From NCBI GenBank assembly GCA_002699025.1, contig PABA01000019.1, forward strand, positions 1 through 35,953: DNA of 35,953 nt, read 5' to 3'. The position numbers and the translations under genes are program-made. This document shows positions 1-35,953 of this stretch, piece after piece. A model generated the notes under the pieces. The model did not search any database and was not told the DNA's origin. It worked only from the letters and a program-made list of their open reading frames with translations. This DNA comes from Sandaracinus sp. (GTDB lineage: Bacteria > Myxococcota_A > Polyangia > Polyangiales > Houyiibacteriaceae). Positions within the stretch are counted from its first letter, which is position 1; each line of letters opens with the position of its first letter.

Positions 1-150
1 CACCGAGCCCAGCGTCACCGAGCCCAGCGTCACCGAGCCCAGCGTCACCGAGCCCAGCGTCACCGAGCCCAGCGTCACCGAGCCCAGCACCACCCAGCCC
101 AGCACCACCCAGCCCGGCGTCACCCAGCCCGGCGTCACCGAGCCGCACCC
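1..150. repeat. 15-bp tandem repeat, about 10 units
   Basis: A 15-base unit (CACCGAGCCCAGCGT) is repeated from the window edge. Five units are identical and the later ones drift (CACCCAGCCCGGCGT). The period is a multiple of three and the array lies in the open frame that stops at 167-169, so it most likely encodes a repetitive C-terminal tail of the upstream gene. Confidence 0.9.
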
Positions 151-169
151 GGTGCAGGAGAGCGCCTGA
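2..169 (+). CDS. C-terminal tail of an unidentified gene (partial)
   Basis: Only the 3' end is present. The frame reads as repeated Thr-Glu-Pro-Ser-Val, drifting to TQPST and TQPGV, and ends HPVQESA followed by TGA at 167-169. Such Pro/Thr/Ser/Glu tails are usually flexible and carry no fold. The stop lies 23 nt before the sufB ATG, so the gene is probably the first member of the suf operon. In many bacteria that position is held by an Rrf2-type regulator, but nothing in the visible part identifies the product. The frame choice rests on the uninterrupted repeat and the spacing to sufB. Confidence 0.6.
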
Positions 170-192
170 ACGGCGCCGAAGGAACGAAGGAC

Positions 193-1638
<1,446 letters not shown>

Positions 1639-1650
1639 CGACGGCTGCGG

Positions 1651-1710
1651 CTCCCTCACTCTCCTCTCCCGAACCTCTCCTCTTCTCCGGCTCCCCCTCG
1701 GGAGCGCCGG
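1651..1710 (+). promoter_or_regulatory. C-rich, G-poor tract plus hairpin between sufB and sufC
   Basis: Bases 1651-1700 hold 29 C and only 4 G, very unusual in this genome and typical of Rho-loading (rut) sequence. The tract runs into a hairpin at about 1687-1710 (GCTCCC / GGGAGC, loop CCTC, with extra CGG pairing past a bulge). No T-run follows. It could act as Rho-dependent attenuation or as an mRNA-processing element inside the suf operon. The composition is seen; the role is inferred. Confidence 0.4.
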
Positions 1711-1753
1711 CCGGAGCCCCCTCGGCCCGGCCGCCCATCGAACCGAAACCGCC

Positions 1754-2514
<761 letters not shown>

Positions 2515-2518
<4 letters not shown>

Positions 2519-3768
2519 GCCTCCTCGAGAGCGTGCCGACGCAGCCGAAGGGCGGGCCCGCCTGGCTCGCGCCGCTCCGCGAGAAGGCCCACGCGGCCCT
2601 CGAGAGCGGCGGGCTGCCGACGAAGAAGACCGAGGCCTGGCGCTTCACCTCCGTGCGCGCCCTGGTGAAGGGCGAGTGGGCGCCGGCCAAGCCCCTCGCG
2701 CCGGCCGAGCGGGCGAGCGCGTCCGGCTGGGAGGCGCTCTTCGCGGGCGGCCAGTACCTCGGCGCCCTCGACAAGAGCGCGCCGCCCGAGGGCGTGGGCG
2801 TGCATCGGCTCGGGGCCGACGGGGGCCCGGACGTGCGCGAGCGGCTCGGGGCCGTGCTGCCGAACGAGCACTTCGTGGCGCTGAACACGGCCATGTTCGA
2901 CGAGGCCGTCGTGCTCCACGTGAGCGCGCCGGTCGCCGAGCCCGTGACGCTCCGCTACGTCGCCGCGGGCGCCGGGCAGGTGGCCTACCCGCGGGTGCTC
3001 GTCGTGCTCGCGCCGGGCGCCGAGCTCACGCTCGTCGAGCGCTGGGAGGGGACCGGCGAGAGCTTCACGGACGCGGTGACGGAGGTGCACCTCGGGGCCA
3101 ATGCGGGCCTCGAGCACGTGCGCGTCCACGAGGACGCCGGCGCGCTCGTCGGGGCGCTCTCGGTCCACCAGGAGCGGGACAGCCGCTACACCTCGCGCGT
3201 CTTCAGCTTCGCCGGCGCGCCCATGCGCCTCGACCTGCGCGTGGAGCTCGCCGGGAAGGGCGCCCGGGCCGTCCTCGACGGAGCCTACCTCGTGGGCGGC
3301 GAGGCCCACGTCGACCACCACGTGCGCGTGGACCACGTGGCGCCCCACTGCTTCAGCCAGCAGCGCTACCGGGGCGTCGTGGCCGACCGCGGCACGGCCG
3401 TCTTCGACGGGCAGGCCATCGTCCATCAGAGCGCGCCGGCGAGCGAGGCGCATCAGGAGAACCGCAACCTGCTCCTGAGCGACACGGCCCACGTGCACAC
3501 CAAGCCGCACCTCGAGATCGAGAACGACGACGTCGTCGCCTCCCACGGCGCGACCGTCGGCAGCCTCGACGCGGGGCAGCTCTTCTACCTGCGGAGCCGC
3601 GGCGTCCCCGCCGACACGGCCCGCGCGATCCTCACCTACGCTTTCCTCGAGGCCCTCGTCGACGAGGTGCGCTTGCCGGCCCTCGCGAAGGAGCTCCAGG
3701 GCGACCTCCTCGATCGGCTGCCCGAGGGCGACGTGCTCCGGGCCTTCGAGGTGGAGGAGGAGCTATGA
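2515..3768 (+). CDS. sufD: Fe-S cluster assembly protein SufD
   Basis: SufD pairs with SufB to form the scaffold and is needed for iron entry into the SufBC2D complex. The product has 417 residues, close to the family norm. It carries the SufB/SufD beta-helix core and the C-terminal signature NRNLLLSDTAHVHTKPHLEI, then ENDDVVASHGATVGSLDAGQ and LFYLRSRGV. The N-terminal part (about 1-100) is the usual variable helical region with KKTEAWRFT. The start is GTG at 2515, overlapping the sufC stop as GTGA. The stop overlaps the sufS start as ATGA. No anomaly is seen. Confidence 0.97.
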
Positions 3769-5057
3769 GCGTCACGCCCGAGGTCGCCCCGAGCGAGGAC
3801 GCGTCGAGCGCGGCGCCCGCCTCCTCGTCCGCGCCCGCCTTCGACGTCGAGGCCGTGCGCGCGCAGTTCCCGGCGCTCCAGCAGGAGGTCCATCCGGGCA
3901 AGCCGCTGGTCTACCTCGACAGCGCGGCCACGGCGCTCAAGCCGCAGGTCGTCATCGACGCGGTCACGGAGGCCTACGCGAAGGACTGCGCCAACGTGCA
4001 CCGCGCCGTCCACGCGCTCAGCCAGCGCGCCACGGCGAAGTTCGAGGGCGCCCGCGACAGTGTGCGGCGCTTCTTGAACGCGGAGAAGCGCGAGGAGATC
4101 ATCTTCGTCCGCGGCTGCACCGAGGGCATCAACCTCGTCGCGCAGAGCTGGGGGCGCGCGAACCTCGGGCCCGGCGACGAGATCCTCCTCACGGAGCTCG
4201 AGCACCACTCGAACATCGTGCCCTGGCAGCTCGTCGCCGAGGAGAAGGGGGCGAAGGTCGTCGTCGTCCCCATGACCGACGCCGGCGAGATCACGGTGGA
4301 GGCCTTCCGGGCGAAGCTCTCCGAGCGAACCAAGCTCGCCGCCTTCACCCACGTCTCGAACGCCCTCGGCACGATCCTCCCGGTCGCCGAGCTCACGCGC
4401 CTCGCCCACGACGCCGGCGCCAAGGTCCTCGTCGACGGCGCCCAGGGCGTCGTCCACCAGCGCGTCGACGTGCGCGCCCTCGACGCCGACTTCTACGTCT
4501 TCAGCGGGCACAAGCTCTACGCCCCCTCGGGCATCGGCGTGCTCTACGGCAAGGAGGCGCTCCTCGAGGCCATGCCCCCCTGGCAGGGCGGCGGGGACAT
4601 GATCGACCGGGTCACCTTCGAGGGCTCGAGCTGGAACGACCTGCCCTACAAGTACGAGGCGGGGACGCCGGCCATCGCGCAGGCGATCGGCCTCGGCGCC
4701 GCCATCGAGTGGCTCGAGGGGCTCGACTGGGACGGCATGATCGCCCACGAGACGGCGGTCCTCGAGCACGGCGCGGCGCGCCTCGGGGAGCTCGAGCGGC
4801 TCACCCTCCGCGGCACGGCGCCGGAGAAGGCCAGCGTCCTCGGCTTCACGCTGGAGGGCATCCACCCGACGGACGCGGGGACCATCCTCGACGCGCAGGG
4901 CGTGGCGATCCGGACCGGGCATCACTGCGCGCAGCCGGTCATGGACCACTTCGGCGTGACGGCCACGGCGCGGGCGAGCTTGGGCGTGTACAATACGAAC
5001 GAAGACATCGACGCTCTCGTGAGTGGCCTGAAGAAGGTCGAGTCGATGTTTGGCTGA
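3765..5057 (+). CDS. sufS: Cysteine desulfurase SufS
   Basis: SufS is a PLP-dependent cysteine desulfurase that takes sulfur from L-cysteine and passes it on for SufBCD-bound cluster assembly. From the ATG overlapping the sufD stop, the product has 430 residues. An Ala/Ser-rich extension of about 25 residues precedes the fold, which begins near FDVEAVRAQFPAL. The PLP lysine is K250 in FSGHKLYAPSGIGVLYG. The persulfide cysteine is C388 in RTGHHCAQPVMDHFGV. The ELEHHSNIVPWQ segment is the PLP-stacking His region of group II desulfurases. SufS enzymes normally need SufE or SufU as sulfur acceptor; neither gene follows here. Confidence 0.97.
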   Translation: MSVTPEVAPSEDASSAAPASSSAPAFDVEAVRAQFPALQQEVHPGKPLVYLDSAATALKPQVVIDAVTEAYAKDCANVHRAVHALSQRATAKFEGARDSVRRFLNAEKREEIIFVRGCTEGINLVAQSWGRANLGPGDEILLTELEHHSNIVPWQLVAEEKGAKVVVVPMTDAGEITVEAFRAKLSERTKLAAFTHVSNALGTILPVAELTRLAHDAGAKVLVDGAQGVVHQRVDVRALDADFYVFSGHKLYAPSGIGVLYGKEALLEAMPPWQGGGDMIDRVTFEGSSWNDLPYKYEAGTPAIAQAIGLGAAIEWLEGLDWDGMIAHETAVLEHGAARLGELERLTLRGTAPEKASVLGFTLEGIHPTDAGTILDAQGVAIRTGHHCAQPVMDHFGVTATARASLGVYNTNEDIDALVSGLKKVESMFG

Positions 5058-5108
5058 ATGATCTTCGGTTAGGCCGCCGTTTTGACGCGCTGCGTCGGCT
5101 GGCGTCCG

Positions 5109-5130
5109 AGGTCGATTCGACCTAAAGGAG
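5109..5130 (+). promoter_or_regulatory. Perfect inverted repeat next to the pntA ribosome binding site
   Basis: AGGTCGA-T-TCGACCT (5109-5123) is a perfect dyad with 7-base arms. The Shine-Dalgarno AAAGGAG (5124-5130) touches it and the ATG is at 5135. A TTGACG hexamer lies upstream at 5082-5087, but no convincing -10 sits at the right distance. The dyad could be an operator or an RNA hairpin affecting pntA translation. Confidence 0.4.
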
Positions 5131-5134
5131 CGCC

Positions 5135-6715
5135 ATGCATCGCACGACGTTGGGGGTCCCTCGGGAGGCGGGCGCGCGCGAGAAGCGCGTCGCCATCGTC
5201 CCGGAGACCGTCGCGAAGCTCGCGGAGCTCGGCTTCGACGTGATCGTCGAGGCGGGCGCGGGGGCCGAAGCGGGGTTCGACGACGCGGCCTACGAGGAGG
5301 CGGGGGCGACCGTCTCCGGGCCCGAGTCCTACCGGGAGGCGCCCGCCGAGGATCCGTGGAAGGCGGACCTCGTCGTGAAGGTGAGCCCGCCGAGCGAGAG
5401 CGAGGCGAAGCGGCTCCGCGAAGGGGCGACCCTGGTCTCGCTGCTGCAGCCCGAGTCGAACTCGGAGCTGATGGCGGCGCTCGAGGCCGAGAAGGTCAGC
5501 GCCATCGCCCTCGACAAGATCCCGCGCATCACGCGCGCGCAGAAGATGGACGTGCTCTCGAGCATGGCCAACCTCGCCGGCTACCGCGCCGTGCTCGAGG
5601 GGGCGGCGGCCTATCAGGGCTTCATGGGCGCGCAGGTCACGGCGGCTGGCACGGATCCGCCCGCGAAGGTGCTGGTGATCGGCGCCGGGGTGGCGGGGCT
5701 CGCGGCCATCGCCACGGCCCACGCGATGGGCGCGGAGGTGCGCGCCTTCGACGTGCGGCCGGCGACGGCGGAGCAGGTCGAGTCGCTCGGCGGCAAGTTC
5801 CTCATGCTCGACTTCGAGGAGAGCGGCGAGGGCGGCGGCGGCTACGCGAAGGTGATGAGCGAGGAGTTCATCGAGGCGGAGATGGCGCTCTTCCGGGAGC
5901 AGGCCCGCGAGGTGGATCTCGTCATCACGACGGCGCTGATCCCCGGCAAGAAGGCGCCGACGCTCCTGCCCGAGGACGTGGTCGCGGAGCTCCGGCCGGG
6001 CTCGGTGGTGGTCGACCTGGCGGCGGCCGCCGGCGGCAACTGCGTCTACACGAAGGCGGACGAGGTCGTCGTGCACGAGGGCGTGACGATCCTCGGCTAC
6101 ACGGACCTGCCGAGCCGCATGGCGCACACGGCGAGCCGCTTCTTCAGCGCCAACGTGCGGCACCTCTTGACCGACATGGTCGGCGAGGAGGGCTTCGTGC
6201 TCGACCTCGAGGACGAGGTCGTGCGCGCCGCGACGCAGATTCACGAAGGGGAGCGCCTGCCGCCGCCGCCGCGGAAGGAGCCGACGCCCCCGCCGAAGCC
6301 CGAGCCGCCCCGCGAGGCGGCGCCGCGGAAGGAGCCCGAGGAGGAGAGCGGCGCCGGGAAGGCCGTCGGCACGGTGATCGGCGCGGCCATCGCGGCCGCC
6401 GCCTTCGCGCTGGTCGGCCTCTTCGCCCCCGAGGACTTCGTCCAGCACTTCACGGTCTTCATCCTGGCCTGCTTCGTCGGCTGGCAGATCGTCTGGGCCG
6501 TCGCCCCGGCGCTCCACACCCCGCTCATGAGCGTGACCAACGCCATCAGCGGCATCGTCCTCGTCGGCGGCCTCGTCCAGGCGGCCCCCGGGGGCTCGGG
6601 CCTGCCCGTGATCCTCGGCGCCGTCGCCCTGCTCATCGGCACCATCAACGTCGCTGGCGGCTTCCTCGTCACCGAGCGCATGCTCGGCATGTTCAAGAAG
6701 GGCGGCCCCAAGTGA
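5135..6715 (+). CDS. pntA: NAD(P) transhydrogenase subunit alpha
   Basis: PntA contributes the NAD(H)-binding domain I and part of the membrane domain of the proton-translocating transhydrogenase, which makes NADPH from NADH using the proton gradient. The 526 residues begin with the alanine dehydrogenase/PNT domain (GVPREAGAREKRVAIVPETV), followed by the Rossmann motif VIGAGVAGLAAIATAHAMGA. A proline-rich linker spans about 374-407. Four hydrophobic segments follow (about 410-520), ending TERMLGMFKKGGPK. The single-chain alpha organisation matches the E. coli type rather than split PntAA/PntAB, but the linker is longer and more Pro/Glu-rich than I would expect. A strong AAAGGAG precedes the ATG. 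The stop overlaps the pntB GTG. Confidence 0.95.
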   Translation: MHRTTLGVPREAGAREKRVAIVPETVAKLAELGFDVIVEAGAGAEAGFDDAAYEEAGATVSGPESYREAPAEDPWKADLVVKVSPPSESEAKRLREGATLVSLLQPESNSELMAALEAEKVSAIALDKIPRITRAQKMDVLSSMANLAGYRAVLEGAAAYQGFMGAQVTAAGTDPPAKVLVIGAGVAGLAAIATAHAMGAEVRAFDVRPATAEQVESLGGKFLMLDFEESGEGGGGYAKVMSEEFIEAEMALFREQAREVDLVITTALIPGKKAPTLLPEDVVAELRPGSVVVDLAAAAGGNCVYTKADEVVVHEGVTILGYTDLPSRMAHTASRFFSANVRHLLTDMVGEEGFVLDLEDEVVRAATQIHEGERLPPPPRKEPTPPPKPEPPREAAPRKEPEEESGAGKAVGTVIGAAIAAAAFALVGLFAPEDFVQHFTVFILACFVGWQIVWAVAPALHTPLMSVTNAISGIVLVGGLVQAAPGGSGLPVILGAVALLIGTINVAGGFLVTERMLGMFKKGGPK

Positions 6716-8118
6716 GCGCCAACGCGATCACCGTCTCCTACCTCGCCGCGGCCGTCCTCTTCATCGTGGCCATCAAGGGCTTCGCCAAGCCCGAGACGGC
6801 CAAGGGCGGCAACCGGCTCGGCATCCTCGGCATGGCCATCGCCGTCGCCGTGACCATGGCCCTCGCCTTCCGCGAGGGCACCGCCGGCCTGCCCATCGTC
6901 GCCGGCACGGTCGCCCTCGGCACCGTCGTCGGCGCCTTCCTCGCGCGCAGCCTGCCCATGACGGCCATGCCCGAGCTGGTGGCGCTCCTCAACAGCTTCG
7001 GCGGCCTCGCGGCGGTCTTCGTCGGCATGAGCAGCTACCTCGAGCCGGGCGAGCTCGACGAGACCGAGCGCGCCATCCACCTCGTCGAGTGCTGGATCGG
7101 CGTGGCCATCGGCGCCATCACCTTCACCGGCTCGGTCGTCGCCTGGGGCAAGCTCCGCGGCACCTTCTCGGGCGCGCCGCGGCTCCTCCCGGGCCGCCAC
7201 CTGCTCAACCTCGCCATGCTCGGCGCCATCGTGGGCATGTGCTGGCCCTACCTGGACGCCGTCGACGCGGACGCGGGGCTCCAGTGGCTGCTCATCCTCG
7301 CGGGCGTGGCGGCCGTGCTCGGCGTGACGCTGGTCGTGGCCATCGGCGGCGCGGACATGCCCGTCGTGGTCTCGCTCCTGAACAGCTACTCCGGCTGGGC
7401 GGCCGCCTCGACCGGCTTCGTGCTCCGCAACGACCTGCTCATCGTCACCGGCGCCATCGTCGGCGCGAGCGGCGCGATCCTCACGATCATCATGTGCCGC
7501 GCCATGAACCGCTCGATCCTGAACGTGGTCTTCGGCGGCTTCGGCACGGCCGGGAGCGCGCCGGCGGCGAGCGGGGACGGGCCCCAGGGCGAGGTGCAGG
7601 AGACGGACGTGGACGGCCTCGTCGCCGAGCTAAAGCAGGCGAAGGAGGTGGTGATCGTGCCCGGCTACGGCATGGCCGTGGCGCGGGCGCAGCACGGCGT
7701 GAAGGAGCTCGTGGAGCTGCTCCAGGAGCGCGACGTGCGCGTGCGCTTCGCCATCCACCCGGTCGCCGGGCGCCTGCCGGGCCACATGAACGTGCTCCTC
7801 GCGGAGGCGGGCGTGCCCTACGACATCGTCCTCGAGATGGACCTCATCAACGAGGACTTCCCGGAGACGGACGTCGCGCTCGTCATCGGCGCGAACGACA
7901 TCGTGAACCCGAGCGCCGCCACCGACGCCTCGAGCCCCATCTACGGCATGCCCGTGCTCGAGGTCTGGGAGGCGAAGCGGACGGTGGTCTTCAAGCGGAG
8001 CATGTCGACGGGATACGCCGGCGTGCAGAACCCGCTCTTCTTCCACGAGCGCACGCGCATGCTCTTCGGCGACGCGAAGAAGAGCGTGGACGCCATCGTC
8101 GGCCAGCTGCGGGACTGA
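6712..8118 (+). CDS. pntB: NAD(P) transhydrogenase subunit beta
   Basis: PntB supplies most of the transmembrane proton channel (domain II) and the NADP(H)-binding domain III. From the GTG at 6712, overlapping the pntA stop as GTGA, the product has 468 residues, the normal family length. The first 280 or so residues form many hydrophobic helices, with MPVVVSLLNSYSGWAAASTG and GAILTIIMCRAMNRS typical of the family. Domain III carries VIVPGYGMAVARAQHGVKEL, RFAIHPVAGRLPGHMNVLLAE, GANDIVNPSA and FKRSMSTGYAGVQNPLFF. A variable linker rich in Ala/Gly/Glu joins the two. No in-frame ATG near this start gives a better fit. Confidence 0.96.
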   Translation: MSANAITVSYLAAAVLFIVAIKGFAKPETAKGGNRLGILGMAIAVAVTMALAFREGTAGLPIVAGTVALGTVVGAFLARSLPMTAMPELVALLNSFGGLAAVFVGMSSYLEPGELDETERAIHLVECWIGVAIGAITFTGSVVAWGKLRGTFSGAPRLLPGRHLLNLAMLGAIVGMCWPYLDAVDADAGLQWLLILAGVAAVLGVTLVVAIGGADMPVVVSLLNSYSGWAAASTGFVLRNDLLIVTGAIVGASGAILTIIMCRAMNRSILNVVFGGFGTAGSAPAASGDGPQGEVQETDVDGLVAELKQAKEVVIVPGYGMAVARAQHGVKELVELLQERDVRVRFAIHPVAGRLPGHMNVLLAEAGVPYDIVLEMDLINEDFPETDVALVIGANDIVNPSAATDASSPIYGMPVLEVWEAKRTVVFKRSMSTGYAGVQNPLFFHERTRMLFGDAKKSVDAIVGQLRD

Positions 8119-8265
8119 CGCCCGGGCTGGCGGCGAGGTGGGCGGGCCTCCGGAGGCGCCCCGGGGCCGTGCACGGGCCGCGAACGAGCGACTCCGGGAG
8201 GCTCGCCGGGGCCGTGAAAAAAGGCACTGGTGAGCACCTGCCCGGGGAGCTAAGGTCGCGCCGCC

Positions 8266-8721
8266 ATGGCTTCCCGGGTGAGCATCGCCGAGTCTCGATT
8301 CATCATTCCGCCGGAGCGCGAGGAGGATCTCGCGGCTGCGCTGGTCGAGCACCTCGACCTCGATCTGGACCCCTCGGAGGGCATCGACGCCCTCGCCGAG
8401 GAGGCCGAGCTCGAGCTCGAGCGCGATGATGACGACGTCGTGAACACGATCTTCCTCGACGACGCGGACTACGAGGACGCGGAGTCGCTGCTCCTCCTGC
8501 TCTGCCGCTTCGCGGAGCCGGGGAGCTGGCTCGACCTCAGCATCGAGAGCGACGACGACGAGGTCTTCCTCGAGCGCTGGACCGTCGACGAGGACGGCGA
8601 GATCGAGCGCATCGAGGTCGACGAAGACGGCGAGGACGGCGAGGGCGACGACGAGCTCGACGTCGACTACGTCGCCGACGAAGACGAGGCCGAGGAAGAA
8701 GACGAAGAGATCGAGGAGTAG
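8266..8721 (+). CDS. Very acidic hypothetical protein
   Basis: The product has 151 residues and is extremely rich in Asp and Glu, above all in the last 50 (DEDGEDGEGDDELDVDY, then DEAEEEDEEIEE). The first 100 residues look folded, with alternating hydrophobic positions such as SRFIIPPEREEDLAAALVEHL and AESLLLLLCRFAEPGSWLDL. No signal peptide or membrane segment is visible, so it is probably cytoplasmic. I do not recognise a family. TAAGGT (8251-8256) nine bases before the ATG could be a -10 element, and no good Shine-Dalgarno is present. A strong terminator lies 47 bases after the stop, so the gene is probably a single transcription unit. Confidence 0.8.
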   Translation: MASRVSIAESRFIIPPEREEDLAAALVEHLDLDLDPSEGIDALAEEAELELERDDDDVVNTIFLDDADYEDAESLLLLLCRFAEPGSWLDLSIESDDDEVFLERWTVDEDGEIERIEVDEDGEDGEGDDELDVDYVADEDEAEEEDEEIEE

Positions 8722-8767
8722 CGCCCCCACCGTAGCGCCCCGGGTTACGGACCCGGCCGGCGACGCG

Positions 8768-8803
8768 AGCCGATCCCCGACGCCGTTCGGGGGTCGGCTT
8801 TTT
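8768..8803 (+). terminator. Rho-independent terminator
   Basis: AGCCGATCCCC pairs with GGGGGTCGGCT (11 pairs, one of them T-G) around a 10-base loop, followed by a T-run (8799-8803). It ends transcription of the acidic protein gene and separates it from the pseudokinase gene. It is the only textbook intrinsic terminator I found in the window. Confidence 0.9.
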
Positions 8804-8842
8804 GCATGACCCGAAGGCGGCCTCTGGGCCCTCTGAGGAGAC

Positions 8843-10051
8843 ATGCCGCCGACGACGTACGAGATCCTCGATCTGCTCCGCAGCGCGCCCGAGGGCGAGC
8901 TGGAGCTGGCCGTTCGCTCCGACGGGCGCCTGGTGGCGCTGCTCGAGCCGCGGAGCGCCGAGGGCCCCTTCTGCGCGGCGCGCTCGCTCCACGCGAACCT
9001 CTGGACGCCGCGGGCGATCCGCGCCGGGGAGCTTCCCGGCCTGGTGCTCGACCCGCTCCTCGGCGTGCGCGCCGACGTGCTGAAGGAGCGCCTGCCGCCG
9101 CCGGTCGCGCTGCGCCTCGCCCTCGACGTGCTCACGGGCCTCGACGCGCTCCACGACGCCGGCGACGCCCACGGCGCGCTCTGCCCCTCCGCCGTGCTCC
9201 TCGACGAGGAGGGCCGCGGGCGCCTGGTGGTGCTCGGGCCGGAGCCGGGGCCGCTCGAGACGCGGCTGCGCTACGCCGCGCCGGAGCAGCTCGAGGGCGC
9301 GGCGTCGAGCTTCGCGGGGGACGTCTGGGCCGTGGGCGTGCTCCTCCACGAGTGGCTGACGGGCGCGCCGCTCTTCGAGGGGCGCGGCTGGGAGGTGGTG
9401 GCGCGCATCGCCGCCGACGACCCCCACGCGCGCCGCCCGGCGGAGCTCGCGCCCCTCGCGCCGCTCTTCGAGCGCCTCCTCGCGCGGGCCCCGGGGGAGC
9501 GCGCGGAGGACGCCTGCGCGGCGGCGAGCCTGCTCATCGAGCTGGCGCCGCGCGTCGGTGGGCTCGCGTCGCGGGAGGTCGTGCGCGCCTACCTCGGGCC
9601 CGATTGGGAGTCCGCCGTCGAGGCGCAGCGGACCCGCCTCCAGACCGCGCAGGCCTACGTCCGCTCGATGCAGGAGCGGTCCCCGCGGGCCGACCCGCCG
9701 AGCGACGCCTTCCCCCTGCCGGACACGTTCACGGGGGCGATCGCGCTCACGCCGACCATGGACCTCGACTGGCGCGGGCCGCTGGCGGCGCTCCGGGGGC
9801 GGGCGAGGCGGACTTTCGGCGCGATCCGGCCGCGCGCGCTGCGGGCCCGAGGCGCGTCGGTGCTGCGGGCGCTGCGGGCCCGGGGCGCGTCGGTGCTGCG
9901 GGCGCTGCGCACGGGCGGGGCGTCGGCGCTGGGGGCGCTCCGGCCGCGTGCGGCGTGGGCCCGGGATGCGATGCGGGCGGCGGCGGCGCGTGGCCGGAGG
10001 GAGCTCGGGCGGGCGCTCGCGTGGCTTCGGGAGCGCGCGGAGCGCCGCTGA
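8843..10051 (+). CDS. Serine/threonine kinase-fold protein, probable pseudokinase
   Basis: Residues about 20-245 follow the plan of a Hanks-type protein kinase but lack catalysis. The HRDLKPSN-like loop reads HGALCPSAVLL (110-120), so the catalytic Asp is Ala112, the Lys is Cys114 and the metal-binding Asn is Ala117. The DFG position reads VLGPEP. The APE motif (146-148) and DVWAVGVLLHEWLTGAPLFEG (subdomain IX) are kept, so the C-lobe fold is clear. No glycine-rich loop or VAIK-type lysine is evident. The C-terminal 120 residues are Arg/Ala-rich, highly basic and include an 11-residue tandem repeat; no membrane helix is clear. ATG follows GAGGAG. It probably binds partners rather than phosphorylating them. 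Confidence 0.85.
   Translation: MPPTTYEILDLLRSAPEGELELAVRSDGRLVALLEPRSAEGPFCAARSLHANLWTPRAIRAGELPGLVLDPLLGVRADVLKERLPPPVALRLALDVLTGLDALHDAGDAHGALCPSAVLLDEEGRGRLVVLGPEPGPLETRLRYAAPEQLEGAASSFAGDVWAVGVLLHEWLTGAPLFEGRGWEVVARIAADDPHARRPAELAPLAPLFERLLARAPGERAEDACAAASLLIELAPRVGGLASREVVRAYLGPDWESAVEAQRTRLQTAQAYVRSMQERSPRADPPSDAFPLPDTFTGAIALTPTMDLDWRGPLAALRGRARRTFGAIRPRALRARGASVLRALRARGASVLRALRTGGASALGALRPRAAWARDAMRAAAARGRRELGRALAWLRERAERR
9836..9934 (+). repeat. 33-bp tandem repeat, three units, in the pseudokinase tail
   Basis: Units at 9836-9868, 9869-9901 and 9902-9934; the first two differ at one base and the third has diverged. They encode ALRARGASVLR, ALRARGASVLR and ALRTGGASALG. The frame is preserved, so this is an in-frame expansion of the basic tail. 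Confidence 0.9.
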
Positions 10052-10067
10052 GGCGTCTCCGCGCTGC

Positions 10068-10553
10068 TCAGAGCAGGCCGAGCTCGAGGAGAGCGTCCTC
10101 GGTCATGCGCTCCTTCGTCCAGGGCGGGTCCCAGACGAGCTTCACGTGGGAGCGCGCGACGCCCTCCGTGGCCCCGACCTTCTGGGCGACGTCCTGGACG
10201 ATCTGGCCGGCGACCGGGCAGGCCGGGGCCGTCAGCGTCATGCGCACCTCGACCTCGCCGTCGGGGCCCACGTCGAGCCCATAGATGAGCCCGAGGTCGT
10301 AGACGTTGAGCGGGATCTCCGGGTCGTAGATCGTCTTCAGCGTCGCCACGACCCGCTCCTCGAGCTCGGCCGGGTCGACGGGCGCCGCCGGCGCCTCGCC
10401 CGAGCCGCCGAAGGCCTCGTCCACGTCGGCCGCGCTCGCGTCGGGGGGAGGGCCCTTCGGGCCGGCGACCGGCAGATGCACGCGCCCCTTCTTCTCCTCG
10501 CGGGGAGCGATCTTGTGGACCTTCAGGTCGTCGACGTCGAAGTCGCGCGGCAC
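10068..10553 (-). CDS. sufT: SufT-type DUF59/MIP18 Fe-S maturation factor
   Basis: The product has 161 residues from a GTG start. The C-terminal 100 residues are a DUF59/MIP18 domain: YDPEIPLNVYDLGLIYGLDV, then VRMTLTAPACPVAGQI with the conserved Cys, and LVWDPPWTKERMTEDALLEL. The last segment is typical of SufT, an auxiliary factor for Fe-S protein maturation. The N-terminal 60 residues are a variable Pro/Gly/Ala-rich stretch. The frame is open further upstream, but that part is encoded by the 14-bp repeat array and is not plausible protein; GTG at 10553 is the first sensible start. TAGGTC lies seven bases before it, hinting at a leaderless transcript. The family is clear; sufT is by similarity to that subgroup. 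Confidence 0.88.
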   Translation of the reverse strand: MPRDFDVDDLKVHKIAPREEKKGRVHLPVAGPKGPPPDASAADVDEAFGGSGEAPAAPVDPAELEERVVATLKTIYDPEIPLNVYDLGLIYGLDVGPDGEVEVRMTLTAPACPVAGQIVQDVAQKVGATEGVARSHVKLVWDPPWTKERMTEDALLELGLL

Positions 10554-10642
10554 GATCCCCGACCTAGCGCCGCGGGAGGGCGGGTCAACCGCTCGCCCGC
10601 TCCTGCGGCGCGTCGGGCCCGCCGCTGACCGCCTGGCGCGTG

Positions 10643-10775
10643 CTCGGTGTCCCCTGCTCGGTGTCCCCGTTCCCTGCTCGGTGTTCCCTGCGCGGTGTTC
10701 CCTGCGCGGTGTCCCCTGCGCGGTGTCCCCTGCGCGGTGTCCCCCGCCCCGGTGTTCCCTGCCCGGTGTTCCCCG
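10643..10775. repeat. 14-bp intergenic tandem repeat
   Basis: About nine units of a 14-base element (GCGGTGTCCCCTGC and variants with GTGTTCC or CTCGG) fill the space between the divergent sufT and lipoprotein genes. One unit carries a 6-base insertion and the last units drift. The period is not a multiple of three, so it is not coding in any frame. Confidence 0.9.
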
Positions 10776-10816
10776 GACGGGGGCCACGCCCTGACGGATG
10801 GGGCGCAGTCGTGCTG

Positions 10817-10828
10817 TATGATTGCAGC
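10817..10828 (+). promoter_or_regulatory. Candidate leaderless promoter (-10 TATGAT)
   Basis: TATGAT (10817-10822) matches the -10 consensus at five of six positions and stands six bases before the ATG at 10829. Transcription would start at or next to the A of the start codon. No Shine-Dalgarno is present, which fits a leaderless mRNA. A -35 match is weak (CTGACG at 10791-10796, 20-base spacer). Confidence 0.55.
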
Positions 10829-12223
10829 ATGAGTAGAGCTTGGCTGTCGTGCATGAGCGCCCTCGTCCTCCTCCTGGCCTGCGGGGACGACGGCGGGGAC
10901 GGGACCTGTGAGCTCGGGACGAGCGAGGGCTGCGACGAGGGCCTGGTCTGCGAGGCCGTGGCCGGTGGCGACCCGGCCTGCTTCGCGCCGGTCTTCGTCG
11001 AGGGCCGCGTGTTCGACACCGCCACCGACGGGGGCATCGGGGACGCCCGCGTGGTGGCCCTCGACGTGAACGGCGGGGCGCGCTCGACCGTCGTCTTCAG
11101 CGCCGCCGACGGCTCCTACCGCCTCCCGGTGCCCGCGGAGCGCGACGCGGAGGGCAACCCGACGAGCGATCGCGTCACGCTCCGGGTGGCCGCCCAGGGC
11201 TACCAGCGCTTCCCCACGGCGCCCCGCCAGGCGCTCCCGCTCGAGCTCGCCGACGCGGCGATGGATGGGGAGACGGGCGACTGGGTGCTGATGAACGCGG
11301 CGACGGACGTCGGGCTGGTCGGGCTCCCCGGCGGCGCGGCCGGCCTCGCGACCATCGAGGGCGTCGTCGAGGCGGACGATCCGGGGGGCGTGCTGGTCGT
11401 CGCCGTGCAGGGCGAGGCCGCCGTCTCGACGGCGGTCACGGACACGGACGGTGGCTTCCGGCTGCACAACGTCCCCGCGGGCACGACCGCCCTCGAGGGC
11501 TACCGGCTCGGCCTCGCCGTCACGCCGGAGACGGTCGAGGTGGCCGGGGCGCCCGTGACGGGCGTGGTCCTCGCGGGCAGCACGGAGGGGCTCGGCGCGG
11601 TCGAGGGCGACGTGAACATCGTCGACGGGGGCGGCGCCGGCGAGACGAGCGTCATCCTCGGCCTGGAGTCGACCTTCGACGAGACCGCCGCGCGCGCCGA
11701 GGTGCCCGCGGGGCTGCGCGTCGGCGGCGTGTCGGGCGCCTTCTCCTTCACGGACGTGCCCCCGGGGCGCTACGTGGTGCTGGCCGCCTTCGAGAACGAC
11801 GGCCTCGTCCGCGATCCGGACGAGGGCATCGCGGGGACGGACATCGTGCGGATCGAGGTGATGGCCGGCGACACGGTCAGCCTCGACACGGCCTTCAAGG
11901 TCACCGGCGCGCTCGCGACCGTCTCCCCGGGCGCCGACTCGGTCGAGACCGTCACGGCGGCGCCCACGCTCGAGTGGGCCGACGACTCCTCCGAGGACGG
12001 CTACGAGGTGGAGCTCTTCGACGCCTTCGGCGAGCTCGTGGAGGAGGCGGAGGTGCCCGGCGTGAGCGGCTCCGCGACCGTGACCCACATGGTCGGCGCG
12101 ACCCTCGAGGCGGGGATGATCTACCAGTTCCGGGCCCGCTCCTTCCGCGACTCCCCGAGCGGCGATCGGAGCTACATCAGCGCCACGGAGGACCTCCGCG
12201 GGGTCTTCCTCTACGCGCCCTGA
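10829..12223 (+). CDS. Lipoprotein with carboxypeptidase-regulatory-like repeats
   Basis: The product has 464 residues. The N-terminus has a hydrophobic stretch and lipobox LLAC (C18), followed by a Gly/Asp-rich spacer, so it is a predicted lipoprotein. The body shows at least three beta-sandwich repeats of the carboxypeptidase regulatory-like type, with markers VEGRVFDTATDGGIGDARVV, SAADGSYRLPVP, TDTDGGFRLHNVPAGTTAL, and SGAFSFTDVPPGRYVVLAAF. A C-terminal fibronectin-like part (TLEWADDSSEDGYEVELFDA) follows. Such proteins are surface or periplasmic with no fixed function. The residue after Cys is Gly, which by the E. coli rule would allow outer-membrane sorting. The open frame extends upstream into the repeat array, but the lipobox and the -10 element decide this start. 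Confidence 0.88.
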   Translation: MSRAWLSCMSALVLLLACGDDGGDGTCELGTSEGCDEGLVCEAVAGGDPACFAPVFVEGRVFDTATDGGIGDARVVALDVNGGARSTVVFSAADGSYRLPVPAERDAEGNPTSDRVTLRVAAQGYQRFPTAPRQALPLELADAAMDGETGDWVLMNAATDVGLVGLPGGAAGLATIEGVVEADDPGGVLVVAVQGEAAVSTAVTDTDGGFRLHNVPAGTTALEGYRLGLAVTPETVEVAGAPVTGVVLAGSTEGLGAVEGDVNIVDGGGAGETSVILGLESTFDETAARAEVPAGLRVGGVSGAFSFTDVPPGRYVVLAAFENDGLVRDPDEGIAGTDIVRIEVMAGDTVSLDTAFKVTGALATVSPGADSVETVTAAPTLEWADDSSEDGYEVELFDAFGELVEEAEVPGVSGSATVTHMVGATLEAGMIYQFRARSFRDSPSGDRSYISATEDLRGVFLYAP

Positions 12224-12493
12224 GCACTCGCCCCGGACCTCCGCGCCGCGCTTCGGCGAGCGGGGATCCGCGGCCGGCCCGAAGGAATGGTGCGAGGGCG
12301 CGTCGACGGGTGACAATCCGGGCCAGCCCGCCGCGCCGGCCGCGTGGGGTCGATCGCCTCCGCGGCCGCGAGACGGGGCGGGTGGCTCACCCCTCGCGTC
12401 CGGCCCCGAGCTCCGCGAGACCGGACGGGCAGGGCCGGGGCACGGGAGGAGCGGCTCGCTGTGCTCGCCCCTCGTTCCCGTCGGATCCCTGCG
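12224..12493. other. Convergent intergenic region, no clear content
   Basis: This 270-base stretch separates the ends of a plus-strand and a minus-strand gene. A short hairpin CGCCG / CGGCG (around 12242-12256) lies near the lipoprotein stop but has no T-run. I see no gene, RNA or repeat in it. Confidence 0.6.
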
Positions 12494-13555
12494 CTAGATC
12501 GGCGGGGTCAGGTCGCGGACGAGCTCGTTGTAGGCGTCCTGCAGCTTCCACGGCACGAAGAGCGCCGCCGGGCCGCAGAAGAGCGAGAGCACCCAGGCCG
12601 TCGCCACCGCCCCCCGGAGCGCGTCATGGCGCCCGCGCTCGTCGAGCGCCTCCTCGAGCGCGCTCGCGTTCCGGTACTGGGCCCAGAAGTTCCACAGCCC
12701 GAAGGTCGCGAAGACCATCAGCAGGTCGAGCCAGGGGATCAGATCCACGCGCCCCGTCAGCCGCCCCAGCCCGCCGGTCAGGCGCCAGTGCCAGTACACG
12801 CCGAAGAGGCCGCAGGTGATGACGATCAGGAAGACCGTGAGCGTCGGGTCGAGCTCGCCGAAGTCGCGCTCCTCGGGCATGGCCGCCTCCCGGTCGCGCA
12901 TCTGGAAGAGCAGCGCGAGCCAGAGGAAGAGCACGCCGAGGACGGTCTGCGCCAGGAGCAGCTGGAAGGGCCAGAAGCTGGGCGGCTCCCGCGCCTCGAG
13001 GATCCGCCAGCCGGCGAGATCACCGGCGCCGAGCTGCGCGCCGAGCGCGTCGAGCTCGGCCGGGTCCAGGCCGCCGGGCGCGTAGGGATCCATCGGGTCG
13101 ACGACGTCCACGCTCCCCAGCACCTCGGTCGGCTCGCCGGCCTCGAGCTCGGCCACGAAGTCCCGGTCGTACCAGTCCCGCACGAGCACGACCGTCCGCT
13201 CCGCGCCCACGACGGGCGCCACCCAGCCGCCGTGGTCCAGGTAGCGAATCGTCCGCGGCGCGACCCGGACCGTCACCTCGACCTGCCGATGGGCGGGCTG
13301 CTGGTCGAGGAGCTCGGTGGAGATCGGGTGCCCGCCCGCGTAGCCGGTCGTCAGCATGCCGAGCCCGCAAGCGAACGCGACCAGCGTGCCGATGGACGCG
13401 ACGATGGCCGTCAGGATCTTCTGCGTCCGGGCGTGGGCCGCCCCCTTCTCCGTGCGGATCGACTGCATGCGGTCGCTGCGCAGCCGCTGGACCTGGTCCT
13501 CGAGCTGCCGGACGCGCGCGCGGAGCGCCTCCTTGTCGTCGCGATAGGCGGTCAC
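12494..13555 (-). CDS. Multi-pass membrane protein with DUF4234-like C-terminus
   Basis: From the GTG at 13555 the product has 353 residues. Residues about 5-36 are charged with heptad leucines (EALRARVRQLEDQVQRLR), a probable coiled coil. A membrane helix follows at about 45-67, then a non-membrane domain of about 130 residues, then four more hydrophobic segments. The C-terminal pair LIVITCGLFGVYWHW and LLMVFATFGLWNFWAQYRN resembles the repeated (T/C)xGLxxxYWxW pattern of DUF4234 proteins. Function is unknown. An ATG at 13618 is possible but would run into the divergent gene; TATGCT six bases before the GTG supports the shorter form. Confidence 0.75.
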   Translation of the reverse strand: MTAYRDDKEALRARVRQLEDQVQRLRSDRMQSIRTEKGAAHARTQKILTAIVASIGTLVAFACGLGMLTTGYAGGHPISTELLDQQPAHRQVEVTVRVAPRTIRYLDHGGWVAPVVGAERTVVLVRDWYDRDFVAELEAGEPTEVLGSVDVVDPMDPYAPGGLDPAELDALGAQLGAGDLAGWRILEAREPPSFWPFQLLLAQTVLGVLFLWLALLFQMRDREAAMPEERDFGELDPTLTVFLIVITCGLFGVYWHWRLTGGLGRLTGRVDLIPWLDLLMVFATFGLWNFWAQYRNASALEEALDERGRHDALRGAVATAWVLSLFCGPAALFVPWKLQDAYNELVRDLTPPI

Positions 13556-13567
13556 GGCGTCAGCATA
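13556..13567 (-). promoter_or_regulatory. Candidate leaderless promoter (-10 TATGCT)
   Basis: On the minus strand TATGCT (13567-13562) is followed by six bases and the GTG start at 13555, with no Shine-Dalgarno. This matches the spacing at 10817, 19632 and 25698. Confidence 0.5.
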
Positions 13568-13604
13568 GCGCGCCGGCGCGGGGAAGGTGGCGGGCCGCGC
13601 CTCG

Positions 13605-13610
13605 TATATG
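13605..13610 (+). promoter_or_regulatory. Candidate -10 element TATATG
   Basis: TATATG on the plus strand would place a transcription start near 13617, giving a leader of about 20 bases with GGAGG (13629-13633) before the ATG at 13638. It lies about 37 bases from the oppositely oriented TATGCT, so the two divergent promoters share their upstream region. Confidence 0.4.
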
Positions 13611-13637
13611 CTCGGCATGGACGCGACGGGAGGGGTG

Positions 13638-13925
13638 ATGAGCGAGGGGACGAGGGAAGACGTCAGCGACGCGGAGCTCGAGGATCTCGGCCGTCGCGTG
13701 CGCCAGGCCCAGCGGCGCAACACCATCGTGAAGCTGGTCGGCGTCGTGCTCGTGATCGGCCTCTTCGTGGGGGGCCTCTTCCTCCGCAGCTACGGCGCGG
13801 AGATCGCCGACCCGGGCGAGCGGAACGCCTTCAAGGGCGCCCAATGGCTCGGCGCCATGGTGGGCCTGGTCGTCGCGGGCTTCCTGCTGAAGAAGTACGA
13901 GATCGACGTGAACGCGATCGAGTGA
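13638..13925 (+). CDS. Small two-helix membrane protein
   Basis: The product has 95 residues. It has a charged N-terminus (about 1-28, probably helical), a membrane helix around 32-48 (KLVGVVLVIGLFVGGLFL), a short polar loop, and a second helix around 70-86 (WLGAMVGLVVAGFLL), ending KKYEIDVNAIE. I do not recognise a family. In-frame ATGs at 13608 and 13617 are alternatives; 13638 is preferred because GGAGG precedes it and a -10-like element gives a sensible leader. It is transcribed away from the DUF4234-like gene and ends 54 bases before guaB1. Confidence 0.7.
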   Translation: MSEGTREDVSDAELEDLGRRVRQAQRRNTIVKLVGVVLVIGLFVGGLFLRSYGAEIADPGERNAFKGAQWLGAMVGLVVAGFLLKKYEIDVNAIE

Positions 13926-13966
13926 GCGCGGCGCGCATTCGGCGCGCGCGGCGGGCCCCCGCCGGC

Positions 13967-13979
13967 TACCATCGCGCCG
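13967..13979 (+). promoter_or_regulatory. Candidate leaderless promoter (-10 TACCAT)
   Basis: TACCAT (13967-13972) lies seven bases before the ATG of the GuaB1-type gene, and there is no Shine-Dalgarno. It fits the TAnnnT pattern seen at other single genes in the window. Confidence 0.4.
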
Positions 13980-15428
13980 ATGCGCTTCCTCCACCCCGAG
14001 CGGGACGAGCAGCTCGAGCTGGCGCTCGAGGACGTCTTCATCGTCCCGGACTACTTCGACGGCGTCTCCCGCCTCGAGGTCTCGCTCGCCCCGGGCGACT
14101 TCCCGGGCAGCAGCCAGCCCATCGTGAGCGCGAACATGAACGCGGTCACGGGCAAGCGCATGGCCGAGACCATGGCGCGCTACGGCGGCCTCGGCGTGCT
14201 CCCGCAGGACATGCGCCTCGAGACCGTGGAGCGGATCGTCGGGCACATCCACGGCGCCCACGACCGCTTCGACACGGCGCTCACGGTCACGCCCGAGGCG
14301 ACCCTCCGCGACGTCCGCGGGATCATCCGCAAGCGCAGCCACGACATGGTGGTCGTCGTCGACGCGGCCCGGCGCCCGCTCGGCGTGGTCACGGGGGCGG
14401 ATCTCGAGCGGCGCGACCAGTACACGGCCGTCGGGCGCATCATGTCCGAGGAGATGGTGACGCTCCCGAGCGACGTCACGAACGAGGACGCCTACGGGAC
14501 CATGCACAAGGCGCGCGTGAAGGCCGCGCCGGTGGTCGACGCGCGGGGCGTGCTCGTGGGCATCCTCGGGCGGGAGGACGCCGTGCGGACGGAGCTGCTC
14601 GCGCCGAGCCGGGGCGCCGAGGGGCACCTGATGGTCGCGGCGGCCGTGGGCATCTCGCGGGACTCGTCGGATCGGGCGGCGGCGCTGGTGGAGATGGGCG
14701 TCGACTGCGTGGTCGTGGACACGGCCCACGGGCACCAGCGGCGCATGCTCGAGGCGCTCGCGGAGGTGAAGAAGCGGGTCGGCGGGCGCGTGCCCGTGGT
14801 GGCCGGCAACGTGTGCACGAGCGCCGGGACCGAGGCGCTGATCGAGGCGGGCGCCGACATCGTGAAGGTGAACGTCGGGCCCGGCGCCATGTGCACGACG
14901 CGCATGCAGACGGCGGTCGGCCGGCCGAGCTTCACCAGCGTGCTGCACTGCGCGCGGGCGGCGCACCAGCGCGGCAAGAAGGTCTGGGCCGACGGCGGCG
15001 TGCGGCACCCGCGGGACGTGGCGCTCTACCTCGCGGCGGGGGCGAGCCGCGTGATGATCGGGACGGCGCTCGCCGGCACCTACGAGAGCCCGGGGGACAT
15101 CGAGCAGGACCCGGAGGGGGCGCTCTACAAGGAGAACTACGGCATGGCCTCGGCGCGGGCCGTGAGCGATCGGACCGAGGGGGAGAGCCCGTTCGCGCGG
15201 GCGAAGAAGGGCTTCTTCCGCGAGGGCATCTCCTCGAGTCGCATCTATCTCCGGCCCGGCTTCGAGAGCGTCGGCGACATCGTGATCGACATGATCACCG
15301 GGGTGCAGAGCGCGTTCACGTACGTGGGCGCGACGGATCTCCGGACCTTCCGGGAGCGGGTCTGCGTGGGCGTGCAGACGCTGAGCGGCTACGGCGAGGG
15401 GACGCCCCACGGTCGCGTGCGGCGCTGA
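13980..15428 (+). CDS. guaB1: GuaB1-type IMPDH/GMP reductase-family protein
   Basis: The 482-residue product has the IMPDH/GMPR TIM barrel with an inserted CBS pair (about 95-205; VDAARRPLGVVTGADLERRD and MHKARVKAAPVVDARGVLVG). The nucleophilic Cys is C305 in VGPGAMCTTRM, where classical IMPDH has GSICTTR. Further motifs are VVDTAHGH, VVAGNVCTSAGTEALIEAGA, WADGGVRHPRDVALYLAAGA, MIGTALAGTYESPGDIEQ and KENYGMASARAV. WADGGVRHPRDVAL and AGTYESPGD are the signature I associate with the actinobacterial GuaB1 group. A mycobacterial member of that group has been characterised as a CBS-containing GMP reductase, so GMP-to-IMP conversion is more likely than IMP oxidation. It lies upstream of an adenosine deaminase gene. 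Family membership is secure; the reaction is inferred. Confidence 0.85.
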   Translation: MRFLHPERDEQLELALEDVFIVPDYFDGVSRLEVSLAPGDFPGSSQPIVSANMNAVTGKRMAETMARYGGLGVLPQDMRLETVERIVGHIHGAHDRFDTALTVTPEATLRDVRGIIRKRSHDMVVVVDAARRPLGVVTGADLERRDQYTAVGRIMSEEMVTLPSDVTNEDAYGTMHKARVKAAPVVDARGVLVGILGREDAVRTELLAPSRGAEGHLMVAAAVGISRDSSDRAAALVEMGVDCVVVDTAHGHQRRMLEALAEVKKRVGGRVPVVAGNVCTSAGTEALIEAGADIVKVNVGPGAMCTTRMQTAVGRPSFTSVLHCARAAHQRGKKVWADGGVRHPRDVALYLAAGASRVMIGTALAGTYESPGDIEQDPEGALYKENYGMASARAVSDRTEGESPFARAKKGFFREGISSSRIYLRPGFESVGDIVIDMITGVQSAFTYVGATDLRTFRERVCVGVQTLSGYGEGTPHGRVRR

Positions 15429-15436
15429 GGGCGGCG

Positions 15437-15520
15437 CGTCCGTCGCATCCGTCGCATCCGGCGTCCGTCGCAGCCGGCCCGGGCGTCGCATCCGGCGTCG
15501 GGCCCCTTCGCATCCGGCCC
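15437..15520. repeat. Imperfect CGTCGCATCCG repeats
   Basis: The core (C)GTCGCATCCG recurs several times with spacers such as GCGTC and GGCCCGGG between the guaB1 stop and the small membrane protein gene. The spacing is irregular. I see no coding or promoter signal in it. Confidence 0.6.
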
Positions 15521-15607
15521 GGGAGTCGTCGCGTTCGCGCGCGCCTCATCCGCGCGCCCGGGGAGCGTCCGGTAACGCGGCGGCCGGCGGCGCGTCCCAA
15601 CCAGGAG

Positions 15608-15874
15608 ATGCCCCGCCTCCTCCAACGGATCCTCTTCGCGCTCGGCGCCGGCCTGCTCGCGCCCCTCGGGCTCGCGCTCGCGCTGCCCTTCGCGCTCCTG
15701 GCGGCGCCCTTCGTCCTCTCGCTCTCCCTCGCCGGGGGCGGCGACGCGCTCGGCGAGCTCCCGCGCGCGGCGGCCGCGGGGGAACGGCCGCGCTGCGCCG
15801 GCCTCGCCTGCGAGGGAGAGGACACGCCCGAAGCCGAGCGCGAGGGGTCGAGCGCCATCCTCCGCTGGGGCTGA
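15608..15874 (+). CDS. Small membrane protein, hypothetical
   Basis: The product has 88 residues: a short basic start (MPRLLQRI), a long hydrophobic stretch (about 9-45, ALGAGLLAPLGLALALPFAL onward), then a polar tail with two Cys (RCAGLACEGEDTPEAERE). It looks like one or two membrane helices with an acidic end. AGGAG directly abuts the ATG, which is too close to be a good ribosome binding site, so the start or even the gene is uncertain. It ends 61 bases before the adenosine deaminase start. No family is recognised. Confidence 0.5.
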   Translation: MPRLLQRILFALGAGLLAPLGLALALPFALLAAPFVLSLSLAGGGDALGELPRAAAAGERPRCAGLACEGEDTPEAEREGSSAILRWG

Positions 15875-15935
15875 GCGAGGCCTCGTCGCGGCCTCGTCGC
15901 TTGCGCGGGCAGGCTCCAGACCTCAACGTTCCCAG

Positions 15936-17090
15936 ATGACGCTACCGCTCTCGTTCTTCGAGAAGCTCCCGAAGACGGACCTGCACGTCCACCTGGACGG
16001 CTCGCTCCGCCTCGAGACCATCCTCGAGCTCGCCGATCAGTACGGCGTCGAGATGCCCGCCGACACGCCGGAGGGCCTCCGCCGCGCGCTCCACCTGGGC
16101 GAGAACACGGGCTCGCTCGTCGAGTACCTGAAGGCCTTCGAGACCACCCTGAAGGTGCTGCAGACGAAGGAGGCGCTCCGCCGCGTCGCCTACGAGCTCG
16201 CCGAGGACGCCGCCGCCGAGAACGTCCGCTACATGGAGGTGCGCTACGCGCCCATGCTCCACACGCGGCAGGGGCTGCGGCTCACGGAGGTCATCGAGGC
16301 CGTCCTCGCGGGGCTCCGCCAGGCCGCCAAGGACCACGGCATCTGGTCGAACATCATCGTCTGCGGCATCCGCAACGTGACGCCCGAGGCGTCGCTCGAG
16401 ATGGCGCAGCTCGCCGTGGCCTACAAGAACCGCGGCGTGATCGCCTTCGACCTCGCCGGCGCCGAGTACGACCACCCGGCCAAGCATCACCTCGAGGCCT
16501 TCCAGCTGGTCCGGGCGAACAACATCGCCGTGACCATCCACGCCGGCGAGGCCTACGGGCCCGAGTCGATCCATCAGGCGATCCACGACTGCGGCGCCCA
16601 CCGCATCGGCCACGGCTGCCGCCTGCGGGAGGACGGGGATCTCCTGCACTACGTGAACGATCACCGGATCGCCCTCGAGTGCTGCCCCTCCTCGAACGTG
16701 CAGACCGGCGCCGTCCGCGACCTCGCGAGCCACCCGATCCGCCTCTATCACAACCTCGGGCTGCGGGTGACGATCAACACCGACAACCGGCTGGTCACGG
16801 ACACGACCGTGTCGCGCGAGCTCTGGCTGGCGCACACGCAGATCGGGATGAGCTACGAGGACATCCGGAAGATCCTCGTGAACGGCTTCAAGGCGGCCTT
16901 CCTGCCCTTCCACGAGAAGCAGCAGCTACTCCGGCAGATCGTGCGCGAGCTCGAGGGCTTCGACGCGGAGGGCTTCGCGGCCGACCGCGGGGAAGAGGCG
17001 GCCGCCGCCGCGCCGAAGGGCGGCGCGAAGGACGAGGCCGCCGGGGGCAACGGCGCGCCCGAGGCGGAGAGCGCCGCGCCCGCCGAGTGA
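15936..17090 (+). CDS. add: Adenosine deaminase
   Basis: The enzyme hydrolyses adenosine (and deoxyadenosine) to inosine plus ammonia in the cytosol, part of purine salvage. The 384 residues carry all metal and catalytic motifs: zinc ligands H17/H19 in TDLHVHLDGS, H202 and catalytic E205 in IHAGEA, HRIGHGCRL at 222-230, and the zinc Asp D283 in TINTDNR. The NTDN form (instead of NTDDP) is one I associate with actinobacterial enzymes. The last 45 or so residues are a low-complexity Ala/Gly/Glu tail outside the catalytic barrel. CAACGT six bases before the ATG could be a weak leaderless-type -10. tatD follows 79 bases later. Confidence 0.94.
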   Translation: MTLPLSFFEKLPKTDLHVHLDGSLRLETILELADQYGVEMPADTPEGLRRALHLGENTGSLVEYLKAFETTLKVLQTKEALRRVAYELAEDAAAENVRYMEVRYAPMLHTRQGLRLTEVIEAVLAGLRQAAKDHGIWSNIIVCGIRNVTPEASLEMAQLAVAYKNRGVIAFDLAGAEYDHPAKHHLEAFQLVRANNIAVTIHAGEAYGPESIHQAIHDCGAHRIGHGCRLREDGDLLHYVNDHRIALECCPSSNVQTGAVRDLASHPIRLYHNLGLRVTINTDNRLVTDTTVSRELWLAHTQIGMSYEDIRKILVNGFKAAFLPFHEKQQLLRQIVRELEGFDAEGFAADRGEEAAAAAPKGGAKDEAAGGNGAPEAESAAPAE

Positions 17091-17169
17091 GCGGGGCCGT
17101 GGGGCGCAGGTCGCGGAGAGCGGGGGCCGTGGAGAGCGGGGCTTCACCCGCGCTCGGAGCGTCTCGGGC

Positions 17170-17931
17170 GTGATCGACGCGCACGCGCACCTCGACTTCG
17201 AGGCCTTCGACGCGGACCGCGAGGCCATGTGGGCGCGGGCCCTCGAGGCCGGCGTCGAGGCCGCGGTGATCCCCGGCGTCGCGCCGGCCCAGTGGGCGCG
17301 CGGGGCGGAGGTCGCGCGGGCCCTCGACGGGGCCTGGTGCGTCGGCGCGCATCCCGAGTGGCTCGCCGAGCTCGGCCTCTCGCCCGACGCCTTGCGCGAG
17401 CGGCTGATCGCCGAGGGGGAGGGCGCGGTCGCCGTCGGAGAGCTCGGGCTCGATCGGCGGGTGGAGGGCGCGGTCGGGCGCGAGGCGCAGGAGGCCTACC
17501 TCGAGGCGCAGCTCGACGCGGCCGAGGCGCTCGGGCTGCCGCTGGTGCTTCACGTGGTCGGGCGGCACGGACGCCTGCTCGAGCTCCTCGCGCCGCGCGC
17601 GCCGCTCCGGGGCATGGTGCACGCCTTCACCGGCGCGCCCGAGGTGGCGGCGCGCTACCTCGAGCTCGGCCTCCACCTCGGCGTGGGCGGCGCGCTGACC
17701 CGCCCCAACGCGAAGAAGCTGCGCGCGGCGGCGCCGACGATCCCGCTGGGGCGGCTGCTGGTCGAGACCGACGCGCCGGACCAGGCGCCCGAGGGGAGGG
17801 AGGGGCGGAACGAGCCGGCGTGGCTGGTCGACGTGGTCGAGGCGCTGGCGGCGCTCCGCGGGGAGAGCGTGGAGAAGGTGGCGGAGGCGACGGGGGAGAA
17901 CGCGAGGACCCTCTTCGGCCTGGCGAGCTAG
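17170..17931 (+). CDS. tatD: TatD-family metal-dependent hydrolase
   Basis: TatD enzymes are two-metal TIM-barrel hydrolases, several shown to be 3'-5' DNases acting on DNA or RNA. The 253-residue product has the family length and ligands: H5/H7 in DAHAHLD, Glu in VGELGLD, His in LVLHVVGRHG, His in MVHAFTG, and Asp in LLVETDAP, followed by the usual ENARTLFGL end. The start is GTG; no nearer or better start is visible and the Shine-Dalgarno is weak. The upstream neighbour is adenosine deaminase, and the two may be cotranscribed. Physiological substrate cannot be read from sequence. Confidence 0.9.
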   Translation: MIDAHAHLDFEAFDADREAMWARALEAGVEAAVIPGVAPAQWARGAEVARALDGAWCVGAHPEWLAELGLSPDALRERLIAEGEGAVAVGELGLDRRVEGAVGREAQEAYLEAQLDAAEALGLPLVLHVVGRHGRLLELLAPRAPLRGMVHAFTGAPEVAARYLELGLHLGVGGALTRPNAKKLRAAAPTIPLGRLLVETDAPDQAPEGREGRNEPAWLVDVVEALAALRGESVEKVAEATGENARTLFGLAS

Positions 17932-17950
17932 CCCGAAGACGCTTGCCCGA

Positions 17951-18031
17951 AGAACCCGTGCCCGTGCCCGTAGAACCCGTGCCCGTGCCCGAAGAACCCG
18001 TGCCCGTGCCCGTGCCCCTGCCCGTGCCCGC
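17951..18031. repeat. 21-bp tandem repeat between tatD and the nucleoside transporter gene
   Basis: Three 21-base units start at 17951, 17972 and 17993, each AGAACCC followed by repeated GTGCCC, then a degenerate GTGCCC run to about 18031. The array lies between two convergent genes. On the minus strand it would read as a Gly-His-Gly-His-Gly-Phe-Phe/Tyr heptad repeat, but no plausible gene start serves that frame. Confidence 0.8.
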
Positions 18032-18177
18032 AGGATCGAGGGGGACGAGGGGTAGAAACCAAGCCCGAGCCGGAGCCCAAGCAAGAAGGTCGAGCCCGAG
18101 CCCGAGCGAGGAGCCCGAGCTGCGGCCGCGCGGACCGCGGCGGCGCGGACGGCACCGAGCCGCGACCACGGGCCGCG

Positions 18178-19620
18178 CTACACGAGCAGGCCGGCGACGG
18201 TGGCGGTCATGCAGGCGGCGAGGGTGCCGCCGATCATCGCGCGGAGGCCCAGCTTGGCGAGGTCGCCGCGGCGCTCCGGGGCGATGGCGCTGATGCCGCC
18301 GATCTGGATGCCGATGGAGCCGAAGTTGGCGAAGCCGCACAAGGCGTAGGTGGCGATGATCACGCTCCGCTGCTGGAGCGGCGCGCCGCCGCCGACGAGC
18401 TCGCCGAGGTGCGCGTAGGCGACGAACTCGTTGAGCACGAGCTTCTCGCCGAGGAGCGCGCCGACGGTCGCGCAGTCCTCGGGGGCGACCCCCATGAGCA
18501 GCGCCACCGGCCAGAAGACCCAGCCGAGGAGCATGGAGAGGGTCCAGGGCTCGTGGCTCGTGTGGAAGAGCGCGTTGTAGGCCTCGACGGGGAGCCCCAC
18601 GAGGAAGTCGAGGAGCGCCACGAGCGCGAGGAAGGCGAGGAGCATGGCGCCCACGTTCAGCGCGAGCTTCAGCCCCTCGGCCGCGCCCCGGGCGGCGGCG
18701 TCGACGACGTTGGCGTCGGTCTTCTCGACGGTGAGCGAGACGCCCCCGCGCGTCGGGGAGCGCTCGGTCTCGGGGACGAGGATCTTCGCGACCACCAGCG
18801 CCGCCGGCGCGCTCATCACGCTCGCGGCGATCAGGTGCCCGGCGATGTCCGGGAAGCGCGCCTCGAGCATGCCCACGTAGGCCGCGAGCACGCCGCCGGC
18901 GACGGTCGCGAAGCCGCCGACCATCACGGCGTTCAGCTCCGAGCGCGTCATGGTGGAGACGTAGGGCTTCACGACCAGCGGCGCCTCGGTCTGGCCGACG
19001 AAGATGTTCGCCGCGGCGCTGAGCGTCTCCGAGCCGCTCGTGCCCATGGTGCGCTGCATGACCCAGGCGAGGCCGGAGACGGCGCGCTGCATCACGCCGA
19101 GGTGGTAGAGCACGGTCATCAACGCGCTGAAGAAGAGGATCGTCGGGAGCACGTTCAGGGCGAAGCTGAACTTCAGGTCGAGGTAGTCCCCGAAGACGAA
19201 GCGCGAGCCCTCCTCGGTGAAGGCGAGCAGGCCGATCACGACGTCGTTGAGGAAGGCGAAGAGGGCGCGGCCGGCGCCGGTCTTCAGCACGAAGAGCGCG
19301 AAGAGGAGCTGGAGGCCGAGGCCCCAGCCGACGACCCGCCAGGGGAAGCGGCGCCGGTTCGAGGAGGCCAGCCAGGCCACGCCGAGGAGCGCGGCGAGGC
19401 CGGCGACGCTCAGGGCGCGCTGCCACCAGGGCACGGCGCTGGCGCCGTCGCGGAGCGCGCTCAGCTCGACCTGCTCGACCGGCTCGGCGGCGCTCTCGGA
19501 GCCGCTCGCCGCGGTGCTCTCCGGGGTGCTCTCCGCGGTGTCCGGCTGAGCCCAGGCGGGAGCGGGGAGCGCGGCCGCGAAGGCGCCCAGACACGCGGCG
19601 AGGAGACCGGCGCGAAGCAT
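18178..19620 (-). CDS. nupC: Concentrative nucleoside transporter, NupC/CNT family
   Basis: CNT proteins import nucleosides across the inner membrane with protons or sodium. The 480-residue product has the core motifs SETLSAAANIFVGQTEAPL, EKLVLNEFVAY and ALCGFANFGSIGIQIGG, with many hydrophobic helices. The first 25 residues look like a cleavable signal peptide (ending PAPAWAQ), followed by a Ser/Thr/Glu-rich stretch and an extra helix before the usual core, which is unusual for the family. TAGGCT lies six bases before the ATG, with no Shine-Dalgarno. It probably feeds the salvage enzymes encoded nearby. Substrate preference is not evident. Confidence 0.92.
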   Translation of the reverse strand: MLRAGLLAACLGAFAAALPAPAWAQPDTAESTPESTAASGSESAAEPVEQVELSALRDGASAVPWWQRALSVAGLAALLGVAWLASSNRRRFPWRVVGWGLGLQLLFALFVLKTGAGRALFAFLNDVVIGLLAFTEEGSRFVFGDYLDLKFSFALNVLPTILFFSALMTVLYHLGVMQRAVSGLAWVMQRTMGTSGSETLSAAANIFVGQTEAPLVVKPYVSTMTRSELNAVMVGGFATVAGGVLAAYVGMLEARFPDIAGHLIAASVMSAPAALVVAKILVPETERSPTRGGVSLTVEKTDANVVDAAARGAAEGLKLALNVGAMLLAFLALVALLDFLVGLPVEAYNALFHTSHEPWTLSMLLGWVFWPVALLMGVAPEDCATVGALLGEKLVLNEFVAYAHLGELVGGGAPLQQRSVIIATYALCGFANFGSIGIQIGGISAIAPERRGDLAKLGLRAMIGGTLAACMTATVAGLLV

Positions 19621-19632
19621 CGCGCGAGCCTA
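19621..19632 (-). promoter_or_regulatory. Candidate leaderless promoter (-10 TAGGCT)
   Basis: On the minus strand TAGGCT (19632-19627) is followed by CGCGCG and the ATG at 19620. There is no ribosome binding site. This is the same geometry as upstream of 10829, 13555 and 25711. Confidence 0.5.
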
Positions 19633-19701
19633 CCAGGCTCGGCGCCGCCCTCGCGCTCCGAGCGGCCCCGAGCGCGCGCCGCGCATGGGCTCGGCGGCCG
19701 C

Positions 19702-20828
19702 TCAGGCCAGCGCGGCGAGGGTCGGCGCGCGGAGCGCCTCGGGGAGGCGCGCGGCCGCTTCGCGGAGGCCGCCCATGTCGTCCGCGCAGAGCGTCGCGTG
19801 GCCGAGCTTGCGTCCGGGCCGCGGCGCCTTGCCGTAGAGGTGGAGGTGCAGCCCCGGCACGGCGAGGAGCGCCTCCCGCGGCGGCAGCTCGCCGAGCAGG
19901 TTGATCATCACGCTCGCCCCGCGCGCGGCCGTGTCGCCGAGGGGCAGCCCGCAGACGGCGCGCACGTGGTTCTCGAACTGGCTGGTGACGGCGCCCTCGA
20001 GGGTCCAGTGGCCCGAGTTGTGGACGCGCGGCGCGATCTCGTTGAGCAGCAGCTGCTCGCCCGTGTCGAAGAGCTCCACCGTCAGCACGCCGACGTGGTC
20101 GAGCTCCTCCATGAGGCGCTTCGCCTTCGCCTCGGCCCGCGCGTGGAGCGCGCCGTCCGTCCCGGGGGCCGGCGCGACGCTCACGTGGAGGATGCCGTCC
20201 CGGTGCGTGTTCTCGGCGAGGGGCCAGCTCCGCACCTCGCCGTCCAGCCCGCGCACGGCGACCACGCTGAGCTCGCGCTCGAAGGTCACGAAGCCCTCCA
20301 GCACGCTCGGCACGGCCAGCTCGCGCGCCGCCGCCTCGGCCTCCTCGCGCGTGGAGACGCGCCGCTGGCCCTTGCCGTCGTAGCCGTGCCGCCGCGTCTT
20401 GAGGATCGCCGGCAGGCCCGTCACGGCGAGCGCCGCGTCCACGTCCTCGGGGCCGTCCACCGGCGCGAAGGGCGCGAGGGGCAGGCCGCAGGACGCGATG
20501 AATTGCTTCTCGAGGAGCCGGTCCCCGGTGATCTCGAGCGAGCGGATGCCCGGCCGGAGCGGCACGCGCTCGCCGAGCGCCCGGACCGCCTCCACCGGGA
20601 GGTGCTCGACCTCGTAGGTGAGCACGTCCGCCTCGGCCTCGAGGCGCGCCCCGAGCGCCGCGTCGTCGAAGTCGAGCGGGATGGGCTTTGCCGCCGCGAA
20701 GCCGGGCGCCGCCTCCTGGGGGGCGACGACGATCGGGGCGATGTCCAGCCGGTGTGCGTCGAACGCCATCATGCGCCCGAGCTGCCCCCCACCGAGGATC
20801 GCGAGGCGCGGCGACGGCGCGTGGTCGC

Positions 20829-20832
<4 letters not shown>
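19702..20832 (-). CDS. purK: 5-(carboxyamino)imidazole ribonucleotide synthase
   Basis: PurK uses ATP and bicarbonate to make N5-carboxyaminoimidazole ribonucleotide from AIR in de novo purine synthesis. From the GTG that overlaps the purE stop, the product has 376 residues. It begins with the nucleotide-binding motif [13 protein letters not shown], then has [10 protein letters not shown], the ATP-grasp segment [27 protein letters not shown], and the active-site region [20 protein letters not shown]. All are standard for PurK. Its product goes to PurE, encoded immediately upstream and translationally coupled through GTGA. Confidence 0.96.
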
Positions 20833-21335
<503 letters not shown>

Positions 21336-21489
21336 CGTCGTCCTCCGGGCTCTCCCATGCCAAGCGGGTGGCCCGGGCGAAAGGGTAAAATCTCGAAAGA
21401 TCGCGGCGCAACGTGCGATTGCTCCGCATGCCGCCGCTCGGGGCGGACTTTCACCGCGCGGGCGTGCGCCGGGGCCGGGGGCGCGTGAC

Positions 21490-23754
21490 TCAGCGCGGCT
21501 CCGCCTCGCGCTCGCCGAAGCGCGCGTCCGGGAGGCCGCTCCAGGTGTGGGCCTGTGGGCCGGCGGCCTTCGTCACCGTCACCGGGATGCCCGTCAGCCG
21601 CGCCATCCCGCTCACGGGCTCGAGGGCGTCGGGGCCGTCGGCGGCGAGGAGGTTCACGTTCACGCCCTTCGTCTCGCGGGCCACCGAGAGGTGCTCGGCG
21701 TGCTGATGGCCCCAGCCGTGGGGCAGGGCGACGACGCCGGGCATGAGGTCGTCGTTCCGCTTCACCGGGAGGCGCACGGTGGCGGTCGCGCTCGTCACGT
21801 CGACCAGATCTCCGGGCTGGAGCGCGCGCGCCGCCATGTCGTCGGCGTGCATGTGCAGGTGGTTGGTGCCCTCGCGGACGAAGCGCGCGTGGTTGTGCAT
21901 CCAGCTGTTGTGCGTGGTGACGGCGCGCTTGGTGATGAGGCGGAGCTGCCCCGCGGAGGCGCGCTCGGCCTCGAGCGCCTCCTCGAGCCCGGCGGCGAAG
22001 CGCATCAGCGCCGGCGGCGCCAGATCCACCAGGCCGTCGTCGGTCACGACGCGCGCGCCCAGGAAGGTGCCGGGCGCGTGCGCGTCGCGGAGCCGGCCGT
22101 GGCGCTCGCCGACCAGATCCTCGAAGCGACCCTGCTTCGTCGCGCGCAGCAGCCAGTCCAGGAGGCGCTCCTGTGGGAGGGCGGGCTGCGCGCCCGGGCG
22201 CTTCCGCCGGAGCTTCGCCGTGTGCGCGGCCTTCATCGCCTCGAGCAGGAGCTGCACGGGCTTGGCGCCGAAGAGGTCGAGGCCCGCGGCCCGCGTCAGG
22301 TCCAGGTAGATGGTCGCCTCGTCGCGCTGCTCGCCCTCGGGCGGGACGAGCGCGCGCGTCGCCTGCAGGTAGGGCTTCGACTGGAGCCCGAGCATGAGCG
22401 GGAAGACGAAGGGCAGGTCCGGGCGCTGGAGCGGCGCCGTGCAGGGCAGGACGTAATGCGCGAGCTGGGCCGTCTCCGAGTGGAAGATGTCGAGGGCGAC
22501 GAGGAGGTCGAGCTCGCGGAAGGCGCGCGCGAGCCGGCCCGAGTTGGCCATCGTGAGCAGCGGGTTCCCGCCGGTGACGACGAGCGCGCGGATCTGCTTC
22601 TCGCCGGGCGTGAGGATCTCGTCGGCGAGGATGCCGCCGGGGTAGGCGTCGTTCACGGAGGCGAAGGCGCCGACGCGGCTCTGGTCGTCGCGGAGGAGCG
22701 CGCCTGTCTTCTTGCCGAAGGCCGGGAAGTCGATGACGCCCTGGCCGACGAGCGTGCCGCCGCGCCGGTCCGTGTTGCCGGTGGCGAGGTGGATGGCCTC
22801 CTGCAGCCAGAAGCAGAGCGAGCCGTGGCGGCCCATGTTCACGCCCGTCGAGTGGTAGAGCGCGGCGCCGTCGGCGGCGGCGAAGGCGTCGACCAGGCGG
22901 CGGAGGGTGGCGGGCGGGACGCGGGTGACGTCGGCCGTGCGCTCGGCGGTCCAGGGGCGGGCGAAGGCGGCGAGCTCCTCCCAGCCCTTGGCGTGCCGGC
23001 TCAGCAGCTCGTGGCGGAGCCGGAGCTCGCCGCGGGCCTCCCGGGCGAGGAGCTCGGCGAGGAAGGCGAGGTAGAAGAAGACGTCCGTGCCCGGGCGGAT
23101 GGGCACGTGCTCGCCGGCGGCCTTGGCGGACTCGGTGCGGCGCGGGTCGACGAAGAAGAGGCGGCAGCCGCGGCGCTCCATCTCGCGGAGGCGCGCGATG
23201 GGGTTCGAGACCTGGAGGAAGGACCACTTGGAGATGGCCGGGTTGGCGCCGACGACGATCAGCGTTTGGACGTGGTCGAGGTCCGGGAAGGGCTGCGTGA
23301 AGGGGAAGCCGTAGAGGTGGTGGGCGCCGGCGAACTTGGAGGCGCAGTCCTGGGTCGCCGAGCTGAACATGCTCTTCGAGCCGACGGCCGTCATGAAGCC
23401 CTGGGCGAAGATCGGGTGGAGCACGCCGAAGCCGGCGGCCGTGCCGACGTACATGGCGACGCGGTCCGGGTGGATGGCGCGCTGGGCGGCGATCTTCGCG
23501 CCGATCTCCTCGAGGGCCTGCTCCCAGGAGACGCGCACGAAGCGGCGCTCGCCGACGCGCTTGAGCGGGTACTTCAGCCGGTCGGGGGAGCGGAGGTACG
23601 CGGCCTGCTCGAGGCCCTTCACGCAGCCGTAGCCGCGGGTGGCGACGTGGTCGCGATCGGGGCGGAGGGCGACGAGGCGGTCGCCCTCGACCTCGGCCTC
23701 GAGGCCGCAGAGCGCCTCGCAGATGCGGCAGAAGGTGGTGTGCGTCTCCGGCAT
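21490..23754 (-). CDS. Molybdopterin-dependent oxidoreductase, single subunit
   Basis: The 754-residue product belongs to the bis-MGD enzyme superfamily that includes formate dehydrogenase and nitrate reductase. It starts with a 4Fe-4S motif (C9, C12, C16, C44; CRICEALCG and RGYGCVKG). C137 in [10 protein letters not shown] stands where formate dehydrogenases have the Mo-binding Cys/Sec. [14 protein letters not shown] and the C-terminal molydopterin-binding domain ([27 protein letters not shown]) are typical. There is no Tat signal, so it is probably cytoplasmic. No partner subunit or cofactor gene is adjacent, so electron carrier and substrate are unknown. TAGGCT 13 bases before the ATG may be its -10. 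Confidence 0.88.
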
Positions 23755-23904
23755 GGCTCAGCCGGAGAGCCTATCAGGGGCGCGGGGTCGGGCGGAGGCG
23801 TCGGGGGGCCGGGGGCGGACGGGAGTCGGCCGGAGCAGCTCGGCGGAGCAGTCGGAGGGGGCGCTCGGCGCGGTCGCGCGCCGGTGGGCTCGCTCGGGGA
23901 GCGT

Positions 23905-24285
23905 TCAGTGGAGCGGGCGGCTGGGCTCGATGGGCTCGAGGACGTCGAAGACCTCCTGGAAGGCACCGAGGATCGCGCGCTCGAGGTCGGCGTCGCGGTG
24001 GGTCGCGTGGAGCGTGCCGGCGATCACCTGGACCTCGTGGACCGGTTGGGGCTCGGGCCAGGCGCGCCGGCGGCGCACGCGGACCACGGAGCGGCCGAGC
24101 GGGTTGAGCTGGTCGAGCTCCTGCTGGAGGGCGTCGATCAGCCAGCGCGCCTCCCGCAGGCCGGCGGGAGGCCCGGGGCGCACCATGCGGCCGCGCACGG
24201 GCTGCGCGGGAGGGGTGCTGGGCGCAGCGGGGAGGGCGGATTGGGAGGGAGAGCGGCGCATGGGAGGGGATCTTGCAGCTCCCAT
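23905..24285 (-). CDS. Hypothetical protein
   Basis: The product has 126 residues. The first 40 are Pro/Ser/Arg-rich and likely disordered. The rest looks folded, with a helix (GLREARWLIDALQQELDQLN), a basic strand (SVVRVRRRRAWPEP), a strand (HEVQVIAGTLHATHRDA) and a helix (LERAILGAFQEVFDVLEP). I do not recognise it. An ATG at 24261 would remove eight residues. GATTCT six bases before the chosen ATG loosely fits the leaderless pattern of the window. It is a single gene between the lipoprotein and the molybdopterin enzyme, all on the minus strand. Confidence 0.65.
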   Translation of the reverse strand: MGAARSPPMRRSPSQSALPAAPSTPPAQPVRGRMVRPGPPAGLREARWLIDALQQELDQLNPLGRSVVRVRRRRAWPEPQPVHEVQVIAGTLHATHRDADLERAILGAFQEVFDVLEPIEPSRPLH

Positions 24286-24419
24286 GCCAGGAGAATCCCC
24301 GCGTTTTGGGCCCTCCCGTAACTGCGCGCGCTACACGGCCCCGGGGCACATCGTCACCACCCCCTCTCTCGGGCCGCCTCGCTCCTGGCCGCCTCGGTGC
24401 GTGGCCGCCTCGGCGCGTT

Positions 24420-25586
24420 CTACTCGGTCCAGCCGAGGCGCACGGCCATGGCGCGCTTCACCTCGGCGGGCTGGGGCTCGGCCTCGAGGCGCGCGAAGGC
24501 GTCGATGGCACCCGGGGGGAGGAAGAAGAGCAGCGCGTCGGCGAAGGCGTGGGGCGTCGGCGCCTCGGCGTCGAAGAGCTCCCCGAACCAGGCCCGCTCG
24601 AAGGCCCCGGCCTCGCCGGCCGTCAGGCCGAGCTCCCGCAGCTGCGTGCGGATGACCTCCCGGTGGGCGTCGGTGGGCTCCGCGTCGGCGGCGGGGATCG
24701 TCGCGCGTTCGCCGGCGGCGGGCATGGCCACCTGAGCGACGCGGATGCCGTCGTCCGTGCGGCTCAGGCGGAGCACCGGGCCGACGGGCTCGAGGGCCTC
24801 GTTCGTCAGGAGGATCGTGCCGTCGTCGGCGCGGGCCACGGTGACCGGGAGGGCCGGGGAGGCGCCGCCGCCGCGGTAGAAGAGGAAGGCCTCCTGCTCG
24901 CCGCCGACCGTGAGGCAGCCCGCGTCGTCGGCCGCGTAGGCGCTCAGCTCGGCGAGCTCGCAGTAGCCGTCGGGGGCGTTGGCGCAGGCCGGGTCGTCGG
25001 CGCTCGGGTAGGGGCCGCCGGCGCAGCTCTCGCGGGAGAGCGCGACGTCCTCCCAGCGGACGGTCGCGCCCTCGACCTCGGTGGCGGGCCAGTGCTCGAG
25101 GATGGCGCCGGCGCCGACCGTGACCTCGAGGTCGAAGGTGAAGTCGGGGTTGGCGTCGAGGAGATGCGCGTAGACGACGGGCTTGCGGCGGCCCGGGCGC
25201 GTGGGCCGGGTCGGCCGGGTGGGCCGCGTGCCGATCATGGGCGTGGGGCGCACGGGAAGGCCGAGCGAGGGCGTGTCGCCCCCCGAGCCGTTCATCATCG
25301 AGGAGGGGGCGTTCGCCGCGGTCTCGCTCTCGGCGGGCGCCTCCTCGACGCGGCCCGGGCCGGCCGCGAGCTCGAGCTCGCGCGCCGTCAGGTCGAAGTC
25401 GAGCAGGCCCCACTCGTGGAGGGCGTAGGCCGTGACCTCTTCCCGGGCCTCGACGGGCTGGTCGCGCGCCGCGCCTTCGGGGTCGGGCAGGAGCTCCCGG
25501 CCCTCGCCGCCGGTCTCCGCCGGGGCCTCGTCGTCACAGCCGGCCATCAGGGCCAGCGCCAAGAGCGCGATCCAGGTGCTTCGCAT
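24420..25586 (-). CDS. Lipoprotein of unknown function
   Basis: The 388-residue product has a signal peptide with lipobox MAGC (C17) followed by Asp-Asp, which in E. coli would favour inner-membrane retention. After an acidic linker comes YALHEWGLLDFDL, and later FLFYRGGGASPALPV. I have seen related HEWG and YRG motifs in large unnamed families of planctomycetes and myxobacteria, but can attach no function. A Thr-Arg-Pro tripeptide repeat (RPTRPTRPTRPGR) interrupts the middle. Four Cys in a Cys/Asp-rich segment (SCAGG, DDPACANAPDGYC) could form disulfides. GGAGGG precedes the ATG. It is divergent from the His-rich protein and receptor locus, and may belong to it functionally. Confidence 0.82.
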   Translation of the reverse strand: MRSTWIALLALALMAGCDDEAPAETGGEGRELLPDPEGAARDQPVEAREEVTAYALHEWGLLDFDLTARELELAAGPGRVEEAPAESETAANAPSSMMNGSGGDTPSLGLPVRPTPMIGTRPTRPTRPTRPGRRKPVVYAHLLDANPDFTFDLEVTVGAGAILEHWPATEVEGATVRWEDVALSRESCAGGPYPSADDPACANAPDGYCELAELSAYAADDAGCLTVGGEQEAFLFYRGGGASPALPVTVARADDGTILLTNEALEPVGPVLRLSRTDDGIRVAQVAMPAAGERATIPAADAEPTDAHREVIRTQLRELGLTAGEAGAFERAWFGELFDAEAPTPHAFADALLFFLPPGAIDAFARLEAEPQPAEVKRAMAVRLGWTE

Positions 25587-25680
25587 CGTTCCCTCCCGCG
25601 CCGAGAGTCGCCGGCGCGCGCCGCCGCATGCAACCCGCGGCGCGGCGCCATCCTTGGGCGCGTGGCTCGGGCGAAGCCAC

Positions 25681-25710
25681 CGTCAGGCGAGATGACGTAT
25701 GCTGCGGGCC
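25681..25710 (+). promoter_or_regulatory. Dyad operator candidate and leaderless -10 before the His-rich gene
   Basis: CGTCA (25681-25685) and TGACG (25693-25697) form an inverted repeat with a 7-base spacer that abuts TATGCT (25698-25703), a -10-like hexamer. A GTG start codon follows after seven more bases (25711). The 17-base dyad would fill the space between -35 and -10, where repressors or MerR-type activators bind. No convincing -35 is seen, which fits a regulated promoter. Confidence 0.45.
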
Positions 25711-26100
25711 GTGGAGCCTCGCCCCGGCCGACGCCTGGAGGCCGCCCTCGCCCTCCTCGTCTGGGCGCTGGGGGGCGAGCTCATGCCCTTGGCCCACGTC
25801 GCTCTCCACGCGGCGCTGCCGGGCCACGACCACGGCGCGCGCGTCCACGACCACGGCGAGGGTCCCCATCGGCACGAGCGGCCCGGGACGGCGGCCGCGG
25901 AGCGCGACCCGGCTTCGCCCGAGGACGCGCACGGGGACGGGAGCTTCGCGCACCGCGATCTCGCCGCGGCCCCGAGCGCGCTGGCGCTGCCGGCGATCGC
26001 CCCGGCCCGCCTCGGCGCGCCGCTCTCCCGGCGCGCGCCCGCGCGCCCCGGTGAAGGCAGAGCGCTCCGCGCCTCGGCGCGCGGACCGCCGGTCGTCTGA
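25711..26100 (+). CDS. Small His-rich exported or membrane-anchored protein
   Basis: From GTG 25711 the product has 129 residues; an overlapping ATG at 25699 lies inside the proposed -10 and would add four. A hydrophobic helix (LEAALALLVWALGGELMPLA, about residues 9-28) is followed by a His-rich stretch (HVALHAALPGHDHGARVHDH, then HRHERP and DAHGDGSFAHRDL). The tail is Ala/Arg/Pro-rich. Clustered His with Asp/Glu commonly binds zinc, nickel, cobalt or copper, so a periplasmic metal-binding or sensing role is plausible. It precedes the receptor gene by 175 bases on the same strand. No family is recognised, and part of the composition may reflect high GC. Confidence 0.6.
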   Translation: MEPRPGRRLEAALALLVWALGGELMPLAHVALHAALPGHDHGARVHDHGEGPHRHERPGTAAAERDPASPEDAHGDGSFAHRDLAAAPSALALPAIAPARLGAPLSRRAPARPGEGRALRASARGPPVV

Positions 26101-26169
26101 AGGGAGCGCCGCGCCGCCCTCGGCGTGGCCCGCAGCGCGGGACGCCCGGCCTCGTTCGAGGCCGGCACC

Positions 26170-26220
26170 GACCTGCGAACGGGTCCGACCTGCGAACGGG
26201 TTCGACCCGCGAACGCCTCC
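26170..26220. repeat. 17-bp direct repeats upstream of the receptor gene
   Basis: Three units (26170-26186, 26187-26203, 26204-26220) of GACCTGCGAACGGGTCC, the third diverged. At the second junction CGGGT-TCG-ACCCG forms a small perfect hairpin. The array lies 56 bases before the receptor ATG and could be a set of protein-binding sites or a leader RNA structure. Confidence 0.7.
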
Positions 26221-26275
26221 GTCCGGGGGCGCGCCCTGCGCTCGGCTCCGCCGAGCCTCCTCTTCCGAGACGACC

Positions 26276-29029
26276 ATGACCGCACGCCGACCGTTCGAGG
26301 TCGCTGCGCTCGCGCTCGTGCTGCTCGCGTCCTCCGCCGAGGCCCAGCCTCCGCCCGACGTGACGCCGCCGAGCGTGCGCGCCGCGCGTCCTCCCCGCTG
26401 GCCCGAAGGCGCCTCCGCCGACGGGGAGGTCGAGGTGCGCCTGCGCCTCACCGTCGGCGCCGACGGCCGGGTCCGCGCCGTCGACCTGGTCGGTCGGGCG
26501 GGGCCCCTCTTCGACGCGGCGGCGCTCCGGCACGCGGTGGGGCTTCGCTTCGAGCCCGCCCGCCGGGGCGGCGAGCCGGTCTCGGCCGTGGTCGACTACG
26601 TCGTGCGCTTCACGCCGCCCCGTCCGGCGGCCCGCCCGGTGGAGGGGGCCGGGCCCGAGGACGCGGCGGCAGGCGGGGAGGCCACGGGCCCGGGTGTGTC
26701 CGCGGCGGACCCGGAGGAGGCGCCGCTCGAGGACGCGGCGGCTGGCGCGGAGGCCAGGGCAGGCTCGGGCACTTCCGCGCCGACCGAAGGGCCGGACGGC
26801 TCGCTCTCCGTCCGCTCCGACCCGCGCGGTGAGGAGCGCGAGGACGCCGCCGAGCCGGGCGAGCGCGCGGCCGGGGGAGGCGCCGGTCCCGAGGAGGAGG
26901 AAGAGGAGGAGGGCGCGCCGCGCTATGGGGCGGCCACCACCGTCGACCTCCGGGTCGCCGAGCGCCCCCTCGCCGCGGCCAGCGAGCAGCGCATCGAGGT
27001 CGAGCGCCTCGGCGACGTCCCGCGCGTCCACGCCGAGCAGCTGCTCACCCTCGCCCCCGGCGTCGTGCTCGCCAACCACGGCGGCGAGGGCAAGGCCTCG
27101 ACGCTCTTCCTCCGCGGCTTCGACGCCGGCGAGGGGCAGGACGTCGAGGTGCTGGTCGAGGGCGTGCCGCTCAACGAGCCCTCGAACGCCCACCAGCACG
27201 GCTACGCCGACGCCCACTTCCTCATCCCGGAGCTCGTCGGCGCGGTGCGCGTTCTCCCGGGCCCCTTCGATCCGGCCCAGGGGGACTTCGCCCTCGCCGG
27301 CACGGCCGAGTACACGCTCGGCGCGCCGCGGGAGGGGCTCACGGTGCTCGGTGGCTGGGGCTCGTTCCGCCGCCGGCGCCTCCTGCTCCTCTGGGGCGAC
27401 GGGGAGCGGAGCTTCGCCGGCTTCGAGGTGCAGGGCGGCGCCGGCTTCGGCGCCAACCGCGCGCATCGGCTCGTGCGCCTGCTCGCGCGCTGGGGCGGCG
27501 GCGACGAGCGGCTCGGCTGGAGCGTCCTCGCCGGCAGCCACGCGCTCCGCTTCGACTCGGCCGGCGTCGTGCGCGAGGACGCCGTCCGGGCCGGCGAGCT
27601 CCCCTGCGAGGGGGGCGAGAGCGCCCAGCGCTTCTGCACCCATGACCCGAACCAGGGCGGCTCCGCCGCGCGTCACCTGCTCGTCGGGACCGTGCGCTGG
27701 GCGCGGCCGCACCGCCGCTACGTCCAGCGCGCCTGGCTGCAGCTCAGGCGGAGCCGCTTCCGCGAGAACTTCACCTTCGCGCTGATCGACGAGCGCGGCG
27801 ACGGCCTCGACGAGCAGACCGACGTGCTCGCCTTCGGGCTCCGCGGCGACTTCACCTCCGATCGCGTCTGGCGGGGCCGGCGCCAGCAGCTCGAGCTCGG
27901 CTGGCTCGCCCGTCACGATCGCGGTGACGCGCGCATGTGGCGGCTGCGGCGGAGCACGGGTGAGCCGCATACGGTCGTCTTCGACAGCGGCCTCGCGCTC
28001 ACCCGCGCCGCCGCTCACCTCAGCGGGACGCTCCGGCTCCCGCGGGTGACCCTCCGCGCCGGCGGCCGGATCGCGGCCTTCGCCTCCACGGTCACCGATC
28101 GCGCGCTCCCGGACGCGGACCGCATGGGCGAGCGCCTGACGAGTCAGACGGCGGACGCCTTCGGGGTGGCCGTGCTGCCCCGGACCACGCTGGCGCTCCA
28201 CCTCATCGACGCCGAAGCCGCCCACGTCGACTGGCTCTCGAGCCTCGGCCTCGGCGCCCGCTCGAGCGACGCCCAGGCGCTCTCCGAAGGCGAGGACGCC
28301 CCCTTCGCGCGCGCCCGCGCCGTCGAGAGCGGCCTCCGCATGCGGATCGCGCACCCGGCCTTCGCCTTCGAGGGCCGCGCCGGCGTCTTCTGGACCCGCG
28401 TCGCCGACGACCTGCTCTTCGATCCCGAGGCCGGCCGAAACGTGCCCATCGGCGCCACGAACCGCTTCGGCGCCTTCGCCTCGGCGCGCCTCCGCGTCAC
28501 CGACTGGGCCGAGGCGCTCGCGAGCTGGAGCTGGACCGAGGCCCATCGGCCGGGCGACGACGCGGCGCCGCTCGCGCTCCGGGACGGGCCGGCGCTCCCC
28601 TTCGTGCCGCGCATGGTCGGCCGCGTCGACGCGGCCTTCCGCCGCGCGCTCCCGCTCCGCCGGGGCGCGCTGCTCGTCGGCGCGGCGCTCGGGGCCGGCG
28701 TGATCGGTCGCCGTCCCTTGCCCCTCGGCGAGGAGGCGGCCCCCTACGGCACCGTCGACGTGTCCGCGCGCGTCGGCTGGCGCTTCGTCGAGCTCCGCTT
28801 CGCGGTCCGCAACCTCCTCGACGCGCAGACGCGCCCGGTCGAGCTCCACTACGAGAGCCGCCTCGACCCGGACGATCCCTTCGGCTCGCTCCGCGCCGCG
28901 CGCCACTTCGCCGCCGGCCCACCCCGCGAGCTCTTCCTCACCCTCGCCCTCCACCTCGACCCGGCCTGGCTCGCGCCGGGGGACGAGGACGAGGGCCCGG
29001 CCTCCGACGACGAACCGAGCGATCCATGA
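26276..29029 (+). CDS. TonB-dependent outer-membrane receptor with N-terminal TonB C-domain
   Basis: The 917-residue product has a signal peptide (cleavage after about A23, SSAEA|Q). Residues about 38-112 match a TonB C-terminal domain (RPPRWPEGA, LRLTVGADGRVRAVDLVGRA, FDAAALRHAVGLRFEPA). An acidic Ala/Glu/Gly linker spans about 113-217. The plug domain starts near 219, with LAPGVVLANHGGEGKASTLF, LRGFDAGEGQDVEVLVEGVP and AHQHGYADAHFLIPELVG. The rest is a beta-barrel with many alternating strands. Receptors of this kind import siderophores, cobalamin, metals or glycans. No STN domain is present; the TonB-like domain occupies its place. The final ATGA overlap couples it to the next lipoprotein gene. 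Confidence 0.9.
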   Translation: MTARRPFEVAALALVLLASSAEAQPPPDVTPPSVRAARPPRWPEGASADGEVEVRLRLTVGADGRVRAVDLVGRAGPLFDAAALRHAVGLRFEPARRGGEPVSAVVDYVVRFTPPRPAARPVEGAGPEDAAAGGEATGPGVSAADPEEAPLEDAAAGAEARAGSGTSAPTEGPDGSLSVRSDPRGEEREDAAEPGERAAGGGAGPEEEEEEEGAPRYGAATTVDLRVAERPLAAASEQRIEVERLGDVPRVHAEQLLTLAPGVVLANHGGEGKASTLFLRGFDAGEGQDVEVLVEGVPLNEPSNAHQHGYADAHFLIPELVGAVRVLPGPFDPAQGDFALAGTAEYTLGAPREGLTVLGGWGSFRRRRLLLLWGDGERSFAGFEVQGGAGFGANRAHRLVRLLARWGGGDERLGWSVLAGSHALRFDSAGVVREDAVRAGELPCEGGESAQRFCTHDPNQGGSAARHLLVGTVRWARPHRRYVQRAWLQLRRSRFRENFTFALIDERGDGLDEQTDVLAFGLRGDFTSDRVWRGRRQQLELGWLARHDRGDARMWRLRRSTGEPHTVVFDSGLALTRAAAHLSGTLRLPRVTLRAGGRIAAFASTVTDRALPDADRMGERLTSQTADAFGVAVLPRTTLALHLIDAEAAHVDWLSSLGLGARSSDAQALSEGEDAPFARARAVESGLRMRIAHPAFAFEGRAGVFWTRVADDLLFDPEAGRNVPIGATNRFGAFASARLRVTDWAEALASWSWTEAHRPGDDAAPLALRDGPALPFVPRMVGRVDAAFRRALPLRRGALLVGAALGAGVIGRRPLPLGEEAAPYGTVDVSARVGWRFVELRFAVRNLLDAQTRPVELHYESRLDPDDPFGSLRAARHFAAGPPRELFLTLALHLDPAWLAPGDEDEGPASDDEPSDP

Positions 29030-29802
29030 CCCGCGCCACCCTCTTCGCCGCCCTCGCCTCCCTCCTCCTCGCCCTCGCGCCCGGCGGCTGCGCCGGGGAG
29101 ACGGCCGGCCGCCTCGTCGAGATCGAAGTGGCCCTCCGCGGCGATCCGGAGGCGCGCACGCACGGGACGAGCGCGGGCTGGGCCATCGAGCTGGACGAGG
29201 CCTGGCTCGTGGCGGGGCCGGTCCACGTCTTCGCCCCGGCGGACGAGCCCGTGGCCGCGCGGCTCGCCCCGCTCGCTCTCGCCCGGGCCCACGGCGGCTT
29301 CGATCCGCTCGACGGACGCGCGGTGCGCGCGGAGCTCCTCGAGCAGGCCGCGATCGACGCGCTGGATGGGACGCCCATGCGCTGGCTGGCGCCCGCCGAG
29401 GAGGGGCCCGTGGACGAGCTCTCCGTCGGCCTCGAGGCGCCGCTCGCGGGGGCGGGCGTCGCCACGCGCGGGCATCAGGCGTGGGTGCGCGGGCGCGCGA
29501 GCCGGGGCGGGGAGACGGTCGCCTTCGAGGGCGGCCTGGACCTCAGCGGGGACGGCGTGGCGAGGCGCGTGGGGAACGTGGCCCTGGACGCGACGCTCGG
29601 CGCGGGTGGGCGGTTGACCATCACGCTCGACGCGCGCCGCTGGCTCGACGGCGTGGCCTTCGATCGCCTGGACGCGGTGGAGGGCGAGGTCGCGATGTTC
29701 GAGCCCGGCGACCAGGCGAGCGCCGCCTGGCGCGTCGGGCTCCACGACCCGGGCGCGTACCGCGCGTCCTGGCGAGACGACTCGGAAGGAGAAGAACGAT
29801 GA
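29026..29802 (+). CDS. Lipoprotein 1 of the receptor locus
   Basis: The 258-residue product has a signal peptide with a lipobox-like end APGGC (C22; the -3 position is Pro, so imperfect). Its domain plan matches the next gene: a strand pair GWAIELDEAWLVAGPVHVF, later GHQAWVRGRASRGGETVAFE, then GGRLTITLDARRWLDGVAFD. It is probably attached to the outer membrane facing the periplasm or outside. It overlaps the receptor stop and the next start, both as ATGA, so the three products are likely made together. I know no named family. Partner function in ligand capture for the receptor is inferred from context. Confidence 0.75.
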   Translation: MTRATLFAALASLLLALAPGGCAGETAGRLVEIEVALRGDPEARTHGTSAGWAIELDEAWLVAGPVHVFAPADEPVAARLAPLALARAHGGFDPLDGRAVRAELLEQAAIDALDGTPMRWLAPAEEGPVDELSVGLEAPLAGAGVATRGHQAWVRGRASRGGETVAFEGGLDLSGDGVARRVGNVALDATLGAGGRLTITLDARRWLDGVAFDRLDAVEGEVAMFEPGDQASAAWRVGLHDPGAYRASWRDDSEGEER

Positions 29803-30680
29803 AGAGCGGGATCGCGATGGGTGCGCTGCTCGCGCTGGCCGGGCTGGTCGGTTGCGGGGACGGAGGCGCGAGCGGGACGCTGCGGCTGACGCTGAACGGC
29901 GAGGAGGCGTCGCGGGAGGGCTTCCCGGTGGGCGAGGGCGAGGACCGGATCGCCTTCGCCGATGGGTGGAGCGTGGAGTTCGAGAAGGTGCTGGTCTCCA
30001 TCGTCGACGTGCGCCTCGCGGCGAGTGATGGGGACGAGGCCGGCGTGGCGGTCGATCCGATCGTCGCGGACCTCCACCTGGGCACGCCGGAGGGCTGGCG
30101 CCTCGAGGGGGTGCCGGCGCGCCGCTGGGATCGCTTCTCCTACCGCTTCGGCGCGCCGACGATGGACGCGCGGCGCGTGAACGCGGTGGAGGACGCGGAC
30201 CTCGAGGCGATGGTGATGGGCGGCCACGCCTTCTGGATCGAGGGGGTCGCCCGGAGGGACGGGCAGGAGGTGCCCTTCCGCTGGGGGCTGCCGGTGGCGG
30301 TCGACAACGTGCGCTGCGTGAACGGGGTCGACGAGACGGACGGCCTGGTCATCGGGGAGGGGGGGCTGAGCGAGGCGGAGCTGACGGTGCACCTCGACCA
30401 CCTCTTCTTCGACAGCCTGGCGAGCGAGGAGCCGGGCATGCGCTTCGAGGCGATGGCGGCGGTGGCCGGGGAGGGCCCGCTCACGCTCGAGGACCTGGCG
30501 GCGCAGTCGATCACGGACGTGCGCGACGCGGAGGGGGAGCCGATCGAGGTGGAGGGCGCGCCGCTGATCTACGACCCGGGGGACACGCCGCTCGAGGCGC
30601 GGGACCTGCGCGGGTTCGTGCTCGCGGCGGCGCGGACGATGGGGCACTTCCAGGGGGAGGGCCACTGCGACTACGAGTGA
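29799..30680 (+). CDS. Lipoprotein 2 of the receptor locus, paralogue of lipoprotein 1
   Basis: The 293-residue product has a signal peptide with a good lipobox LVGC (C19). Key segments are GWSVEFEKVLVSIVDVRLAA, GHAFWIEGVARRDGQEVPFR, VDNVRCVNGVDETDG and EAELTVHLDHLFFDSLA; these align in order with lipoprotein 1. Conserved His (GHAFW, HLDH) and acidic residues could bind a metal or other ligand. AAGGAG (29786-29791) precedes the ATG. The C-terminus is GHFQGEGHCDYE. A hairpin follows at 30697-30732. It is the last gene of the receptor operon. Function is not known. Confidence 0.78.
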   Translation: MKSGIAMGALLALAGLVGCGDGGASGTLRLTLNGEEASREGFPVGEGEDRIAFADGWSVEFEKVLVSIVDVRLAASDGDEAGVAVDPIVADLHLGTPEGWRLEGVPARRWDRFSYRFGAPTMDARRVNAVEDADLEAMVMGGHAFWIEGVARRDGQEVPFRWGLPVAVDNVRCVNGVDETDGLVIGEGGLSEAELTVHLDHLFFDSLASEEPGMRFEAMAAVAGEGPLTLEDLAAQSITDVRDAEGEPIEVEGAPLIYDPGDTPLEARDLRGFVLAAARTMGHFQGEGHCDYE

Positions 30681-30696
30681 GCTCCGTCGTCGCTCG

Positions 30697-30732
30697 GTGC
30701 CCGCGCGCCCGCTCGAGCGGACTCGCGGGCAC
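30697..30732 (+). terminator. Large hairpin after the receptor operon
   Basis: GTGCCCGCG (30697-30705) and CGCGGGCAC (30724-30732) are perfect 9-base arms, and the loop itself contains the palindrome CCGCTCGAGCGG. It starts 17 bases after the lipoprotein 2 stop. No T-run follows, so it may protect the 3' end or assist Rho rather than act alone. Confidence 0.5.
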
Positions 30733-30847
30733 GCGCCCGATCCCGAACGGCCATCCGGGACGGTGCATGGTCGGAGCCCGCGAGCGCGAGGCCGGCACAT
30801 GGGGGCGAGCTCGAGCTCGACCTCCCGCCCGAGCGGCGTCGTGGCTC

Positions 30848-30865
30848 GGAGTGTGTACACACTCC
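30848..30865. promoter_or_regulatory. 18-bp perfect palindrome
   Basis: GGAGTGTGTACACACTCC is perfectly self-complementary and relatively A/T-rich for this genome. It lies 14 bases past the stop of the minus-strand gene at 30880, inside a convergent intergenic region. It could be a terminator stem for that gene or a dimeric regulator or nucleoid-protein site. Confidence 0.5.
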
Positions 30866-30879
30866 TGGCCCAGCCGCCC

Positions 30880-31224
30880 TCAGCCGAGCCGGGCGGCGAT
30901 GGCTTCCAGGTCGTCCTTCCGCGCCAGAAAGCCCCCGAGGCGCGGCTTGCCGCCGTCCTTCGGCATCAGCTTCCCGTCGCGGTAGGTCAGGTCCTTCAGG
31001 CCGATGGGGTGCGTCTTCACGGTCATGCCGAAGAGGTTCTTCAGCTCGATGGAGCCGTGGTGCACGACGAACCACGGCTGCGTCGCGTAGCCGAGCCCGA
31101 CGAGGACGTGCATGGCGCCGAGCCCCATGAGCAGGAGCTTTCCGAGCAGCAGACCGGTGCCGCCGATGAAGGCGCCGGCGACGAGCATCAGCACGGCGAA
31201 GGCGGGGTTGTAGCGGACCCTCAT
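30880..31224 (-). CDS. Small membrane protein, hypothetical
   Basis: The product has 114 residues from the ATG at 31224. Two hydrophobic helices (about 9-27, AFAVLMLVAGAFIGGTGLLL; about 30-46, LLMGLGAMHVLVGLGYA) are followed by a soluble part of about 65 residues with beta-strand character (WFVVHHGSIELKNLFGMTVK, LTYRDGKLMPKDGGKPRL), perhaps a PH-like fold. I do not recognise a named family. TACGCA ends six bases before the ATG and no Shine-Dalgarno is seen, loosely fitting the leaderless pattern. It is convergent with the receptor operon and divergent from the VanW-type gene. Confidence 0.72.
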   Translation of the reverse strand: MRVRYNPAFAVLMLVAGAFIGGTGLLLGKLLLMGLGAMHVLVGLGYATQPWFVVHHGSIELKNLFGMTVKTHPIGLKDLTYRDGKLMPKDGGKPRLGGFLARKDDLEAIAARLG

Positions 31225-31476
31225 GGGCCGTGCGTACGGCGGCGCGCCGTCGATCTCCCCCGGCGAGCTGCGCTGGGCGCGCGTGCTCGCTCCCCGCTCG
31301 GATCGCGCCCTTCGTCGGCATACGGAGCGGGCGCGTCGTTTCTCCCCGCGTCCCGTCGGACACGGGCGCGCGGCTCGACGGACCCGGGGAAGGGCCGACA
31401 CGGGCGCGTCTGCCGAGCCACGCGCCGGGCCCGCGGGTCACCGCGAATTCCCCAGTGATCTTCCCTCGGTCGGGGC

Positions 31477-31492
31477 TGGCAGGGGCCTTGAA
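31477..31492 (+). promoter_or_regulatory. Sigma-54-like promoter before the VanW-type gene
   Basis: TGGCAGGGGCCTTGAA resembles the sigma-54 consensus TGGCAC-G-N4-TTGCA. The -24 TGGCA and the -12 TTG are correct with right spacing, but the usual GC at -12 is GA. Transcription would start near 31503, just before GGAGG (31506-31510) and the ATG at 31517. The mismatch at a key base keeps this tentative. Confidence 0.35.
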
Positions 31493-31516
31493 GAAGAGAC
31501 CGGGCGGAGGACGACG

Positions 31517-32545
31517 ATGGAACCGACGACGACGCACCCCCTCTTCCCGCCCCTCACCCGCCCCGCTGCCGCGCTCGCCCGGGCCGCGCTGGTCCTGGCG
31601 CTCGCGGCGCCCGCGCTGGGGCCCGCCCCGGCCCGCGCCGCCCAGGCGGACGCCGCAGTCGAGATCGACGACGCCCGCTTCGCCGCCGAGCTCGCGTCGG
31701 CCTCCACCCGCTTCCGCACGCGGGGCCGCCGGGCCCGCCTCCGCGCCCGCAACGTCGAGCTCGCCGCCAAGCTGCTCCACGGCGCGGAGCTGGCCCCCGG
31801 CGCGGTGCTCAGCTTCAACGGGCGCGTCGGCGAGCGCTCCGAGGCGCGCGGCTTCATGCCCGCGCCGGTCATCGCCAACGGGCGCATTCGCCTCGGCCTC
31901 GGCGGCGGCGTCTGCCAGGTCTCGACGACGCTGCACCTGGCCGCGCTTCGCGCGGGCCTCGAGATCGTCGAGCACCGCACGCACAGCCGTCCCGCGCCCT
32001 ACGCGCCGGCGGGCCTGGACGCGACCGTCAGCTGGGGTCGCATCGACTACCGGGTGCGGAACCCGCACCCCTTCCCCGTGCGCGTCCGCGCCGAGGCCGC
32101 CGATGGCGTGCTCGCCGTCGCGCTCGAGGGCGCCGAGGAGGTGAGCTTCGAGGTCGACGCCGATCTCCTGCGCGAGCTGCCGGTCGCGGAGCGCGAGGTC
32201 GAGGACCCGAGCCTCGCGCCCGGGGAGCGGGTGGTCGAGGAGGAGGGGCGCGCCGGGCGCGTGGTGCGGGTGATGCGCGTCGACGCCGAGGGGCGGCGCG
32301 AGGTGCGGCGGCTCCGCTACCGCTCGGCGCCGCGGGTCGTGCGCGTGGGGGTGGCCGTCGCCGACGAGGCGGGCGAAGGCGACGAGGCGAGCGAGGGCGC
32401 GGAGCTCGCGGGGGCGGATGGCGCCGGGGTGGATGGTGCCGGCGCCAGTGGCGCTGGGGTGGACGGTGCCGGCGCCAGTGGCGCTGGGGTGGACGGCGAG
32501 CCGAGGGGCGGGCGCGCGGCGGCGTATCCGGCGACCGAAGCGTGA
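31517..32545 (+). CDS. VanW-family protein with G5-like domain
   Basis: The 342-residue product has a long signal-like N-terminus (to about residue 43, ending GPAPARAAQA). The VanW domain covers about 55-200, with AELAPGAVLSFNGRVGERSE, the Cys motif GGGVCQVSTTLHLAAL (C133) and WGRIDYRVRNPHPFPVRV. A G5-like domain follows (about 205-285, ERVVEEEGRAGRVVRVMRVD). The last 50 residues are Gly/Ala/Asp-rich and contain a 10-residue tandem repeat. VanW domains occur in vancomycin-resistance clusters, but their activity is unknown; most lie in cell-wall proteins of Gram-positives. GGAGG precedes the ATG. No van genes are nearby. Confidence 0.88.
   Translation: MEPTTTHPLFPPLTRPAAALARAALVLALAAPALGPAPARAAQADAAVEIDDARFAAELASASTRFRTRGRRARLRARNVELAAKLLHGAELAPGAVLSFNGRVGERSEARGFMPAPVIANGRIRLGLGGGVCQVSTTLHLAALRAGLEIVEHRTHSRPAPYAPAGLDATVSWGRIDYRVRNPHPFPVRVRAEAADGVLAVALEGAEEVSFEVDADLLRELPVAEREVEDPSLAPGERVVEEEGRAGRVVRVMRVDAEGRREVRRLRYRSAPRVVRVGVAVADEAGEGDEASEGAELAGADGAGVDGAGASGAGVDGAGASGAGVDGEPRGGRAAAYPATEA
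32435..32494 (+). repeat. 30-bp tandem repeat in the VanW-type gene
   Basis: Two identical 30-base units (32435-32464 and 32465-32494), with a degenerate copy before them, encode GAGASGAGVD twice. The unit is in frame and lies in the disordered tail. Confidence 0.9.
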
Positions 32546-32636
32546 GGGCGCCGAGTGGCGGCGCGCGTGGAGCGAGCGCGCGACGGTGCTGGGGGCACGA
32601 AGGGGGGCAGCGCCGTGGGGAGGCTCGTCATCCGCG

Positions 32637-32655
32637 GCTGCCGCTGGCGGGCAGC
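32637..32655. terminator. Hairpin between convergent genes
   Basis: GCTGCC (32637-32642) pairs with GGCAGC (32650-32655) around a 7-base loop; an alternative CCGCTG / CAGCGG pairing overlaps it. There is no T-run. It sits between the VanW-type gene and the convergent minus-strand operon and may serve transcripts from either side. Confidence 0.35.
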
Positions 32656-32688
32656 GGCCGGGGCATGGGCCGGGGCAGGGCCTCTTCG

Positions 32689-33189
32689 TCACATGTGAAT
32701 GTGCCAGAAGACCGACCAGCGGAGCGCCATCGCCACGACGTCGGCCTCCGGGTGGGCATGGCGCGCCCGCTCGGCCATGCGCTTCGTCCGCCGCTCCTCG
32801 AAGGACACGCTGCGTCGCACGCCCCCGGCCGTCCGCACGAAGAGCATCACGCCTCGCGCCTCCTCCACCGGCGCCGTCGAGTACACGGTCATGCCGGTGC
32901 GCAGCACGCGCGCGTCCACCGCCTCGGCGTGCGGGCAGCGCACCTCCCGCGCCCCGCGCCAGAGCCTCTGCCGCGCCAGCAGCCAGAAGGTCCCGCCGCT
33001 CTGCCGGTAGGCCGCGTCCATCGCCTCCCAGAGCCGCGGCACGGCGGCCGCCTCCGCCCGCCCGGTCACCACCTCCACCGGCACTGGCGCCTCGGGCCGG
33101 CCGACGAAGAGCGCGAAGGGCGCGGCGCCCTCCTCGAAGAGGTCGCAGCCCGCCGCAGCCTCGACCGGGTGGAGCGCCAGCGCCGTCAT
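32689..33189 (-). CDS. Hypothetical protein
   Basis: The product has 166 residues and looks like a soluble mixed alpha/beta protein with no signal or membrane segment. Notable stretches are LFEEGAAPFALFVGRPEAPV, GGTFWLLARQRLWRGAREV, and MTVYSTAPVEEARGVMLFVR; the end is ALRWSVFWHIHM. I do not recognise a family. Its ATG overlaps the stop of the HEAT-repeat gene as ATGA, so it is the last gene of a three-gene coupled operon and may act with those products. Confidence 0.75.
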   Translation of the reverse strand: MTALALHPVEAAAGCDLFEEGAAPFALFVGRPEAPVPVEVVTGRAEAAAVPRLWEAMDAAYRQSGGTFWLLARQRLWRGAREVRCPHAEAVDARVLRTGMTVYSTAPVEEARGVMLFVRTAGGVRRSVSFEERRTKRMAERARHAHPEADVVAMALRWSVFWHIHM

Positions 33190-34820
33190 CGCACGAGCTT
33201 CAGCTTGTTCTTCGCGGCCTTCGCGATCTTCTTCCGGCCGCCCTTCTTCGCGACCTCCTCCAGGAGCTCCTCGCCCGCGCCGGTCCCCTCCTCCTCCACG
33301 AAGTGGAAGCCCACGTAGTAGAGCACCTCGAGCCCGGCCGAGCGGTCCTTCCGGAGCGCCGCCACCACGTCGAAGTCCTCCCGGTCGAGCGTGGCCAGCA
33401 GCTTCAGCGCCTCGTCGCTCCGCCGCGCCGCCTTCCGCGTGTCCAGCTTGCTCCGCCCGAGCAGGAGGCTCGCCAGCCGGTAGCGCTCCTCCGGCTCCGC
33501 GCCGACGCGCGAGAGCACCCGGAGCAGCGCCTCCTCGGCGTCCTTCTTCCGCCCCTTCCGCGCCTTCGCGACCTCCGCCCGGAGCGCCTTCGCCGTCGCC
33601 TTCGCGTCCGCCTGCCCGGCGAGCTCCCAGACCTCGCGCCAGCCCACGCGCCCGTCCGCGAACATCTTCGCCGCGCCCTTCAGGAGCGTCTTCTTCTGCG
33701 CCGCCGTCAGCTCCCCGGCCACGGGCCGCAGCGCTTGTCGCAGCCGCTGCACCCGCCGCCCCTCGTCCGCCGCGACCAGCGCGTCCACGAGCGCCCCCGT
33801 GCCGTCGTCGAGGCCGGCCTCGCGCCGCTCCTTCAGCGCGTCCAGCGCGAGCTGCGCCCGCTGCTCGTCCCGGCCGGCGACGATCTCCGCCAGCGCCTCG
33901 GTCGCCGCGTCGTCCGCCTCCGTCGCGAGCCGCCGGATGGCCAGGTGCGCCCGGTGGATGTCCGCATGCGCGGCGAGCGCGACGAAGGTCTCGGCGAGCT
34001 TCTTCGTGAGCGGGAGCGTCGCCAGCGTGAGCACGGCCGTCTGCGCGAGCTGCCGGTCCTCGGCCTCCGCCGCCGCCCGGAGCGCGTTCACGATCTTCGC
34101 GTCCGGTTTCTTCCCCGAGGCGAGCGCGAAGCGGAGCGCGATCAGCGCCTCCTGGCGGGCCTCGGGCGCCTCCTTCGGATCCTTCGCGTGCGCGAGCAGC
34201 ACGGGCACGGTGCGCGCGTCCTCGAGGAAGCCGAGCACCTTCAGCGTCGCCGCCCGGGCCGGCGCCGCGGCCTCGTCCCTCTTCCGCGCCTTCAGGAAAC
34301 GCTCGAGCTGGGCGCGCATGCTCCGGCGCGCGTTTCCGTCCGCGGCCTTCACCTGGGCCTTCAGCTCGTGGGTCACCTTCCGCGCCGCGCCCGGGTCGTC
34401 GACGATGCCCTCGAGGAGCGCCTCGAGCGCGTCCTTCCCGCCGAGGCGCGAGAGGACGGTCTCGAGCGCGCGCTTCTCGTGGCCCCGCGCCTCCTCGAGG
34501 CGGGCCTGGGCCGCCTTCGCGGCCTTCGCGCCGGCCGTGCTCGCCGCCGCCACCGCCGCCTCGCGCACGGCCGCGTCGGGGCTCCCGAGCAGGTCGAGGC
34601 TCGCCTCGAGGGCCTTGCCGCCCTGGCCGAGCTGGGCGAGCGCCTCGAGGCCGGCGCGCTGCACGACCGGATCGTCCGCCGCGAGCATGCCCTTCAGGCC
34701 GGCGATCACCTTCGGCCCCTTCGCGCCGATCTCGGCGAGCACGAGCGCCGCGGCCGTGCGCTTCCGGGGCGCCTCCGCCTCGAGCAGGGCGGCCACGCGA
34801 TCCACGGCGCTCTTCGCCAT
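33186..34820 (-). CDS. HEAT-repeat protein
   Basis: The 544-residue product is almost wholly alpha-helical and built of HEAT-like helix pairs, for example AAALVLAEIGAKGPKVIAGL, DPVVQRAGLEALAQLGQGG and SPDAAVREAAVAAASTAGAK. It is rich in Lys, Ala and Glu, with no signal peptide or membrane helix. HEAT solenoids are binding scaffolds, so the protein probably organises partners in the cytosol. It starts at an ATG sharing one base with the upstream stop (TGATG) and overlaps the next gene by four bases, so all three are probably translated together. No enzymatic domain is visible. Confidence 0.85.
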   Translation of the reverse strand: MAKSAVDRVAALLEAEAPRKRTAAALVLAEIGAKGPKVIAGLKGMLAADDPVVQRAGLEALAQLGQGGKALEASLDLLGSPDAAVREAAVAAASTAGAKAAKAAQARLEEARGHEKRALETVLSRLGGKDALEALLEGIVDDPGAARKVTHELKAQVKAADGNARRSMRAQLERFLKARKRDEAAAPARAATLKVLGFLEDARTVPVLLAHAKDPKEAPEARQEALIALRFALASGKKPDAKIVNALRAAAEAEDRQLAQTAVLTLATLPLTKKLAETFVALAAHADIHRAHLAIRRLATEADDAATEALAEIVAGRDEQRAQLALDALKERREAGLDDGTGALVDALVAADEGRRVQRLRQALRPVAGELTAAQKKTLLKGAAKMFADGRVGWREVWELAGQADAKATAKALRAEVAKARKGRKKDAEEALLRVLSRVGAEPEERYRLASLLLGRSKLDTRKAARRSDEALKLLATLDREDFDVVAALRKDRSAGLEVLYYVGFHFVEEEGTGAGEELLEEVAKKGGRKKIAKAAKNKLKLVR

Positions 34821-35584
34821 CAGCCGGGCTCCTCGTCGGTCCCGGCGCCCGCGTCGTCCTCGGCGTCGCCTCCGGTGTCCTCCGCGCTCCCGCCGCCCTC
34901 GCCGGCGCCGCCGACCTTCTGCGCCAGATCGCTCACGAGGTCCGGGTTCTCCTGGGCGATCTTCCCGGCGATGCTCTGGGCCTGCTCGAGGAGGCCGCCG
35001 GGGAGGGCCGCGCCGCCCTCGACGTCGATCTTCGAGGCGGTCTTCTTCACGGCCGCGAGCACGTCCTCGTTGCCGAGGAGCTGCTTGGCGAGGTCCGCCA
35101 GGCCGCCCATGCCCGCCTCCGGATCGGCCATCGCCTGCTGCACCTGCCCGATCAGGTCGCCGCCCATCATCCCCTGTACCGCCGAGAAGAGGTCCACGGC
35201 GTCGTCGGCCGTCAGCTTCTTGGCCGCCTCGACCTCCTCCGCGCTCGGGACGCGCACGTACATGCCGCCCTCGCCGAGCTCCGTAGCGATGCCGCCGACG
35301 GTCGTCGCCTCGGGCTTCGCGACGTCCGGGTAGACGTAGGCGCGCGGGGCGCCGTCGACGTCGTAGTGGGCGCCGAGGAGCAAGCGGATCGCCATGCCGA
35401 GCTCGTCCGGCTCGGCGGAGAAGGGGAGGCCGAGGTGGACCTTCAGGCCGTCGTCGAGGGGCTCGACGGCGAGGTCGTCGCCGTCCGGGCTCGCGAAGAC
35501 GAGGAGCTCGCCGTCCGCTTCGCCCTCCCCGTGGGCGTCCTGCAGTCGCGAGAGGGGCACCTTGATGAGGGCGATGGCGTCCAT
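34820..35584 (-). CDS. Hypothetical protein with acidic tail
   Basis: The product has 254 residues. The first 110 or so form a beta-rich region (IALIKVPLSRLQDAHGEGEA, ELLVFASPDGDDLAVEPLDD, GLKVHLGLPFSAEPDELGMA). A helical middle follows (TADDAVDLFSAVQGMMGGDL and similar), and the last 35 residues are Gly/Asp/Glu-rich and likely disordered. There is no signal peptide. The frame is open further upstream only through the 15-bp repeats, so ATG 35584 (GAGGAC ten bases upstream) is chosen. It is the first gene of the operon with the HEAT-repeat protein. No family is recognised. Confidence 0.8.
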   Translation of the reverse strand: MDAIALIKVPLSRLQDAHGEGEADGELLVFASPDGDDLAVEPLDDGLKVHLGLPFSAEPDELGMAIRLLLGAHYDVDGAPRAYVYPDVAKPEATTVGGIATELGEGGMYVRVPSAEEVEAAKKLTADDAVDLFSAVQGMMGGDLIGQVQQAMADPEAGMGGLADLAKQLLGNEDVLAAVKKTASKIDVEGGAALPGGLLEQAQSIAGKIAQENPDLVSDLAQKVGGAGEGGGSAEDTGGDAEDDAGAGTDEEPG

Positions 35585-35660
35585 GGAGGCATCGTCCTCG
35601 CGTGCCCCGTGCCGGTCAACCGAGGGCGCGGTGCCGCGAGGTCCACCCCTCATCCCCGGG

Positions 35661-35716
35661 GCCGCCCCGCCCGGACCGCCCCGCCCGAACCGCCCCGCCC
35701 GAACCGCCCCGCCTCC
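35661..35716. repeat. 14-bp intergenic tandem repeat
   Basis: Four units of ACCGCCCCGCCCGA, the first and last diverged. The period is not a multiple of three. The array lies upstream of the minus-strand operon, adjoining a second array of different unit. Confidence 0.8.
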
Positions 35717-35719
35717 GCC

Positions 35720-35809
35720 ACCCTCGACCCCGCCACCCTCGACCCCGCCGCCCTCGACGCCGCCGCCCTCGACGCCGCCGCCCTCGACGCCGCCGCCCTC
35801 GACGCCGCC
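35720..35809. repeat. 15-bp tandem repeat, six units
   Basis: Six units of (A/G)CCCTCGAC(C/G)CCGCC run without interruption. The minus strand would read as repeated Val-Glu-Gly-Gly-Gly and the plus strand as Pro-Pro-Ser-Thr-Pro, but neither connects to a credible gene start. I treat it as intergenic between the acidic-tail gene and the partial gene at the edge. Confidence 0.85.
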
Positions 35810-35849
35810 GCCCCGACTCGACTGCCCATCGACTTCCGCCCCGGCGGTA

Positions 35850-35953
35850 CTAGGCCTCAAACAAGCGCTCGCCCATCGCCTTCTTCGGGTGTCGTGCCCA
35901 CGCAGGCCGCCGGACGCAGCTCGACGACGGGCGGAGCCCGAGGCGGGTTGAAG
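35850..35953 (-). CDS. C-terminal end of a gene entering from the right edge (partial)
   Basis: On the minus strand a frame runs from the window edge to TAG at 35852-35850 and ends in PKKAMGERLFEA. Of the three minus frames it has by far the highest share of G/C in the third codon position, as expected for a real gene here. About 33 residues are visible, too few to name a family. It would share orientation with the operon that starts at 35584. Confidence 0.45.
   Translation of the reverse strand, partial: STRLGLRPSSSCVRRPAWARHPKKAMGERLFEA

Follow-up and report, generated by a model that had tools for sequence, protein, structure and literature searches.

The window analysed here comprises 35,953 nucleotides of Sandaracinus sp. 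contig PABA01000019.1, and its segment 25681-30680 had originally been predicted to hold a TonB-linked metal uptake locus. Four genes were found, all open at or near where they had been predicted; they and all features of this segment given below lie on the plus strand. The first, H (25699-26100), encodes a small His-rich protein of 133 aa, with an N-terminal hydrophobic/signal segment and a stretch rich in His and Asp, both of which had been recognised before. It is followed by R (26276-29029), which encodes a TonB-dependent outer-membrane receptor of 917 aa, and by two lipoprotein genes, LA (29026-29802, 258 aa) and LB (29799-30680, 293 aa). The last three genes are joined through ATGA overlaps, as claimed, and these were located at 29026-29029 (R/LA) and 29799-29802 (LA/LB). 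A dyad plus -10 element had also been proposed in front of H. The dyad CGTCA-N7-TGACG is present (25681-25697), but a promoter role was given no weight: the -10-like hexamer TATGCT (25698-25703) covers the start ATG of H (25699), and the element was therefore rejected as the H promoter. Nothing like it was apparent by eye in the upstream sequences of relatives.

The receptor and the two lipoproteins

R carries a TonB_C-like domain (residues 42-113, 26399..26614), with 28.9 bits versus a Pfam cut-off of 24.6, and a Plug domain (residues 235-343, 26978..27304), with 44.4 bits versus 23.9. Both scores exceed the curated cut-offs, which bears out the fusion of a TonB C-terminal-like domain to a TonB-dependent receptor. 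The Plug includes His306, invariant across 38 relatives. A TonB-dependent receptor has a Plug followed by a beta-barrel, and R was classed as one; among 38 aligned receptors, 37 have the Plug, 35 the barrel and 17 TonB_C, while the barrel model gave no match in the window R itself. The fusion seems to be nothing unusual among myxobacteria, because it occurs in these 17 relatives and the N-terminal half of R weakly matches the model of the myxochelin receptor MxcH (NF038079). MxcH likewise has a myxobacterial TonB_C domain fused N-terminally to a TonB-dependent receptor, but R scores 48.8 bits against a cut-off of 925 bits and matches with its N-terminal part only. In the PDB, the R profile is nearest to the PQQ receptor PqqU/YncD (3e-21), followed by BtuB (1e-10), a proximity that does not settle the substrate. 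As the best solved match is of neither kind, R was not found to fall in a known glycan or siderophore clade, in keeping with the original prediction.

LA and LB are paralogous lipoproteins, as had been proposed from their shared order of motifs. A profile comparison found them homologous (97.5%, E 7e-12), and the lipobox cysteines of the two (C22, C19) are invariant or nearly so. Searches of Pfam, NCBIfam and PDB sequences with H, LA and LB gave nothing meaningful. AlphaFold models were built from alignments of 57 sequences for LB and 54 for LA, with mean pLDDT values of 93.3 and 87.1. The top PDB match of the LB model was MbnP of Methylosinus trichosporium (7l6g; Foldseek E 1e-4), with Z 10.5 over 192 residues and 6.2 for the next structure, and the LA model gave the same top match (Z 9.5 over 193 residues, next 6.1). 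Both lipoproteins are thus predicted to share the MbnP fold, a similarity of fold only, which goes beyond the original prediction. MbnP (PF20243) is a copper protein encoded in methanobactin loci and elsewhere, and LA and LB resemble it in predicted fold but differ from it in several ways: they gave no Pfam match to PF20243 at E up to 1, reached a probability of only 12% against a profile of the MbnP proteins from relatives' loci, and have other conserved residues. Its di-haem partner MbnH is not labelled in the window, although some MbnH genes lie near a few relatives. In LB, Cys173, His198, Asp200, His201, His283 and Cys290 are invariant in all 57 sequences. The likely metal ligands would be His198-x-x-His201 and His283, with Cys173 and Cys290 probably forming a disulphide.

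Conservation of the cassette and its Zur-type neighbourhoods

R-LA-LB is a real cassette whose order is kept across Myxococcota. Of 58 relatives, 34 have LB, and its profile matched in 129 of the 379 genomes of the phylum. The neighbourhoods were read with a simple purpose-written gene caller based on codon usage, so gene starts are approximate, and yielded 133 adjacent R-LA pairs and 143 LA-LB pairs (some loci being represented twice), with median gaps of 8 and 17 nt. The R-LA-LB order is the rule, and was seen in genera including Myxococcus, Corallococcus, Pyxidicoccus, Sorangium and Polyangium; Myxococcus xanthus (L204) has H in front as well, in the order H-R-LA-LB. The search for the same gene order in other Myxococcota, suggested at the outset, therefore showed its conservation across order and phylum; the lipoproteins occur mostly with the receptor, and the neighbourhood is conserved in relatives. 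In three loci (L114, L115 and L116), LB sits in a conserved gene row with R and LA not nearby. A Myxococcus-like H-R-LA-LB locus was also found in a record titled Comamonas sp. KCTC 72670 (L222, BNCN01000020.1), which is probably mislabelled or contaminated.

In the LB tree, the window groups with L040-L045, L166 and L173, and most members of this clade carry H. Its sister (support 1.0) is a clade with AztD, ZigA and the palindromic box described below. The box is also missing from most of a large Myxococcaceae/Polyangiaceae clade, in which H is present in many of the Myxococcaceae and some of the others have MbnP and MbnH genes as neighbours. The putative metal ligands of LB are identical in the box clade and in the window clade.

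Many relatives have the palindrome TGCAAC-N3-GTTGCA upstream of R, and it also stands ahead of genes for ZigA/COG0523, AztD-like, Fur-family and DUF1826 proteins. It scored at least 9.8 of 12 in 31 of 150 upstream regions, and shuffles rarely matched. We read it as a Zur-type box because it precedes DUF1826, COG0523 and Fur-family genes, the first two of which have Zur links in other bacteria (PMC2770081, PMC5786701). In other genomes it precedes Fur-family, COG0523, DUF1826, MerC, ABC and R genes, once as a dense island with two Fur-family, two ZigA-like, ABC and R genes (L269-L271, G376:C3, about 44-86 kb), apparently a zinc-limitation island. The cassette itself is accompanied in several relatives by genes for AztD-like proteins, ZigA/COG0523, Fur-family regulators, GTP cyclohydrolase I (named from sequence), MerC or a Cu/Zn permease. 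Several of these neighbours lie below curated cut-offs (AztD-like about 175 versus 400 bits, ZigA just below with 595 versus 600) and are accordingly called "-like" instead of proven family members. The Zur-type neighbourhoods of the relatives point to zinc.

A candidate for the conserved metal-regulator site that had been suggested for a check thus exists upstream of R in many relatives, but it is absent from the window cassette: no site within 1 mismatch occurs in the window, and two with 2-3 mismatches lie elsewhere. A second R-LA-LB cassette of the same genome does have the box (G000 contig C114, L039:6553-11159). Upstream of this cassette, on the opposite strand, lies a gene for a MacB-like ABC transporter, and Thg1 and DUF1826 genes follow downstream. 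The whole genome holds only five sites at up to 1 mismatch, two of them on C114, before the second cassette and before the DUF1826 gene; not every genome has an excess of boxes over the control pattern, and single sites are not to be trusted. Another site with 1 mismatch lies between a His/Cys-rich small ORF of 110 aa and an SO_0444-like permease (L283:5048-6872, G000:C143); this ORF may be another metal leader, or the arrangement may be due to chance.

The small His-rich ORF upstream of the receptor

H had been implied to hand metal to the system. Its homologues share an N-terminal hydrophobic segment, a P-x-x-H at its end and a His-rich middle, and contain a HxxxxxxH pair that is invariant in 14 aligned sequences (His78 and His85 in the window, HGDGSFAH, 25930..25953). 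The window H ends in RGPP-VV, the RGPP being encoded at 26080..26091 (residues 128-131 of 133), and its homologues have C-terminal tails of R(A/G)PP, or PQGP in Myxococcaceae. The second His and the tail are separated by 42 residues in the window and by 42-45 in all matches, even though the length of H ranges from 104 to 217 aa; the L147 homologue has an insertion in this gap and falls just outside the pattern. RAPP and RGPP have been shown experimentally to arrest ribosomes in many contexts; the RGPP arrest is the most stable, in many phyla no tetrapeptide is avoided more, and genes related to TonB are overrepresented behind leaders of this kind (PMC12992588). H has the features of these leaders, with RGPP near the end of a small ORF of exported type and R on the same strand 175 nt downstream. 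The PQGP tail of Myxococcaceae lies outside the tested arrest motifs.

Small ORFs ending up to 700 nt upstream of a gene were scanned for HxxxxxxH, 41 to 45 residues and RAPP, RGPP or PQGP before the stop. This pattern, which was defined after some matching sequences had been seen, precedes 35 of 148 R genes and 4 of 148 LA genes; it was absent before all 176 LB genes and all 1582 other genes. The four LA cases are cassettes where R is missing or rearranged. The leader stands directly before LA-LB instead of R in L138, L139, L147 and L045, and in L139 and L147 it comes after R. A few other tails were found on His-rich ORFs upstream. A different His/Cys-rich small ORF precedes R at L059:10925-11371, L113:5073-5423 and L144:4359-4763, with the tails APKNSPPA, APKTSPPA and APSNSPP, and may represent another type of leader; a Zur-type box is present in L113 as well. 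A small ORF 156 nt before R in Archangium (L216) has HGVGSVEH and the tail QSQAP, a variant of PQGP.

Because of its RGPP tail, the nearly fixed spacing to HxxxxxxH and the long gap before R, H looks like a candidate metal-sensing arrest peptide (uORF) and not a capture protein, as far as its sequence tells. The gaps between H and R range from 56 to 563 nt. That of the window (26101..26275, 175 nt) is strongly foldable and is a candidate site of leader-dependent control. As a Rho signal, a C>G bubble was computed: C exceeds G across most of H, the gap and the start of R, but with a peak no higher than the 96th percentile of the window the signal is weak. A strong box and the leader never occur together in 84 receptor clusters, of which 52 have neither. 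We do not claim mutual exclusion: with zero overlap at the strict score, the box is present in 0 of 12 clusters with H versus 14 of 72 others at clade level (p = 0.20, not significant).

The closest known arrangement is that of CruR in Bordetella pertussis, where a CXXC, 45 residues, RAPP and a gap of 162 nt precede a TonB-dependent transporter, and copper on the nascent chain relieves stalling so that Rho terminates (PMC9426467). The CruR-BfrG/CrtA operon resembles the window locus in its small exported leader ORF followed by the transporter, in the fixed distance of the metal motif to a RAPP-type tail and in the length of the gap. It differs in its CXXC, where H has HxxxxxxH, and in its PepSY_TM protein, where two lipoproteins follow R here. 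H is not a member of DUF2946 (PF11162), the family of the CruR leader, by test, with no match to the family and no CXXC; among 14 homologues, four matched at E up to 1 (best 0.0022). CutF-like leaders, including the His-only clusters 14 and 17, share with H a signal segment, metal-type residues, a C-terminal proline motif and a same-strand gene within 1000 nt downstream (PMC9973294). These two clusters, however, precede HupE/UreJ, whereas H precedes a receptor and lipoproteins. H is therefore of the known kind of proline-tailed metal leaders, a variant with histidines that heads a new type of operon. No earlier description of this combination was found in the open papers searched.

Proposed control and metal of the cassette

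The original reading of a TonB-linked metal-uptake set stands as far as the receptor-lipoprotein cassette is conserved and its relatives lie in Zur-type neighbourhoods, but the role of the first gene differs. We consider it reasonably probable that R-LA-LB is a TonB-dependent importer, most likely of zinc, under a histidine-type arrest-peptide leader instead of Zur. Gene order, conservation, homology, predicted folds, the sensor-spacer-arrest pattern and the Zur-type box of relatives were observed; which metal is carried and by what route, the stalling, and which way the switch works are what we infer. R would transport the metal or a metal chelate through the outer membrane, and LA and LB, anchored in the membrane, would bind it beside R and hand it onward, H taking no part in transport itself. 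At low metal, a ribosome translating H would stall at the C-terminal RGPP, and the stalled ribosome would keep the R-LA-LB message alive, either because Rho is blocked, as in CruR, or because the start site of R is opened. Either route may apply, the C>G signal being weak and the gap strongly foldable. Metal on HxxxxxxH, which 42 residues upstream would lie approximately at the exit of the ribosomal tunnel, would relieve the stall and shut R-LA-LB off. ZnuD and other Zur-regulated TonB-dependent zinc receptors are similar in the proposed role, and sister cassettes are under Zur-type control, but the window cassette has no Zur-type box. The structures of ZnuD and OprC are absent among the PDB matches listed for the R profile, which proves nothing.

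The sister clade speaks for zinc, and so do the LB residues, which are constant across the box and leader clades. The main rival is copper, with the same architecture and leader, H sensing copper as CruR does and R-LA-LB importing copper or its chelate. MbnP and MbnH are tied to copper, and MbnP/MbnH pairs adjoin cassettes without the box in L045/L172, L056/L196, L208, L238 and L241; LA and LB have the predicted fold of MbnP, and several clade members have a C-x4-C next to the His cluster. There is precedent as well, as both CruR and CutF are leaders that sense copper, and MbnPH-like genes occur in operons of the CruR type (PMC9426467, PMC9973294). However, the window H has no cysteine, the NCBIfam matches of R include no copper-receptor model, the putative ligands of the window LB recur unchanged in the box clade, and it is the AztD/ZigA/box clade that lies closest in the LB tree, so we regard copper as possible but rather unlikely. 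A metallophore, nickel/cobalt or a non-metal cofactor such as pyrroloquinoline quinone is a still less probable substrate. The PDB proximity of R to PqqU/YncD and BtuB would fit such a substrate, as would the His-only CutF-like leaders, which are read as nickel/cobalt because of HupE/UreJ (PMC9973294), but nearness of beta-barrels tells little of substrate, and the Zur-type neighbourhoods of the relatives favour zinc.

The other question is whether H acts as a protein. A metal chaperone or buffer, in the periplasm or anchored in the membrane, that feeds the system and has an incidental tail would agree with the His/Asp-rich stretch, the hydrophobic N-terminus of exported type and the co-directional position in the operon. 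It would leave as coincidences the presence of so strongly avoided a tetrapeptide at the C-terminus of H (PMC12992588), a distance to the histidines that hardly changes while the length does, in a pattern missing before all 1582 control genes, and a gap of 175 nt in an otherwise overlapping operon. We therefore find a chaperone very improbable.

Within the preferred reading, of a zinc importer under an arrest-peptide leader, we propose only tentatively that H is a zinc-sensing nascent chain, in which zinc on the emerging histidines would release the RGPP arrest. Such a leader would take the place of Zur with a control that acts after transcription on this kind of uptake cassette, and one genome would govern related cassettes in two ways. 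These cassettes, one with a Zur-type box and one with the leader, offer a pair for comparison. The two lipoproteins with a predicted MbnP fold give a new setting to a fold hitherto known from copper biology, here with zinc-type neighbourhoods. The experimentally studied metal-sensing arrest leaders that we found, CruR and CutF, are cysteine-based and linked to copper. If the proposal is true, a histidine leader with its spacing kept in distant myxobacteria would extend nascent-chain metal sensing beyond copper.
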